From positions 1,592,501-1,656,500 of the forward strand of contig CP002098.1 of NCBI GenBank assembly GCA_000145985.1: a DNA stretch of 64,000 bases, written 5' to 3'. Numbering within the stretch: the stretch's first letter is position 1; each line of letters starts with the position of its first letter. The position numbers and the translations under genes were made by a program. Of this stretch, positions 1 through 64,000 are shown piece after piece. The stretch is from Ignisphaera aggregans DSM 17230 (lineage in GTDB: Archaea; Thermoproteota; Thermoprotei_A; Sulfolobales; Ignisphaeraceae). The notes below the pieces were generated by a model. The model saw nothing but the letters and a program-made list of their open reading frames with translations. It was not told the origin of the DNA and made no database searches.

Positions 1-386
1 CCTTCAAGCATATTGAAATATGCTTGTGCTATAGCTGTATTTATCTTGTGTGAACCTGTTGGCAATACACCCTCATACTTATAATATATCCTTGCAGGAG
101 TATCCAAAAACTCCTCAAGCCTCCTAGCCCTAAACAAAGGAGTAGGTCTACCAAGTTCTAGGTATAGGGATAGCAATTCATCTGGAATCTTAATGAATCT
201 CTCAGTACTAAACTCCTGCTCAATAAGTTTCTTAGGGAATATAGCTATGAGTTCCTCGGGCTTTACATCCTCCCCATTTGGTTTTTTCATTGGTGGTAAT
301 GGTTCTGGTAGATCAGGAACTATGTTATACCAGTGATCAGGTAGTATATCTTCTGTTTGTGGAGATCTAAGATGCTTTATCTCCAT
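1..386 (-). CDS. trpB2: Tryptophan synthase beta chain, TrpB2 type, stand-alone copy (N-terminal part only)
   Basis: About 128 N-terminal residues are visible; the gene runs off the left edge. The reading ends in the PLP-lysine region [18 protein letters not shown], as in TrpB2, and begins [20 protein letters not shown]. The enzyme joins indole and serine to make tryptophan using PLP. TrpB2 proteins have an N-terminal extension absent from TrpB1, and that is seen here. The ATG at 386 gives the same alignment as the operon copy; a TATA-like ctttttaa lies near 428-436 on this strand, and no good SD is seen. The copy is not linked to trpA and follows an aldo/keto reductase on the same strand, so it fits the known 'alone' class of TrpB2. 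Bases 17-154 are identical to part of the operon trpB2. Confidence 0.93.
17..154 (-). repeat. 138-base perfect inverted repeat, arm 1 (inside stand-alone trpB2)
   Basis: The reverse complement of 17-154 matches 3387-3524 at all 138 bases. It covers the codons from Gly-Arg-Pro-Thr-Pro through the PLP-lysine motif to Ala-Gln-Ala-Tyr. The flanks diverge at once on both sides, including at third codon positions. Confidence 0.98.
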
Positions 387-450
387 TGGCGCAAGGATTT
401 CACCAAGAAAAAGTTGTTGGGAGGGGTTAAAAAGATTTGTGTAGATTAAT

Positions 451-1422
451 CTATGCAAACTCTCTATCTAGATATCTAATAGAGTAGACTATCCTTATAT
501 CTCTACTCAATCTATCAAGTAATAACCAATCCTCTTGTGATAATCTCCACCCAACAGCACCAACATTATCCACAACTTGCTCAGGGTTCTTAGCACCTGG
601 AATTGGCACAACAACTGGGCTTGCCATAATAAGCCAGTTGAGAGCTATTTGTGTAGGAGTCTTTCCATACTTCTTTGAAAGTTCATTTAAAACTTCAACA
701 ACTTTATAAACTTTCTCAAAATTCTTTGGATGAAACACTGGCTCTCCTGATCTTACATCTTGAAACTGTGGAAGATTTTGAGGAGTATACTTTCCTGTTA
801 CAGCACCTTTTGCTATTGGACTCCACGCCATTACAGTTATTCTATTTTTCTCTGCATATGGTATAAGCTCCTTCTCAGCATATCTCTCAACAATATTATA
901 TCTAATCTGAAATACCTCTACATCCACAGTTGACAAGCACTTTCTAAATGATTCAACAAGTTCTACTGGAAAATTACTCAGACCAATATATCTTACCAAA
1001 CCAATTCTAACCATCTTCTCCATAGCTCTAGCATATTCACATGTAGGATAGTTATGCCATACAGGTGGCCAGTGAGCTAATAACACATCTATATATCCTA
1101 GCCCAAGAATCCTTACCGATTTTTCAACAGCTAGGGGAATATCGTATTCATTTAAAAAGTCTCCAGGTATTTTTGTTACAACAACCACATCATCTCTCTT
1201 AACATTAGCTTCCCTGAGAGCTCTCCCAAGATAATTCTCGCTTACCCCAAGTCCATATACCATAGCTGTATCAAAGAAATTTACATTGAGCTCAATAGCC
1301 TTTTTAACAACTTCTTTAGCAATACTATAATCTGGTTTTGTCCAAGCTTCACTAAACTGCCAAGCTCCAAGCCCTATTCTTGAAATCTTTATATCTGTTT
1401 TCCCAAGTGTTACATATTCCAT
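451..1422 (-). CDS. Aldo/keto reductase
   Basis: A 323-residue NAD(P)H-dependent oxidoreductase of the aldo/keto reductase superfamily, which has a TIM-barrel fold. Visible family features are the N-terminal [19 protein letters not shown] strand, the catalytic Asp and Tyr in [19 protein letters not shown], the Lys in VVVVTKI, the His in VLLAHWPP, and a C-terminal cofactor region [14 protein letters not shown]. Length is normal for the family. Substrate cannot be read from the sequence; sugar aldehydes and small ketones are common for relatives. It sits between the inositol-phosphatase gene and the stand-alone trpB2 on the same strand, separated by 64-73 bases, so cotranscription is possible but functional linkage is not evident. 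Confidence 0.9.
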
Positions 1423-1492
1423 ATCTATCTACCAAATACTCTAGGTGCAACTCATTACAAAAATGTTTTCTATATGACAGCTACAATATATA

Positions 1493-2296
1493 CTAGTGTA
1501 TATTCATAGAGCTTAGAGCTATATCTAGATACCTATCATTGAATCCTACTAGAATAAATTTTATTCTCTCAATCCTATCTATTGGAATATCAAGAGGATC
1601 TCTATAATCACATACATATGCCTTTGCCCCTAACGCCATAGCTATTCTTAGTGCTGCTGAAATATCAACATTCCTCAACTTAGCTCTAGCATCTATAAAT
1701 ACCTCAGCATTCCCCATACCAACATATACTATATCTAGTGCTGCACTTCCAAGAGATCTAATAGTAAGTTTCTCATTTCTATTCCTAATATAGTTCTCAA
1801 GAGGTTTATATGTAGAGTAGGACTCAAAGTATCCTAATACTATTGGCTTAGGAATAACACCTCTATATATCTTCCTCTCACCAATTCTTACATCTCCATA
1901 GTCATATACATACATTCTATCTCTAAAAATCTCTGAAACAATAGCGAATTCTATATCCTTTAAAGTATTGCTTCTCCCTCCCCTAGCTATAGCTATAGAT
2001 ATAGATGCCCATGGTATCTCAGCATCATAGTTAGTACTACCATCAACAGGATCTATAATAGCTATCCATCTAGAGCCATACTGTCTCAGCCCCCTCTCCT
2101 CACCAATAATCATAACCTCGCCTAGTACCTCCCTCAGACAATTAGATAGAATATCCTCTGCAATAAGATCGAACTCCTTTGAAATATCGCCAGAAACATT
2201 ATTCCCAACAATACCTCTCGGTGTTTCACCTAGTAGATATCTTCTAACATTATCAACACACTTAACTATACCCATCTTAATCTCATTTATATCCAT
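1493..2296 (-). CDS. Inositol monophosphatase / archaeal fructose-1,6-bisphosphatase family
   Basis: A 267-residue Mg-dependent, Li-sensitive-type phosphatase. The metal-binding motifs are present: GEERG (about residues 66-70) and IDPVDGSTNY. The C-terminal aspartate motif is present in altered form as LRNVDISAA. Archaeal members often hydrolyse both inositol 1-phosphate and fructose 1,6-bisphosphate, serving gluconeogenesis or inositol-based solute synthesis; which applies here is not decidable. I chose ATG 2296 over the GTG at 2305 because GTGGT just upstream makes a plausible SD with normal spacing. It is followed on the same strand by the aldo/keto reductase. Confidence 0.88.
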   Translation of the reverse strand: MDINEIKMGIVKCVDNVRRYLLGETPRGIVGNNVSGDISKEFDLIAEDILSNCLREVLGEVMIIGEERGLRQYGSRWIAIIDPVDGSTNYDAEIPWASISIAIARGGRSNTLKDIEFAIVSEIFRDRMYVYDYGDVRIGERKIYRGVIPKPIVLGYFESYSTYKPLENYIRNRNEKLTIRSLGSAALDIVYVGMGNAEVFIDARAKLRNVDISAALRIAMALGAKAYVCDYRDPLDIPIDRIERIKFILVGFNDRYLDIALSSMNIH

Positions 2297-2401
2297 ATAA
2301 ACCACTGATATAGCTCGATCTAGCTGTACCAGCTACAGTTGTCATCAATAAAAAGATTTATTAAGATCGATGAATTTAGCTCTTTGAAGATACTTAGCAT
2401 T

Positions 2402-2968
2402 TTACCATATCCTCGCAACCCCTAGAGCTACTCCTATGATAGCTGATATCGCTATCATTACTATTGGATCGTGTTTAAATATAGTTACAGCTATAAACAC
2501 CGTTACAGCTATAGCTATAGTAGCTATTGTCTGTATATTGTTCAACCCCTTGAATACCCCTGTTATAACTGTTATTAAAGCTGATGTAACTAGACCTATA
2601 ACAGCTCCTCTAATACCATTTAACAGTGCTCTTACAATGGGATGGGTATAGAATCTCTGTAGAGCTGTTGCAATAAGTATTATTACTGTAAATGGAGGTA
2701 TGACTACACCTAGTGTAGCTAATATAGCACCAGCTATACCCCCAACTCTATAGCCAACATATGTAGCTGCATTTATAGCTATAGGACCTGGGGTAGATTC
2801 GGCAATAGCTATAAGATCTAGAAATTCTTCCTCACTAAGCCATCCATATCTATCAACAACTTCATGCCTAATAACAGGTATCATAGCATAGCCACCACCA
2901 AAGACAAATGCCCCTATCTTCAAAAACGTTATAAACAATGTTATTAGCGTATATACATAGCCATACAT
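2402..2968 (-). CDS. Chromate-transporter (CHR/ChrA) family membrane protein, single domain
   Basis: A 188-residue, very hydrophobic protein with the family signature FGGGYAMIPV near residue 23, followed by GWLSEEEFLDLIAIAESTPGPIAIN. These motifs define the CHR domain. It has one domain of about 190 residues (the short form) rather than the 400-residue double domain of classic ChrA. Short-chain CHR proteins usually act as pairs; no second copy is adjacent here. About five or six membrane segments are apparent. Whether the substrate is chromate or another anion is unknown. Its promoter lies in the 2969-3067 interval, which it shares with the opposite strand. Confidence 0.87.
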   Translation of the reverse strand: MYGYVYTLITLFITFLKIGAFVFGGGYAMIPVIRHEVVDRYGWLSEEEFLDLIAIAESTPGPIAINAATYVGYRVGGIAGAILATLGVVIPPFTVIILIATALQRFYTHPIVRALLNGIRGAVIGLVTSALITVITGVFKGLNNIQTIATIAIAVTVFIAVTIFKHDPIVMIAISAIIGVALGVARIW

Positions 2969-3008
2969 ATAAGATCACAAAGCTATGTAGATAGCATTAG
3001 AATATATA

Positions 3009-3020
3009 TACATTTATATA
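3009..3020 (+). promoter_or_regulatory. TATA box not needed by trpB (candidate sRNA promoter)
   Basis: The stretch tacatttatata (3009-3020) is a good archaeal TATA element. A start about 26 bases downstream falls near 3040, just before a GTGATGA box at 3045. The trpB operon has its own closer TATA at 3107-3117, so this element needs another product, either an sRNA or a longer trp leader. Confidence 0.4.
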
Positions 3021-3039
3021 TCCTTGGAGAAAATATTGA

Positions 3040-3095
3040 TCTTAGTGATGAGTCCTAGACCAAATGATTGATGAAGAATCTCCAAAATCTGATCA
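3040..3095 (+). ncRNA. Candidate C/D box guide sRNA
   Basis: In order: C box GTGATGA (3045-3051), a possible degenerate D' box ATGA (3064-3067), C' box TGATGA (3069-3074), and D box CTGA (3089-3092). A TATA box sits at the right distance upstream (3009-3020) and a T run follows (3110-3114). Size and order fit archaeal C/D sRNAs. Weak points are the non-standard D' box, a 14-base D guide and an imperfect terminal stem. The D guide just upstream of CTGA reads agaatctccaaaat. Targets were not checked. The reading frame here is open but shows no TrpB similarity, so it is not a trpB extension. Confidence 0.35.
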
Positions 3096-3106
3096 AAATC
3101 TGCGTA

Positions 3107-3117
3107 AACTTTTTAAA
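3107..3117 (+). promoter_or_regulatory. TATA box of the trp operon
   Basis: The stretch aactttttaaa lies about 50 bases before the trpB ATG at 3161 and predicts a transcript start near 3140, giving a short or nearly absent leader. No attenuator-like or leader-peptide structure is visible. Confidence 0.55.
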
Positions 3118-3160
3118 CCTCTCCATAGTGTTTATAGTTCTGAGGGATAAATATGAGCCA

Positions 3161-4459
3161 ATGGTAAATATATGTCCTAAATATATAGATGAGATTCTCC
3201 CTAGCTATTGGTATAACATAATACCTGATCTACCAAAGCCATTACCTCCACCAAGAGACCCTGAAGATACATCCTCTAGAATAGATCTATTGAGAAAAAT
3301 ACTTCCTAGGGAAGTACTGAGGCAACAGTTTACAGTTGAACGCTTTGTCAAGATCCCAGATGAGATAAGAGACATGTATGAGGTTATTGGTAGACCTACT
3401 CCTTTGTTTAGGGCTAGGAGGCTTGAGGAGTTTTTGGATACTCCTGCAAGGATATATTATAAGTATGAGGGTGTATTGCCAACAGGTTCACACAAGATAA
3501 ATACAGCTATAGCACAAGCATATTATGCTCTAAATGATGGTGTTAATGGTGTTACGACTGAGACTGGAGCTGGACAGTGGGGATCTGCTGTAGCTCTAGC
3601 TGCATCGCTTTATGGGTTAAAGTCATATGTGTTTATGGTTAGAGTAAGCTATGAGCATAAGCCTGGGAGGAAACATCTAATGGAATTCTATGGAGCAGAG
3701 GTTATCCCTAGTCCATCGAAGCTTACAAAGATTGGTAGAGAGATTCTTGAGAGAGATCCAGAGAATCCTGGTTCTCTTGGTATAGCTATTAGTGAAGCTA
3801 TTGAGTATGCTATTGATCATGGATATAAGTATCTAATGGGTAGTGTACTAGATGTTGTACTCCTCCACCAGAGTATCATTGGTTTAGAGGCTATTAAGCA
3901 ATTTGAGCTTATTGGTGAAGAGCTACCAGATATAGTTATAGGATGTGTTGGTGGTGGAAGTAATTTCGCTGGACTAGCATATCCATTCATAGGACTTAAA
4001 AACAACTCTAGTAGAAGATATATAGCTGCAGCTTCTTCAGCTGTTCCAAAGTTTTCAAAGGGTGTATATAGATATGACTTCCCTGATACAGCTGGTCTAC
4101 TACCACTAGTAAAGATGATAACACTTGGGAAAGACTTTATACCACCACCTATATACTCAGGAGGACTTAGATATCATGGGCTTGCACCATCACTAAGTCT
4201 ATTGGTTAATGAGGGAGTTATAGAGTGGAGAGAGTATAGTGAGGAAGAGATACTTAGAGCTGCACAGATATTCGCTAAGACACAGGGTATTGTTCCTGCT
4301 CCTGAGTCTGCACATGCAGTTAAAGCTGTTATTGATGAAGCTATAAGAGCTAGAGAAGAGAGGGAGAAGAAGGTAATAATATTCAATCTAAGTGGACATG
4401 GACTACTCGATATAGAGAACTATGGATCTATGATGAAGAGATATTCTATCAAATGGTAA
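3161..4459 (+). CDS. trpB: Tryptophan synthase beta chain, TrpB2 type, operon copy
   Basis: A PLP enzyme of 432 residues that condenses indole with serine. It has the TrpB2 extension ([17 protein letters not shown]), the PLP lysine in [21 protein letters not shown], the phosphate-binding [11 protein letters not shown], and SGHGLLD at the end. I start at ATG 3161 (MVNICPK) because it aligns with the stand-alone copy; the frame is open back to 3068 but that part is unrelated. First gene of trpBADFEGC; the stop is followed directly by trpA. TrpB2 enzymes inserted in operons are known in crenarchaea and interact only weakly with TrpA. Bases 3387-3524 are identical to the other copy. Confidence 0.96.
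3387..3524 (+). repeat. 138-base perfect inverted repeat, arm 2 (inside operon trpB2)
   Basis: Identical, base for base, to the reverse complement of 17-154. Just outside, the two genes differ strongly (gaggtta versus gaactta on the left, atgctct versus tcaatat on the right), so the identity is a bounded tract. Confidence 0.98.
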
Positions 4460-4471
4460 TTGGTGATAGAT

Positions 4472-5203
4472 ATGAAGTATCTAGTTGTGTATCTCACAGC
4501 TGGTTTTCCAAATGATAGAATATTCATGGATATTGCAAGCAAATTGAAGGATAGAGGCGTTAACTATCTAGAGATAGGTATACCTCCAAAATATGCTAAA
4601 TATGATGGACCTGTGATTAGGAAGAGCTATAGATATGTAAAGTCGTTGAGTATAGATGTGTGGAGAATTCTGAAAGAGACTGTAAAGATTGTTGATATAC
4701 CCATAATCCTACTAACATATCTAGAGGAATATGTTGATAACTATAGACAATTCCTAGAAAATGTATATAGCATTGGTATTGACTCTATACTATTCCCAGA
4801 TCTATTGATAGACCTTGTCGATAGATATATAGAGTATATCGATATAGCTAAGTCTATAGGTATAAAGATAGTTCTATTTGTTACACCGTCAATGCCCGAT
4901 AAATTCATAGAGAATATATCACCACTATCAAGCCACTTTCTATACTATGGAATTAGGCCTACAACTGGTATACCAATACCAATAACATCTTCTACATTGG
5001 TTAAAAGGATTAGGGGATTTGTAAGGAACAAACTTGTAGTAGGATTTGGACTATCTATAGATGAGATTGCAGATGTTGTAAGAGCTGGTGCTGATGGTAT
5101 AGCAATAGGCTCGGCAATTATTGAAAAACTTGAGTCTAATGATTTTGATGGTGCTCTAAAGCTTATTGAGGATATAAGGGGTGTTCTCAATGGTGTCGAA
5201 TAG
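4472..5203 (+). CDS. trpA: Tryptophan synthase alpha chain
   Basis: A 243-residue TIM-barrel lyase that cleaves indole-3-glycerol phosphate to indole and glyceraldehyde 3-phosphate. The catalytic Glu is seen in VNYLEIGIP and the catalytic Asp in KYDGPVIRKS; the phosphate site is seen in GFGLSIDEIADVVRAGADG. The sequence between these two acids differs from the usual PFSDPLADGP, as in other short crenarchaeal TrpA. ATG 4472 is preferred over TTG 4460 because GGTGAT lies 5 bases before it. It follows trpB by 12 bases and overlaps trpD by 14. Confidence 0.94.
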   Translation: MKYLVVYLTAGFPNDRIFMDIASKLKDRGVNYLEIGIPPKYAKYDGPVIRKSYRYVKSLSIDVWRILKETVKIVDIPIILLTYLEEYVDNYRQFLENVYSIGIDSILFPDLLIDLVDRYIEYIDIAKSIGIKIVLFVTPSMPDKFIENISPLSSHFLYYGIRPTTGIPIPITSSTLVKRIRGFVRNKLVVGFGLSIDEIADVVRAGADGIAIGSAIIEKLESNDFDGALKLIEDIRGVLNGVE

Positions 5204-6230
5204 CTATCTAGATAAGATTGTGAATAGAATTGATCTCAGCGATTTAGAGGCGGAAGAGCTAGCTATAAAGATTATGAATGGGGATATTCCAGATGTAGTA
5301 GTATCAGCTATCCTAGTTGCTCTTAGAATGAAGGGAGAAGCACCATCGGAGATAGTAGGATTTGTAAGGGCTATGAGAAGATTTGCTAATAGGATAAACG
5401 CTGAGTTTGCTATTGATACAGCTGGAACTGGTGGTGATGGTCTAGGAACATTTAATGCTAGTACAGCATCAGCAATACTTACAAGTATTGTTCATCCAGT
5501 TGCTAAGCATGGTAATAGAGCTGTTAGTGGTAGGAGTGGAAGTGCTGATGTCCTTGAAGTTCTAGGATACAACATCTCTATAGAGCCTTTAAAAGCATAT
5601 GAACTTCTTAAGAAGACAAACTTTGTATTTCTATTTGCACCACTCTACCATCCAGCAATGAAGAGAGTAGCTCCTATAAGGAGAGCTCTTGGCGTTAGAA
5701 CAATATTCAATATCCTTGGACCACTTGCAAACCCTGGTGGAACTAGGAGACAGGTTATAGGGGTATTTTCAAAGAGCTTTATGCCTATTATTGCAGAGGC
5801 TATTAGTAGGCTTGACTATGAGAGAGTTGTATTGGTTCATGGAGAGCCGGGTATAGATGAGGTTAGTACCCATGGCAATACCTATGTTTATGAAATTAGT
5901 GGTTCTAGGATTGAGGAATATATAGTCTCTCCAGAGGATCTAGGTGCAAAGAGAGTTGATATAAATAGACTAGTTGTTTCAAGTCCAGAGGAATCAGCTA
6001 TAAGAATGCTTAGAGCTTCAAAGGGTTTTGATAGAGATGTTGCAGAGTTCATAAAGATTAACACAGCTTTTGCTCTATACATTGCTGGGAAAGCTAGAGA
6101 TCCTAGAGATGGATATGAATACTCCTCACAACTTTTGCCACAGCTCATAGATAGAATTGAAGAGCTGGTAAAATATAATGGGGATGAGTCGAGGTTTAGA
6201 TACATTAAGGTGATGACAAAATGCGAATAA
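5190..6230 (+). CDS. trpD: Anthranilate phosphoribosyltransferase
   Basis: Transfers phosphoribose from PRPP to anthranilate, the second step of tryptophan synthesis. The family motifs GTGGDGLGTFNAST and HGNRAVSGRSGSADVLE are intact, and the all-helical N-terminal part is present. It has 346 residues, normal for TrpD. ATG 5190 is taken as start because GGGGTG lies 6 bases upstream; a GTG at 5181 is the alternative. The start overlaps the trpA stop and the end overlaps trpF by 10 bases, which suggests translational coupling. Confidence 0.95.
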   Translation: MVSNSYLDKIVNRIDLSDLEAEELAIKIMNGDIPDVVVSAILVALRMKGEAPSEIVGFVRAMRRFANRINAEFAIDTAGTGGDGLGTFNASTASAILTSIVHPVAKHGNRAVSGRSGSADVLEVLGYNISIEPLKAYELLKKTNFVFLFAPLYHPAMKRVAPIRRALGVRTIFNILGPLANPGGTRRQVIGVFSKSFMPIIAEAISRLDYERVVLVHGEPGIDEVSTHGNTYVYEISGSRIEEYIVSPEDLGAKRVDINRLVVSSPEESAIRMLRASKGFDRDVAEFIKINTAFALYIAGKARDPRDGYEYSSQLLPQLIDRIEELVKYNGDESRFRYIKVMTKCE

Positions 6231-6817
6231 AGCTAAAGATATGTGGGGTAACAAGTATTGAGGATGCTATAGAGATTAGTAGAATTGGTGTTGACTATAT
6301 AGGTGTTGTAAACGATTTATCGAGTCCTAGATATAGACCTCTACAATTTATTGATGAGCTAAAGAAATATATCTCTACCCCAATCGTTAGTGTAAGAGTC
6401 TCTGGAGATATCACCACATTCTATAATACATCAGCTGACTATATACAGATACATAGAGTTCTAAGTGATGAGGAACTTGAGATAGTTACAACATTTAGCA
6501 AGAAGACTATTCTCTATGTACCTGCATCTCTTGACTATATAGACTATCTAAAGAAGGCTCAAAGAGCTACAGATCTAATACTATTCGACTCTCCTAAGAA
6601 GGGTATAAGATCTGATCCAAAGATACTTAGAATTCTACTGAATTATCATCCAGATGCAGGTGTTGGTGGAGGTATAAATATAGAGAATATCCATGAATAT
6701 CTAGCTCTAGAACCTAAATGGATAGATGTCTCAAGTGGTGTAGAGATTTCTATTGGTAAAAAGGATTTGAATCTCGTTAAAAGGTTGAAAGAGGCTGTAG
6801 ATTCATGGAGAAGATAA
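6221..6817 (+). CDS. trpF: Phosphoribosylanthranilate isomerase
   Basis: Performs the Amadori rearrangement of phosphoribosylanthranilate. It is a 198-residue TIM barrel with the catalytic Cys in LKICGVTSIEDA at the N-terminus, the catalytic Asp region in ATDLILFDSPKKG, and the phosphate-binding loops GVGGGINIENI and IDVSSGVE. The SD AAGGTGATG precedes ATG 6221. The start overlaps trpD and the end overlaps trpE. Confidence 0.93.
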   Translation: MRIKLKICGVTSIEDAIEISRIGVDYIGVVNDLSSPRYRPLQFIDELKKYISTPIVSVRVSGDITTFYNTSADYIQIHRVLSDEELEIVTTFSKKTILYVPASLDYIDYLKKAQRATDLILFDSPKKGIRSDPKILRILLNYHPDAGVGGGINIENIHEYLALEPKWIDVSSGVEISIGKKDLNLVKRLKEAVDSWRR

Positions 6818-8073
6818 GTATGAAGATGTTTCCAGATGTTCTAACTCTTGCTAGGTGTATTGATAGTAAACATAATTTCTATGCTATCTATGAAGATTTG
6901 TCTAGTGATAATAAGTATAGCATAGTTGTTTGGGGATATAGAGAATATATCTATGGAAATGATGAAGATGTTTTCGATAGAGTTTCACAGATAGCTAGTA
7001 AGCAATTTGATGGAGATATAGATGAGATAGGTATAAGACTCATAGGATATATATCCTATGATGCTGTTAGACTTTGGGAGAGGATAAGAGATGAGAATCC
7101 ATATCTAGAGGAATGGCCATATATAGAGATGTTCATACCTGAGAATATCGCTATATACGACTATAGTAATGGGAAGGTATACATACAGGGTATAGATATA
7201 GACTATAGCAGTTGTAGCACTGTTACAACATCAGGATTCAAGGTATCTAGATATGATGAGTCTCCAACTAGAAAGGGGTTTGAGGATGGTGTTAGAGAGA
7301 TCCTAAGATTTATAAGAGAGGGGTATGCATTTCAGGTTGTTTTATCAAGATTTATTAGATATACCTATGATGGTGATCTAATCGAGTTCTACTCTAGACT
7401 TAGATCTATAAATCCATCGCCATATATGTACTTTATGAGAATGGGAGATAGATATGTTATAGGGTCTAGTCCAGAGCTACTCTTTAGAACTTCTAAAAGC
7501 TTTATCGAGACTTTTCCTATAGCTGGTACAAGGCCTAGGGGAAGGGATATCAATGAGGATATTGCTCTCGAGGAGGAGCTGATGGCTTCAGAGAAGGATA
7601 GAGCTGAACATCTTATGTTGGTTGACTTAGCTAGGAATGATCTTGGAAAGATATGTATCCCTGGTAGTGTAAGGGTTGAGAAGCTTATGTATATAGAGAA
7701 GTATAGCCATGTTCAACACATAGTCTCTAAGGTTATAGGCATTCTTAGAAAGAGGGTGAAATTCAAAGATGTTGTAAAGGCTATGCTCCCAGCAGGAACT
7801 GTTAGTGGTGCTCCAAAACCATTTGCTATGAATCTTATAGAGGAGTTAGAAGAGTTTAAGAGGGGGCCATATGCAGGTGCTGTAGGCTTCATAAGGAGAT
7901 CTGGAGATAGTGTTATGGCTATAGCAATTAGAAGTGCTTTTGTATATAGAGATCTCATTAGGATACAGGCAGGAGCTGGTATAGTATATGACTCTATCCC
8001 TGAGTTAGAATATGAGGAGACAGAGCATAAGTTAAGAGCTCTAAAGATTGCTCTAGGTGTTGAGAATGCCTGA
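6805..8073 (+). CDS. trpE: Anthranilate synthase component I
   Basis: Makes anthranilate from chorismate with ammonia from TrpG. It has 422 residues. The chorismate-binding core shows [52 protein letters not shown] and [13 protein letters not shown]. The N-terminal part, where tryptophan feedback binds in relatives, is present but diverged, so feedback control cannot be confirmed by eye. The start may be ATG 6805 or ATG 6820; 6805 overlaps trpF by 13 bases, matching the tight operon style. Its end overlaps trpG. Confidence 0.95.
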
Positions 8074-8650
8074 AACAGTTCTTATAATAGATAACTACGA
8101 TAGTTTTGTATACAATATTGCACAGATAGTTGGTGGACTAGGCTATATACCAATAGTTATTAGGAATGATGAAATAACGCTAAGTGGTGTTGATAGGATT
8201 AACCCTGATAAAATAATAATTTCTCCAGGTCCTGGAACACCAGAGAGGAGAGAGGATGTCGGTATAGCTATAGATGTTATAAAGACCTTTGGAAAACATA
8301 TACCGATTCTAGGTATATGCTTCGGTCATCAAATGATTGGATATGCATTTGGTGCAAGAATTAGAAAAGCGAAGATTGTTATGCATGGCAAGATAAGTAG
8401 AATTAGAGTTATAAATGAGGTAGAGATCTTTCGCGGAGTTCCAAAGGTGTTTACAGCTACTAGATATAACAGTCTTGTTGTAGACGATGTAAAACCTCCC
8501 CTTGAGGTTGATGCCATATCTGAGGAAGATGATGAGATTATGGCTATACACCACACTAAATATCCAATATATGGTGTTCAGTTTCATCCAGAAAGTATAG
8601 GTACAGAGATAGGTGTTAAGATAATTAAAAACTTCTTAGAGTTGACATAA
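8066..8650 (+). CDS. trpG: Anthranilate synthase component II (glutamine amidotransferase)
   Basis: A 194-residue class I glutamine amidotransferase that feeds ammonia to TrpE. The nucleophile Cys is in [12 protein letters not shown] and the His-Glu pair is in [11 protein letters not shown]; the oxyanion loop is [12 protein letters not shown] 8066 is chosen over GTG 8057 because [14 protein letters not shown] is the usual N-terminus and GGTG lies in front. It sits directly after trpE with an 8-base overlap. A shared role in p-aminobenzoate synthesis cannot be excluded, but nothing here suggests it. Confidence 0.95.
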
Positions 8651-8651
8651 A

Positions 8652-9395
8652 ATGCCTAGAGAACTATATGGATGGCTAAAAGATGTTGTTGAACATGCCC
8701 TGAGAAGACCTGTTATAAAGATGTATAGGGATAGACCTCGCTATAGTATTATAGAGTCGATCCAGAGAAAACAAAGCCTAGGTCTCAATCCGATTATAGC
8801 TGAGTATAAGAGGAGATCTCCATCAGGTCTATATGTTGTTAGAGACCTATACGATTATCTCTCTCTAATGGAGAAATACGCTACTGGAATAAGCATATTG
8901 ACAGAAGATAAATATTTTGGAGGATCATATGAAATTCTTAGAGAAGCATCAAGAATCCTAAGACTACCGATACTGATGAAGGATTTTATAGTCTGTGAAC
9001 ACCAGATTGAAACAGCATATAATATTGGTGCTGACACCATTCTATTAATACTATCGATACTAACTGAAGAAGAAGCTGAGAAACTCTATAGATATGCTAA
9101 GAGCTTTGGCCTAGAGGTTATTGTAGAGGTTAATACGGTAGACGAAGCCGTGTTAGCTATGGAAATGGGTGTAGAGATAATAGGTATAAACTCTAGAAAT
9201 CTAAAAACACTTGAAATAGATATGGATAGAACATGTGAAATTATGAAAAACATATCTAGCAATACTATAAAGATAGCTGAGAGTGGTATAAAGAGTAGAT
9301 CAGATATAGAAAAACTAAAGATCTGTGGTGCAAATGCCTTTCTCATAGGTACATCGCTTATGAAAAACCCCAAGAATATTCTTGAATATATATAG
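8652..9395 (+). CDS. trpC: Indole-3-glycerol phosphate synthase
   Basis: Closes the indole ring from CdRP with loss of CO2. It is a 247-residue TIM barrel of the monofunctional type. Key residues are visible in PIIAEYKRRSPSG (Glu and Lys), LPILMKDFIV (general-acid Lys), IIGINSRNL and IAESGIKS. Its ATG is one base after the trpG stop. It is the last gene of the operon; 133 bases without a gene follow. Confidence 0.95.
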   Translation: MPRELYGWLKDVVEHALRRPVIKMYRDRPRYSIIESIQRKQSLGLNPIIAEYKRRSPSGLYVVRDLYDYLSLMEKYATGISILTEDKYFGGSYEILREASRILRLPILMKDFIVCEHQIETAYNIGADTILLILSILTEEEAEKLYRYAKSFGLEVIVEVNTVDEAVLAMEMGVEIIGINSRNLKTLEIDMDRTCEIMKNISSNTIKIAESGIKSRSDIEKLKICGANAFLIGTSLMKNPKNILEYI

Positions 9396-9528
9396 CGATA
9401 CCTAGGGCACTAGAGCTCTAATTCTAATTAATAGTGTTTATCCATTAGCGAATCCTAATATGTAATGGTATCTCAATGTAATGACAGCTGATCTAGATAT
9501 TAAACTGTTATAAACTCGATAAGATGTT

Positions 9529-9912
9529 GTGATACCGGTACTCAGAATGGCTATAGTTAAGGCTAAAATTCTCATCAAAGGATTCAGAGGCTTTGCAGAG
9601 GAAACAGCGCTCGTAGATACTGGATCAACTTATACTCTCATCGATAGAAGTCTCGCTGAAGAAATAGATGTTAAAGTGGTGGACAAGAAGGTAAAACTTG
9701 TAGTTGCTGACGACCATTAGGTTGTCGGTAACTTAGCTGTGGTCAACGAGATTGTTATTGAAGATGAAGCGCTTCCCTATGCTCATGTAGTTGTAGTGGA
9801 GATCCCCAAGAGGTTAGCTGAAAGACTCGAAGGATTGGGACTCTCAGGGAGAGTTATAGTTGGACTTCTAACATTAGGGGCACTAGGTTTAATTCCTGAT
9901 GTGGTAGCCTGA
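9529..9912 (+). pseudogene. Clan AA (retropepsin-like) aspartyl protease gene interrupted by an in-frame TAG
   Basis: The first 63 codons carry the active-site motif of single-domain aspartyl proteases, ALVDTGSTYTLIDRSLAEEI. After the TAG at 9718-9720 the same frame continues open for 63 more codons with the expected second half (VVGNLAVVNEIVIEDEAL, then RVIVGLLTLGALGLIPD) and ends at TGA 9910-9912. The whole would be about 127 residues, the usual size for archaeal members near toxin genes. The simplest reading is one nonsense mutation. The start may be GTG 9529 or ATG 9547. By eye, base composition is richer in G+C than the neighbouring operons, which suggests transfer. Cellular role of the family is unknown. 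Confidence 0.75.
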
Positions 9913-9969
9913 AGATTGAAGAATGTTGGAGCTCTATTAATATAACGATCTATAATCATCAGCTTTGCA

Positions 9970-10383
9970 CTATGCTATTAGATGTACATGTATCCCTAGT
10001 CTAGTTGCCACCTCAGCTTGCTTTCTATCGCTCGTAATCATGGGGGCTCCAAGTCTTTGTGCTTGTGCTATATATAGTGCATCATAGAGCGTTATACCCT
10101 CTTGTAAAGCTATCTCTAATGCTGATTGAACATACTTTATCTCAGGTTCTACAACTATTACCTCTGTCTCTATAAGCCTTAGAAATGCCTGGAAAAGCTT
10201 GAGAACAGTAGTTGTATCCACAACTTTCTTCAAGCTATGCTTCCATAGAGCATTTCCAACCTCTTTTACAACATGATCTACAGAGTAAAGAGGTCTCATC
10301 TCCCTTATATAAAATGCTACTCTGTCCCAACCCTCCTCATGCAGAATATACTTCACAAGTGCAGAAGCGTCAACCACTATCAC
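9970..10383 (-). CDS. vapC: VapC-family toxin, PIN-domain ribonuclease
   Basis: A 137-residue PIN domain. The four conserved acidic positions are seen in MIVVDASALVKY (Asp5), DHVVKEVGNALW (Glu), ITLYDALYIAQA (Asp) and MITSDRKQ (Asp). PIN toxins are Mg-dependent RNases held inactive by their antitoxin. The GTG start at 10383 overlaps the antitoxin gene by 14 bases, the typical toxin-antitoxin layout. RNA target unknown. Confidence 0.9.
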   Translation of the reverse strand: MIVVDASALVKYILHEEGWDRVAFYIREMRPLYSVDHVVKEVGNALWKHSLKKVVDTTTVLKLFQAFLRLIETEVIVVEPEIKYVQSALEIALQEGITLYDALYIAQAQRLGAPMITSDRKQAEVATRLGIHVHLIA

Positions 10384-10600
10384 GATCTTCCCTCACATAC
10401 CTTGCGGCTGTCCCCGAAGATGTTTTGGGGAGACTCTTTATGATGTTCTCTAGATCCTCTATAGCCCTCTTCTGCTCAAACTCTTTAATCCGCATTTCAA
10501 CAAATTTCCTCAACTCTTCACTCCAATTGATGTAGCTACGAAGCTGATCCATCTTCTCTTTCAACTCTTTAGGAACTCTGAATGAGATTGTTACACTCAT
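10370..10600 (-). CDS. vapB: VapB-type antitoxin, ribbon-helix-helix
   Basis: A 76-residue protein. The N-terminal MSVTISFRVPKELKEKMDQL fits a ribbon-helix-helix (CopG/VapB-like) DNA-binding unit; the charged C-terminal half (EDLENIIKSLPKTSSGTAA) would wrap the toxin. It probably represses its own promoter and neutralises the PIN toxin encoded just downstream. ATG 10600 is preferred to GTG 10609 because the RHH strand begins right after it. Confidence 0.85.
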   Translation of the reverse strand: MSVTISFRVPKELKEKMDQLRSYINWSEELRKFVEMRIKEFEQKRAIEDLENIIKSLPKTSSGTAARYVREDRDSG

Positions 10601-10899
10601 AGTAACCACATAATATAGTTATGTAGTACAGATTTTAAAGCTTTCGTAATATGTGATCGTAGACTAAATAGAGCTATAGCTACAATTCTCTATATCACTG
10701 CATTAGAATGGTGTACCAATACATCAAAACCTCATCTATTTTCAGGATGATGTATATCTAGGATTATGAGCTCTACATTGAATATTGATTAGACCAAATA
10801 TTTGTTAAGAGATCCTATAGTGATATGAAAAATAATAAGGTTTAGTGATCTAATCCTTATCCCAAGGATATAAAGCTGTTCCATAGCTATGTATTGCTG
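10601..10899. other. Gene-free stretch between vapB and leuD
   Basis: About 300 AT-rich bases. They hold the vapB promoter region (AT-rich just after 10609) and the downstream region of leuD. I see no convincing small gene, hairpin or repeat. Confidence 0.6.
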
Positions 10900-11394
10900 T
10901 TATGTATTAGATGTCTTGGAGTAGCTCTTTAGATACTCTATCAATCCTCCTTTCTTTAGTATCTCTAGAGCCATACCTGTTATTCCTTTGCATCTAATTA
11001 CTTTGTTGTTCAGCCTTACTTCTCCTGTCTCTATATTAACCTCTACTTCATCTCCATCCTTTACCTCTTTTGATATCTCTGGACATACTATTACAGGAAG
11101 TCCATTGTTTATAGCATTTCTATAGAATATCCTTGCAAATGACTCTGCTATAACAGCTCTTACCCCTGCTGCCTTTATCGCTATAGCTGCTTGTTCTCTT
11201 GATGAACCCATTCCAAATACCTTTCCAGCTACTATGATAGCTCCATTTGCCTTTTTATAGAATTCTGGGTCTATAGATTCAAATACATGTTGTGCTAGAT
11301 AGTTGGGATCTGTATACTTTAGATGTTTAGCAGGTATAATTACATCTGTATCTATCTTATCCCCAAGCTTTATGACTCTACCCCTTACTATCAT
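10900..11394 (-). CDS. leuD: 3-isopropylmalate dehydratase small subunit
   Basis: A 164-residue swivel-domain subunit that pairs with LeuC to isomerise 2- to 3-isopropylmalate in leucine synthesis. Motifs: [15 protein letters not shown] (the substrate-specificity loop follows IIPAKH), [11 protein letters not shown] and [15 protein letters not shown]. The loop differs from that of the second small subunit in this window ([11 protein letters not shown]), which supports different substrates. The ATG overlaps the leuC stop by four bases (ATGA), so the two are translated together. Confidence 0.88.
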
Positions 11395-12635
11395 ATTACA
11401 TCACCTGGTTCAGCTATCTTTCCCAGGACGGCTGTTGCTGCTGCTACTGATGGTCCAGAGAGATATATTTTTGCTTGAGGACTTCCCATTCTACCAATAA
11501 AGTTTCTATTTATTGTTGCAACAACTGTTTCACCAGGTGCTGTAACACCAAAGTGTCCACCTATACATGGTCCACATGTGCCATAGGTAACTATACAGCC
11601 TGCTTCTACAAGTGTCTGTATATATCCTAGCTCCATAGCCTTTACAAATATCTTCCATGAAGCTGGTATAACTATACATCTAGTTTTAACCTTCTTTCCT
11701 TTCATAATCTTTGCAGCTATCTCTAAATCGCTAAGCCTTCCATTTGTGCAAGAACCTATAAATACATAGTCTACATCTATACCCTCAACCTCTGAAACAC
11801 TCTTAACATTATCTACACTATGTGGAGCTGCAACAAGGAGTTCGACCTTATCTAACTCAACTGTATACTCATCTACATACTCAGCATCGTTATCAGGTTG
11901 AATAATATTTGGTGTATATCCCCTCTCACTCTCAATAAATCTCTTCGTCTCTTCATCAGGTACAAACATAAGTGTATCTGCATTCATCTCTATACCCATA
12001 TTAGCAACAGTAGCTCTATAATCCATTGGAAAATCTGTTCCATTCTTAACAAATACCTCTATAGACATACCATTAAAGTAATCAGCTTTGAAAACCCTTA
12101 GAATCTCTAAAGCAACATCCTTACCAGTTACCCATTCCCTAAGCCTTCCATCTAAAACAATTTTAAATGGCTGTGGAACTACTAGCCACGTCTTACCAGT
12201 AAGAACTGCTGCAGCTATATCACTAGCACCCATACCTTGTGCAAATGCTCCTAGAGCACCAGATGTTGTTGTATGGCTATCAGCAGCAATAACAAATTGA
12301 CCAGGTAGAACATATTTCTCTATTAACACCTGGTGTAGTATCCCATATCCACCATCATGGAAATTTGAAATTTTGTGAAGCTTAACAAACTCTCTTATAC
12401 TCTTTTGAATCTCTGCACTTCTAACATCTGGTGGAGGTACTAGATGGTCAAATGCTATCACTAAGTTATCAACTCTATGAATTTTCATACCAACCTTCTC
12501 GATAACCTCTATAACATGATAACCTGTTAAATCGTGAAATGCTACAAGATCTACATTGGCTTCTATAACATCGCCTGGAGATACCTTTCTACCAGATGCT
12601 CTACTAAGTATCTTTTCTGTTAATGTGAGTCCCAT
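11391..12635 (-). CDS. leuC: 3-isopropylmalate dehydratase large subunit
   Basis: A 414-residue aconitase-family subunit with a 4Fe-4S cluster. The three cluster cysteines are visible in [10 protein letters not shown] and [12 protein letters not shown]; other motifs are [12 protein letters not shown] and [19 protein letters not shown]. Assigned to leucine rather than lysine because a second homologous pair lies with homoisocitrate dehydrogenase at 60-63 kb, while this one is not near lysine genes. This is an inference; both families are very close. The promoter is in the gap shared with transketolase. Confidence 0.87.
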
Positions 12636-12793
12636 AGTTCATCCCTCTAAATGCTATTATACCTAGACTAAAAATGTTTTATATGATAAACATACTATAT
12701 GGTTAAATCTATTTAAAGAGGTATAAAAGCGTAAAGCTTATAAAAGTCTGCTATTACATATAGATAATGTCGGTGTAGGGAAATGGAATTCCA
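12636..12793. promoter_or_regulatory. Divergent promoter region, leuCD / transketolase-shikimate operon
   Basis: On the plus strand cttataaaag (about 12738-12747) is a good TATA box for the transketolase gene, with an earlier tatttaaag near 12710. On the minus strand the reverse complement of ttttatatg (about 12677-12685) suits leuC. No clear operator was seen. Confidence 0.5.
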
Positions 12794-13627
12794 ATGGTGA
12801 AGGTAGATGCAGCTCCAATATTAAATAAACCTAGTTTAGAGGATATAAATAGTATAGAAGCAGTTGCAAATTCTATAAGAAGATCCCTCATAATAATGCA
12901 TAAACATGAAAAATTCCTTCACATGGGCTCATCGCTTAGTAGCGTAGATATTATAGCAACACTAATGTTTAGATATATCAATAGAAATGGTGATCCTCTA
13001 AATAGAGACTGGTTCATTTTGAGTAAAGGACATGCTGCGCCAACACTATATGCAGCATTAGCAGAACTAGGTCTTATTCCAAAGGAGGAGCTTATTAAGA
13101 TTCAAAGTATCGACTCTATTCTTCAGGGACATCCAGAGATTTCTATACCTGGTGTAGATATGTCTACAGGAAGCCTTGGACAAGGCATAAGTTTTGCTGT
13201 GGGCATAGCTGCATGGATTAAGTCTAGAGGTGGTAGGGGTAGGGTATATGTGCTTATGGGTGATGGTGAACAGGATGAGGGCCAAGTATGGGAGGCTATA
13301 ACACATGCAGCTACATTAAAACTTGATAACCTTATAGTTATAATAGATGCAAATGGATTCCAACTCGATGGAAAAGTAGATGAAGTTAAACCAAAACCCT
13401 ATTTACCATTTGTATGGAAAGCTATTGGATGGAGGGTGCTATGGTGTGATGGTCATGATATAGCTAGTATTATGACTGCTATAGAAGAGGCTTTAGAATC
13501 TGATAGACCTACAGTAATATTTGCTAAGACGATTCGTGGCTATGGATTAAAACATATTGAGAATACAGATAAACAGAGGGTAGAGGATATAGAGGATGTT
13601 AAAGACTTCGACAATAACAATGCGTGA
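12794..13627 (+). CDS. Transketolase, N-terminal (ThDP-binding) subunit
   Basis: A 277-residue half transketolase. The thiamine-diphosphate motif is seen as [18 protein letters not shown] ending in LIVIIDANG, and [12 protein letters not shown] and MSTGSLGQG match the family. Many archaea encode transketolase as two polypeptides. In this operon the likely job is to supply erythrose 4-phosphate for DAHP synthase, one of the few routes in archaea lacking the oxidative pentose phosphate pathway. Head gene of the shikimate operon; its end overlaps the C-terminal subunit. Confidence 0.94.
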
Positions 13628-14555
13628 TGCTGTTGGAAAAATACTTGAGGAGATAGGCGAAGAGGATAAAGATGTCGTTGTTATAACGGCTGATGTAGGT
13701 AAAGCTACTAGGGTCTATAGATATGGAGAGAAATTTCCAGATAGATACTATAATGTGGGTATAGCTGAACAACATCTAATAGGATTTGCCTCTGGTCTTG
13801 CAGCCGTAGGTGCAAAACCTGTTGTAGTAGCATTTGCTGTATTTCTAATGAGGGCATGGGAACAGATAAGAAATAGTGTTGCGAGAATGAATCTAAATGT
13901 AAAGATTATAGGTACTCATTCAGGTTTTAGTGATCATGCTGATGGATCTAGCCACCAGACATTTGAGGATATAGCTCTAATGAGAGTTTTACCAAATATG
14001 AATGTTGTTGTACCTGCAGATGTATTTGACATTGAAAGGAGTTTGAGAAGCATTATACTGGAGGTCAAGGGCCCTACATATTATCGTATAGGTAGAGATT
14101 ATTCACCAATTATAACGGAGGGATACGACTATAAGTTTAGCCTTGGGAAAGCATATGTACTTAGGGATGGATATGATGTAACTATTATTGGTGCTGGAGT
14201 AGTTCTATACGACGCGTTAGTTGCTGCTAAAGAGCTTGAGAAAATGGGTATAAGTGCTACTGTAATTAATTTACTGAGTGTAAAGCCTATAGATGTTGAG
14301 ACTATAGAGATGTATGCTAGGAAGACTGGAAGGATTGTGGTTGTCGAGGAGCATATGGTCTATGGTGGTATAGGTAGTGCTGTAGCAGAGGTTCTTGTAG
14401 AAAGATATCCTGTTCCAATGAGGTTTATAGGGATGAAGACTTTTGGAAGATCTGCGAAAAGTGTGAGAGAGCTTCTTGATTTCTATAACATTAACTCTAA
14501 GGCTATAGTTAGTAAATGTCTAGAGGTTCTAAGGTATGGAGATAGAAGATCTTAG
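13596..14555 (+). CDS. Transketolase, C-terminal (pyrimidine-binding) subunit
   Basis: A 319-residue partner of the preceding gene. The ThDP-activating Glu is in [19 protein letters not shown], and the transketolase C-domain follows ([19 protein letters not shown]). The start could be ATG 13596 (GAGG in front) or ATG 13620, which overlaps the upstream stop; I list the longer one. Its last 20 bases overlap the tyrA fusion gene. Confidence 0.94.
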
Positions 14556-15588
14556 AAAGGAGATAGAGGAGATAGATAGGGAGATAATAAAGTATTTAGC
14601 TAAAAGGTTGGATATTGTAAAGAAGATAGGGAGATTGAAGATTGAAGAGGGGAAAAGTGCTTCAGACGATGAGAGAGAACTCTATGTAAAGAACTACTGG
14701 AGAGAACTATCAACTATATATGGTGTTCCAGTAGAGATGGCAAAAGAACTCATAGAGATAATAATAAAGTATTCTAAGTATATACAGCTAAAGAATTCTC
14801 AAAATTCTGATTCAAGAACTATAACCTTTATTGGATATGGCCGTATGGGAAAACTGCTAGCGCTATACTCTATAAGGGCAGGTCATAGGGTCATTATCAC
14901 TGGTAGAGATCCTGAGAAGGCATATAGTGTTGCGAGAGAGGTTGGAGGTTTAGTGCTAGATATTGGTGAAGCTATAGAGAGGGGGGAATTCATAGTTTTA
15001 GCACTATCGCTAGAAGCATTTAGGGATGGCTATATAGATAGAATTTCAAGATTATTTAAAGAGAAGATAGTTATGGATATACTATCATCAAAAACCCCTG
15101 TTTTTAGCCATATGGAGGAATTGTCTATGAGGTATGGCTTTATATATATATCTACGCATCCACTCTTTGGACCTCAGACAACACCTATAGGTGAAAAGAT
15201 AGCTGTAATACCTTCTAAGACAGGTGTTAGCTATGTTGATGATGTATGTAAACTATGGAGATCTATAGGCCTTGATCCAATAGTTATAGATGTTGAAACA
15301 CATGAAAAGGCTATGGCGGTAGTACAGGTTTTGACACATCTATATCTACTAGCTTTTCAACAATCATTAGAGGAATTATCAAGAGAACTTGGTGTAGATC
15401 CATATATACTCTCAACACCAACATTTAGAGATCTTATGAATGTTATCAGAAGATTGAATAATATAAAGGATGTTGTTTTAGAGATCCAAAAATCAAATCT
15501 TTTTTCAGAGATGGTTAGATCTAGAGCTCTCTCCATATTCATGGAAATAGTTCATAAATTAGGTGATAAACATGCTCTTCATAGTTAA
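14536..15588 (+). CDS. tyrA: Chorismate mutase-prephenate dehydrogenase fusion
   Basis: A 350-residue bifunctional enzyme. Residues 1 to about 90 are an AroQ chorismate mutase helix bundle ([30 protein letters not shown]). From about residue 95 a Rossmann domain begins ([14 protein letters not shown]), followed by the TyrA motif STHPLFGPQ. It converts chorismate to prephenate and on towards tyrosine. No ACT domain is seen, so tyrosine feedback is not obvious. No prephenate dehydratase gene lies in the window. Confidence 0.92.
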
Positions 15589-16564
15589 GGAAAACCACGA
15601 TATATCTTCCTTATTAGAGAAGATAAGAATGGCTTCAGCCTCATATAAAGTAGTTGATATATATGGCAAGAGAATTGTTATTGCATGGCCAGATAACCTT
15701 GTTGAAAATATTGAGGATATATCTATAGATGCTAAGATAAGGGTTAGAAAACCATATTATCTTGTTTCAAATGAGTGGAAGAGCGGTAAAACTATTGTTA
15801 ATGTTGGTGGTGTAGAGATAGGAGGTTCTAGAATAGTTGTTGCAGCAGGCCCCTGTGCTGTAGAGGATGAAGATATACTTATGGAGATTGCAAAAGCTGT
15901 TAAAAGAGCAGGTGCATCTATTCTAAGGGGTGGAGCATATAAGCCTAGGACAAGTCCATATAGTTTCCAAGGCCTTGGTGAAAAAGGTCTTAAGATTCTT
16001 AAGAGAGTTTCAGAAGCTGTTGGTCTACCTGTAGTTACTGAGGTTATGGATACAAGGGATGTGGAGCTTGTTAAGAGCTATGCTGATATGATTCAAATAG
16101 GTGCTAGGAATAGCCAAAACTTTACTCTACTTCGAGAGGTTGGAAGAGCTAAAATACCTGTACTACTAAAGAGAGGTTTTGGTATGACTGTTGAGGAGTG
16201 GCTTCTAGCTGCAGAGTATATACTCTCTGAAGGTAATGGTGATGTAGTTCTATGTGAGAGGGGTATAAGGACCTTTGAAAAGAGTACTAGATTTACAATA
16301 GATATTGGTGGAATGGTTATAGCCAAGATGCAGACCCATCTACCAATAGCTGCTGATCCAAGTCATCCAGCAGGTAATAGAGATCTTGTAGAGCCTCTAG
16401 CTTTAGCAGCTATTGTAGCTGGTGCTGATATGCTTATTGTAGAGGTTCATGCAAATCCCTCTAAAGCTCTAAGTGATTCAGAACAACAGCTAACAGTGGA
16501 AATGTTTGAAAAGCTTATGAAGAGATTGAAGGCTGTTGCAGAAGCTATTGGTAGATCTATATGA
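15572..16564 (+). CDS. aroF: DAHP synthase, type I-beta, with ferredoxin-like N-terminal domain
   Basis: First step of the shikimate pathway, joining PEP and erythrose 4-phosphate. It has 330 residues. About 65 N-terminal residues form the ferredoxin-like extension known from Thermotoga-type enzymes, where it mediates Tyr/Phe feedback. The TIM barrel shows GGAYKPRTSPYSFQGLG, IQIGARNSQNF, PVLLKRGFG, LCERGIRTFE and DPSHPAGNRD. ATG 15572 is preferred to GTG 15563 because AGGTGA lies 5 bases upstream. The gene overlaps tyrA, and aroB by four bases. Confidence 0.94.
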   Translation: MLFIVKENHDISSLLEKIRMASASYKVVDIYGKRIVIAWPDNLVENIEDISIDAKIRVRKPYYLVSNEWKSGKTIVNVGGVEIGGSRIVVAAGPCAVEDEDILMEIAKAVKRAGASILRGGAYKPRTSPYSFQGLGEKGLKILKRVSEAVGLPVVTEVMDTRDVELVKSYADMIQIGARNSQNFTLLREVGRAKIPVLLKRGFGMTVEEWLLAAEYILSEGNGDVVLCERGIRTFEKSTRFTIDIGGMVIAKMQTHLPIAADPSHPAGNRDLVEPLALAAIVAGADMLIVEVHANPSKALSDSEQQLTVEMFEKLMKRLKAVAEAIGRSI

Positions 16565-17625
16565 GGTGTATAGAGGAAGATATATGTTGTAATAGGACTA
16601 AGATATTCATAGGCAGAAACATTATTGAGGTATTAAGGGAATATATAGATGGAAAAGCATTGATACTTAGACAGAGAGTCATAGATCCCAACAGAATTGT
16701 TAATATCCTTAGGGATAGGAATATATATGAAGTTGTATTAGATGGTGGTGAAAGAGATAAGGATATTAGCAATGTTATGAATATAGTAAGGATACTATAT
16801 GAAAAAGGCTTTCAGAGGAGAGACCATATAGTCGCTGTTGGTGGTGGGACTCTAACTGATGTAGCTGGATTTGTAGCCTCTATATATCTAAGAGGAATAA
16901 ACCTTGTAAATATTCCAACAACATTATTGGGCATGGTAGACGCAGCTATAGGTGGTAAAAATGGTGTTAATCTTGGAGATATGAAAAATGCTTTAGGAAC
17001 ATTCTATCAACCATCTATAATAGTATCAGATCTAGAGTTTCTAGATACATTACCAGATGAGGAAATGGTTAATGGTATGGCTGAAGTCATAAAATACGCT
17101 GTTGTTATGGATAGAGAGCTCTATACATTTCTTAAGAAGTCATATGATAGATTCTTTAATAGAGATTATGATGTGATAGAGGATATAGTATATAGATCAG
17201 CGATAGATAAGCTTTCTATAGTTAAACAAGATCCATATGAGTTAAAGGGTATTAGGAGTGTTCTAAATTTCGGCCATACAATAGGACATGCAATTGAAGT
17301 CTCTACAAAGTTTAGTATAAGTCATGGGAAGGCTGTTGCTATTGGAATGGTGTGCGAGTCTATGCTTGGTATAGAACTTGGGGTATCTCCTAAAGATATT
17401 TTAGAGGAGGTGATACATATGTTAAAACTGTATAGACTTCCCACAAATGTTAAAGAACTTGGGATAGATATAGATAGAGATTTAGCACTTTATGCAGTTA
17501 CAAGGGATAAGAAGAGTCGTGGAGCAGAGATACTTATGCCTCTACCAGTTGAGCTAGGTAAATGGGATTTATTTAGAGTGGATATAGAGTTTGTGAAGAG
17601 TGTGTTTATAAAGTGTCTTGGATAG
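16561..17625 (+). CDS. aroB: 3-dehydroquinate synthase
   Basis: An NAD- and metal-dependent enzyme that cyclises DAHP to 3-dehydroquinate. It has 354 residues. Visible motifs: VGGGTLTDVAGFVASIYLRG, NIPTTLLGMVDAAIGGKNGV, the metal-ligand Glu in NGMAEVIKYA, and the His ligands in LNFGHTIGHAIE and SHGKAVAIGM. So the organism uses the DAHP route, not the methanogen-type route. ATGA overlap with aroF. Confidence 0.96.
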   Translation: MRCIEEDICCNRTKIFIGRNIIEVLREYIDGKALILRQRVIDPNRIVNILRDRNIYEVVLDGGERDKDISNVMNIVRILYEKGFQRRDHIVAVGGGTLTDVAGFVASIYLRGINLVNIPTTLLGMVDAAIGGKNGVNLGDMKNALGTFYQPSIIVSDLEFLDTLPDEEMVNGMAEVIKYAVVMDRELYTFLKKSYDRFFNRDYDVIEDIVYRSAIDKLSIVKQDPYELKGIRSVLNFGHTIGHAIEVSTKFSISHGKAVAIGMVCESMLGIELGVSPKDILEEVIHMLKLYRLPTNVKELGIDIDRDLALYAVTRDKKSRGAEILMPLPVELGKWDLFRVDIEFVKSVFIKCLG

Positions 17626-18413
17626 ATGCTTCAACAAAACTATATGGTGTTCTAGGAAAGAATATCTTCTATACACTTTCACCAGCAATACATAACTATA
17701 TATTTAGAGAGATTAGCTATAATGCTGTATATCTAGCTTTTGATGTATCTGAAGATAAGTTTGACATTATTGGGAGAGCTCTTATTGAGTTATGTGAAGG
17801 CTTTAATATTACGATACCATATAAGGAGAGGATAATGGGTTTTCTCTATAGCTTAGATAGATCAGCTGAAGTTGTTGGTGCTGTAAATACTGTTTATAGG
17901 GGTAGGGGATATAATACGGATTACCTAGCTCTACTAAGTATACTGAAGAGATACTCCAATGTTTTGAGGGGATCTATATGCTATATATATGGTGCTGGAG
18001 GTGCTTCGAAAGCCTCAGCTGTCGCTTTATATGAATATGGATGTGAGGTTCACATAGTTAATAGATCCTTAGAAAGAGCACAGCATATGGCGCACTATCT
18101 ATCTAGATATGGAATAGATATACATATTGATAGTGATTGTTCTAAGAAAAGAGATGTTATTGTCAATGCTACTCCAAACCCATCTATAGTGCCAGATAAA
18201 TGTCTAGATGGTGTAAGTCTAGTTATAGAGTTTGTCTATAACCCAATTGAGACAAGTCTCATTAAAAGGGCTAAGACAAGGGGTGTAGAGTTTATAGATG
18301 GGCTAAAAATACTTATTAAACAAGCTCTTGAGGCTCAGAGGATTTGGCTTGGAATAGATTTTCCTGAAGAAAAGGTTTTGGAGTATCTCTATGCCAGGAA
18401 ACTCATTCGGTAA
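17613..18413 (+). CDS. aroE: Shikimate dehydrogenase
   Basis: Reduces 3-dehydroshikimate with NADPH. It has 266 residues. Substrate site: [10 protein letters not shown] and the catalytic Lys in [12 protein letters not shown]; catalytic Asp in [16 protein letters not shown]. The nucleotide fold is [16 protein letters not shown]. The start is GTG 17613, overlapping aroB by 13 bases; no ATG is available nearby in frame. The end overlaps aroC by 23 bases. Confidence 0.94.
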
Positions 18414-19563
18414 AATGTTTAGAATTACAACATTTGGGGAAAGCCATGGCCAAGCAATAGGTGTTGTTATAGATGGTGTTCCAGCTGGATTGCCATTGTC
18501 ATCTGAAGACATAGAATTTGAATTAAGGTTTAGGAGACCGGGATCTTTATATACATCACCAAGAGCTGAAAGTGATAAGATTGAGATTCTAAGTGGTGTA
18601 TTTAATGGTAGGACAACTGGTATGCCTATAACCATAATTGTTAGGAATATAGATGTAGATTCTTCATACTATGAAGAGATTAAATATACTCCAAGACCAG
18701 GGCATGCTGATCTACCATATATAATGAGATATGGTTTTGAGAATTGGGATTATAGAGGTGGTGGTAGGGCAAGTGGTAGGGAGACTGTTGCAAGGGTTAT
18801 AGCTGGTGCTATTGCTAAAAAACTTCTATTATCATTAGATACATGGATTGCTGGATGTATAAAGTCTCTTGGCAATATGGAGATAGAGGATGAGATTAGT
18901 TTTGAAGAGGCATTTAGATCTAGATGTAGTCCTCTAAAACCATGTAGTATAAGGTATGAGAATATGTTTAGAGAGTTGATAGAGAAGGCTATTAGTAGTG
19001 GTGATAGTGTTGGAGGTGTAGTGGAGGTCATAGTGAAGAATCCTCCAGTAGGTCTAGGAGAACCTGTTTTTGATAAGATTAAAGCTGATTTAGCTAAAGC
19101 AGTAATGTCTATACCTGGTGTAGTAGGTTTTGAAGTTGGCTTAGGATTTAAATATGCTAAACACTTTGGTTCTGAGGTTATGGACGAAATTATTGTTAGG
19201 GATGGAAGGTTTGGATGGAGATATAACTACTCTGGAGGAATACTAGGCGGAATAACTACTGGTGAACCAATTGTATTTAGATGTGCATTTAAACCAACAA
19301 GCTCTATTAGAATGCCTTATAAAACAGTTGATTTGAGAACAAATGAGGAGAGGATAATAGTTATAAAGGGGAGGCATGATCCATGTATAGCTATTAGAGG
19401 TGTAGCTGTGGTAGAAGCTATGACTGCAATAGTTCTTGTAGATCATGCAATTAGATCTGGGCTTATTCCCTCTGTAAGACTCTCTAACGATATTGTTAGT
19501 CTTATTGAAGATAGATGGAAGAGGTATAGAGAGGTATGTATGCATATGGAGGAGTTACGATAG
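18391..19563 (+). CDS. aroC: Chorismate synthase
   Basis: Uses reduced FMN to eliminate phosphate from EPSP and make chorismate, the branch point to TrpEG and TyrA. It has 390 residues. Signatures: [58 protein letters not shown] and [12 protein letters not shown]. Overlaps both neighbours. Confidence 0.96.
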
Positions 19564-20342
19564 TAAATGCTGTTCCAGCATGGCTAGGTTCTGCAATGGC
19601 TATAGATCTTAGGGTTAGGGTATATGTAGATATATGTAGACCTACAGAGATATGCTATTATCAATCCAAACTCGTTGAATATATAGTTAAGTACTTTATG
19701 AAGAAATATAATATCCCTAGAATCAAAGTTTATATATCTTCAGAAATTCCACCATCTAGTGGTTTGAAGAGTAGTAGTGCTGTATCAGTAGCATTGATAA
19801 GATGTATAACATCTAGATTCTCTATATATGAACCCTCTATCCCAAGACTAGCTGCAGAGCTTAGCCGATTAGCTGGAGTATCATTTACAGGTGCCCTAGA
19901 TGATGCATCAGCCTCCTACTACGGTGGAATAGTCTTTACAGATAATCTTAATATGAACATATTAAAGGTTTTAGATCTTCCAAAGGAGTATACCACAGTA
20001 TTGCTATTTCATGCTACTAGAAATCCTGTGGATGTTGATAGACTTAGGAGGTGTGCATATATGTTTAGAGATATCTTTGAGCTAGCCTATCAGGGAGAGA
20101 TATTTAGGGCTATGACCATGAATGGACTTTTAATAGCAAGACTCCTTGGATATAATGAGGATATTCCTAGGAAAGCTCTAGAGAAAGGTGCATTAGCAGC
20201 TGGTGTAAGTGGTAATGGGCCAACGATATTTGCTATAACTAGAAGGGGTGATGAGGGACCTATATATGAGTATTTCTCCCTATATGGATATACAAAGGTT
20301 GTTGATGTTATAGGTGTTGGTATGTATGAGAATAGTTATTGA
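19536..20342 (+). CDS. aroK: Shikimate kinase, archaeal GHMP-kinase type
   Basis: Phosphorylates shikimate. It has 268 residues and is unrelated to bacterial AroK: the ATP-binding glycine loop is the GHMP motif [17 protein letters not shown], preceded by [16 protein letters not shown] and followed by [14 protein letters not shown]. Position between aroC and aroA fixes the function well. Overlaps aroC by 28 bases and aroA by 17. Confidence 0.93.
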
Positions 20343-21561
20343 GAAATCAAAGATTAGTGGCTCTATAGAAGCTCCACAGTCTAAGAGCTATGCAATTAGA
20401 CTAATATTTGCATCAATAATAACAGATGTTGAGCTAGACAACCTCATCCTTTCTAGAGATGTAAAGGCTGCTTTAAATGCTGTAGAAGCTCTAGGTATAT
20501 CATATGAGAATGGCAGGTTTATACGAAGAGACACGGTAAGAATTGTCAAGGACTATGTAAATGTTGGTGAATCTGCAACTGTTCTCAGAATGCTTATACC
20601 AATTGTATCTGTTATTGGTGGTAGAATAACTATAGATGGAGATGAATCACTTAGAAGAAGACCTCTAAAAGCAGTTGTAGAGGCATTAACTGATCGAGGG
20701 GTTAAGATATATGGAGATCGTCTTCCAATAACTATAGAGGGAAGGTTGAGAGATCAATACATAGAGATTAGAGGTGATGAGAGTAGCCAATATATATCTG
20801 GGTTTATGTATGCATTTACAATCTCTGGAGGTGGAACCATTGTTATCAAGCCTCCAATATCTTCAAAGAGCTATATATATCTAACAACAGATATCCTTAG
20901 AAGTATTGGTGTTGAGGTAAAGTTTAGTGGGAATAGGATAGATGTTGAACCAACAGAAGATATTACACCATATAGAGGTAGAGTTCCTGGAGACTATCTA
21001 CTCTCATCATTCTATGTCGCTTCAGCACTATTAACAGGTGGGAGGATCTATGTCTATGGTCTTCCACAGCCCGCAAACTATTTTGGTGATCATAGCATAG
21101 TTGAGATATATAGATCTATGGGTGCTATAAGCTTCTATTCAAATAATACATGGTTTGCAGAAGCTGTAGATACATATAGATCCATCGATATAGATATAGA
21201 TGATGCTCCTGATCTTGCACCATCAATAGCTCCTATAGCAACTATAGCAAATGGTATAAGTGTTATAAGAGGTGTTAGGAGGTTGAGGATAAAGGAGAGC
21301 GATAGGGTTATGACAATATCATCAGCTCTAAAAAGCTTTGGAATAGATGTAAATATATCTATCGATACAATAGAAATATATGGAGGAGAACCTCAGAGAA
21401 GTTCTATCCAATGTCCAAACGACCATAGAATAGCTATGATGGTAACACCACTTGCTTTAAGAGTAGGTGGGGTTATTGATGCTGCTGAATGCGTAGATAA
21501 AAGTAATCCAAATTTCTGGAGAGATATAGAGTATCTAGGTGGTAGGATTAGCTATGGCTAA
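20326..21561 (+). CDS. aroA: EPSP synthase (3-phosphoshikimate 1-carboxyvinyltransferase)
   Basis: Adds the PEP enolpyruvyl group to shikimate 3-phosphate. It has 411 residues. Conserved positions: APQSKSYAIRLIFAS (shikimate site), GDESLRRRPLKAVVEAL, DDAPDLAPSIAPIA (catalytic Asp), RLRIKESDRV and CPNDHRIAMM. ATG 20326 is preferred to GTG 20314 because AGGTG lies in front and MRIVIEKS fits the family start. The usual AGTAxR loop reads GESATVLRML, a conservative variant. Confidence 0.95.
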   Translation: MRIVIEKSKISGSIEAPQSKSYAIRLIFASIITDVELDNLILSRDVKAALNAVEALGISYENGRFIRRDTVRIVKDYVNVGESATVLRMLIPIVSVIGGRITIDGDESLRRRPLKAVVEALTDRGVKIYGDRLPITIEGRLRDQYIEIRGDESSQYISGFMYAFTISGGGTIVIKPPISSKSYIYLTTDILRSIGVEVKFSGNRIDVEPTEDITPYRGRVPGDYLLSSFYVASALLTGGRIYVYGLPQPANYFGDHSIVEIYRSMGAISFYSNNTWFAEAVDTYRSIDIDIDDAPDLAPSIAPIATIANGISVIRGVRRLRIKESDRVMTISSALKSFGIDVNISIDTIEIYGGEPQRSSIQCPNDHRIAMMVTPLALRVGGVIDAAECVDKSNPNFWRDIEYLGGRISYG

Positions 21562-22189
21562 ACTAAATACACTTGTAGTAGCATCAATACCTATTAGAAG
21601 AGCTGAAGATTTAGAGAAGATTAGCTATGCTCTAGATGCTGATCTGATAGAGCTTAGAGTTGACTATATGGAGAATCCTCTAGATATAGATTATAGTGTT
21701 CTTCCAAGGGATAAGGTAATAGTTACTCTAAGAGATATTAGTGAAGGTGGTGTTAAATTTCATGACCCCCAAATCAAAGTTTCTTTATATAGAGCTTTAT
21801 GGGATATGGGGATTAGATATGATGTTGAGATGTCTTTTCTTAGCAGATATGATATACCCTATGAGAATTCTATAGTATCTATACACATTATGGATAGTCC
21901 CCCAAAAATAGATGTTCTATGTCAACAGATAATAAAGTATATTGATAAGGCATTTGTTGTAAAGATAGCTACTAAACCTTTCCAGGGATATAAATCGTAT
22001 CTAGCTAGATTACTTGAGCTAGGGGATAAAGTAGCTGTAATGCCAATGGGTGTAGATCCTATAGAGAGAATAGGATTTTCATTATTAGGATCTAGACTTA
22101 TCTATGGATATGTTGATGAGCCTACAGCCCCTGGGCAGATGCACTATAAGAAAATTAAGGAGATTCTCAATACTTTATCACTATTATAA
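21554..22189 (+). CDS. aroD: 3-dehydroquinate dehydratase, type I
   Basis: A Schiff-base TIM-barrel enzyme that dehydrates 3-dehydroquinate. It has 211 residues. Visible: ADLIELRVDYMENP, VIVTLRD, the active-site Lys in AFVVKIATK, and GSRLIYGYVDEPTAPGQ at the end. ATG 21554 is chosen (MAKLNTLVVAS); GTG 21539 is possible. Last gene of the operon; its end overlaps the convergent flavoprotein gene by 6 bases. Confidence 0.94.
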   Translation: MAKLNTLVVASIPIRRAEDLEKISYALDADLIELRVDYMENPLDIDYSVLPRDKVIVTLRDISEGGVKFHDPQIKVSLYRALWDMGIRYDVEMSFLSRYDIPYENSIVSIHIMDSPPKIDVLCQQIIKYIDKAFVVKIATKPFQGYKSYLARLLELGDKVAVMPMGVDPIERIGFSLLGSRLIYGYVDEPTAPGQMHYKKIKEILNTLSLL

Positions 22190-23167
22190 CCTAAACTTAG
22201 AGATAACCCTCTCTGTCTTCTGCTTCTTCATCCAATCTGAAACAATACTTCTCCTCAAGCCCTTAACACTATAGACATAGTTTATAGCTGAAAGAGCTGC
22301 AATAACACCTGATGAAGCTGCAATAACTGCTTGCTTATACGGTGTTTCTACAAGATCTCCAGCTGCAAAAAGCCCCTCTGTCTTAGTCCTACCATATTTG
22401 TCTACAATAACCTCACCTTTATCATTAACATCAACAAACGGTTTTAGAAAATCTATTCTTGTTTCAAACCCTAGTTCAACGAAGAGTGCATCTATGTTTA
22501 TCTCTACTCTATTCCCATTCTTATCAACCAAGACAATCTTCTCAAGCTTTTGGCCACCATAGAGTTCTACAACTCTATGGCCAGTAAATATAGAAACATT
22601 GCTATATTCCTTAGCTATCTCTATACTCGGATCCCTTTCACTAGATACAATATAATAAACCTTTCTAGCTATTGAAGCTAGAAACTGTATATTCTCAATA
22701 CCCTTTTCACCAAAGCTTACAAGAGCTACATCCTTACCCCTATATAGAGGACCATCACATATAACACAGTAGCTAAGACCCCTACCAATAAAATTATCTT
22801 CAGATTCTATACCAAGTCTCTTAGGAGCTTTTCCACATGCGGCTATAACACTAATAGCATTAAATACAAGACCCTTCTTCGTCCTCACTAAGAATCCCTG
22901 ATCCGTTTTCTCAAGACCTATAACCTCATCTATATAGACCTCAACACCATATGATAACGCTTGATTCTGAACCTTTAAAACAAGATTTAGACCCGATATA
23001 GCTTCAACACCAGGGTAATTCTCTATAACACTTGCATAAGACAGCTGACCACCTATATCAATAGTTATAACAGCTGTCTTAAGACCTTGTCTAGCTGTAT
23101 AGAGAGCTGCTGAAAAACCTGCTATCCCCCCACCAATAATAACAACATCGTAACTCTCTACATCCAT
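22184..23167 (-). CDS. Thioredoxin reductase-like FAD/NAD(P) oxidoreductase
   Basis: A 327-residue flavoprotein with the FAD motif VVIIGGGIAGFSAALYTARQG at the N-terminus, the redox pair in YCVICDGPL (the usual CxxC), and the C-terminal FAD motif GLFAAGDLVETPYKQ. This is the plan of thioredoxin reductases, which pass electrons to thioredoxin- or glutaredoxin-like proteins. The NAD(P)-binding segment (VALVSFGEKGIENIQFLA) lacks a textbook GxGxxA, so cofactor preference is unclear. Monocistronic by position; GGGTGATG precedes ATG 23167. Confidence 0.87.
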   Translation of the reverse strand: MDVESYDVVIIGGGIAGFSAALYTARQGLKTAVITIDIGGQLSYASVIENYPGVEAISGLNLVLKVQNQALSYGVEVYIDEVIGLEKTDQGFLVRTKKGLVFNAISVIAACGKAPKRLGIESEDNFIGRGLSYCVICDGPLYRGKDVALVSFGEKGIENIQFLASIARKVYYIVSSERDPSIEIAKEYSNVSIFTGHRVVELYGGQKLEKIVLVDKNGNRVEINIDALFVELGFETRIDFLKPFVDVNDKGEVIVDKYGRTKTEGLFAAGDLVETPYKQAVIAASSGVIAALSAINYVYSVKGLRRSIVSDWMKKQKTERVISKFRL

Positions 23168-23292
23168 TCTACATCACCCAACTGTATAGCGCTAGATTAA
23201 TTCATACGTCCCTGCATCTATAAATTTTGTTCTCATAAATCCAAAATTCATAGTAATTACATGTATAGCTAAGCTATAATAGTAATGAAATG

Positions 23293-26200
23293 TTAGAATA
23301 TTTTGATGATATCCTTATAATCTACCCAATACATCTTTAGGTCTTTGACCTTTAGCTCAATACCTTTGCTCTCAATAAGGTATAACGATTTGGAGAGTTC
23401 ATAGCCAAGTCTATGGTTTAGTACCATAGGTATTAGGAGATCTGCTGCAAGTCTCCTTATTCTATAGTCTTTCAATGGATTGTAATCTGTGGTTATTATT
23501 AGCCCTATTCTATTATCCATCATCATCTTTTCAACATCTTTTACACTATATGCTTTTACATTATCTATCTCCATTCCACTAATAGTTATAACATCGTATC
23601 CTATATCCATTAAATACTTTGGTATTTCGTTTAGCTCTCTATATACTCTATCTGTAGGATTGTAGACTAGCACCATTTCCTTCCCCTTTATCGGAAGTCT
23701 ATTACCTGATGCACTTAGCCAACTTTTAACTAATGCCTCTTCAAATATATCTCCAAGTGAAGCTACTTCTCCAACACTTCTCATCTCAGGTCCAAGAAAT
23801 GGATAAGCCCCTCTGAGTCTAGACCATGAGAACTGTGGTGATTTCACTCCATACCAATTGGGGTATAGTAGATTGAATCTTCCTACCTCCTTTGCCCCCT
23901 CAATTCTACCTTTTAGTGATGCTTCAACAGCTCCCTTCATAAGATTGTATCCCGTTATTTTGCTTGTAAATGGCATTGATCTACTTGCCCTTAGATTTAG
24001 CTCTATAACATATATGTCATTTCCATCATACAGAAACTGGAGATTGTATGGACCCTTTATCTCTAACACTCTATTAATCTTCATAGCTACATCAACAGCT
24101 TTTCTAACGATATCGATAGGTAGGTATCTTATCGGTATACTCATTGTAGCATCCCCGCTATGAACTCCTGCAGGCTCTATATGCTCTATCACTGTTCCGA
24201 TAGCAGTCTCTCCATCGCCTACAGCATCAATCTCAAATTCTATAGCATTATCGATAAATTTTGATACTACAACAGGATATTTTGGAGATATCTTTGTAGC
24301 TAGTTTAATATACTCAATAAGTTCATTTCTATTCCATGCTATTTTCATTGCAGAACCACTAAGAACATAGCTAGGTCTTATAAGAACAGGGTAGCCTATA
24401 TCCTCAGCAAATTTTATAACTTCATTTATATTTGTTGCAGCTATCCATGGAGGCTGTTTTATTCTAAGCTTATCTAGTAGCTCACTAAATAGAGCTCTGT
24501 TCTCCGCCCTATGAACACTATATCCAGCTGTACCCAGCAATACAACATTTCTCTTCTCTAACTCCCATGCTATATTATTTGATATTTGTCCACCTAGAAA
24601 TGCTACAACACCAATAGGCTTCTCCAGCTCATAGACGTCCAATACCCTTTCAACAGTTATCTCATCAAAATAGAGCTTTTCATTCATATCCCAATCAGTT
24701 GATACAGTCTCAGGATTATAGTTTATGACTATTACCTCAAAACCCTGTTTTCTAGCCTCATCAGCAAAACTCATAATACTCCAATCAAATTCAACACTAA
24801 CACCTATTCTAAATCCACCTGCACCAAGAATTATTACCTTTGGTTTAGAACTCGTGAAGCTTATATCATGTTCCCATCCATTGTATGTTAGATATAGATA
24901 ATTTGTCTGTGCAGGCCATTCAGCTGCTAGAGTATCTATCTGTTTAACAACAGGTGTTATACCATACTGCTTTCTAATCTTTCTAATCTCATCAGCATTA
25001 ATTCCAAGAACTTTTGAGAGCTGTTCATCGCTAAACCCCATAAGCTTTGCATCTGCTATGATATTGGGAAGCTTATCCCTATCTACACCCTTTCTAAGGG
25101 ATTCATAGAAATCTACAGCCATTTTTATCTGCTTCAAGAAGTGTTTATCTATACCCGTCAACTCATAGATAGTATCTACATCAACACCATATTTAAATGC
25201 TTTAGCTACCCATATAGGCCAATAAGGTTCTCTATTTCTAATCTTCTCCATTACATATGATAGAGATATACTATCATCATCATATATACTTCCTCCGACA
25301 AGCCCTAGAGCACCTATATCAACCATTCTAAGAGCTTTCTGTAAAGCTTCTAGAAATGTTCTTCCTATCGCCATAACCTCTCCAACACTCTTCATCTCAC
25401 TCCCAAGAGACTTCTCAGCATATTCAAATTTATCTAGATCCCATCTAGGAATCTTTATAACTATATAGTCAAGACTAGGCTCAAAACATGCTGATGTCCT
25501 TCCTGTAACCTTATTGATAACCTCATAGAGTCTATATCCAAGTGCAAGTTTTGCAGCTATATATGCAAGAGGATAACCTGTAGCCTTACTAGCAAGAGCA
25601 CTACTTCTAGACATCCTAGGATTAGTCTCTATAACATAAACCTCATCACTATTCCAAGGATTTTGCGCTGTCTGTACATTGCCCTCACCTATAAGCATAA
25701 TAGCTCTTCCAACAGCTATCGACAGATTTCTAGAGAGTTGATATTCATAATCTGTAAGTGTTTGACAGGGTGCAACAACTATAGACTCACCCGTATGGAC
25801 ACCCATGGGATCGAGATTCTCTAGACATGCTATTGCAGCTACATTGTCATATGCATCTCTTACAACTTCAAACTCTATCTCCTTCCAATGATGTAGATAC
25901 TTCTCAATAAGAACTTCTCCGATCTCCGATTGTGCAAATGCACTCCTCAACCTCTTATACAGCTGTTCCTCGTTCCATGCAATAAAACTTCCAGCTCCAC
26001 CAAGATTAAAACTCACTCTAACCATAACTGGAAAGCCCATCTCCTTAGCAACCCTAATAGCATCATCAATACTTGTAACAGCTTCGCTTGGGGGTACGGG
26101 TATGTTGTGTTCAATCATAGTCTTCCTAAATAGGGATCGAGATAATGCTCTCCTAATACCTTCTATAGGTGTTCCAAGAACCTTTACACCATATTTAGCT

Positions 26201-26517
26201 AGAATACCATCGTCATGTAGCTTTACACCTAGGCTAAGAGCTGTCTGCCCCCCAAATCCAATCATTATTCCATCTGGTCTCTCAATCTCTATAACCTTTG
26301 CAATAAACTCTGGTTTCAATGGCAATAGATATACCTTATCAGCAAACTTATAGCTAGTCATAATAGTAGCTATATTGGGATTTATCAATATAGTTTCAAT
26401 ACCCTCCTCCTTAACCGCCTTAAGAGCCTGATTACCACTATAGTCAAACTCTGCTGCTTCAGCAATCTTTATCGCTCCAGAGCCTATGACAAGAACCTTA
26501 CTAACGCTTTCCACCAT
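23293..26517 (-). CDS. carB: Carbamoyl-phosphate synthase large subunit
   Basis: A 1074-residue enzyme built from two homologous ATP-grasp halves, one activating bicarbonate and one phosphorylating carbamate. The first half starts KVLVIGSGAIKIAEAAEFDYSG; the second starts near residue 555 (KVIILGAGGFRIGVSVEFDWS, slightly altered from the usual GxGPxRIGQG). The C-terminal domain, site of allosteric control in relatives, is present though short. It overlaps carA by 17 bases and ends the argGH-carAB operon. Product serves arginine and pyrimidine synthesis. Confidence 0.96.
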   Translation of the reverse strand: MVESVSKVLVIGSGAIKIAEAAEFDYSGNQALKAVKEEGIETILINPNIATIMTSYKFADKVYLLPLKPEFIAKVIEIERPDGIMIGFGGQTALSLGVKLHDDGILAKYGVKVLGTPIEGIRRALSRSLFRKTMIEHNIPVPPSEAVTSIDDAIRVAKEMGFPVMVRVSFNLGGAGSFIAWNEEQLYKRLRSAFAQSEIGEVLIEKYLHHWKEIEFEVVRDAYDNVAAIACLENLDPMGVHTGESIVVAPCQTLTDYEYQLSRNLSIAVGRAIMLIGEGNVQTAQNPWNSDEVYVIETNPRMSRSSALASKATGYPLAYIAAKLALGYRLYEVINKVTGRTSACFEPSLDYIVIKIPRWDLDKFEYAEKSLGSEMKSVGEVMAIGRTFLEALQKALRMVDIGALGLVGGSIYDDDSISLSYVMEKIRNREPYWPIWVAKAFKYGVDVDTIYELTGIDKHFLKQIKMAVDFYESLRKGVDRDKLPNIIADAKLMGFSDEQLSKVLGINADEIRKIRKQYGITPVVKQIDTLAAEWPAQTNYLYLTYNGWEHDISFTSSKPKVIILGAGGFRIGVSVEFDWSIMSFADEARKQGFEVIVINYNPETVSTDWDMNEKLYFDEITVERVLDVYELEKPIGVVAFLGGQISNNIAWELEKRNVVLLGTAGYSVHRAENRALFSELLDKLRIKQPPWIAATNINEVIKFAEDIGYPVLIRPSYVLSGSAMKIAWNRNELIEYIKLATKISPKYPVVVSKFIDNAIEFEIDAVGDGETAIGTVIEHIEPAGVHSGDATMSIPIRYLPIDIVRKAVDVAMKINRVLEIKGPYNLQFLYDGNDIYVIELNLRASRSMPFTSKITGYNLMKGAVEASLKGRIEGAKEVGRFNLLYPNWYGVKSPQFSWSRLRGAYPFLGPEMRSVGEVASLGDIFEEALVKSWLSASGNRLPIKGKEMVLVYNPTDRVYRELNEIPKYLMDIGYDVITISGMEIDNVKAYSVKDVEKMMMDNRIGLIITTDYNPLKDYRIRRLAADLLIPMVLNHRLGYELSKSLYLIESKGIELKVKDLKMYWVDYKDIIKIF

Positions 26518-27670
26518 TCAACACCATCCTTCTAAATAGGTCAAATACCCATGTAGTATCATGAGGGCCGGGACCTCCCTCTGGGTGAAATTGTGTTGCT
26601 ATGATCGGTAGTTTTTCATGCATTACACCCTCTATAGAGTTATCATCAATATTTTTAAACCATATGTATAGACCCGTTCCATCCAGACTCTTCTCATCAA
26701 CTGCATAGCCATGGTTTTGCGTAGTTATATAGCTTCTCTTTGTAGTAACATCAATTACACCTTTATTAGGACCTCTATGACCATATCTAAGCTTATATGT
26801 CTCTCCACCAAATGCAAGCGATATTAGCTGCATACCTAGACATATACCTAGAATAGGTATACCTGTATAGGCAACCTCTCTAACAGTCTTTATCTGATTA
26901 ACTAAAACCTTTGGATTCCCAGGTCCATTACTAAACAAAACCGCATCTGCCTCCTCGAGTAGCTTCTCTGGAGTTGTCCAGCAAGGATATCTGATAACCC
27001 TAAATCCATATCTTAATAACCATCTCAGAATACCATATTTAAGTCCACAATCAAGTACAGCGATAGTTGCTATAGGCTTTGATTCTGGTTCATGAACTAT
27101 TCTTGTCTTGGGAGATACTCTATAGGTAAAGTCCTTTACATCATAGGCTTCAGCCCCCCTCAATTCTCTCTCTAGCTCATCCCATCCAATCTCTTCATTC
27201 CTAGGAAATACAGCTAGAACACCCATCATGACTCCGTATTCTCTAATCTTCTTAACAATAGCCCTTGTATCAACTCTCCACATACCGGGTACATTGCTAT
27301 TTTTAAGCCATTCATCTAGGTCATAGATAGCTAGATAATGATTAGCTGGCGGTAGCTCTGTAACTATAAATCCTTCAACTTGAATTCTATCAGATTCATA
27401 GTTTAGCGGAATACCACAAAAGCTATGGTCTTTTGATGGAACTCCATAGCATCCAACCATCGGATGGGTCCAGACAAGTATCTGTCCTGCATAGCTAGGA
27501 TCTGTTAGAGCTTCTACATATCCTGTCATACTTGTCGAGAACACTACCTCTCCAACTCTTATACCTATTGCACCAAAACCACAGCCCTCTATAGCTGTTC
27601 CATCTTGTAGCAGTAGCCTTGCTCTTAATCCTGTTCTACATGAGTCCTCTCTAATGTATCTATATATCAA
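26501..27670 (-). CDS. carA: Carbamoyl-phosphate synthase small subunit
   Basis: The glutaminase subunit that passes ammonia to CarB. It has 389 residues. The CarA-specific N-domain includes STSMTGYVEALTDPSYAGQI; the class I amidotransferase domain has the nucleophile in ILGICLGMQLISLAFGG and the His-Glu in ATQFHPEGGPGPHDT. The start is a TTG at 27670; GGTGA, which overlaps the argH stop, is its SD. Confidence 0.95.
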   Translation of the reverse strand: MIYRYIREDSCRTGLRARLLLQDGTAIEGCGFGAIGIRVGEVVFSTSMTGYVEALTDPSYAGQILVWTHPMVGCYGVPSKDHSFCGIPLNYESDRIQVEGFIVTELPPANHYLAIYDLDEWLKNSNVPGMWRVDTRAIVKKIREYGVMMGVLAVFPRNEEIGWDELERELRGAEAYDVKDFTYRVSPKTRIVHEPESKPIATIAVLDCGLKYGILRWLLRYGFRVIRYPCWTTPEKLLEEADAVLFSNGPGNPKVLVNQIKTVREVAYTGIPILGICLGMQLISLAFGGETYKLRYGHRGPNKGVIDVTTKRSYITTQNHGYAVDEKSLDGTGLYIWFKNIDDNSIEGVMHEKLPIIATQFHPEGGPGPHDTTWVFDLFRRMVLNGGKR

Positions 27671-27680
27671 AAACCCTCAC

Positions 27681-29102
27681 CTACATTTTGAGCTCGTTGC
27701 TTATAAGCGCTGCGGTACACTTCTGCAACTCTTCACTAATGTTATTAATGAGTGTTCTGTCCCTTTCTAACCTCTTCCACGCATTCTCTATCATAATCTT
27801 CAAATAGTTCTCAACTGGTTTACTTCTAATAATATTCCAAACATCGTCAAATGATAGACCAAGGCTTGAGATGATACTATTTAGAGTATTTATATCTCCA
27901 TATCTATAGTCTCTAAATAGCTTTGATAGATACATATATACCTCTCTAGCAGGTCTCTTTCTAGTATAAGCTATATATTCAACAATTTCACTACTCCAAC
28001 AAGGCTTATCCTTGACATACTCTATAATAGCATTCTCATTAATTCTAATCCCCTTAATAAAATCTTTTAGAACTTGTAGTATAGATATAGCTTCACCCAT
28101 AATCTCTATGAAAATAGCATTCATTTCCTGGAGATCAAGGTTATATCCATATGGTATTGAAGTATATATATTCATCAACGAGTTTGCCAACCCTATAACC
28201 TTCTTAATCTTTGCTCTAGATATTTCAAGAGTTACAAGATTCTTCTTATGAGGCATAATGCTACTTGTTGCAATATGCTCCTTTGGTATCTCAAGAGCAT
28301 TCGGAATAGTGCTCGATATAATCATAAAGTCTTCAACTAGTCTACCAATCTCAGAGAGTGTTAGGGCTATAGATGATGCTGGATATAGTAGGAAGAATCT
28401 TGAGCCTGTTGCATAGTATGGTGGAATAAGATCTTGTTCAAGACATAGAGATCTACTTAGAATATCCCTGTCAAGAAATATCATAGACCCTGCAGCTGGT
28501 CCTGAACTCAATGGATTTTCTCTCAAGTATCGTAGTGTATTTATGACAGAATCCCAAGCGTTTTTAAGCGCATATTCGTGTGAGAGGAAGTATATGGCAC
28601 TACTTCCACATTGAGCAAGCTGTTGATGTGTAAAGAATGGGAAGATAGTACCTCTAAACTCTATTGCTTTCTCAAGAAGAACTTTCCTAAGTTCTAGTAA
28701 TTCGCTTAAGAATTTCAATACAGTATCTCTTGCAAAAAGTCTTAGTACTGTTGAGACATGGTCATTTCTACTCCTCCCTATAGCGATATATCCAGCTCCA
28801 TTATCTACAACCTCGTGGATATATGCTTCAATAGCTTCAAAAACATCTTCAAAGACTATCTTCTTCCTCTCTATCCATTTATATAGCTTCTCCCCATCAG
28901 TTTTTATAATATCTATCAATTCCTTAGCTATTTCCATACCACTATCTCTATCCACTATTCCACTCTTCATAAGAGTGTAGAGATGTGCTAATAAAACAGA
29001 TGCTACATACTTAGCAAATAGTTTATCGATATTGAGACTAGATATATAATTCTCTATAAAATCCTTTGACTCTCCAATAAAGACTCTATATCTTAGGGTC
29101 AT
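27681..29102 (-). CDS. argH: Argininosuccinate lyase
   Basis: Splits argininosuccinate into arginine and fumarate. It has 473 residues of the fumarase/aspartase fold. Signatures: YIAIGRSRNDHVSTVLRLF and the catalytic-serine loop SSIMPHKKNLVTLEI (the family's GSSxMPxKxN with Thr for the first Gly). Its ATG overlaps the argG stop by one base. Confidence 0.94.
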   Translation of the reverse strand: MTLRYRVFIGESKDFIENYISSLNIDKLFAKYVASVLLAHLYTLMKSGIVDRDSGMEIAKELIDIIKTDGEKLYKWIERKKIVFEDVFEAIEAYIHEVVDNGAGYIAIGRSRNDHVSTVLRLFARDTVLKFLSELLELRKVLLEKAIEFRGTIFPFFTHQQLAQCGSSAIYFLSHEYALKNAWDSVINTLRYLRENPLSSGPAAGSMIFLDRDILSRSLCLEQDLIPPYYATGSRFFLLYPASSIALTLSEIGRLVEDFMIISSTIPNALEIPKEHIATSSIMPHKKNLVTLEISRAKIKKVIGLANSLMNIYTSIPYGYNLDLQEMNAIFIEIMGEAISILQVLKDFIKGIRINENAIIEYVKDKPCWSSEIVEYIAYTRKRPAREVYMYLSKLFRDYRYGDINTLNSIISSLGLSFDDVWNIIRSKPVENYLKIMIENAWKRLERDRTLINNISEELQKCTAALISNELKM

Positions 29103-30289
29103 TACACCCCTCGCACCTTCTTAGCCATTAATGCATAGAGGCTATGAATAGTAATAAAACCTCTAGCCTCGGCATCCGAGGGATACCAGCCCTTGTTATA
29201 GTCTATAATCTCTCTAGAGTATAGTGAATATGGGCTATTTCTACCAACGATATATAGGCTACCCTTATATATCTTTAGCCTTGAGATTCCAGAGACATAA
29301 CGATTCATTGAGTCTATAACATTCTCTAGATGAATCCTCATAGGATCTATCCAGAGTCCCTGATAAACAAGATCACTCCACATCTCATCAACCATTCTCT
29401 TAAATCTTAATTCCTTTGGTGTTAAAACCATTCTTTCGAGATCGCTATGTGCTTCTATTAAAGCTAGTGCTGCTGGTGCTTCATAGACCTCTCTACTCTT
29501 TAAACCTATAACCCTGCTCTCAATAAGATCTATACGTCCATATCCATAGGAACCTATGACTCTATTAAGAAACTTTATAAGTTCAACGCTATCCATTTTT
29601 TCTCCATCAATCTTTACCGGTACCCCCTTGTCAAACTCTATCTCTATATAGAGAGGTTTATCAGGTGTCTTCTCCGGTGATATAGTCCAAGAAAATGCAT
29701 CCTCTGGGGGCTCTGCCATAGGATCGTCTATCTCTCCACCCTCTATACTCCTAGACCATAGATTCTCATCAATACTATACTTCTTATGTATCTCTGAAAC
29801 CTTATAGCCATACTCACTTAGAATCTTTATATTTTCACTCCTGGTAAGCCTCAACTCTCTTACGGGTGCAATAATCTTTATCTCAGGGTCTAGAAAAGCC
29901 TTTAGAGTTATATCAAATCTAACCTGGTCATTACCTTTACCTGTACATCCATGTGCTACAGCATCTGCACCCTCCTTCTTAGCTATCTCCGCTACCTTCT
30001 TAGCTATGAGCGGTCTTGCTAAAGCTGTTCCAAGAGGATACTTACCTTCATAGAGAGCATTAGCTTTTATAGCCCTGAATATATATTCCTCGACAAACTC
30101 CTTCTTAGCATCAATTGTATAGTGCTTTATAGCTCCTAATTCATAGGCTCTTTTCTCAACATCTCTAAGCTCATCTTCCTGCCCCACATCAACAGTTACT
30201 GTTATAACTTCAGCATTGTATTTCTTCCTTAGGAGTACAAGTATTGTTGATGTATCTAGTCCTCCTGAATATGCTAAGACAACTCTCAT
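29102..30289 (-). CDS. argG: Argininosuccinate synthase
   Basis: Joins citrulline and aspartate with ATP. It has 395 residues. The ATP-pyrophosphatase loop is VLAYSGGLDTSTILVLL; further motifs are GCTGKGNDQVRFD and IDENLWSRSIEGG. First gene of argG-argH-carA-carB; a GGATGAG SD precedes ATG 30289. The 109-base gap upstream is shared with a divergent ACT-domain gene that could sense an amino acid. Confidence 0.95.
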   Translation of the reverse strand: MRVVLAYSGGLDTSTILVLLRKKYNAEVITVTVDVGQEDELRDVEKRAYELGAIKHYTIDAKKEFVEEYIFRAIKANALYEGKYPLGTALARPLIAKKVAEIAKKEGADAVAHGCTGKGNDQVRFDITLKAFLDPEIKIIAPVRELRLTRSENIKILSEYGYKVSEIHKKYSIDENLWSRSIEGGEIDDPMAEPPEDAFSWTISPEKTPDKPLYIEIEFDKGVPVKIDGEKMDSVELIKFLNRVIGSYGYGRIDLIESRVIGLKSREVYEAPAALALIEAHSDLERMVLTPKELRFKRMVDEMWSDLVYQGLWIDPMRIHLENVIDSMNRYVSGISRLKIYKGSLYIVGRNSPYSLYSREIIDYNKGWYPSDAEARGFITIHSLYALMAKKVRGV

Positions 30290-30352
30290 TGTCTCATCCT
30301 AGTAGTTGCGATATATCTAGAATGGTTACTGGGAACAGGATTTAGATTCTAG

Positions 30353-30394
30353 CGATATATTTATTACACCCAAAACTATTACAGTTGCAGGTGT
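30353..30394 (+). promoter_or_regulatory. TATA box and SD of the ACT-domain gene
   Basis: A TATA element atatatttat begins at 30354, with a predicted start near 30385, and AGGTG at 30390-30394 precedes ATG 30399. The region also has to hold the argG promoter on the other strand. Confidence 0.45.
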
Positions 30395-30398
30395 AACC

Positions 30399-31094
30399 AT
30401 GTCATCTGTATCACATATGGTAAGAGAAATAGTTTTAGGAGATCCAACACTATTCTACTGTATAGCAAATGATATTGTAAATTATAGTAAACTCGCGAAG
30501 AAGCTAAAGCCTATAATCTCTGATTATCTAGGTCAGGAGGTATCTAATGAAGCTATAAAGATGGCATTGATAAGACTTGTAGAGAAGATAAAAGTTGAAG
30601 GAATTCCAACAAGAGCTGAAGTCCTAGACGTTATAGCTAGGTCATCAGTAGAGGTGAGAACAGGTATCACGATAATAACGCTAAGGAGTGGGAGATCAAT
30701 AGAAGCAGTAATGCTTCTATCAAAACTTGCTCCAAAGTCACGATTTCTAGCAGTAATGCAAAGTGTTATGGCTCTCACAGTTGTTTTAGATAATGAGACT
30801 GCTGAAGAGTTTATAAGGGGTATTGGGAGTTCTGGAGATATTCTCCAGATTCAGAGAGATCATTCAGCAATTGTTATAGTGAGTCCACAGGAGATAATGT
30901 ATATCCCGGGAGTGTTATCATATATAGCATCTATATTAGCACAAAACAATATCAATATAATTCACATAGAGTCATGCTATACTGATACAATAATAATTGT
31001 ATCAAAAGACGATCTTCTAAAAGCATTTCAGGTTATTTCAAGACATATAGAAGCTGCTAGGAAATCCATAGAGAGAAAGAAGTTTCCTAGGTAG
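30399..31094 (+). CDS. Stand-alone ACT-domain protein, candidate amino-acid sensor
   Basis: A 231-residue protein. The N-terminal 70 residues look like a helical, possibly HTH-like unit (DIVNYSKLAKKLKPIISDYL, NEAIKMALIRLVEKI). The C-terminal part resembles the ACT domain of aspartate kinases: SAIVIVSPQEIMYIPGVLSY, then ASILAQNNINIIHIESCY and IIIVSKDDLLKAFQVI. No kinase or other catalytic domain is present. It is divergent from argG and converges on livM with an 8-base overlap. Possible roles, all inference: transcriptional or protein-level control of arginine synthesis, or a detached regulatory subunit for the aspartate kinase at 44 kb, which keeps only one ACT-sized segment. Confidence 0.7.
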   Translation: MSSVSHMVREIVLGDPTLFYCIANDIVNYSKLAKKLKPIISDYLGQEVSNEAIKMALIRLVEKIKVEGIPTRAEVLDVIARSSVEVRTGITIITLRSGRSIEAVMLLSKLAPKSRFLAVMQSVMALTVVLDNETAEEFIRGIGSSGDILQIQRDHSAIVIVSPQEIMYIPGVLSYIASILAQNNINIIHIESCYTDTIIIVSKDDLLKAFQVISRHIEAARKSIERKKFPR

Positions 31095-32160
31095 AACCTT
31101 TCTCACTATCTATCTTCTCCCTAATATTCTCAAGATCCTTTCTAGATAGTGCTAAAGTTGGTTTCTCAGGAAGAATACCCCTAGGTCTAAACATTGTTAT
31201 CAATATTATTGTCAACCCTACGAATATGTATTCTAGATTAGAAACATCTATATAGGGTGGCAGTATCTGTACCAAATTTGTTTTATAGACCATTATCAGT
31301 GATCTAGCCGTGGAAAATATAAGTACCCCGAGAACAACGCCTAGGTTATTACCAACTCCACCAAGCATTATATATGCCCATGGAAGGAATGTCCATTCAT
31401 ATCTCTGCATACCTCCAACACCAATATAAGCATCTGATAATACTCTTAAAGCACCAGCTATAGCTGCTATAGAGCCTCCAATGATTAGTGCATATGTTCT
31501 TATCTTAACAATATCTATTCCATATACCTGTGCCGCTAATTCCGAGTCTCTTACAGCCTTCATAGTCCTACCCATTGGAGATCTAGCTATTCTCTCAGAT
31601 ATGAAAAAGACTATAGCTGCAAATATCAGAATCACTATAACAGCACCTGTATATCTATAGACTCCGAGAAATCTAAATGGATCTGGAACCATAATACCTA
31701 CACTTCCACCAACAATAGGCGAATAGTTATAGGCTATACCACGAAGAATCTCTCCTATTGATAGCAGAGTTATACCTAGATATGCCTCCCTAAGTCTAAG
31801 AGATGGATACGCTGACGCATATCCTATAATTCCTCCAAGAAATGCTGCAATAGCTAATGTAAGCAGTAGATATATTAGTGATAGTAATGGATTCTTAGAT
31901 AACTCCATATTAATGTGTGTTACTATATAGGAATTATTTGAGATATATTCTACACCATATGGAAAGCCGAGAATAGCTGCAACAATTCTACTAGCAATAC
32001 CACCTGCAGCTATAGCTCCCATCAATGCTGCTATAAGTCTACCAAACTGGGGTATATTTGCAAAACCAACTTCAATATTAATGCTTAGTGCCAATATTAA
32101 GCCAATGCCAAAGTTGAGACCTATATTCAATAGTATTGCTCCAATAGTCTCTAAACTCAT
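31087..32160 (-). CDS. livM: Branched-chain amino acid-type ABC transporter permease (LivM)
   Basis: A 357-residue permease with many membrane segments. Family features: ASAYPSLRLREAYLGITLLSIGEILR, RSPMGRTMKAVRDSELAAQVYGID (the EAA-like coupling loop) and GGVGNNLGVVLG. It pairs with LivH to form the channel. ATG overlaps the livH stop (ATGA). Actual substrate (Leu/Ile/Val, other amino acids, or amides) is not shown by sequence. Confidence 0.9.
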   Translation of the reverse strand: MSLETIGAILLNIGLNFGIGLILALSINIEVGFANIPQFGRLIAALMGAIAAGGIASRIVAAILGFPYGVEYISNNSYIVTHINMELSKNPLLSLIYLLLTLAIAAFLGGIIGYASAYPSLRLREAYLGITLLSIGEILRGIAYNYSPIVGGSVGIMVPDPFRFLGVYRYTGAVIVILIFAAIVFFISERIARSPMGRTMKAVRDSELAAQVYGIDIVKIRTYALIIGGSIAAIAGALRVLSDAYIGVGGMQRYEWTFLPWAYIMLGGVGNNLGVVLGVLIFSTARSLIMVYKTNLVQILPPYIDVSNLEYIFVGLTIILITMFRPRGILPEKPTLALSRKDLENIREKIDSEKGST

Positions 32161-33080
32161 CGTCTCCTCACCACACCAGCTAATCCACTTGGATATATTA
32201 AGAGCGTAACAATCAATGCTGCTAAGGGAATTACAGATCTATATGGCTGTAGAGGGGGTATGAAGAACATTATAAGCCTCTCACTAAATCCTATAAGAAG
32301 ACCTCCGAGAAGACCTCCATATACACTATATAAACCTCCTACTATTGAACCTGCAAAGAAGTATACAACAAGAGCTGAACCTACATCTGTTGTACCCTCA
32401 ACAAGCATTGCTAATAAACTTCCTGAGACTCCAGCAAGAATACCTCCTATAAGCCATGCAAGAGCATATACCCTATATATATTTATGCCGAGTATTGATG
32501 CGAGTTCAGGACTCTCTATAGAAGCTCTCATCGATATGCCCATAGTAGTTCTAGTTAGAAATAGATGTAACATTATTATTATTGCTAATCCTGTTAGAGG
32601 AGCTACAATATGTATAGCTCTTACATATGTTATACCAACTCTAGCAATAGACATATCAGCAATACTTAGGTAAAACTTTGATGCATCGCTAAATCTATAA
32701 TACTTCATTAAAAAATTCATCCATATGTTTACAAATCCGTACAACATTATATCTATACCCAAGGTAACCATCATCAAGGTTATCTCCGATGCTTTTACAC
32801 CTAGTAAATATCTTATAACTGAATAGTATATAGCTAAACCTATTAATCCTATTGCTATGGCAACCAACGGAATATATACATATGGAACAAGGGTTATCCC
32901 ATATATTCTCGAAAATATCCTATAGAATGTATACATTATGTAAAAGCTCCATGTAATCATAGATGCATGTGCAAAATTAAATGTTCTTGTTGATGAATAT
33001 AGTAGAGTTATTGATGCACATCCTATAGCTAAGGCAGATCCATATGCCAATGCATCTAATGCTATAGCTACAATAGACAT
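32157..33080 (-). CDS. livH: Branched-chain amino acid-type ABC transporter permease (LivH)
   Basis: A 307-residue membrane permease. Typical segments: YGSALAIGCASITLLYSSTRTFNFAHASM at the N-terminus, the coupling loop RTTMGISMRASIESPELASILGIN, and GGILAGVSGSLLAML. Transcribed away from livK and cotranscribed with livM; its promoter shares the 33081-33275 gap. Confidence 0.9.
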   Translation of the reverse strand: MSIVAIALDALAYGSALAIGCASITLLYSSTRTFNFAHASMITWSFYIMYTFYRIFSRIYGITLVPYVYIPLVAIAIGLIGLAIYYSVIRYLLGVKASEITLMMVTLGIDIMLYGFVNIWMNFLMKYYRFSDASKFYLSIADMSIARVGITYVRAIHIVAPLTGLAIIIMLHLFLTRTTMGISMRASIESPELASILGINIYRVYALAWLIGGILAGVSGSLLAMLVEGTTDVGSALVVYFFAGSIVGGLYSVYGGLLGGLLIGFSERLIMFFIPPLQPYRSVIPLAALIVTLLIYPSGLAGVVRRR

Positions 33081-33199
33081 TTTTAAATCACTTTAATTTA
33101 TAGCTATATCCATATTTTCAACAAGGCTCTAGTTAATAAAGCTTAATTCAGAATAAAAATATAGTTATCATAAATAGTGTTATTTACTGGATTAAGCAG

Positions 33200-33221
33200 A
33201 AATATTTTCATAAAAATATTT
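33200..33221. promoter_or_regulatory. Inverted repeat in the livH-livK divergent promoter
   Basis: AAATATTTT (33200-33208) and AAAATATTT (33213-33221) are perfect inverted copies separated by cata. They sit about 55-75 bases before the livK ATG at the expected TATA position, so they could be an operator overlapping the TATA box. AT-richness makes chance occurrence possible. Confidence 0.35.
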
Positions 33222-33275
33222 ATACATCTTATTACATTCTATATCTATTTGATATATCGAAATGGGTGTACATAT

Positions 33276-34655
33276 ATGAAAGGATTAAAAACACCTATTG
33301 CAATAGCAATAGCTATAGCAACACTAATAATAGGCTATATAGCAGGAATCTTTACATCATCTACAATATTTACACCAAGTACTACAACACTAACAATTAC
33401 AGTTACATCTGCACCTACAGCTGCAGCTACTACAGCTCAGGAAAAAACCGTTACAGTAACACAAACAGTTACGATATCCCAAGGTGGTGCAGGACTTAGT
33501 GGAGAAATACCTATAGGTGCATTACTGCCATTGACAGGTGCTTTAGCTACATATGGCCAGATGTGTCAAGAAGCATTTCTATTAGCTGTAAATGATGTAA
33601 ATGAGTGGTTAAAGGCTTTAGGAAAACCCTGGAGATTGAAGCCTATTGTTGAGGATACAGCAGTTAATCCCCAGCAGGCACTAGATAAATTAATGGCTCT
33701 ACATGCACAAGGTGTTAAAGTTGTTGTAGGGCCTATGGCGAGTAGTGAGGTTTTAGCTATAAAGAGCTATGCCGATTCCAACCAAATACTAGTTATATCT
33801 CAGAGCTCTACAGCTATGTCATTAGCTATACCAGGAGACTTTATCTATAGATTTACAGCACCAGATAGCTATCAGGCTAAAGCTATAGCCCATATAATGT
33901 GGCTAAGAGGAATAAGATTTGTTGTACCTATATGGAGAGGAGATGCCTGGGGAGATGGCTTAGCGGATTACACTAAACGTGAATTTGAGAATATTTGTAG
34001 GGCTAGTGGAGAAGCTTGCGGATGGGATAGTGGTATTAGATTTGATCCTAATGCAAAAGAGTTCTCAACAGAGGTAGCAACACTTGCATCAAAGGTTCAG
34101 AGCTACGCAGATAGATATGGTAAGGATAAGGTTGGAGTACTAGTGATATCATTTGAAGAAGCTGCATCGATAATTACAGAAGCTCTAAAATATCCAATCC
34201 TCTCAGAGGTGCTATGGCAAGGAAGTGATGGGACCTATGGTACAACAAAGTTTATTGAGGAACCAAGTATCGCTGAATTTGTTATAAAGACACAGTTTTG
34301 GAATACTATGACAGCTCCAGGAGAATCTCCACTAAGGGAAAGAGTTAGAAGCTATATCATGCAAAAACTTGGTTCAGAACCTATACCATATGCATACTTT
34401 ACATATGATGCTGTATGGGCTATAGCATTAGCTATCGACCATACAGGTTCCTATGATGGAGCAGCACTAAGAAATGCTATACCCTATGTACTCCAATATT
34501 TCATTGGCTCTTCAGGACACTTTGTATTAGATGAGAATGGTGATAGAGCTACAGCGGACTATGTAATAGGTACAGTTGCAAAAACATCTGATGGAAAATA
34601 TGTTTGGAAGGATATAGCTATCTTCACATCAGCAGGAGAGCTAAAGCAACTCTAA
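33276..34655 (+). CDS. livK: Branched-chain amino acid-type ABC transporter substrate-binding protein
   Basis: A 459-residue extracellular binding protein of periplasmic-binding fold type I. Residues about 8-25 are a hydrophobic signal or anchor (IAIAIAIATLIIGYIAGIF), followed by a Thr-rich stalk (about 26-65), typical for archaeal binding proteins. The domain begins EIPIGALLPLTGALATYGQ and includes VVGPMASSEVLAI. ATG 33276 with GGGTG upstream is chosen over GTG 33177. It delivers substrate to LivHM, with LivG and LivF as ATPases downstream. Confidence 0.9.
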   Translation: MKGLKTPIAIAIAIATLIIGYIAGIFTSSTIFTPSTTTLTITVTSAPTAAATTAQEKTVTVTQTVTISQGGAGLSGEIPIGALLPLTGALATYGQMCQEAFLLAVNDVNEWLKALGKPWRLKPIVEDTAVNPQQALDKLMALHAQGVKVVVGPMASSEVLAIKSYADSNQILVISQSSTAMSLAIPGDFIYRFTAPDSYQAKAIAHIMWLRGIRFVVPIWRGDAWGDGLADYTKREFENICRASGEACGWDSGIRFDPNAKEFSTEVATLASKVQSYADRYGKDKVGVLVISFEEAASIITEALKYPILSEVLWQGSDGTYGTTKFIEEPSIAEFVIKTQFWNTMTAPGESPLRERVRSYIMQKLGSEPIPYAYFTYDAVWAIALAIDHTGSYDGAALRNAIPYVLQYFIGSSGHFVLDENGDRATADYVIGTVAKTSDGKYVWKDIAIFTSAGELKQL

Positions 34656-34672
34656 GTCTTTGAATTTGTATA

Positions 34673-34701
34673 TGATTTTTTAGCATAAATATTTTTATTC
34701 T
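34673..34701 (+). terminator. T-rich terminator after livK
   Basis: Two T runs (gattttttag at about 34674-34683 and atttttatt just after) follow the livK stop, as in archaeal termination. Partial termination would favour high binding-protein levels over the ATPases; a new TATA (ctctttaaa) precedes livG. Confidence 0.4.
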
Positions 34702-34737
34702 CTTTAAAAACATATTTTCAACTAAATAGTGATAGGT

Positions 34738-35499
34738 ATGAGTAATGATGATGCAATACTTATTGCAAAAAATGTAACGAAATACTTTGGTGGTCTTGTA
34801 GCACTAGATAATGTGAGTATAGAGGTGAAGAAGTATAGTTTAACACTTTTGATAGGTCCTAATGGTGCTGGTAAGACTACGCTTATAAATGTGTGTACAG
34901 GGGTTTTAAAGCCTGAGAAAGGGATTATCATATTCGATGGTAAGGATATTACAGGATATCCTCCGCATAAGGTATATAGCCTCGGATTTACAAGGACATT
35001 TCAGATACCACAACCATTTAAATCACTTACAGTTTTAGAAAATGTTCTTGCGGCTATTAGGAGTAGGGGTGAGAATCCTTTAGAAGCTTTAAGGAGGAGT
35101 TCCTGGATTAGGAATGAATATGAAAATATTGAAAAAGCATTTAGAATTCTTAAGATTGTTGGACTTGATAGATACTGGGATTGGGAGGCTTATAAACTTG
35201 GAGCAGGACAGCTAAAGATGCTTGAAATTGCTAGATCTCTTGCAGCAGGCGCAAAGCTTCTAGCTCTAGACGAACCTATTGGTGGAACAGATCCCTCCTA
35301 TGCAAATAGTATATTTGAGAATATTAGGAGGATTAAGCTTGATGCAAAGATTTCTTTTCTAGTCATTGAGCATAGAATAGATATAGCTCTCAAGTACGCA
35401 GATTATGTATATGTAATGGATAGAGGAAGAGTTATTGCCGAGGGAACACCTAGTGAAGTTTTGAAGAATCCTAAGGTGGCAGAGGTTTATCTAGGGTGA
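34738..35499 (+). CDS. livG: Branched-chain amino acid-type ABC transporter ATPase (LivG)
   Basis: A 253-residue ABC ATPase. Walker A IGPNGAGKTTLINVC, the LivG-type FTRTFQIPQPFKSLTVLEN Q-loop, a signature segment degenerate to LGAGQLKMLEIARSLAAG, Walker B LLALDEPIGG (a typical LivG has LDEPxAG), and FLVIEHRIDIAL. ATG 34738 is chosen over GTG 34729; the TATA box near 34701-34709 suggests a nearly leaderless message. Confidence 0.9.
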   Translation: MSNDDAILIAKNVTKYFGGLVALDNVSIEVKKYSLTLLIGPNGAGKTTLINVCTGVLKPEKGIIIFDGKDITGYPPHKVYSLGFTRTFQIPQPFKSLTVLENVLAAIRSRGENPLEALRRSSWIRNEYENIEKAFRILKIVGLDRYWDWEAYKLGAGQLKMLEIARSLAAGAKLLALDEPIGGTDPSYANSIFENIRRIKLDAKISFLVIEHRIDIALKYADYVYVMDRGRVIAEGTPSEVLKNPKVAEVYLG

Positions 35500-35504
35500 T
35501 ATAG

Positions 35505-36218
35505 TTGGCTGTACTAGAGGTTAAAAATCTCTATTCTGGTTATGGAAAGATAAAAGTGCTTTTCGACATAAATTTCTCCGCTGATGAGGGGAAGATTACA
35601 GCGATTATAGGTCCTAATGGTGCTGGTAAATCTACTCTCCTCAATAGTATCTATGGTATAGCCGATATATATGATGGAAAAGTTCTATTGAATGGTATTG
35701 ATATAACAGGTCTAAAGCCATATATCATAGCTAGAATGGGTATAGGATATGTGCCACAAACAAATAATATCTTCTCCGAGTTAAGTGTTGAAGAGAATCT
35801 GAGGATAGCTGTAAGAAATGTCTCAAGAGAAGAATTTAAGGCTAGGATGGAAGAAGTATTGGATTTCTTTCCCAAGTTAAGAGAACTGTTACATAGAAAG
35901 GCTGGTACCCTTAGTGGGGGTGAAAGAAGAATGTTGGCAATAGCTATAGCGCTAATGAGACGTCCAAACATATTGTTGTTAGATGAGATAACAACGGATC
36001 TTGCACCAATAGTTGTGAAAAGAATTCTAGAGAAGGTTGTAGAGCTTAGAGATAAAATGGGGATGACTATAGTTATGGTTGAACAATATGCAAGAAGAGC
36101 TCTAGAGATATGCGATAAGGTCTATCTTATTGCTAGTGGACAGGTAAAGTTTGAGGGAGATCCCAAGCAGTTATTAGAGCAACGAGAACTTGTATCGCTT
36201 TATCTTGGTGCACTATAG
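35505..36218 (+). CDS. livF: Branched-chain amino acid-type ABC transporter ATPase (LivF)
   Basis: A 237-residue partner ATPase. Walker A IIGPNGAGKSTLLNSI, Q-loop GIGYVPQTNNIFSELSVEEN, signature TLSGGERRMLAIAIALM, Walker B NILLLDEITTDLAP (Glu retained, Pro-Ser replaced by Ile-Thr), and IVMVEQYARRALEICD. The TTG start at 35505 has GGTGAT 5 bases upstream, overlapping the livG stop. Its 3' end overlaps lysK, which is on the other strand, by 19 bases. Confidence 0.9.
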   Translation: MAVLEVKNLYSGYGKIKVLFDINFSADEGKITAIIGPNGAGKSTLLNSIYGIADIYDGKVLLNGIDITGLKPYIIARMGIGYVPQTNNIFSELSVEENLRIAVRNVSREEFKARMEEVLDFFPKLRELLHRKAGTLSGGERRMLAIAIALMRRPNILLLDEITTDLAPIVVKRILEKVVELRDKMGMTIVMVEQYARRALEICDKVYLIASGQVKFEGDPKQLLEQRELVSLYLGAL

Positions 36219-37255
36219 ATATTGATAAACTCGTTTATAGTATCCCTATATATGTATATCCCCTTAATCATCTCATCAATGCTTATCTCTTCTCTATCAC
36301 TATGAGAAAGCTCTGAACGTCCTGGCCCAAATGCAACTATATTTTCTGTAACAATAGGGTATATTATATTCATATCACTTGTTCCCAATTTATAAGTAAA
36401 CCTCGGTCTAATATTGTGTTTCACCATAGCTCTTGTCATAGATCTTACCATGACATTGTTTAGCGAAACCTTAACAGGATTTGTATAATCAAGTATGCTA
36501 TATTCACATGAGCTAATGGTTATTAGCTGAGATATCTCATCTACTATATCTCTAATCGATCTATCCACAGAGACCCTAATATCTATTATACTCTCTCCAT
36601 ATCTTGGATGAACACTTGAAGACTCCTCACCACATCTCAAATAGATTAGTGATGCAGATGTCTCTGAAGCTCTATACCCCCTATATCTATCTCTAATCCT
36701 TGACCAAATATCTATAACCTTATCACAAGCTGTAGCTTCTATTGATGGTGAAGATGAGTGTCCTCCTATACCTCTACACACTATTTTCATCTTGATACTC
36801 CCTCTATAGCCAACAACAATACTATTATTGCTCGGTTCTCCTATTACAGCTCCATCACTCCTAAAACCCTTTTTCACTAGGTTTTTAGCACCCCTACTAT
36901 CTCCCTCCTCACCAGTTACAGCAATAGCATAAACCTTAAATCTATTAAAATCTATAAATCTCTTAGCAAGAGAGGCTCCAATAAACATTGCTACTAAAGG
37001 GCCTTTAGCATCTACAGCTCCTCTACCAGTTATCACATCTCCATTGAAGCTAACAGGAAGTTCACCAGGGACAGTATCTATATGCCCTATAAAGGATATA
37101 GATATAGGTCCTCTGCCATAGGATGCAATTAGATTACCTACTTCATCAACAACTATATCCTCATAGCCTAGCTCATATGCATAGTTCTTCAGAACCTCAA
37201 TAGCTCTGTCCTCATGGTTTGTAGGGCTATAAGCCTTTAATATATCTATAAGCAT
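36200..37255 (-). CDS. lysK: [LysW]-lysine / [LysW]-ornithine hydrolase
   Basis: A 351-residue M20-family metallohydrolase that releases the finished amino acid from the LysW carrier protein. Metal and catalytic residues are seen in SFIGHIDTVPGELP, GRGAVDAKGPLVAMF, AVTGEEGDSRGA (catalytic Glu-Glu), VIGEPSNNS and the final SHSDREEIS. ATG 37255 lies just after the lysJ stop; upstream codons back to 37291 lie inside lysJ and are not needed. Last gene of lysWXJK. Confidence 0.9.
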   Translation of the reverse strand: MLIDILKAYSPTNHEDRAIEVLKNYAYELGYEDIVVDEVGNLIASYGRGPISISFIGHIDTVPGELPVSFNGDVITGRGAVDAKGPLVAMFIGASLAKRFIDFNRFKVYAIAVTGEEGDSRGAKNLVKKGFRSDGAVIGEPSNNSIVVGYRGSIKMKIVCRGIGGHSSSPSIEATACDKVIDIWSRIRDRYRGYRASETSASLIYLRCGEESSSVHPRYGESIIDIRVSVDRSIRDIVDEISQLITISSCEYSILDYTNPVKVSLNNVMVRSMTRAMVKHNIRPRFTYKLGTSDMNIIYPIVTENIVAFGPGRSELSHSDREEISIDEMIKGIYIYRDTINEFINIYSAPR

Positions 37256-37256
37256 A

Positions 37257-38414
37257 TCAGCTACTAATCTGGCTAGCGATTGTTCTTGCAATAACCTTCA
37301 CCGCATACTCAATATCGATATTGGTTATCACATATGGTGGTAATAGTCTTAGGACTGTTGTACCAGATTTCAATGCTAATATACCTTCATTCTGTAGCTC
37401 CTTAATAATATTTGTCGGTTCTATCCTTAGATCGATACCTATCATAAGTCCTGCTCCTCTAATCTCTCTAACAATTCTAATATCTTTTAACTCCCTTCTA
37501 AGTAACTCGAAAAACATATTTCCTTTTTCATATGCTTTCTGAGGAACACTATCATTTATTAGAACCTCTGTAGATGCTTTTACAGCTGCACATGCAAGAG
37601 GATTTCCACCATATGTAGATCCATGGCTTCCACGCTCTATTTTTACACCTATATCATGTGGCATGAATATTACACTCACAGGAAATCCTCCACCAATTGC
37701 TTTACCAGCTAAAAGTATATCTGGATAAACACCATATTGCTCTGATAGCCATATACTCCCAGTTCTACCAAAACCTGTCTGTATCTCATCTATAATTAGT
37801 ATTGCTCCTACATCCATAGTTCTCCTCCTCAACTCAGATACAAATTCCTCAGATGCAACATTGATCCCTCCCTCACCCTGTATCAACTCTAATATTACTG
37901 CTGCTGTCTGTTCATCAACAGCCTTATCTATTTCAGATAAATCGTTGTATCTTAGCATCATAGTTTCTGGTAGTAGAGGTTCAAACCCCTTTCTATACTT
38001 TTGATTTGCTGTAACTGATAATGCTCCAAAGGTTCTTCCATGAAATGAATTAGTAAAATATATTATCTTCTTCCTACCTGTTACCTTCCTCGAAATCTTA
38101 AGAGCAAACTCTACAGCTTCACTACCACTATTCAATAGATATACATATTCATATCTATCTGGTACTACCTTACTAAGTACCTCAAGCATTTCCTCTCTTA
38201 TCTTCACCCTAAACGATGTTGATAATGTCATCACTTTACTCATTTGATCTACAATTGTGTTAACTATATGTGGATTTCTATGCCCTAGAAATGCAACTCC
38301 ATGCCCTGTGTGCATATCTAGATATTTTCTTCCATTAGAATCCCATACATATTGGCTCTCTGCATACTCTATCTCTATACCCCTATCCTCATAAAGCATT
38401 AAATATTTCAACAC
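37257..38414 (-). CDS. lysJ: [LysW]-aminoadipate semialdehyde transaminase
   Basis: A 385-residue class III PLP aminotransferase. Motifs: LLNSGSEAVEFALKIS, NSFHGRTFGALSVT, LIIDEIQTGFGRTGSIWLSEQ and the PLP lysine in LLAGKAIGGGFPVS. It converts the LysW-bound semialdehyde to the amine using glutamate. GTG 38414 shares bases with the lysX stop and has GGTGA 7 bases upstream. The same enzyme can serve ornithine synthesis in relatives. Confidence 0.92.
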   Translation of the reverse strand: MLKYLMLYEDRGIEIEYAESQYVWDSNGRKYLDMHTGHGVAFLGHRNPHIVNTIVDQMSKVMTLSTSFRVKIREEMLEVLSKVVPDRYEYVYLLNSGSEAVEFALKISRKVTGRKKIIYFTNSFHGRTFGALSVTANQKYRKGFEPLLPETMMLRYNDLSEIDKAVDEQTAAVILELIQGEGGINVASEEFVSELRRRTMDVGAILIIDEIQTGFGRTGSIWLSEQYGVYPDILLAGKAIGGGFPVSVIFMPHDIGVKIERGSHGSTYGGNPLACAAVKASTEVLINDSVPQKAYEKGNMFFELLRRELKDIRIVREIRGAGLMIGIDLRIEPTNIIKELQNEGILALKSGTTVLRLLPPYVITNIDIEYAVKVIARTIASQISS

Positions 38415-39286
38415 TATCTCTTCACCTGAGATTTTACATATTCAATTATCTTTAGATGTATAGGTACACCTGTTGCCATTACAGTATTCTTAAACTCTGG
38501 AACAGCATTAACCTCATTAACTACATATCCCCTTTCCTGATCCTCAAAAATATCTATACCAAGAATTTCACCACCAATAATCTTTGCAGTTTTAAGTGCA
38601 AGCTCCCTTAACTCGCTATCTATATTAACCGGTACAGCTTTCCCCCCTCTAGCAGTATTTGTTATCCAATGATTACTAACTCTATATATAGCCGCTGGAA
38701 CTTCTTCACCAATAACAAACACTCTTATATCCCTATTCGGCTTCTTAACAAATTCTTGAAGCATATGAACCTTCATAACTGGATTTGGTATATAGCTCCT
38801 ATGCTCTAATACTGATCTTAATTCCTCATCATCTCTTGCCATAGCTATTAATCTACCCCAACTACCATCAATAGGCTTTACAACCAGTGGATATCTAAGA
38901 ATCTCTGCAGATCTAAAACATGTTTCATCACTAAATGCTACTATTGTTCTAGGTATCTTTATATTGTTTTGCACAAGAAGTTTTGCAGTCCAAAGCTTAT
39001 TCATTGCTATAGCCATTGATAGCGAATTATTTATACTTCTTATCCCCATAGACTCAAAGGCAAGTGAAGAGTTTAGCGCTATGACATGGCTTATAGCTCT
39101 CTGTAGAACTATATCTATATCCTCTAGTTCCTTCTCCAGCTTTCTACCATCTGACCCTATTAGAAGTCTTACATTATGTAGGTGGAGAGGTACTACCTCA
39201 AGACCTAGCTCTCTTGACGTATCTATAAGAAGTTTCTCCTCCCACCTTATTACTTCATAAGCTATTCCTATGCGGGCAATAAACAT
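38414..39286 (-). CDS. lysX: [LysW]-aminoadipate ligase (LysX, ATP-grasp)
   Basis: A 290-residue RimK-like ATP-grasp ligase that attaches 2-aminoadipate to the C-terminal Glu of LysW. Seen: PLVVKPIDGSWGRLIAMA, RVFVIGEEVPAAIYRVS, NTARGGKAVPVN and GIDIFEDQERGYVVNEVNAV. It follows lysW by 9 bases. Some archaea have a separate ArgX for glutamate; only one such ligase is in the window, so it may be lysine-specific or dual. Confidence 0.91.
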   Translation of the reverse strand: MFIARIGIAYEVIRWEEKLLIDTSRELGLEVVPLHLHNVRLLIGSDGRKLEKELEDIDIVLQRAISHVIALNSSLAFESMGIRSINNSLSMAIAMNKLWTAKLLVQNNIKIPRTIVAFSDETCFRSAEILRYPLVVKPIDGSWGRLIAMARDDEELRSVLEHRSYIPNPVMKVHMLQEFVKKPNRDIRVFVIGEEVPAAIYRVSNHWITNTARGGKAVPVNIDSELRELALKTAKIIGGEILGIDIFEDQERGYVVNEVNAVPEFKNTVMATGVPIHLKIIEYVKSQVKR

Positions 39287-39295
39287 GCACCTCTA

Positions 39296-39466
39296 CTACT
39301 CTCCCCAGTCCTCACCAACTCCCTCAAATGGTCTTACTTTTACTGTAGATCCTTCTATAACTACTTCTAGAGATACTCCACAGTCATGCTCTATTATTTC
39401 ACCAGATACTGCATCCTCTGGTACTTCAACTGGTCCTCCACATACAGGACATTTGAGTGTAGGCAT
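39296..39466 (-). CDS. lysW: LysW amino-group carrier protein
   Basis: A 56-residue protein, MPTLKCPVCGGPVEVPED at the start, with a zinc-ribbon CPVCGG and a later HDCG, ending in the diagnostic EDWGE tail. The C-terminal Glu is the attachment point for aminoadipate (or glutamate), which protects its amino group during lysine synthesis. GAGGTG lies 8 bases before ATG 39466. It leads the lysWXJK operon and is divergent from lysYZM. Acidic overall, as expected for a carrier recognised electrostatically. Confidence 0.96.
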   Translation of the reverse strand: MPTLKCPVCGGPVEVPEDAVSGEIIEHDCGVSLEVVIEGSTVKVRPFEGVGEDWGE

Positions 39467-39679
39467 ATATTTTACACCTCAAAACATGTACATGCTATAT
39501 CTCCTAAACAGGGATTATATACAGTTCTCTAATTGCTTAAAGAGGCTTTTTTCTAGTTAATGGTGCGAAATTTGATAAGTCCTTGTACGGAAACTTTATG
39601 AACTCAGACAAACAAAATCTACTGTGCTCTCTAAAGTCTCTAGACCCTATCTATACTAGAAAATGTGGTGTATAGTGAT
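39467..39679. promoter_or_regulatory. Divergent promoter region lysW / lysY
   Basis: On the minus strand tatataat (reverse complement of 39511-39519 region) lies about 50 bases before lysW; ctctttaagc at about 39536-39545 is another candidate. On the plus strand an AT-rich element near 39590-39600 could serve lysY. The adjacent Lrp-type regulator LysM is the likely controller, as in Sulfolobus, but I see no clear operator palindrome. Confidence 0.4.
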
Positions 39680-40738
39680 ATGGATAGAGTTAGAGTATGT
39701 ATATTGGGAGCATCTGGCTATACAGGTGGAGAACTACTTAGACTCTTAGCTTTTCATCCCTATGCAGAGGTTGTTATAGCTACATCTAGAGAGTATGCAG
39801 GTAAACCTGTACACTATGTCCATTTCAATCTACGTAATATCTATAGAAACCTAAAATTCAGTGAAATCAATATTGATGCAATAACGAAGAGCTGTGAAGC
39901 TGTATTCCTCTCTCTACCCCATGGAGTCTCACTAAACTATGTACCTAAACTCCTTGAAGTAGGTCTTAGAGTTATAGATCTAAGTGCTGATTTTAGATTG
40001 AAGAATCCTGAAATGTATAAGGTTTGGTATGGATATGAGCATCCATATCCAGATCTCCTAAAGATAGCTGTCTATGGTTTACCAGAGATTCATAGAGATG
40101 AGCTAAGGAATGCAAAGCTCATTGCGTCTCCCGGGTGTAATGCTACTGCATCGATACTCTCTCTAGTTCCCCTAGTTAAAAATAAGGTAGTAGATTTAGA
40201 TAGAATTATAATAGATGTTAAGGTTGGGAGTAGTGAAGCAGGTTCAAAACCATCTATAGCTGATCACCATCCAGAGAGAGAAGGCTCTATGAGACCTTAT
40301 GAAGCAGAGGGACATAGACATACTGCTGAGGTTGAGCAAGAGCTATCTCTTATCGTTGGGCAAAAAGTAAATATATCAATGATACCTCATGCTGTTGGTG
40401 GTATTAGAGGTGCATTAGCATCTTCACATTCATGGCTATTAAGAGATGTTGAGGAGATGGATATACTTAGAATGTTTGTTGAAACATATAAGGGTGAGCC
40501 ATTTATAAGAATTGTATATAAGGTACCGCCTAAGTATCCTGATCCAAAGTATGTCATAGGTAGTAATTTTGCCGATGTTGGATTTGCTATAGAGAGTAGG
40601 CTTAGGAGAATAACTGCTTTCTGTGCCATTGACAATCTTATGAAGGGTGCTGCAGGTCAGGCGATACAAGCATTTAATATTGCGATGGGATTTGAAGAAA
40701 CTGCAGGTCTGCAAATAGTTCCACCAAAGCCGGTATAG
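39680..40738 (+). CDS. lysY: [LysW]-aminoadipate 6-phosphate reductase
   Basis: A 352-residue NADPH-dependent reductase of the ArgC family. The nucleotide motif CILGASGYTGGELLRLL and the catalytic Cys in IASPGCNATASIL are intact, with GVGGIRG-like HAVGGIRGALA further on. It reduces the LysW-bound acyl phosphate to semialdehyde. ATG 39680 is preferred to GTG 39665 because MDRVRVCILGASG fits the family. Neighbouring lysZ confirms lysine-type use; dual use for arginine is possible. Confidence 0.92.
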   Translation: MDRVRVCILGASGYTGGELLRLLAFHPYAEVVIATSREYAGKPVHYVHFNLRNIYRNLKFSEINIDAITKSCEAVFLSLPHGVSLNYVPKLLEVGLRVIDLSADFRLKNPEMYKVWYGYEHPYPDLLKIAVYGLPEIHRDELRNAKLIASPGCNATASILSLVPLVKNKVVDLDRIIIDVKVGSSEAGSKPSIADHHPEREGSMRPYEAEGHRHTAEVEQELSLIVGQKVNISMIPHAVGGIRGALASSHSWLLRDVEEMDILRMFVETYKGEPFIRIVYKVPPKYPDPKYVIGSNFADVGFAIESRLRRITAFCAIDNLMKGAAGQAIQAFNIAMGFEETAGLQIVPPKPV

Positions 40739-40748
40739 GGTGTTTTCC

Positions 40749-41552
40749 TTGGTTATAGTAGTTAAAGCTGGTGGAAGAGCTCTTGATAAGAATATTGATG
40801 GAATAGTAGGAGATCTCATAAATATATCGAAACAGGAGAGAGTTGTATTTGTCCATGGTGGTGGTGATGCTGTAACAGATATGTGTAAGAGACTTGGTAT
40901 AGAGCCAAAATTTGTTGTTTCTCCAGAGGGTATAAGGAGTAGATATACTGATGAAAAAGAGCTAGAGGTATATGTAATGGTTATGGCTGGCAAGATTAAT
41001 AAGACAATAGTTTCTAAGCTTATAGCTCTAGGCTCTAAGGCTATAGGTATAACAGGTGCTGATGGACCTACTCTTATAGCTGAGAGGAAGAAGAGAATTG
41101 TTATAGTTGATGAAAGAGGTAGGAAGAGGGTTATTGACGGAGGTTATACGGGCAGGATCATAAATGTTGATATAACCCTCATAAAGTCTCTAATTGAGAA
41201 TGGATATGTTGTTGTTGTTGCTCCTATAGCTATAGATAGTGAGGGAACTCTTCTCAATGTTGATGGTGATCAAACAGCATATGCTATTGCAACTGCTTTA
41301 AAGGCTCAAGATCTAGTCATATTAACAGATGTAGAGGGGGTAATCATAGATAACAAGATTGTTAAGGAGATTAGATCAAGTGAGATTGAAGGAATTATAG
41401 ATAAAATAGGCACTGGTATGAATAGAAAGGTTATGCTTGCTGGAAAAGCTGTTAATGAAGGTGTTAATAGAGCTATAATAGCTTCTGGAATTATTCAAAA
41501 TCCTATACTGAATGCTTTATCTGGTAATGGAACAGTAGTTCTAAAGGGGTAA
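40749..41552 (+). CDS. lysZ: [LysW]-aminoadipate kinase
   Basis: A 267-residue amino-acid kinase of the ArgB family: IVVKAGGRALDKN at the N-terminus, VFVHGGGDAVTDM, GITGADGPTLIAE, and TDVEGVIIDNKIV near the C-terminus. It phosphorylates the side-chain carboxyl of LysW-aminoadipate. TTG 40749 with GGGTG 6 bases upstream looks like the real start; GTG 40740 is the alternative. It follows lysY directly. Confidence 0.91.
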   Translation: MVIVVKAGGRALDKNIDGIVGDLINISKQERVVFVHGGGDAVTDMCKRLGIEPKFVVSPEGIRSRYTDEKELEVYVMVMAGKINKTIVSKLIALGSKAIGITGADGPTLIAERKKRIVIVDERGRKRVIDGGYTGRIINVDITLIKSLIENGYVVVVAPIAIDSEGTLLNVDGDQTAYAIATALKAQDLVILTDVEGVIIDNKIVKEIRSSEIEGIIDKIGTGMNRKVMLAGKAVNEGVNRAIIASGIIQNPILNALSGNGTVVLKG

Positions 41553-41555
41553 TCT

Positions 41556-41978
41556 ATGCCTATACTCGATGATGTTGATCTAAAACTTTTAAAGTTATTG
41601 AAAGAGAATGCCAGAACCCCATATTCAAAGTTGGCAAAGGAGCTTGGGATAAGCGAATCTGGTGTGAGGAAGAGGATACGTAAGTTAATAAAGATGGGAG
41701 TTATCAAGAAGATAACAATAGAGTATGAACTTGGAAATGAGGTTAAGGCGATAATACTAGTAAAAACACAGCCACCTGTACCCGTACCAGAAGTTTCTAG
41801 AAATATTATGAAAATTGCAGGTGTAGATATTGTTTATGAGGTAACAGGAGAATATGATATAATAGTTGTTGCAAGATCGACAGGTGTAGATACAATAAAT
41901 AAGTTTATAGATGAGATTCGCTCTATTCCAGGTGTGGTTAGCACCTATACAATGATTGTACTTAGAACATGGGTATAG
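41556..41978 (+). CDS. lysM: Lrp/AsnC-family regulator, LysM-like
   Basis: A 140-residue regulator. Residues 1 to about 55 form the winged HTH (LKLLKLLKENARTPYSKLAK, SESGVRKRIRKLIKMGVI); the rest is the RAM ligand-binding domain (VKTQPPVPVPEV, YEVTGEYDIIVVARSTGVD). In Sulfolobus the lysM gene is linked to the lysYZ genes and activates lysWXJK when lysine is low; position here, 3 bases after lysZ and across from lysW, is the same. So it probably controls the divergent lys promoters. Confidence 0.87.
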   Translation: MPILDDVDLKLLKLLKENARTPYSKLAKELGISESGVRKRIRKLIKMGVIKKITIEYELGNEVKAIILVKTQPPVPVPEVSRNIMKIAGVDIVYEVTGEYDIIVVARSTGVDTINKFIDEIRSIPGVVSTYTMIVLRTWV

Positions 41979-41987
41979 AGCAAAACA

Positions 41988-42040
41988 CCATATAAATTTT
42001 TAAAGTCTTGTCAATAGTGTAATATAAGGTATAAGGTGAT
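41988..42040 (+). promoter_or_regulatory. TATA box and SD of the thrB operon
   Basis: catataaattttt (41988-42000) then taaag gives a TATA element; a start is expected near 42020-42028. AAGGTGAT at 42033-42040 is a strong SD placed 4 bases before ATG 42045. That ATG is in the wrong register for thrB. Confidence 0.6.
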
Positions 42041-42046
42041 TTAGAT

Positions 42047-43030
42047 GCTCCAAACACATTAGAGAGACTAGATAAATGTGATAGAGGATATATAGCGGTA
42101 AAAGCACCTGCCTCAATAGCGAATCTAGGACCTGGATTCGATATTCTTGCTATGGCTATTAAGGATCTATATGATATTGTTGAGGTATGTATCTCCTCAG
42201 GCAATAACAATATATATGTATATTCTCATTCTAAAGACTTTGAAATTCCATCTGGAGAAGGAAATGTAGCATATCATATAGCTAAAAACTTTAGAGAGAT
42301 ATACAACATACATAACATTGATATTTATATCAATGTTATTAAAGGTGTACCACCTGGTTATGGACTAGGAAGTTCTGGAGCAACATCTGCAGCAACAGCA
42401 TTTGGACTCTCAAAACTATTACAACCTAGTCTTAGTGATATAGAGATTCTTAGAATTGCTGGTGTAGGAGAGAAATTTGCTTCTGGATCTATACATTATG
42501 ATAATGTTGCTGCAAGTCTCTTTGGAGGTATAGTGATTCTAGATCTTTCTAAGGAGAGAGTCTATAGAATTATACCTAGGTCAGAGATATATGTAGCTAT
42601 TGTAATGCCTAAGAATGTGTTACAGATAGAGAGAAAGACTGCATATGCAAGATCTATATTACCTAAGAGTATAGATCTAGATATCCATGTACTTCAGTCA
42701 TCAGTTATAGCTAAGATGATCTATGCATTAGCTATAGATAATATAGATTTATTTGGAGAAGCAGTATCTACAGACTACATAATTGAACCTATACGATCTA
42801 AGCTTATACCATTTTATAGTGAGATGAAGAGAATAGCACTTGAAAATGGGGCTCTGGGATTCAACATTAGTGGTGCAGGTCCATCTGTCTTCTCTATACA
42901 TAGATCCAGAGACAATGCAGAGAATGTAGGCAAAAAGCTTATAGAGTTTCTCAATAGTAGGGGGATAGAAACAAGTTTTTTCGTAACACAGTTATCAGAT
43001 AAAGGTGCTGAGGTGATGAAGCAGTGGTAA
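42047..43030 (+). CDS. thrB: Homoserine kinase, GHMP type, with no normal in-frame start codon
   Basis: Phosphorylates homoserine in threonine synthesis. The conserved N-terminal motif VKAPASIANLGPGFDILA is encoded upstream of the first in-frame ATG (42152), so that ATG cannot give a complete enzyme. The ATP loop is PPGYGLGSSGATSAATAFGL and the C-terminal motif is GFNISGAGPSVFSI. Between the in-frame TAA (42032-42034) and 42152 there is no ATG, GTG or TTG in this frame. An ATG at 42045, with a perfect SD, is followed by two extra bases and then this frame. An ATA at 42092 with GAGG 4 bases upstream would give 312 residues. Choices: one-base deletion or sequence error, ATA initiation, or a -1 shift at the start. 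Confidence 0.85.
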   Translation, partial: APNTLERLDKCDRGYIAVKAPASIANLGPGFDILAMAIKDLYDIVEVCISSGNNNIYVYSHSKDFEIPSGEGNVAYHIAKNFREIYNIHNIDIYINVIKGVPPGYGLGSSGATSAATAFGLSKLLQPSLSDIEILRIAGVGEKFASGSIHYDNVAASLFGGIVILDLSKERVYRIIPRSEIYVAIVMPKNVLQIERKTAYARSILPKSIDLDIHVLQSSVIAKMIYALAIDNIDLFGEAVSTDYIIEPIRSKLIPFYSEMKRIALENGALGFNISGAGPSVFSIHRSRDNAENVGKKLIEFLNSRGIETSFFVTQLSDKGAEVMKQW

Positions 43031-44073
43031 TAGAGAGTAATAGAAAGGTTAATGTAGCTATAATAGGTTTTGGATCTGTGGGCAGAGCATTAGCTAGAGT
43101 ATTAGCTTTAAAGAGGAGGGATATCTATAACAGATATGGAATTAATATATCTATTGTAGCTATTGTAGATTCTAAGGGTATGGCAATAAAGCCTGAGGGA
43201 TTTGATGAATATGAACTTCTAAAACTAAGTGAACTTCCAAGATCTTCTGTAAACATGTTTAAGCCATATGCAGTTGATGGTGTTGATCTTGAGAAGCTCT
43301 ATAACACTGTTACACCTGATATACATGTAGAGCTAACGCCATCGGATTACTCTACAGGTAAGCCAGGAGTTGATAATGTATTCTTTGCAATTAGCAGAGG
43401 AGCACATTTAGTCCTAGCTAATAAAGCTCCACTAGTTTTAAAGTTCCGTGAGCTGATTGATAAGGCTAAGAGCAGGGGTCTGGAGGTTAGATTTAGAGCT
43501 ACAGTTCTTGGTGGAACTCCATTTATAGATACCTTAATGAGTATGAAGAGCTATGAAATAGATAGGATAGAGGGTATTATTAATGCTACAACAAATTTCA
43601 TATTGACGGAAATGCATGATAAATTGATAGAGTTTAGCGAAGCTCTAAAAATTGCTCAGGCACTAGGAATAGCAGAGGCAAATCCATCACTAGATATAGA
43701 TGGTATTGATGCAGCAGCAAAACTTGTCATTATATCGAATATTGTTGGTACACCGATAAAGCTTGAAGATGTTTATAGGGAGAGTCTTTCTAGAATTACT
43801 CTAAGAGATATTGTTGATGCTATTAAACAGGGATTTGTTATAAAGTATATAGCGACATTGAATATTAGAGAGAGGTCAGCTTCTGTTAGAATAGCTAGAG
43901 TACCGAGAAACGATATTTTTGCTCAAATCAATGGAACATTAAATGGTCTAAGAATTAAGACTAATGTTGCAGAGCTGATATTTATAGGTAAAGGTGGTGG
44001 AGGAATAGAGACAGCACATTCAGTTTTAGATGATATAATATCAATTGCTCAAAAAGTTGTAGGTAGTAGATAG
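43024..44073 (+). CDS. hom: Homoserine dehydrogenase
   Basis: A 349-residue NAD(P)-dependent enzyme that reduces aspartate semialdehyde to homoserine. Rossmann motif VAIIGFGSVGRALARVLAL; catalytic region VLANKAPLVLKF, RATVLGGTPFIDTL, IINATTNFILTEM and NPSLDIDGIDAAAKL. No C-terminal ACT domain, as in other short archaeal forms. GTG 43024 has GGTGA upstream and overlaps the thrB stop by 7 bases. Confidence 0.94.
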   Translation: MVIESNRKVNVAIIGFGSVGRALARVLALKRRDIYNRYGINISIVAIVDSKGMAIKPEGFDEYELLKLSELPRSSVNMFKPYAVDGVDLEKLYNTVTPDIHVELTPSDYSTGKPGVDNVFFAISRGAHLVLANKAPLVLKFRELIDKAKSRGLEVRFRATVLGGTPFIDTLMSMKSYEIDRIEGIINATTNFILTEMHDKLIEFSEALKIAQALGIAEANPSLDIDGIDAAAKLVIISNIVGTPIKLEDVYRESLSRITLRDIVDAIKQGFVIKYIATLNIRERSASVRIARVPRNDIFAQINGTLNGLRIKTNVAELIFIGKGGGGIETAHSVLDDIISIAQKVVGSR

Positions 44074-45198
44074 ATGAGTTTCAAAGATACTGTTGTTAAG
44101 ATAGGCGGATCATTATTAAGAGATACTGCTACATATATTGATGTAGCACTAAATATAAAGAGGGTGTTTATAGAGAATGGCTATAGACCTTTTATAGTTG
44201 TCTCTGCTGCAAAGGGTATTACAGATGAGCTTATCAATGTAGCTAAAGGTAATAAGAAATCTCTTGATATAGTTATAGATAGATATCTAGATATTGCTAA
44301 GGGATTTAGTAGCGATAAACTATTGAGAAGGATTTTACAAGAACTTGAAAATCTTAAGAGAATAGCTGAAACACTTAACTATATAGATCTATCATTACTA
44401 GATCTAATACTTTCATTTGGAGAAAGAATAAGTAAGATTCTGATGGTTGAAGCTCTTGAGAATATTGGTGTTAAGTCGGTTGAACTAAATGCTAAGGATA
44501 TTATAATTACTAATAATGTTTATGGAGATGCAACCATAGATTATGAACAAACTCTCTCTAATCTTGAAAAAGTGTTTTTGTCTTTAAGGAATAGCATGGT
44601 TGTACCTGTGATTGAGGGTTTTATAGGTGCGACACCTGATGGAATGATAACTACTCTTGGGAGAGGTGGCTCTGATTATACAGCAACAGCTATAGCCTCA
44701 TTACTAGGTTTTGAAGATGTTTATCTTGTTACTGATGTTGATGGGATAATGACTACAGATCCAGATATAATTCCTAGTGCTAGGATAGTTAGATATATGA
44801 GTTATAGAGAGGCTCTAGAAGCTTCTATGTATGGTGCAAAGAGGATTAATCCCAAGGCATTTGAACCTCTTGAGAGATTCTATAGCTCAAAAGTTTTGAT
44901 AGGTTCTTGGAAGATGTTTGGAACAGAGGTTGTAAAGGAATTGTCAAGTAGTTTATATGGCCCTAAGATAATCATGGGTAAGAGATCTTCTGACTATTCA
45001 TATCTAGCTATAGTTGGTGAGGGTGTTTCTAGAACTAAGAACATAAGATTAGTATTAGATGTTCTTGACTCTGAAAAAATTGAGCTACTTGGTATACAGG
45101 CATATGCATATAGACCTTCACTAGTTCTATATGTAGATAACAACGATATGCTCAAAGCCTTAAAATCTCTGCACAAAGCACTTTTTGAAGGTGATTAA
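44074..45198 (+). CDS. lysC: Aspartate kinase, short form with one ACT-sized segment
   Basis: Phosphorylates aspartate, the first committed step to threonine. Kinase core: VVKIGGSLLRDT, PFIVVSAAKGITDELI, FGERISKILMVEAL, TTLGRGGSDYTATAIASLLG and YLVTDVDGIMTTDP. After the catalytic domain only about 75 residues remain (from SYLAIVGEGVS on), room for one ACT domain, while most aspartate kinases carry two; total 374 residues against the usual 400-470. Feedback control may therefore be reduced or depend on another protein. The ATG follows hom immediately; the end overlaps the asd leader. Confidence 0.92.
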   Translation: MSFKDTVVKIGGSLLRDTATYIDVALNIKRVFIENGYRPFIVVSAAKGITDELINVAKGNKKSLDIVIDRYLDIAKGFSSDKLLRRILQELENLKRIAETLNYIDLSLLDLILSFGERISKILMVEALENIGVKSVELNAKDIIITNNVYGDATIDYEQTLSNLEKVFLSLRNSMVVPVIEGFIGATPDGMITTLGRGGSDYTATAIASLLGFEDVYLVTDVDGIMTTDPDIIPSARIVRYMSYREALEASMYGAKRINPKAFEPLERFYSSKVLIGSWKMFGTEVVKELSSSLYGPKIIMGKRSSDYSYLAIVGEGVSRTKNIRLVLDVLDSEKIELLGIQAYAYRPSLVLYVDNNDMLKALKSLHKALFEGD

Positions 45199-45199
45199 A

Positions 45200-46267
45200 A
45201 TGAAGAGATCTGTAGCTATATTAGGAGCTACAGGTATTGTGGGACAAAGATTCTTCTCTCTACTCTCAGAACACCCATGGTTTGACCTAAGACTTGTTAT
45301 GGCATCAGAGAGAAGTGCTGGTAAGATATATGCAGAGAGTGTTAAATGGGTCTTGGAAAAACCACTTCCAAAGAAGGCATATGAATTAACCATTGAACAG
45401 ATAGATATTGATACTATCACAAGGGAGAAGATAGATATTGCTTTTACAGCACTTCCAGCTGATGCAGCAAAAGAGATTGAGCCTGAGCTCGCTAGGAGGG
45501 GAATAGTAGTAGTATCTAATGCTAGTTCCATGAGACTTGAACCAGATATACCCTTGCTCAACCCAGAGGTTAACGCTGATCATATTGATGTAATAGAATT
45601 TCAGCGAAGAAATAGGGGGTGGAACGGTGCTATAGCTAAAGTACCCAACTGTACAACTGCAATTTTAACACTATCACTTAAGCCACTCCATGATGAGTAT
45701 GGTATTAAACGAGTTGTCGTCTCAACAATGCAGGCATTATCTGGTGCAGGTCTTACAGGAGTTCCATCAATGTTTATACTCGATAACATTATACCCTATA
45801 TAGAGGGTGAGGAAGAGAAGGTCGAGGCAGAGTCTAGAAAGATCCTCGGAACACTAAAACAGGGTGTAATAGAGCTAAATAATAGTATTGCTGTATCAGC
45901 AAGTTGCCACAGAGTAATGGTGTTAGAAGGACATTCAATGGCTGTATTTGTTGAACTAGAAAAGAAACCTAGGGATATAGAAGAGATTATAAATGTTATG
46001 GAGACATTCAAAGACAATAAAATAAAGGGTTTGGGACTACCAACAGCTCCAGAAAAACCTGTTGTGGTGAGAAGAGAGGTGGATAGACCACAGCCAAGAT
46101 TAGATAGATTAGAGGGTAATGGTATGAGCGTTGTGGTAGGGAGGATAAGAGAGGACAAGGTTATGAATGGAATAAAATACTTTGCACTAGGGCACAACAC
46201 CATTAGAGGAGCAGCAGGAACAGGGGTTTTGATAGCAGAACTACTGGTGAAGAAGGATCTAGCCTAG
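45200..46267 (+). CDS. asd: Aspartate-semialdehyde dehydrogenase
   Basis: Reduces aspartyl phosphate with NADPH. It has 355 residues. Nucleotide motif VAILGATGIVGQRFFSLL; catalytic Cys in KVPNCTTAILTLSL; later the active-site SASCHRVMVLEGHSMAVF. It resembles the archaeal/fungal-type Asd. ATG 45200 with AGGTGAT in front is preferred to the upstream in-frame GTG at 45185. Last gene of thrB-hom-lysC-asd. Confidence 0.94.
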   Translation: MKRSVAILGATGIVGQRFFSLLSEHPWFDLRLVMASERSAGKIYAESVKWVLEKPLPKKAYELTIEQIDIDTITREKIDIAFTALPADAAKEIEPELARRGIVVVSNASSMRLEPDIPLLNPEVNADHIDVIEFQRRNRGWNGAIAKVPNCTTAILTLSLKPLHDEYGIKRVVVSTMQALSGAGLTGVPSMFILDNIIPYIEGEEEKVEAESRKILGTLKQGVIELNNSIAVSASCHRVMVLEGHSMAVFVELEKKPRDIEEIINVMETFKDNKIKGLGLPTAPEKPVVVRREVDRPQPRLDRLEGNGMSVVVGRIREDKVMNGIKYFALGHNTIRGAAGTGVLIAELLVKKDLA

Positions 46268-46383
46268 GAGTTTAATATTTGCCCAACTAAACTATTTTCC
46301 TAATAGGATACATGAAGAAGCTCTCACAATTTTGACCAAAAACATATTTACCTATTAAATTATAAGTATTGTGGGTGGTATTA

Positions 46384-46872
46384 ATGGATCAGGAGTATAT
46401 AGCTAAGGTTTTATCTTGTATAAGAGATTCAGAGTTTCAAGCCTATAGAGTATATATGAAATTATCATCTCTACCATTTCTATCCAAAGAAATTTCAATT
46501 ACATTCAGACACATAGCAAGGGAATCCCAAAACCATGGTCTCTTTATAGAGGAGTTAATGAGTTTACTAAATCTTAGCTATATAAATAATGCTTGTAGAG
46601 ATGTTGGTGGAACTACATATGACTCATATAAGAAGCTCGATGAGCTCTATGGTAGAGAAATCAGAGAGTTGGATAATGTTATTGAGATATTGAATCTTCT
46701 AAATAATGTCGAGACGGTAGCAGGTGAAGAGATCTATACAGCTCTTGTTCTACCATTACTAGCCAAATCTGTTGAAAATGAGCTTATATCTGAGATTATA
46801 CATAAAGTGAAGAGTGATGAAAATATACATAGATATCTAGTAGAGCTTTCTAGAAAATTCATAAACAGATAG
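46384..46872 (+). CDS. Ferritin-like four-helix protein, function unknown
   Basis: A 162-residue, all-helical protein. Acidic and His residues are spaced as in ferritin/rubrerythrin proteins: Glu17 in helix 1, Glu47-x3-His51 (ARESQNH) in helix 2, a Glu pair near VAGEEIYTAL in helix 3, and the canonical DExxH (SDENIH, 145-149) in helix 4. In helix 2 the expected ExxH is shifted (Ser at the ligand place), so a di-iron site may be incomplete. No rubredoxin-like tail. ATG 46384 with GGGTGG upstream is the likely start. It stands alone after asd. Assignment rests on pattern, so it is tentative. Confidence 0.6.
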   Translation: MDQEYIAKVLSCIRDSEFQAYRVYMKLSSLPFLSKEISITFRHIARESQNHGLFIEELMSLLNLSYINNACRDVGGTTYDSYKKLDELYGREIRELDNVIEILNLLNNVETVAGEEIYTALVLPLLAKSVENELISEIIHKVKSDENIHRYLVELSRKFINR

Positions 46873-47181
46873 ATATTTCTAATAATCCTCAATCCCATTG
46901 TTTAGCACATTAGACTTTTTCACAGAGCTCCTACTACAATATCTCTACCCAGCCATCTAGAGTCTTATCATTCCATGAATCTCCGAATCCAAAAAATAAA
47001 ACAATATACCTTTAGTTTGAAACATTATAAAGTTTCTTAAAGCAATACGAACAATATTTATTCAGAATATCTTAGAGTTTCAACACTTTAGAAATAGTTT
47101 ATATCTTTTAAGTATTTTGCTATGTATGGATGACTACACATATAAACCCCTCGACATAATATAACAAGTCTGGGAGAAGTG
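46873..47181. other. Gene-free stretch before the secreted orphan
   Basis: AT-rich, no open frame of note. It contains a TATA-like catataaac near 47137-47146 and GGGAG just before 47182, which suit the following gene. No hairpin, repeat or C/D box RNA was recognised. Confidence 0.55.
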
Positions 47182-48522
47182 ATGAAGACTATATCCATAC
47201 TACTAACATCCGTAATACTATTATCCCTCCTAATATATTTCAGTGGATATAGTGAAAGAGCTATATCTGGTATAGATATTGATAGTATTGCTAATTCCAT
47301 CTTAGGCAACATCTCCGTGGCTGTAATATTTGAGAACAAGAGTATTGCTATGGAGATATACTCGCAGCTTATTGGAAAGGTAGGATCTGTTGACTTCTAT
47401 AATGTAAGAGATGTTGATAGGGCTTTGGGGAGATACGAAATACTGTTTCTAGCGCCAGAGGCTGTAGATAGGGTGTCTATGAATAAATCATTGGTGTTTA
47501 AGCTAGTTAAAAGTAATATGACTACAGTTCTCCTAGATAGAGATCCTCGCAGCCTATTTAGAGCATTTAACTCATCAGAACCACCATTAGCAATTATACC
47601 AATAAACTTTACATCAAATGGAAAACAGATAGAGCCAAGAGTAACAGTATCAATCATAGAGAGCTATACACATAGAAATCTAACGAGATGCCCTGTTAGC
47701 TATATGGTGTTTGGAGAAGGGTATTCCAAGAGATATATAGACATATTGAGGGTGTGGGCAAAAAGCCGTTTCAGCATAGATAATCAGAATAGATGTGGAA
47801 TATGTGTAAAAGCTCAGGATATTTATCGATGCACATGTATTGCAGACTTCCATTATATTGATAGTATCCGTGATCCTAGGGGAAGAATTGTAGGTTACCA
47901 AGAATATTCAATAACATTTGCATATTCAGTTATGCCAGATGGACAGTTCATGTGGAGAGTTTTTATATGGCACCATGTTTATGCTATTGACTCATCATAC
48001 TATTTACCATTAGCCACTCCTTTCGGCTGGGATACAGAGCCAAATAGAATAATTGTTGATGTTAGTAAGAGTGTGGAATACACATACGAAGTTCATCTAA
48101 TAGATAGATATGACCAAGAGATTATTGGGTATCAGTTTCCTTCACAAACAACATACTGCCCTATAGGATCTTGCATAGCTAGAGGCCCACCTCTCTATCT
48201 AGCTTTTGACCATAGTGATGAGTATGTATATAGCAACTACTATAATAGAGAGATTCAGGTTCGTATGAAATTGATGTGGGGTCAGCCATGGTATAGCTAT
48301 TGGGGTCGGTTTGGAGGAGTAAGGAATAATGGTGTTAAGGGATATATAGATGTGCTTGCTCCAGAACCCTTTACACCTATAATAACCTTTAAAGGTGTTC
48401 TCATTACCCCAACAGCAGGGCTCCTCACAGCTTATTGCAACCATACATGGGGATTCATAGTCTATAGAGATAAAAATCTCTTCTCCTACTATAGCCTAGG
48501 GACTTCCTACCCCAAGTTGTAG
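47182..48522 (+). CDS. Secreted or membrane-anchored protein, unknown function
   Basis: A 446-residue protein I do not recognise. It begins with a hydrophobic signal or anchor (SILLTSVILLSLLIYFSG). Residues 30-170 look like an alpha/beta unit (SVAVIFENKSIAMEIYSQLI, YEILFLAPEAVD). The remainder is rich in Tyr, Trp and paired Cys (RCGICVKAQDIYRCTC, TYCPIGSCIARG), suggesting a beta-rich, disulfide-stabilised external domain. Asn-x-Ser/Thr sites fit surface glycosylation. The gene is alone, with T-rich sequence after its stop (48529-48536 and further on). Confidence 0.65.
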   Translation: MKTISILLTSVILLSLLIYFSGYSERAISGIDIDSIANSILGNISVAVIFENKSIAMEIYSQLIGKVGSVDFYNVRDVDRALGRYEILFLAPEAVDRVSMNKSLVFKLVKSNMTTVLLDRDPRSLFRAFNSSEPPLAIIPINFTSNGKQIEPRVTVSIIESYTHRNLTRCPVSYMVFGEGYSKRYIDILRVWAKSRFSIDNQNRCGICVKAQDIYRCTCIADFHYIDSIRDPRGRIVGYQEYSITFAYSVMPDGQFMWRVFIWHHVYAIDSSYYLPLATPFGWDTEPNRIIVDVSKSVEYTYEVHLIDRYDQEIIGYQFPSQTTYCPIGSCIARGPPLYLAFDHSDEYVYSNYYNREIQVRMKLMWGQPWYSYWGRFGGVRNNGVKGYIDVLAPEPFTPIITFKGVLITPTAGLLTAYCNHTWGFIVYRDKNLFSYYSLGTSYPKL

Positions 48523-48711
48523 CCCTAAATATTTTTCTAGCTTCATAACATCTATCTCTATTGGCTATTTTATTTTATTGCTAGAGGGTTTTGGAGCCAT
48601 TGTCTTTTATAGATAGACTTGAATAAGTGTTGTGTAGATATGATAGAGGGTTGATAGTGAATTTGGTTAGGTTTTTAATCTTCTCTGTTGTTATTGTATG
48701 TGGTATCGACT

Positions 48712-49956
48712 ATGTTTAGATATGTTAAGCCTCCTACAGAGGGTGAGTTTATAAGGATTGAGAATGGTAGATTTGTTGTACCTAGAAATCCTATTGTAGC
48801 GTATATTGAGGGTGATGGGGTTGGTCCTGAGGTTGTATCTGCTGCTAGAGCTGTTATTGATGAGGCTATAGATATTGTTTATGGCGATAGAGGTATTGTT
48901 TGGTGGGAGCTGTATGCAGGTGAGAAAGCTGTTAAGATCTATGGAGAGCTACTGCCTAGTGATACTATAGAGGGTATAAAATATACTATTGTTGCTCTCA
49001 AGGGGCCTTTGACAACACCTATAGGTACAGGTCATAGAAGTTTGAATGTTGCTCTTAGACAGCTACTTGATCTCTATGCAAATATGAGACCTGTGTATTT
49101 CTTTGGTCAGCCAGCACCCCATAGATATGCTGATTACGATAACTTTGTTATTTTTAGGGAGAATACAGAGGATCTTTATCTAGGTATTGAGTGGAGATAT
49201 GATAGTGAGGAGGCTAGAAAGCTGAGGGAGTTTCTTAGAAGGGAGCTGGGCATTGTTATTAGGGATGATGCAGGGCTAGGGCTTAAGGTGATAAGCAGAT
49301 TTGCTACTGAGAGAATAGTTAGAAAGGCTTTGAGATGGGCTATAGAGAATAGGAGAAGGGTTGTCACGGTTATGCATAAAGGTAATATTATGAAGTATAC
49401 AGAGGGTGCATTTAGGGAATGGGCATATGAGGTAGCTTTAAAGGAGTTTAGAGATTTTATTGTTACTGAAGAAGAGGTTGAGAAGCTCTATGGAGGTAAG
49501 GTGCCTGAGGGAAAGATACTGTTTAATGATAGAGTTGCAGACAACATGTTCCAACAACTAGTTGTAAGACCCTGGGACTATGATGTGATTATAGCACCAA
49601 ATGTAAATGGTGACTACATAAGCGAGTTAGCAAATGCTCTTGTGGGAGGTGTAGGTATAGCTCCAAGTCTAAATATGGGAGACTATATAGCTATTGCAGA
49701 ACCTGTCCATGGAACTGCACCAAAGTATGCTGGAAAAGATATTGCAAATCCTATGGCGGCTATACTAAGTGGAGCTCTACTACTAGACTATATAGGTTGG
49801 AAGGAGGCTGCAGAACTCATTAGAAAAGGTATTAAGGAGGCTATAAGACAAAATAAAGTGACACAAGATATTGCTAGACATCTACAGAATGTAACACCAT
49901 TGAAATGTAGTGAATTTACAAAACAATTAATAGAGATATTACATTCTATTAAATAA
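48712..49956 (+). CDS. icd: Isocitrate dehydrogenase, NADP-type
   Basis: A 414-residue TCA-cycle enzyme that makes 2-oxoglutarate, the precursor for glutamate and for the homocitrate route to lysine. Motifs: VAYIEGDGVGPEVVSAARAV, the isocitrate loop GTGHRSLNVALRQ, DLYANMRPVYF, and the NADP-type site AEPVHGTAPKYAGKD with Lys-Tyr. The start ATG 48712 is preferred to TTG 48688 since the TATA (ggtttttaat, about 48670-48679) predicts a start near 48700. Confidence 0.94.
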   Translation: MFRYVKPPTEGEFIRIENGRFVVPRNPIVAYIEGDGVGPEVVSAARAVIDEAIDIVYGDRGIVWWELYAGEKAVKIYGELLPSDTIEGIKYTIVALKGPLTTPIGTGHRSLNVALRQLLDLYANMRPVYFFGQPAPHRYADYDNFVIFRENTEDLYLGIEWRYDSEEARKLREFLRRELGIVIRDDAGLGLKVISRFATERIVRKALRWAIENRRRVVTVMHKGNIMKYTEGAFREWAYEVALKEFRDFIVTEEEVEKLYGGKVPEGKILFNDRVADNMFQQLVVRPWDYDVIIAPNVNGDYISELANALVGGVGIAPSLNMGDYIAIAEPVHGTAPKYAGKDIANPMAAILSGALLLDYIGWKEAAELIRKGIKEAIRQNKVTQDIARHLQNVTPLKCSEFTKQLIEILHSIK

Positions 49957-50100
49957 TAGCTAGAATAGAACAGCCAAGCTATAGACAAAGATTAGTTGTA
50001 GTATTGGATAAAAATACTTATTGTCTTATTAATTCATTAAACTAATATTCTCAAAGCTTTTATCTGTCTCTATCTCTATGCACCATATAGTGAATATATA

Positions 50101-51048
50101 TTGAAGCTATTTCAATTCGATAACATTATAAAAGATATGAAGATCCTAGCAGTATTTGTTAAGAGATATATGAGGTATCGCTATATAGTAATAGGATTTC
50201 TACTTGCGTTAACAGTATTTATTTTAAGAGCATATACAAATGGTTCTATAGTTCCATTGGTTATAAAGGATCTTGCTGATGCTGTAGGTCGTGGCAATAT
50301 CATAGGGGGAGGAGGAACCTATGCCTTAATGAGACTGGGTATTGCTGTAATTATTATGGTTGGAACTGAGTGGATGCTCAAACCATATTTTTCTTCGATT
50401 GCAAGATTTATTGTAGATATGAAGAAGAATATGATTAAAAAGATTGATCCTACTAATGGCGATAGGAAGGATATTGTTGGTAGAATTGCTTCAGATATAG
50501 ATTTTGTTGCATGGAATATAAGTAGTATGTATACCACTGTTACACCCAATGTTCTAACAGCTATTGTAAGTTCTATGACTCTATACACATTGAATCCTAT
50601 GATAGGAATTATAAACATACTCTTTATACCAATACCCCTTATAATTCTTAATCAATATGTGAAGAGGGCTGAAATTGCTAGAATGGGTGAGAGAATGATG
50701 TATAGTGAAAGCATTTACTATATACAGAAGTTTGTCGAAGGAGACTGTAATGCTCATGAAATACTTACGTCCTCTCTAAATAAGTGGTATAGTAATATAC
50801 AAAAGCTTATCTATCTCGATCGATTCTACTGGTCATCTACGTTAGCATACATATTTCTAGCACCTATATTCTCTATACTACTATTATCAATGGGAAATAT
50901 AAGGGTTACATCTGGAGATGTAGCAGGAATAATATATACCAGTATGCAGATACATTCATCGCTTATAAATGGTTTATGGGGATTAGCTATTCTTGGACAG
51001 ACTATTCCAGCTATAGAGAGGATACTAAATATAAGTGAAAGAAGATAA
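50101..51048 (+). CDS. ABC-exporter-type transmembrane domain without an ATPase domain
   Basis: A 315-residue membrane protein. Hydrophobic segments lie near residues 28-48, 74-95, 140-185 and 240-262 plus one after 270. The coupling-helix-like VGRIASDIDFVAWNIS and the closing WGLAILGQTIPAIERILNISE match type I ABC exporter transmembrane domains. The frame stops exactly where the nucleotide-binding domain should begin, and the next gene is on the opposite strand, so the ATPase is missing or encoded elsewhere. Start TTG 50101 is uncertain; ATG 50137 is possible. The assignment is by motif, moderately sure. Confidence 0.62.
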   Translation: MKLFQFDNIIKDMKILAVFVKRYMRYRYIVIGFLLALTVFILRAYTNGSIVPLVIKDLADAVGRGNIIGGGGTYALMRLGIAVIIMVGTEWMLKPYFSSIARFIVDMKKNMIKKIDPTNGDRKDIVGRIASDIDFVAWNISSMYTTVTPNVLTAIVSSMTLYTLNPMIGIINILFIPIPLIILNQYVKRAEIARMGERMMYSESIYYIQKFVEGDCNAHEILTSSLNKWYSNIQKLIYLDRFYWSSTLAYIFLAPIFSILLLSMGNIRVTSGDVAGIIYTSMQIHSSLINGLWGLAILGQTIPAIERILNISERR

Positions 51049-51051
51049 ATT

Positions 51052-51837
51052 CTATCCCTGTTGAACTGTTTTTTGGAGTTGTTTCTGAAGTGATGATAAT
51101 ATTTGTGATAATTGTTGAAGCGATTGTGCTAAAGTTTTTGTTGTTTCTAGTAATTTTTGTGCTTCTTCGAGAGCTGTCATAATATTATTTCTCTGTATAA
51201 ATATCTGAGCTATCCTCTTTATAGCACTATATTTCTTAGCCCATCTCGGAATAATTCCTAGTGTTCTTAGCTCATCTAGTCTCTTAGTAAAGGTATGTAT
51301 ATCCATACCTAATTTCTCAGCTGCTTCATTGAATGATGATGTATATACTATTGCTTTTAGAATCTCTATATGTTCTGGCTTTACATTATGTACAGAACCT
51401 AGAAACACCTCGAGATACTCAACAAGTACATCCTCTACCACTTCTCTAATTATAACCTCTAGCTCTTCACTCTCCACAAGAAATACATCAGATAGCTGTA
51501 TAACCCTAACACCAAGTCTATCCGCCAACTCCTTTGCTGAATCATCTGCAAAACCTTTACATATAATCATGGGCTTCATATTCAATAAAATAGAGTTGAC
51601 ATATACTTGTCTAACACCAGAGACATCTATTTTCCCCGCCTTTACTTCAACAGCCCAGAGCTGACCATCGCTATCAGATGCTATGATATCAACCTCTCCA
51701 ACCTCTATATTGTTAACAAAAACCTTTTTATGTGTTTCAATAACTCTAAAACCAAGTTCTTCAAGAACCCTAGCCGCTATCCTTTCACTACTAACCCATC
51801 TACTAGTTGGTGAAAGTCTGCGATGACTCTCACTCAA
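51052..51837 (-). CDS. PD-(D/E)XK nuclease-like protein with HTH and coiled coil
   Basis: A 261-residue protein. Residues 15-110 carry a RecB/Holliday-junction-resolvase-like core: EVDIIASDSDGQLWAVEVKAGK gives Asp50, Glu64 and Lys66 of the D-ExK triad. Residues about 160-200 look like a helix-turn-helix (SSFNEAAEKLGMDIHTFTKR). Residues about 218-256 form a Gln/Leu-rich coiled coil (LAQSLQQLSQILSSLQKQL). It likely binds and may cut nucleic acid as an oligomer; the biological role is unknown. Convergent with the ABC-membrane gene, 3 bases apart. Confidence 0.72.
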   Translation of the reverse strand: MSESHRRLSPTSRWVSSERIAARVLEELGFRVIETHKKVFVNNIEVGEVDIIASDSDGQLWAVEVKAGKIDVSGVRQVYVNSILLNMKPMIICKGFADDSAKELADRLGVRVIQLSDVFLVESEELEVIIREVVEDVLVEYLEVFLGSVHNVKPEHIEILKAIVYTSSFNEAAEKLGMDIHTFTKRLDELRTLGIIPRWAKKYSAIKRIAQIFIQRNNIMTALEEAQKLLETTKTLAQSLQQLSQILSSLQKQLQKTVQQG

Positions 51838-51891
51838 TGTTTATTCCCATAGATATAAATATAGCTTTACCACTATAATAATCTTTTCTAT

Positions 51892-52821
51892 CTATATATA
51901 GTTCCAACAAGCAATACGCCTACTCCCCTGTACAATTATTTTCGGCATAGTATGTTCACATACATCTTTTTTATATGGACATATAGGATGAATGGGGCAG
52001 CCTATAGAAGAATATTCTATCTCTTTAATCTCTTTAAATCTCGATGAATCTATTAAAAGCTTTGTATATGGATGGAGAGGCTCCTCCATAATCTCATCTG
52101 TAGGGCCTTCCTCAACTAGATATCCCCTTATAATTATCCCAATTCTATTTGCCAAAAAACTTACAACTCTAAGATCATGTGATACAAGGAGATATGTATA
52201 GTTCATAGACTCTTGCAGATCTTTCAATAGATATAAAATCTGTGCTTGTGTAACTGTATCTAAACTCGATGTAGGTTCATCTAATAGAACAATCATAGGT
52301 TTTGCAGCAAGAGCTCTTGCTATAACAACTCTCTGAAGCATTCCTCCACTAAGCTCATGTGGATACATATCCAAAACATTATTTGGAAGACCTGTTAATG
52401 ATATCAAGGTCTCAATTATATTTGAGAAATCAGTATTATCTCTTTTTAAAATTCGTAGTGGTTCCAATATGATATCTCTTACTTTCATCTTAGGATTAAC
52501 AGCTTGAAAAGGATCTTGTGAAACATATCCTATTTTTCTCAAGACCTCTCTTTTCCTCGGATCATCTTTACTAATATCAATATTATCAACTATTATCTCT
52601 CCTTTAAGAGGCTTTATAATACCTATTATAGCTTTCAATATCGTACTCTTACCACTACCAGATTCACCAACAAGACCATATACCTCACCTCTATTAACAT
52701 AAAACGACATATCTTTAACTGCTATAAATATTTCATAACCTATTCCATGCTTCTTAGGAATCTTATAACCAATCCACACATTGTTAAATCTTATTATCTC
52801 TCTAGAAATATTCTCCAACAT
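51892..52821 (-). CDS. oppF: Oligopeptide/dipeptide ABC transporter ATPase (OppF/DppF type)
   Basis: A 309-residue ATPase. Walker A GLVGESGSGKSTILKAI, Q-loop GYVSQDPFQAVNPKM, signature HELSGGMLQRVVIARAL, Walker B MIVLLDEPTSSLD, switch His in YLLVSHDLRVV. The C-terminal oligopeptide-transporter extension with cysteines (CPIHPICPYKKDVCEH) is present; in relatives it can hold an iron-sulfur cluster. GGTG precedes ATG 52821, which overlaps oppD. Last gene of the operon. Confidence 0.9.
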   Translation of the reverse strand: MLENISREIIRFNNVWIGYKIPKKHGIGYEIFIAVKDMSFYVNRGEVYGLVGESGSGKSTILKAIIGIIKPLKGEIIVDNIDISKDDPRKREVLRKIGYVSQDPFQAVNPKMKVRDIILEPLRILKRDNTDFSNIIETLISLTGLPNNVLDMYPHELSGGMLQRVVIARALAAKPMIVLLDEPTSSLDTVTQAQILYLLKDLQESMNYTYLLVSHDLRVVSFLANRIGIIIRGYLVEEGPTDEIMEEPLHPYTKLLIDSSRFKEIKEIEYSSIGCPIHPICPYKKDVCEHTMPKIIVQGSRRIACWNYI

Positions 52822-53753
52822 GCAACACCTCTATTATTCACATATCTCATCTCTGGATGGACACTACATTTACCAAATACATATGGACATCTTTCACTAT
52901 ATATACATCCAATACCACTAATCTTCCCACCTATAGACTTCATAAAATTCGACATTCTATCCTTTTTTGAAAGTTTTGAAGCATCTATCAATTCCTGTGT
53001 ATATGGATGATAAGGTCTTTCAATTAATTCCTTTGTTTCACCAAATTCCAATATATACCCTCTATACATAATAGCTATCTTATCACAAATCTTAGAAGCT
53101 AATAAAATATCATGTGTAATCATAATCAACGTTATGTTTCTCTCCCTAACAATTCTACTAATAAGAGTTGCTATAAGCCCTCTTAGATATGCATCCAAAC
53201 TACTAGTAGGTTCATCAGCAACTATAATCTTTGAATTAAGGGCTATAGCCAATGCTATAATTACCCTCTGTGCCATCCCCCCAGAAAGTTGATGTGGATA
53301 TCTGTTTAGCACATCTCTTGGAAGCTCTACATAATCGAGAGAACTATAAATAATCCTCCTTATCTCATCCTTCGTGATACCTCTATATCTAGCTCTAATC
53401 GCATCAAAAAATATCTCATTTATGGTAATAAATGGGTTTAGTGATGATAAAGGATTTTGCGGAATTCTTACAACAATCTTCCCATGGATATCCCTATAAT
53501 CTCTCTTTTCATTATCTATAACTATCTTGTCAAAAACCCTTAGAATACCCTTAGAGACAGTATAAGGTGGTAGTAAACCAGCAATAGCATTTCCTAGTGT
53601 TGATTTACCACTACCAGATTCACCAACAATACATATAGAGGCACCGATAGGTACATTCATTGATACACCCTTTACTGCCCATAGAACTCCATAGTCAGTC
53701 TCATAACCTATTGAAAGATCCTTCATTTCTATAGCAGTACTATCTAGAACCAT
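52794..53753 (-). CDS. oppD: Oligopeptide/dipeptide ABC transporter ATPase (OppD/DppD type)
   Basis: A 319-residue ATPase. Walker A CIVGESGSGKSTLGNAIAG, RIPQNPLSSLNPFIT, signature HQLSGGMAQRVIIALAIAL, Walker B IIVADEPTSSLDA, LIMITHDILLASK. The Cys-containing tail (GCIYSERCPYVFGKCSVH) is typical of the family. ATG 53753 with the strong SD GGAGGAGGTG is preferred to GTG 53762. Confidence 0.9.
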   Translation of the reverse strand: MVLDSTAIEMKDLSIGYETDYGVLWAVKGVSMNVPIGASICIVGESGSGKSTLGNAIAGLLPPYTVSKGILRVFDKIVIDNEKRDYRDIHGKIVVRIPQNPLSSLNPFITINEIFFDAIRARYRGITKDEIRRIIYSSLDYVELPRDVLNRYPHQLSGGMAQRVIIALAIALNSKIIVADEPTSSLDAYLRGLIATLISRIVRERNITLIMITHDILLASKICDKIAIMYRGYILEFGETKELIERPYHPYTQELIDASKLSKKDRMSNFMKSIGGKISGIGCIYSERCPYVFGKCSVHPEMRYVNNRGVACWRIFLER

Positions 53754-54670
53754 AATCTCCACCTCCTCCTTATGAGGGGGCTATAGTTTTCGCTAATGCT
53801 ATCACCTATGAATATTAAGCCTATGGCTAATAACGATATGAAGAGACCTGGGAAGAAGCTAATCCACCAATAGCTTCTAATATATCTAATTCCATAGCCT
53901 ATTATTAGACCCCAATCTGGAAAATCTATTGAACTTACTGATGAGGCTCCTATAAGGAAATTAATAGATGCTATCTCAATTAGTACTGAACCTGCATCAC
54001 TAACAGCTTGAACTAGTATTGTAGGTGCAACATTGGGGAAGATATGTCTTAGTACTATATATGATTTCGGATACCCAAATAATTTGCTTAGAACAACAAA
54101 TTCTAGTTCTCTAACCTGTCTAACTATAACATATGTAAGTCTAGCATACCATGACCACCAAGATAATATTAGTGCTAGTATAACGGATATAAGTCCTCTA
54201 CCAATAATTGTTATAAATGCTGCCGCCAATAATATTGACGGAACCACAAGAAAAAGTTCTATGATGTATGACAATAAGATTTCTATAGCTCTACCATAGA
54301 ATCCCGCTATAATACCTAGGAATAGACCTAGAAAAACGCTTACCACTATAACAATTGTAGTTTGTAGCAATGCTGTTGGGGTTCCCATAATAATTCTACT
54401 AAGAAGATCTCTCCCCATATCATCTGTACCTAGTAGGTGTTTTATAGATGTACAGCTAAATGGAAGACAAGGTGGAAGACCTACTCTACTCCTAGCCTCT
54501 TCCGTAACCAGCCCCATACCCTCATCTGGATATGGTGCTATATAAGAAGAAAATATTGCGATAACTATAATAGGAATTATTATAGCTATACCTACTCTAA
54601 ACTTGATACTTCTTTTTGCTAGATTCACTATATCTCTATAAAGCTTTACTAACAAATTAAATTTCCTCAT
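53744..54670 (-). CDS. oppC: Oligopeptide/dipeptide ABC transporter permease (OppC type)
   Basis: A 308-residue permease. The N-terminal segment (VGIAIIIPIIVIAIFSSYIA) and then LLGTDDMGRDLLSRIIMGTP are the OppC hallmark. A coupling loop is seen at LFGYPKSYIVLRHIFPNVAP. About six membrane spans. ATG overlaps the oppB stop by four bases. Confidence 0.9.
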   Translation of the reverse strand: MRKFNLLVKLYRDIVNLAKRSIKFRVGIAIIIPIIVIAIFSSYIAPYPDEGMGLVTEEARSRVGLPPCLPFSCTSIKHLLGTDDMGRDLLSRIIMGTPTALLQTTIVIVVSVFLGLFLGIIAGFYGRAIEILLSYIIELFLVVPSILLAAAFITIIGRGLISVILALILSWWSWYARLTYVIVRQVRELEFVVLSKLFGYPKSYIVLRHIFPNVAPTILVQAVSDAGSVLIEIASINFLIGASSVSSIDFPDWGLIIGYGIRYIRSYWWISFFPGLFISLLAIGLIFIGDSISENYSPLIRRRWRLWF

Positions 54671-55686
54671 AATCTCACCCTAGGATCAATAATTGCTTGA
54701 ACAATATCGGAAATAGTATTAACAACAATGAATACTATAGTTACGACACTCATCATACCTATTATTAGTGGATAATCATTATATGGTATAGCTTTCACTA
54801 TAGCACTTCCAATACCTTCTCTACCAAATATACTTTCAACTGTAGCTGCATCAATAATAGTATAAGCAAATATCATTCCAGTCATCTGTATAATGCTAGG
54901 TAGAACCCCTCTTAAAGCATATTTAAATAGAATTATTCTTCTAGATATCCCATATGAAATAGCCTGTTTTACATATTCATCATTTAGTCTTTCAGAAAGA
55001 TTATACCTAATTATTCTACCAATTAAGCTCGCTGGATAGAGTGCTATAACTATTGCTGGTGGTATTAGCCTCCGTAATACATCTAGAAATATATCCAGTC
55101 TTCCTGCCAATAAGCTATCTATGGTATAAAAACTTGTAATAGTGTTTATCTCTATAGAGTAGCTAGGGCTTATCCTACCAAAAACATTTATATTGAAATT
55201 CTGAAGAATGAGGAAAAATATTATTGCTATCCAAAAACGGGGAATGGATAAGGTTATACACATAAATGTATATAGAGATTCTCCAACATAGCTATCTCTA
55301 TATAGTGCAGAGTATATTCCAAGTATTAGACTTAGAGGAATAGCGAATAGAAAACCGAAGAATAGCAGTTCTAATGTAGCCATAAGATTTCTAGCTATGA
55401 CTATGACTACCGGTTGCTTAAACCTTATTGATACTCCCCAATCACCAGCAAAGAATCTAGTTATATGAATAGCTATCTGCATCCATAAGGGTTTATCTAG
55501 TCCCAGCTCTTTTACAGCATTCTCTATTGCTTCTTCAGCCTTTAGCCCCCTAGGCCTACCAGCCCATACATAAGCTGGGTTCCCAGGGGCAATATATATC
55601 AATATATATGTTACTACTAAAATTCCTATGATTATTGATAGCGATAGAGCTAATCTCTTTAGGATATAGTTTAGTGATATCAGCAT
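54667..55686 (-). CDS. oppB: Oligopeptide/dipeptide ABC transporter permease (OppB type)
   Basis: A 339-residue permease starting with the OppB pattern LKRLALSLSIIIGILVVTYI, IYIAPGNPA, then GLDKPLWMQIAIHITRFFAGDWG. The coupling loop is AISYGISRRIILFKYALRGVLPS. Pairs with OppC; follows oppA by 14 bases. Confidence 0.9.
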   Translation of the reverse strand: MLISLNYILKRLALSLSIIIGILVVTYILIYIAPGNPAYVWAGRPRGLKAEEAIENAVKELGLDKPLWMQIAIHITRFFAGDWGVSIRFKQPVVIVIARNLMATLELLFFGFLFAIPLSLILGIYSALYRDSYVGESLYTFMCITLSIPRFWIAIIFFLILQNFNINVFGRISPSYSIEINTITSFYTIDSLLAGRLDIFLDVLRRLIPPAIVIALYPASLIGRIIRYNLSERLNDEYVKQAISYGISRRIILFKYALRGVLPSIIQMTGMIFAYTIIDAATVESIFGREGIGSAIVKAIPYNDYPLIIGMMSVVTIVFIVVNTISDIVQAIIDPRVRL

Positions 55687-55700
55687 CTCTACGCCACTAC

Positions 55701-57389
55701 CTACTGCTTTACCTCTACATATTGGAAGAATATTACATACATATATATTGGATTCAATGCATCTTCCCTAAAACTTATTTTCTCGGGGTCATAGACATAT
55801 GGCTGTATACTATCACATATATTTATAGCGACAACATCTCTATATATAATAAGCTGTGCCTCTCTATATAGCTCTAGAGCCCTTTCATAATCAACACCCT
55901 CAAGCCCTAGTGCAGTATCTATCAAATTATCATATTCGTTATTTATATAGCCACTCCAGTTCCACTCTGTATCATTGCTATGTAATATATATAGATAGTC
56001 ATATGGTGTTGGATATGTAGGCCACCAATCATTTATTATCATATGCGGTGCTCTTTCAGGATCTGTCCAGACAGAGGAACCTCTCTCCCTAACCTGTTCC
56101 CATGGGAGTGCAACTATATCTACATTGATTCCTAGAGACCTTAGAGAGTCTTTGAGGAGGGATGCAAATCTCTCCTCCTCCTCATAGCCAGAGGTAATAA
56201 CTAGCTCTAATTTTATACTACCAATGTTTAAGGTATTAATAATTTCTCTTGCTTTTGTTATATTGTATTCATATATAAGTCCCTCAACATATCCTGGATA
56301 TCCATATGGTATTAATCCACTTGCCCTCCTACCATATCCACCAAAAGCAAAATCTATTACTTCATCCCAAGGAATAGCATATGCTATAGCCTTTCTAAAC
56401 TCTGTTATATTTGTTGGCCATCTTCTCACATTAAACATTAGTATATAGTTGTGAAATGTGGTTTGATTTAATACCTTAAAACCATCCTTCATTAATCTAG
56501 GTATATTTGCTTTGACTATATTCATAGCTATATCTATACTACCATCACGTAATCCTAGCTCCTGAGCTGCAGGATCTTCAACAATTTTAATGATTACTAT
56601 CTCTGGTGCTTTTGAATTATTAATTAAGCTCCATCCCCACCAACCATGGAACTTCTCTAGTATGACCTCAGAATCAGGTTTATACGACTTTATTTTATAT
56701 GGCCCAGATCCAACATCATTTCCATTTTCAAACCATTGACGTATTTTGGGATCGACCATATCTTCAGCATTGGCATATTCTAAAACTTTATGACTATAGA
56801 TATAAGCCCCATATGCTGATGATGCTATTAACTGGATGGGGGCAGGATATCTTAGTTTAAACATTACAGTAGTTTCATTAAGTGCAACTATATCATCTAT
56901 ACAGTCCCATATCCAGCCAGGTCCAATACCACTTTTTTCATATATTGCCTTAGTTCTTAGAATACTAAATGCAACAGACTCTGCAGTAAGAGGAGTACCA
57001 TCATGGAAGTAAACTCCGCTTCTTAGTTTGAATATCCATGTAGTACTATTGATTTGTTCCCAGTGTATTGCGAGAGCAGGTTTAAACTCATTTTTTATAG
57101 GATCATAATATAGTAGTGGTTCGTATACATTTCCTAAAACTACTATACCTGTATCAAAATCTATACTTGGATCTATACCGGTTATAGCATCTCTATATGC
57201 ATATGTGACAACCCTCTTCGTCTCTACAACAACTTGTGTAGTTATGGTAGACATGGGGGTAGATGTTATGGGACTCTCTATTGTTATTGTAGTTTCTGCA
57301 CTTCTCCTAATCAATTGATAATAGAGAACGGCTCCTATACCTACTACTATCATTATAATTATAATTATAGCTAAATGTATTATTTTCAT
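55701..57389 (-). CDS. oppA: Oligopeptide-type substrate-binding protein (SBP family 5)
   Basis: A 562-residue extracellular binding protein. Residues 4-25 are a hydrophobic anchor (LAIIIIIMIVVGIGAVLYY), then a Thr/Ser-rich stalk, then the family start TYAYRDAITGIDPSIDFDTG and WIFKLRSGVYFHDGTPLTAE. It captures peptides or related solutes (family members also bind sugars in thermophilic archaea) for OppBCDF. First gene of the operon. Confidence 0.9.
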   Translation of the reverse strand: MKIIHLAIIIIIMIVVGIGAVLYYQLIRRSAETTITIESPITSTPMSTITTQVVVETKRVVTYAYRDAITGIDPSIDFDTGIVVLGNVYEPLLYYDPIKNEFKPALAIHWEQINSTTWIFKLRSGVYFHDGTPLTAESVAFSILRTKAIYEKSGIGPGWIWDCIDDIVALNETTVMFKLRYPAPIQLIASSAYGAYIYSHKVLEYANAEDMVDPKIRQWFENGNDVGSGPYKIKSYKPDSEVILEKFHGWWGWSLINNSKAPEIVIIKIVEDPAAQELGLRDGSIDIAMNIVKANIPRLMKDGFKVLNQTTFHNYILMFNVRRWPTNITEFRKAIAYAIPWDEVIDFAFGGYGRRASGLIPYGYPGYVEGLIYEYNITKAREIINTLNIGSIKLELVITSGYEEEERFASLLKDSLRSLGINVDIVALPWEQVRERGSSVWTDPERAPHMIINDWWPTYPTPYDYLYILHSNDTEWNWSGYINNEYDNLIDTALGLEGVDYERALELYREAQLIIYRDVVAINICDSIQPYVYDPEKISFREDALNPIYMYVIFFQYVEVKQ

Positions 57390-57462
57390 TGCGGATCGTT
57401 ATATACGTTATTACACCGCTTTATAAACTATTTACAACAAATGCTATGTAAAAATACAGTAT

Positions 57463-58866
57463 CTAACCTAAGAAACCTCTTATCTTACCTAGTGCTATTA
57501 TATGAGGTTCTACAGGATTTAGCTCAAGTAGAGATCTATATATATCGTTTCTCTCTGGCTTTATCCCCAGGATATCTAGAGCATTGTTTATCTTCATTAT
57601 AATTTCCTCATCGAGTCTCTTCATAGCTATTTCAGGATCATAATATTGTGAATCATATTCTATCTCCTTCTTTAGATAGGGTATATACTTAAGAAGTATA
57701 TCAATTTCATCCCTCTTGTATAGATCTATTATGAAATCTGCATCTAGTAACGTTGGTGGAACCCCTAGGGAATACCATGTAGCTGTATATACAATTGCTC
57801 TTGGAGTGTTAAGGACTTTATCCTCAGCCATAAATGTTCTTCCGTAGATTCTCCATGTAATTCTATCTCTAGTCTGTGGAATATATGTAGCATAGCTATT
57901 GAGTTTCTCTATATATCTCTTTACTAGAGATCTATACATCAATGTTGAGCGTTCAACCAAATCTAATATCTTAGAATCTATGCTCCTAGGACTACCATCT
58001 ATATTTTCAATGAGAGTCCTATATACATTGTGATACTCATCAAAAGGTACATCATATCTTATAGCTGATTGTATTGTGACAGTACTATAACCTCTATAGT
58101 GCTGAACCTCAAGTTCTACTAACTTTGGATTATTTATACCTCCTCTAAATGGTGGTGATCCCATACCTATAATAATTTTTATATTCTTATTCAGTTCTTT
58201 CTCAAGTCTCTTAAGCTCATTTATAGCAAACATTAATGCTAAAGCCGATGCTATATGACCACTTCTTACGGCTGCATCACTTTTACCAAGAAATATCCTT
58301 AAAACATCAATATCTATATCAAATCTCTTAAATACATTACATATTGCGAGAACATAGTCATGAATTGTTATAAAACCTGCAGAATCCTCGACCAAAGGTA
58401 TTAACTGAATAGGTTCATAAGGAATACCCAATTCTTCACTAAGTATTTGGCTCTTCCTCACTATAAGTCTCTGGATAAGTGCAACAACATCAATACTTTC
58501 AACCATTGGCAGTATTACCCATTTTACCGCTTGTGTATTTAGAAGTTTATAGGAGTAATAGTTAGCTATAATAGAAGCTTCAAGAGATAGAGACATTCTA
58601 TCTAAATCTTCAAGTCTTGGATTAGGAATTCTAGGAGTTATATAGAATTTCTCACCTACTGCTATCCCAAGCTGAGAAGCTCTAACTACTATATCCTTTG
58701 GCTGAGCATAAGGTGTTAACTTTCCCTCATAGTCTACCATAACCTCATCACATCTATACATAGAAAAACCTTGAACAGCTTCATCAACCTCCTCTTGAGC
58801 TGTTATCTTTACTGTTGAATCTGGGTGCTGAGTACACATTAGCTTTGGTATATAGTTGGGAGCCAC
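57463..58866 (-). CDS. ppcA: Phosphoenolpyruvate carboxylase, archaeal type
   Basis: Makes oxaloacetate from PEP and bicarbonate, feeding the aspartate family and the TCA cycle. It has 467 residues, about half the bacterial enzyme, as usual for the archaeal class. The N-terminal KLMCTQHPDSTVKITAQEEV (family: STQHPD) and IGMGSPPFRGGINNPKLVE are characteristic. GTG 58866 (SD GGGTG) is favoured over GTG 58875, which lies inside that SD. Confidence 0.93.
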   Translation of the reverse strand: MAPNYIPKLMCTQHPDSTVKITAQEEVDEAVQGFSMYRCDEVMVDYEGKLTPYAQPKDIVVRASQLGIAVGEKFYITPRIPNPRLEDLDRMSLSLEASIIANYYSYKLLNTQAVKWVILPMVESIDVVALIQRLIVRKSQILSEELGIPYEPIQLIPLVEDSAGFITIHDYVLAICNVFKRFDIDIDVLRIFLGKSDAAVRSGHIASALALMFAINELKRLEKELNKNIKIIIGMGSPPFRGGINNPKLVELEVQHYRGYSTVTIQSAIRYDVPFDEYHNVYRTLIENIDGSPRSIDSKILDLVERSTLMYRSLVKRYIEKLNSYATYIPQTRDRITWRIYGRTFMAEDKVLNTPRAIVYTATWYSLGVPPTLLDADFIIDLYKRDEIDILLKYIPYLKKEIEYDSQYYDPEIAMKRLDEEIIMKINNALDILGIKPERNDIYRSLLELNPVEPHIIALGKIRGFLG

Positions 58867-58946
58867 TTTGAACACCCGAACCTAGTTATGGTTAGCTATA
58901 TTTAAGACTTTAACCAGTATTATCTTTTTTAACAATCTAAACCTGT

Positions 58947-60113
58947 TTATAAGCTATACCTAATAATGGTATCAGGATCCTTTAGAGCATGACCAGTAGC
59001 AATAAGTACAACAGTACTATTTCTCTCTATAATACCATTGTTATATGCTTTAATAAGTCCAGCTAGAGTAGTAGCACTTGCTGGTTCTACACCTATACCC
59101 TCAAATCTTGCTAGAATCTTTATAGACTCTAAAATCTCTTCATCAGTTACAGAAATAAATGTCCCCTTGGACTCTCTAACAGCTCTCACTGCCTTCATCC
59201 AGTTAACAGGCCTACCTATTCTTATAGCAGATGCTATTGTCATAGGCTTCTCAATAAACTGAGGTGTATCTAGACCTCTACTCCATGCACTAGCAAGAGG
59301 TGCTGCACCCTCTGCCTGTATTCCTATCATCCTTGGCAACTCTCTTATCAATCCATATCTATACAGCTCTTTAAAGCCCTTCCAAATAGCAGATATATTA
59401 CCAGCATTCCCAACAGGTACAATAACAGCGTCAGGAACAATTCCAAGCTCATCAACAACCTCAAAAGCTATAGTCTTCTGACCCTCTAATCTCCATGGAT
59501 TATAAGAGTTTAGCGGATAGAGATCCCTTGAATTAGAGCTAGTAACATTCATAAACACCTCCTCTAGAGCATCATCAAACGTACCATCCAATTCCATAAC
59601 CTCTGCCCCATGAAGAAGTGCTTGAGCTATCTTACCCTTTGCAACACCTCCCTTAGGCAATACAACAATACATTTAATACCAGCTCTAGCAGCATAAGCA
59701 GCTGCTGAAGCTGCTGTATTTCCAGTACTTGCAACTATAACACCTTTTACCCCTATATACTTAGCTATAGTTACCCCTACAGTCATCCCCCTATCTTTAA
59801 AACTCCCAGTTGGATTTGCACCCTCAAACTTAACATAAGCCTCTATACCATTGATATTTAGAGCCTCCATAACCCTACTAAGCTTTATTAATGGTGTTCC
59901 TCCCTCTCCCATAGTAATAGGTTTAATATCATTACCCAATGGAAGTAACTCCTTATATTTCCATACACCCATCCTTCTATTAGCAATAGATCTAAAATCA
60001 ACCTCTATGTTGCTTGGCATCTCTACTTCTAGTAAACCTCTACAACGGGGGCATATGAAAAGCCATGGATCTGCTTCATATATAGATCCACAATTTATAC
60101 ATCTAAGTAATAC
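58947..60113 (-). CDS. thrC: Threonine synthase with N-terminal zinc ribbon, no normal in-frame start codon
   Basis: A PLP enzyme converting phosphohomoserine to threonine. PLP lysine in NPTGSFKDRGMTVGV; phosphate/glycine loop PVGNAGNISAIWKG; VASTGNTAASAAAYAARAG. The first in-frame ATG (60020) would drop the zinc ribbon, yet the 30 codons before it encode a perfect one (LRCINCGSIY and ICPRCRGLLEV). From the in-frame TAG at 60174-60176 down to that ribbon there is no ATG, GTG or TTG in frame. An ATG at 60113-60115 is off by the same register as in thrB: ATG, two bases, then the frame. Reading its G twice gives a natural MVLLRCINCG start. One-base deletion, sequence error or unusual initiation are the options. 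Confidence 0.87.
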   Translation of the reverse strand, partial: VLLRCINCGSIYEADPWLFICPRCRGLLEVEMPSNIEVDFRSIANRRMGVWKYKELLPLGNDIKPITMGEGGTPLIKLSRVMEALNINGIEAYVKFEGANPTGSFKDRGMTVGVTIAKYIGVKGVIVASTGNTAASAAAYAARAGIKCIVVLPKGGVAKGKIAQALLHGAEVMELDGTFDDALEEVFMNVTSSNSRDLYPLNSYNPWRLEGQKTIAFEVVDELGIVPDAVIVPVGNAGNISAIWKGFKELYRYGLIRELPRMIGIQAEGAAPLASAWSRGLDTPQFIEKPMTIASAIRIGRPVNWMKAVRAVRESKGTFISVTDEEILESIKILARFEGIGVEPASATTLAGLIKAYNNGIIERNSTVVLIATGHALKDPDTIIRYSL

Positions 60114-60231
60114 ATTTTCTTTAAATAACCTAGACTTATGTTTATTTATGTTTCCAAGACATCCACCTAAGGACTATCTCTAATTATCTAGAAATAAAAA
60201 TCTTTTGTATAATAACCATGTTAAATGATGT

Positions 60232-61260
60232 CTATGAACTTTTAATAATATCTATAATTGTATTGGCAATATCCATAGTTTTAAAAGATCCTCCAAGATC
60301 TGGTGTAAGAAGTTTTTTCTCCTCGATAACAATATTTATAGCTTCATCAATTTTTTTAGCATAGAGAATAAGTCTCTGATCACCATGTTTATGACCTAAG
60401 TATTCCAACATCATTTTAGCTGATAATATCTCTCCAATAGGATTTGCAATACCTTTACCAGCTATATCAAATGCAACTCCATGTACAGGTTCAAAAACAC
60501 CTATACTTTCACCTATTTGTGCAGATCCACATAGACCAAGACTGCCAACCATACCTGCTAAAAGATCTGCAAGAATATCTCCATAGAGATTTGGTGTAAC
60601 TAAAACCTGTATCTTCTCTGGATTCTTAACAATTGTATATGCAGCTGTATCCACAATAATTTCATCAGCTACTATATTAGGATACCTCTTAGCAACTCTA
60701 AAGAACACATCTCTAAATAGACCATCGGAAATCTTTAGAATATTAGCTTTATGAACAACTGTTACCTTCTTAAAGCCGTGGTCTTCTGCATATTTAAATG
60801 CGTATTCAGCTACTCTCTCAGTTTCGCGTTCTGAAATTATTCTTAGTGCTATTGCAGTTCTATTGTATTCTCCCTCTATACCGACATAGACATCCTCTAG
60901 ATTTTCTCTCACTATAACTATATTGAAGTTCCTTAGAGATATACCTCTATAGCTTTTAAATGGTCTTATATTAGCATATAGATCAAGCTCCCTTCTAATC
61001 AATACATTTACGCTTTTGAATTCTATTGCTCCTGGAGGTGTATAGAGAGGTCCCTTTAATATTGCATCTAGTTCTTTAACCTTATCTATAAAATCTTCCT
61101 CTATGCCCCTCCCAGACTTCTTATAATATGTATAACCAGCTTCTATCTTTATATATTCAAGATCTAGTGGAAGATGATTCAATATGTGGAGAGTTGCAGA
61201 TACTATCTCTGGTCCAATACCATCTCCTTCTATAACCCCTATTCTATATTTCTTTGCCAA
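60232..61260 (-). CDS. Homoisocitrate dehydrogenase (isopropylmalate dehydrogenase family)
   Basis: A 342-residue beta-decarboxylating dehydrogenase. [20 protein letters not shown] at the start; the substrate helix SVNVLIRRELDLYANIRP has the Arg-Arg pattern of homoisocitrate-type enzymes; the NAD-type pocket is EPVHGVAFDIAGKGIANP, with Asp where NADP enzymes have Lys. Placed with homoaconitase subunits and a homocitrate synthase-like gene, it should make 2-oxoadipate for the LysW pathway. 3-isopropylmalate dehydrogenase is the alternative. TTG start at 61260 with GGTG upstream; overlaps the small homoaconitase gene by 22 bases. Confidence 0.85.
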   Translation of the reverse strand: MAKKYRIGVIEGDGIGPEIVSATLHILNHLPLDLEYIKIEAGYTYYKKSGRGIEEDFIDKVKELDAILKGPLYTPPGAIEFKSVNVLIRRELDLYANIRPFKSYRGISLRNFNIVIVRENLEDVYVGIEGEYNRTAIALRIISERETERVAEYAFKYAEDHGFKKVTVVHKANILKISDGLFRDVFFRVAKRYPNIVADEIIVDTAAYTIVKNPEKIQVLVTPNLYGDILADLLAGMVGSLGLCGSAQIGESIGVFEPVHGVAFDIAGKGIANPIGEILSAKMMLEYLGHKHGDQRLILYAKKIDEAINIVIEEKKLLTPDLGGSFKTMDIANTIIDIIKSS

Positions 61261-61760
61261 GGAGGTACACCATATCTCTTTATATAGCTGACTATGCCAT
61301 TGTTTAACAATATCAATTCTATCTCTTTTGGATATGGAGCAAATCTCTCCTGGAAATTCTTAGAAACATTTATAGCATATCCATTAACTAGATCTACTTC
61401 AATTATATCTCCACTCTCCGTTACATCAGACAGTCTCTGAAGTACTATTACAGGTAGACCTATATTTATAGCATTCCTATAGAATATATGGGCAAAGCTT
61501 TTAGCTATTATAGCTGATATTCCAGCCATCTTAATTAGTCTTGGTGCTTGCTCTCTACTCGATCCTTTACCAAAGTTTCTCCCAGCAACTATTATATCCC
61601 CTGGAGATACCTTCTTATAGAATTCCGGTATTACCTCTTCAAAGAGATGTGGAAGCATCTTCGATATATCGTCTATAGCTTCAAACTTGTATTTACCAGA
61701 GATTATATGATCTGTACTAATGTTATCGCCTAGCTTCCAACATTTTCCACGTATCTTCAT
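61239..61760 (-). CDS. lysU: Homoaconitase small subunit (LeuD-like)
   Basis: A 173-residue swivel domain. [18 protein letters not shown] carries the specificity loop, different from the other small subunit ([11 protein letters not shown]). [18 protein letters not shown] and [15 protein letters not shown] are family motifs. It pairs with the LeuC-like protein encoded just upstream to isomerise homocitrate. ATG 61760 with GGGTG in front is preferred to GTG 61772. Confidence 0.82.
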
Positions 61761-61773
61761 ATATCTATACACC

Positions 61774-63030
61774 CTAAGAAAGATATTTCCTAGGATCTGT
61801 AATTCTCCCCTCTATAGCTGAGGCTGCAGCTGTTGCAGGTGATGATAAATATACCTTACTATTCTTGTGACCCATTCTACCAGTGAAATTCCTATTCGTT
61901 GTAGCTATAGCAACTTCGTTTTCAGCTAATATACCCATGTGTGCTCCAACACATGGGCCACAGGTTGGTGGAGCAATAACACAGTTGGCTTCTGTAAGTA
62001 TATCTATAATCCCCCTCCTAAGTGCCTCTAGATAGATTTTTCTTGATGCTGGAGAAACAATACATCTAATACCCTCTCTAACCTTTCTCCCCTTCATAAT
62101 CCTTGCAGCTATTTCAAGATCCTCAAGTCTTCCATTTGTACAAGAACCTATGAATACCTGGTCTATCTCTATACCTTCAACCTCTGCAACACTCTTAACA
62201 TTATCTACATCGGGTGGTGCAGATACTACAGGCCCTATTTTCTGTACCTCTACATCCATTTCATCAACAAAATCCTTACTACTTGGACTATAATCTACAT
62301 ATCTATAGATACTATATCCATTAGATTCTAACCACTGTATAGCTCTCTCATCAAGAGGTATAATAGCAGATTCTGCACTCATCTCTGTACACATATTTGT
62401 AAGAGTCATTCTAGCATCTATACTCAGCTCCTTAATTGTATCACCATGGAATTCTACAGCTCTTCCTATCATACCATCACTTCCAACAGTTCCAATAATA
62501 CTCAAAATTATATCCTTACTCATAACACCTCTAGGAACTTTACCAATCAATCTAATTCTAAAGGTCTCTGGAACCTTGATCCATGTCTTTCCATAGACAA
62601 TGCCTATAGCAGCATCAGTACTCCCAACACCTAATGCATATATACCTAGAGCTCCTATTGTTGGTGTATGGCTATCAGCTCCAATAACTATCATACCCGG
62701 TCTAACTATACCATCCTCTACAACAACTTGGTGACTTATGCCATAACCAACATCAAAGAGCTTTATATTGAACTTTCTACAGAATCTTCTCATCTCTCTA
62801 TGCACAGTTGCTGCAGCGACGTGTGGTGCTGGAGATGAGTGGTCTATGAAGAAATAGGTTCTATTCCATGCCTCTAGTCTATCTGCATTAAGTTCTTTCT
62901 CTATGACATTAATCACTAGTGGAGCTGTTCCATCCTGGGCATATATAGCATCAATCTCTGTTACAACTATTTCTCCAGGTGTTACATCTCTTCCTATAGC
63001 CTTAGATATAATCCTATCTATCAGCCCCAT
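61774..63030 (-). CDS. lysT: Homoaconitase large subunit (LeuC-like)
   Basis: A 418-residue aconitase-family subunit. Fe-S cysteines in [18 protein letters not shown] and APPTCGPCVGAHMG; ADSHTPTIGALGIYALGVGS. It is the second LeuC homologue in the window; linkage to homoisocitrate dehydrogenase and a homocitrate synthase-like gene argues for lysine synthesis. ATG 63030 with GTGAT upstream is preferred to GTG 63045. Compared with the leuC at 11.4-12.6 kb it is clearly diverged at DNA level. Confidence 0.83.
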   Translation of the reverse strand: MGLIDRIISKAIGRDVTPGEIVVTEIDAIYAQDGTAPLVINVIEKELNADRLEAWNRTYFFIDHSSPAPHVAAATVHREMRRFCRKFNIKLFDVGYGISHQVVVEDGIVRPGMIVIGADSHTPTIGALGIYALGVGSTDAAIGIVYGKTWIKVPETFRIRLIGKVPRGVMSKDIILSIIGTVGSDGMIGRAVEFHGDTIKELSIDARMTLTNMCTEMSAESAIIPLDERAIQWLESNGYSIYRYVDYSPSSKDFVDEMDVEVQKIGPVVSAPPDVDNVKSVAEVEGIEIDQVFIGSCTNGRLEDLEIAARIMKGRKVREGIRCIVSPASRKIYLEALRRGIIDILTEANCVIAPPTCGPCVGAHMGILAENEVAIATTNRNFTGRMGHKNSKVYLSSPATAAASAIEGRITDPRKYLS

Positions 63031-63083
63031 AAAAATCACTTTCACAACTAGAAAATTGTAGAGGGTTTATAAGTAGATAACCA

Positions 63084-64000
63084 TTATCTAGCTACATCAG
63101 GAAAATACTTACGTACAATCTCCATCATCTCTTCATTTGTCAAAGGCTCTGTTCTATTCGTCCTATGGAATAGCTCTATAATCTCATTATATATAGATAC
63201 AACCCTTGGATCATCCTTTGAGATTCCATCATAACCTAGATAGTTTCTTATCCAGATCACAATTGCTGATCTACCAGAGTATGGCGTTATAGCTACAGAG
63301 TATGGTAATCCTAATACCTCCATAGGATCAAAAGGTAGGTATACCTCTGGATTCTTTAATAAACCATCCGCATGTATTCCTGCCTTAGTTCTAAAAGCAT
63401 TCTTTCCTATAATTGGATAATGTTCAAGAGTCTTCATACCCATTTTCTCAAAGAGCTCTGGTATTCTTGATAATGCCTTTAGATTTATTCCATTCCTCCC
63501 CCTTATCCCTGCATAGTGTATAGCCATAACCTCTAGAGGACAGTTGCCAGCTCTCTCACCAATACCGAGGAGAGTACAGTTAGATGCTGCTGCTCCATAT
63601 AGCCATGCAGCTATATGATTTGCTACCACCATACCAAAGTCGTTATGGCCGTGAAACTCTATGTATTCCTGAGGTAAACCTGTTTCCCTTCTAATTATTC
63701 TTACTATTGATGGTATTCCTCTTGGTAGAGGAACCTCTGGAAAAGGTAGCCCAAGGCCTAGAGTATCTGGCAATTTTATTCTTACTGGAACTCTATACTT
63801 TTCACTAAGCTCTATCAACCTTCTTACAAATGGAACAGCTACACCATATATATCAGCTCTAGTTATATCTTCTAAAGAACATCTTACAATAATACCATTA
63901 CTCATAGCCTTCTCAACAACACTTAGATACTTCTCCAAAACCTCTCTCCTAGATAAACCAAACTTATATCTAATGTGGTAGTCAGATATAGAAGTTAGAA
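63084..64000 (-). CDS. lysS: Homocitrate synthase / isopropylmalate synthase family protein (5' end outside window)
   Basis: About 305 C-terminal residues are visible; the frame is open to the right edge, continuing through SISDYHIRYKFGLSRREVLE, so the start lies beyond it. Metal-binding and catalytic features: IEFHGHNDFGMVVANHIAAW, NCTLLGIGERAGNCPLEVM, and TKAGIHADGLLKNPEVYLPF. These belong to the DRE-TIM acyltransferases. No C-terminal leucine-feedback domain (as in LeuA) is present, which fits a homocitrate synthase. Position before homoaconitase and homoisocitrate dehydrogenase supports lysine; the exact acceptor is inferred. Confidence 0.83.
   Translation of the reverse strand, partial: LTSISDYHIRYKFGLSRREVLEKYLSVVEKAMSNGIIVRCSLEDITRADIYGVAVPFVRRLIELSEKYRVPVRIKLPDTLGLGLPFPEVPLPRGIPSIVRIIRRETGLPQEYIEFHGHNDFGMVVANHIAAWLYGAAASNCTLLGIGERAGNCPLEVMAIHYAGIRGRNGINLKALSRIPELFEKMGMKTLEHYPIIGKNAFRTKAGIHADGLLKNPEVYLPFDPMEVLGLPYSVAITPYSGRSAIVIWIRNYLGYDGISKDDPRVVSIYNEIIELFHRTNRTEPLTNEEMMEIVRKYFPDVAR

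Follow-up and report, generated by a model that had tools for sequence, protein, structure and literature searches.

A putative start-proximal −1 frameshift at the threonine genes thrB and thrC of Ignisphaera aggregans and its order

How is the homoserine kinase gene thrB of Ignisphaera aggregans translated if its reading frame offers no canonical start ahead of the conserved N-terminus? An earlier note on the 64-kb window (the whole stretch of DNA analysed here) had raised the question, and its coordinates all held when re-read: the thrB frame is closed on its 5' side by TAA 42032 and runs uninterrupted from there to the stop at 43028-43030, and its first ATG, GTG or TTG is ATG 42152, 3' of the encoded motif VKAPASIANLGPGFDILA. 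The TATA box and the Shine-Dalgarno (SD) sequence do point, as had been claimed, to ATG 42045, which is out of register with thrB and meets TAG after five codons (Table 1). The product scores as homoserine kinase against NF002288 of NCBIfam (274 bits, cut-off 194) and against TIGR00191, thrB (203 bits, cut-off 168). We propose, with a probability of about 0.72, a programmed −1 frameshift close to the start of thrB and of the threonine synthase gene thrC, by which both would read the supply of threonyl-tRNA; judging from the sequences, the ribosome probably slips back one base at the leader of threonine-pathway genes across most of the order, Ignisphaera included. Established are the conserved architecture, the register, the threonine codon, the partly re-pairable context, the missing in-frame starts and the first-gene position; the actual slip at the leader, and Thr-tRNA charging as what sets its rate, we infer.

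Table 1. Features of the thrB and thrC loci, in window coordinates.
Feature	Position	Strand	Remarks
A+T-rich TATA-like promoter stretch ATATAAATTTTTAAAGT, upstream of thrB	41990..42006	+	Read from the sequence
SD AAGGTGAT of thrB	42033..42040	+	Distance to ATG 42045 as in ordinary genes
thrB zero-frame mini-ORF ATG CTC CAA ACA CAT TAG (M-L-Q-T-H-stop)	42045..42062	+	Read from the sequence
CAA, proposed P-site codon of the −1 slip	42051..42053	+	Read from the sequence
ACA threonine codon, proposed hungry A-site sensor	42054..42056	+	Thr/Met at the equivalent place in 19/19 thrB leaders
thrB (homoserine kinase) frame, entered after the proposed −1 slip	42053..43030	+	Predicted N-terminus M-L-Q-N-T-L-E-R
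Downstream genes of the thrB cluster, ordinary starts	43024..46267	+	From the ORF list
hom	43024-44073	+	Identity supported by the analysis
Aspartokinase	44074-45198	+	Name rests on the sequence read
asd-like gene	45185-46267	+	Name rests on the sequence read
SD AGGTGG of thrC	60163..60168	−	Read from the sequence
thrC zero-frame mini-ORF TTG GAA ACA TAA (M-E-T-stop)	60146..60157	−	TTG/GTG/ATG GAA ACR in thrC of most relatives
thrC (threonine synthase), −1 relative to the TTG	58947..60152	−	Predicted N-terminus M-E-N-I-N-K

Chance does not account for the out-of-frame start of thrB. The window contains the 18-nt pattern RTGNNCCAAACRNNNTAG once, where shuffles gave an expectation of 0.00. We screened 864 kb of the I. 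aggregans genome, with 741 stop-to-stop ORFs of at least 150 codons, for a strong SD, an out-of-frame start, a short mini-ORF and an in-frame start delayed by at least 12 codons, ignoring the threonine codon. Five ORFs passed: thrB, thrC, the release factor gene aRF1 (at +1), a tRNA-guanine transglycosylase-like ORF (at +1) and one that looks spurious. Among these five, within the 864 kb, the −1 register at recognisable genes was confined to thrB and thrC.

The earlier note had suggested comparing the thrB start among relatives. Using the thrB protein as query against genomes of the order, we obtained 18 further thrB genes with the same out-of-frame architecture, so that the set, the window's gene included, comprises 19 genes from families f1, f2, f5, f8 and f9 (G, L and f denote our genomes, loci and families). 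The set was chosen without requiring a Thr or Met codon, and in all 19 an SD-led ATG or GTG is followed by the gene at −1. That many of the genomes compared are draft assemblies counts against the proposal, though several are closed single-contig ones; our leader counts are counts of genomes, not of independent events. The mini-ORF is kept in the 18 other genes as RTG-NNC-CAA-ACR or close variants, among them ATG CGC CAA ACA CTA TAG, ATG CGC CAA ACA GAA TAG and GTG TTC CAA ACG TTA TAG, and further GTG CAC CCT ACG, ATG CTC CCT ATG (both followed by more codons) and ATG GAA ACA TAC TAG. Stretches similar to the window's TATA-like element (TTTTTAAA or TTTAAA) precede thrB in the relatives.

The candidate sensor codon is the fourth, once the third, and encodes Thr (ACA or ACG) in 14 leaders and Met (ATG) in the other 5. 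Threonine and methionine are both end products of homoserine; in every thrB leader, then, the putative A-site codon matches an end product, as expected of a sensor frameshift. The two amino acids can be divided between genes of one genome: G146, G147 and G161 have Met in the thrB leader and Thr in that of thrC, and G047 has Thr in the thrB leader and Met in that of a methionine-pathway gene. Six of the 19 thrB genes are devoid of any in-frame ATG, GTG or TTG from the upstream stop to the conserved domain. The coding signal in the gene frame between leader and domain is supportive, if modest. In the thrB tree, all leader-bearing genes and ten ordinary-start genes form one supported subfamily, with two to five changes of the leader trait. 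The thrB of G133 (C|AAT|ACA) has a poor re-pairing context, which counts against a slip. In another subfamily, the thrB of G006 (L021) has ACG at the start position and its close relative G005 has GTG, a possible ACG start. A protein search against genome contigs returned mainly thaumarchaeotal thrB.

The same arrangement was found at thrC. The window's gene, identified by TIGR00260 (304 bits, above the cut-off of 167), has its first in-frame ATG, GTG or TTG at 60020, beyond the zinc-ribbon cysteines. We collected 110 thrC 5' ends across the order, 104 of them distinct. Under a strict SD rule, a start at −1 is followed by Thr as the second, third or fourth codon in 63 of the 104; this count, unlike the thrB set, selects for the threonine codon. 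In-frame starts are absent from 20 of these 63, present without an SD in 40 and with one in 3. Taking all SD-led out-of-frame thrC starts, 98 lie at −1 and 3 at +1; Thr stands at codons 2-4 in 72 of the former and none of the latter, and in 11% of the ordinary SD-led genes of I. aggregans. The contexts preceding Thr in the 63 strict leaders are G|GAA (43), C|CAA (9), G|GAT (6) and A|TTG (5), and no others, so that in 58 the P-site codon is preceded by a base identical to its own first base, the remaining five being A|TTG. Since ACA, ACG and ACC all occur as sensor codons, the amino acid rather than the letters is conserved.

The strict rule misses evident thrC leaders with a weaker SD (G019, G039, G023, G042, G052, G133, G183, G184, G041 and G063). 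It also misses the thrC of G157 (L181), in which ATA replaces ATG, GTG or TTG at the leader start position (ATA CTC CAA ACC AGT TAG). Around 30 thrC 5' ends are without a leader, which counts against the proposal. In the Sulfolobaceae-like family f11, TTG GAA ACR is found in 29 of 29 thrC genes, in most of which the SD itself contains a gene-frame stop (GGTGA); in-frame starts are wholly absent from G203 and G187. Most f11 thrC genes do have an in-frame ATG about eight codons downstream, a possible start that also counts against the slip.

According to the mechanism that we propose, ribosomes would bind the SD and initiate at the out-of-frame ATG (thrB) or TTG (thrC), and a threonine codon would enter the A site after one to three codons. 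With plentiful Thr-tRNA this codon would be read at once and the nearby stop reached, giving a peptide of a few residues only. With scarce Thr-tRNA, the A site would stay empty and the SD pairing of initiation would keep the ribosome waiting there, until the tRNA in the P site moves back by one base (from CAA to CCA, or GAA to GGA); the overlapping AAC would then be read and the enzyme made. Reaching the enzyme frame would require this −1 change ahead of the leader stop. Less Thr-tRNA would thus mean more slip and more enzyme, the physiologically right sign.

The leaders bear on this mechanism in several ways. Their SDs are spaced like those of ordinary starts, which supports initiation at the SD-led codon. 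Re-pairing one base back is at least partly possible for CAA on CCA, for GAA on GGA (with G-U in the middle) and for CCT or CCG on CCC; in the window's thrB the base before CAA is C 42050, the same as the first base of the codon, and the first and third pairs would be kept. At the A|TTG contexts a slip would put the initiator tRNA on AUU. CAA on CCA would lose one of its three base pairs and GAT on GGA would do worse, and neither is a classical slippery heptamer, which counts against the slip: the sites C_CAA_ACR, G_GAA_ACR, G_GAT_ACR and A_TTG_ACR do not follow X_XXY_YYZ. An SD placed 9-14 nt ahead of the site promotes −1 frameshifting in bacteria (PMC5009743). The distance from SD to shift site is 12 nt in most thrB genes (in the window, between GGTG and the CAA), 9-11 nt in most thrC GAA leaders and 6-8 nt in the A|TTG type; the first two fall within the bacterial range. 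No stimulatory stem-loop was found 5-9 nt downstream (mean folding z −0.2 over 19 thrB sites, folded without pseudoknots). Such an absence is expected of one-tRNA hungry shifting, which has been described as independent of a stimulatory structure (PMC8211752).

The leader is not restricted to thrB and thrC. We looked for the pattern RTGCGCCAAAYRNNNTAG in the phylum (398 genomes) and in the order (214 genomes); besides thrB, it matched the first codons of thrC (G119, G248, G269), of an aspartokinase gene (G041) and of a cystathionine-gamma-synthase-like gene (G047), with the gene always at −1. Four other matches (L133, L134, L140 and L163), inside or beside other genes, look like chance. Aspartokinase genes with the leader at −1, reading GTG CGC CAA ACG or TTG GAA ACG, are present in G041, G063, G142 and G143 (L353, L354, L370 and L372). 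In the cystathionine-gamma-synthase-like gene (L172, 1501-1518) the leader is ATG CGC CAA ATG AGA TAG, with Met in place of the Thr codon.

Operon position appears to matter. In G019, G039, G119 and G214 thrB lies behind thrC and has an ordinary ATG; the leader sits on that thrC, which has no in-frame start before the conserved domain. Behind asd, too, thrB has an ordinary start (G170, G034, G141 and G140). That thrB starts normally behind thrC or asd suggests that the element belongs to the first gene of the operon. In G006 (L167) and G007 (L136) the usual thrB has been lost, and a leader beginning with ATGCGCCAAACA still heads the hom-aspartokinase cluster. The −1 frame after it runs on without a stop for 113 and 145 codons, as far as the start of hom, through two sequences that bear no visible resemblance to thrB or to each other.

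Could the leader act without a frameshift? The mini-ORF might be a leader peptide that ends at its stop, with threonine sensed by stalling and the gene started by termination-reinitiation nearby, at a canonical or a non-canonical codon. The threonine codon and the first-gene position would suit such a peptide equally well; moreover, the thrC of G248 and G269 has TAGTG, an in-frame GTG overlapping the stop, and in most f11 thrC genes an ATG in frame follows the leader stop within a few bases. Against this, no canonical start lies between leader and conserved domain in the thrB and thrC of I. aggregans or in the thrC of G119, G019, G039 and others, and the stop-to-gene distance varies widely, the leader stops falling anywhere from codon 4 to beyond codon 15. 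Stalled, starved ribosomes would also lower enzyme output unless an RNA structure opened, and no such structure was found. The −1 frame, finally, is open throughout, even where the gene has been replaced (G006 and G007). We therefore regard reinitiation as unlikely, if still worth weighing.

Initiation at a non-canonical in-frame codon, independent of ATG 42045, appears very improbable. The earlier note had offered ATA 42092 as a rival start. The codon exists and has GAGG 4 nt upstream, and near-cognate starts may exist in the group, as the ACG of the G006 thrB against GTG in G005 illustrates; as a start, however, ATA 42092 finds no support, the aligned codon being GTT, GTC, ATT or others in relatives. 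Such a start would also leave the conserved SD-RTG-Thr unit, and thrC, unexplained. We give equally little credence to a frame restored in the RNA by splicing, editing or transcriptional slippage. Archaeal pre-mRNA splicing is reported in the group for another gene, cbf5 (PMC2738675). The shift site, however, has no homopolymer run, the leader-to-domain distance can be below 30 nt, too short for an intron, and unrelated genes whose flanks differ show an identical register. Sequencing error or a pseudogene has a negligible probability: one added base would give an ordinary thrB, the rescue that the earlier note had in mind, but the stated error rate of the genome is below 1 in 100,000 (PMC3035270), the same layout recurs in the 18 other thrB and more than 60 thrC genes from independent assemblies, so that conservation rules out an error, and the downstream reading frames are full-length and conserved.

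Other readings were tried and rejected. Upstream in-frame starts fail because, in many members, a gene-frame stop falls inside the SD or immediately before it. A shift at the start codon itself, giving a thrB protein that begins M-A-P-N, was discarded because the same nucleotides stand at thrC, aspartokinase and the methionine-pathway gene, which share no N-terminal homology; the TTG GAA ACA leaders further rule it out. TAG is not an invariant signal, given that TAA and TGA also occur and the stop position varies.

How does the proposed −1 switch relate to known systems? Bacterial release factor 2 (prfB), with its +1 shift at CUU_UGA_C, is similar in its start-proximal, obligatory frameshift, its upstream SD element and its slow A-site codon, which senses what the gene helps to supply. 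The archaeal leaders differ in their −1 direction, in a Thr (or Met) sense codon and in belonging to biosynthetic genes, and the initiating SD would do both jobs. In the thrL-type attenuation of enterobacteria, a short leader upstream of the thr genes contains threonine codons and acts by transcription attenuation with terminator hairpins. The archaeal leader, in contrast, is shorter, has one Thr codon and no structure, and overlaps the gene at −1; terminator or antiterminator hairpins of the thrL type were not found, the region from −40 to +60 being no more structured than expected (mean z 0.0).

Hungry-codon frameshifting (Gallant; PMC5009743) shares the proposed trigger, a shortage of aminoacyl-tRNA at one A-site codon, but is known there as a starvation effect on chosen sites; according to the same 2016 review, no frameshifting at a starvation codon was known to yield a trans-frame product with a function in starvation. 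The only archaeal −1 frameshift reported as of 2021 is that of fucA1 of Saccharolobus solfataricus, at an A_AAA_AAT heptamer that is accompanied by a stem-loop and by rare codons and lies within a long ORF (PMC8211752). It resembles the present case as a −1 event in a related archaeon and differs in lacking regulation by amino acid supply. A frameshift screen of 1106 prokaryote genomes missed sites less than 50 nt from the start, which its authors named as a limit (PMC3711429). Among open-licence papers we found no earlier report of the proposed switch, whether as a thrC frameshift in Sulfolobus or as an archaeal threonine leader peptide.

Outside the window, aRF1 of I. aggregans (G000:C1:1209279-1210400, minus strand; L153 and L314) has no in-frame start either; an SD and ATG TCT GTT TAG precede it, with the gene at +1. 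Its relatives (L315-L343) keep the start, an NTT codon and the stop, as in ATG CCT ATT TAG, ATG TCT ATT TAA, ATG CCT ATT TGA, ATG AGT CTT TAG and GTG AGG CGT ATT TAG. By analogy, this leader would appear to be the archaeal counterpart of the bacterial RF2 +1 autoregulation. We give even odds to a general class of start-proximal switches in which the A-site codon would name the sensed molecule: Thr (thrB, thrC, aspartokinase), Met (some thrB, the methionine-pathway gene) or a stop (aRF1, at +1). The class would be old in the order, being present in nearly all Sulfolobaceae-like genomes, and would have passed from gene to gene as a cassette.

Work on frameshifting at starved codons has long treated it as an error. 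If the proposed switch is real, a regulator of about 20 nucleotides, with neither protein nor RNA structure, would be conserved across an archaeal order and could be tested in tractable Sulfolobus strains, and wrong N-termini may have been annotated for many thrB, thrC and aRF1 genes of archaea. The tRNA-guanine transglycosylase-like ORF (526 codons; L297, G000:C1:80001-100000, near position 6747, plus strand) is likewise without an early in-frame start, and is preceded by an SD-led TTG in another frame, with the gene at +1.
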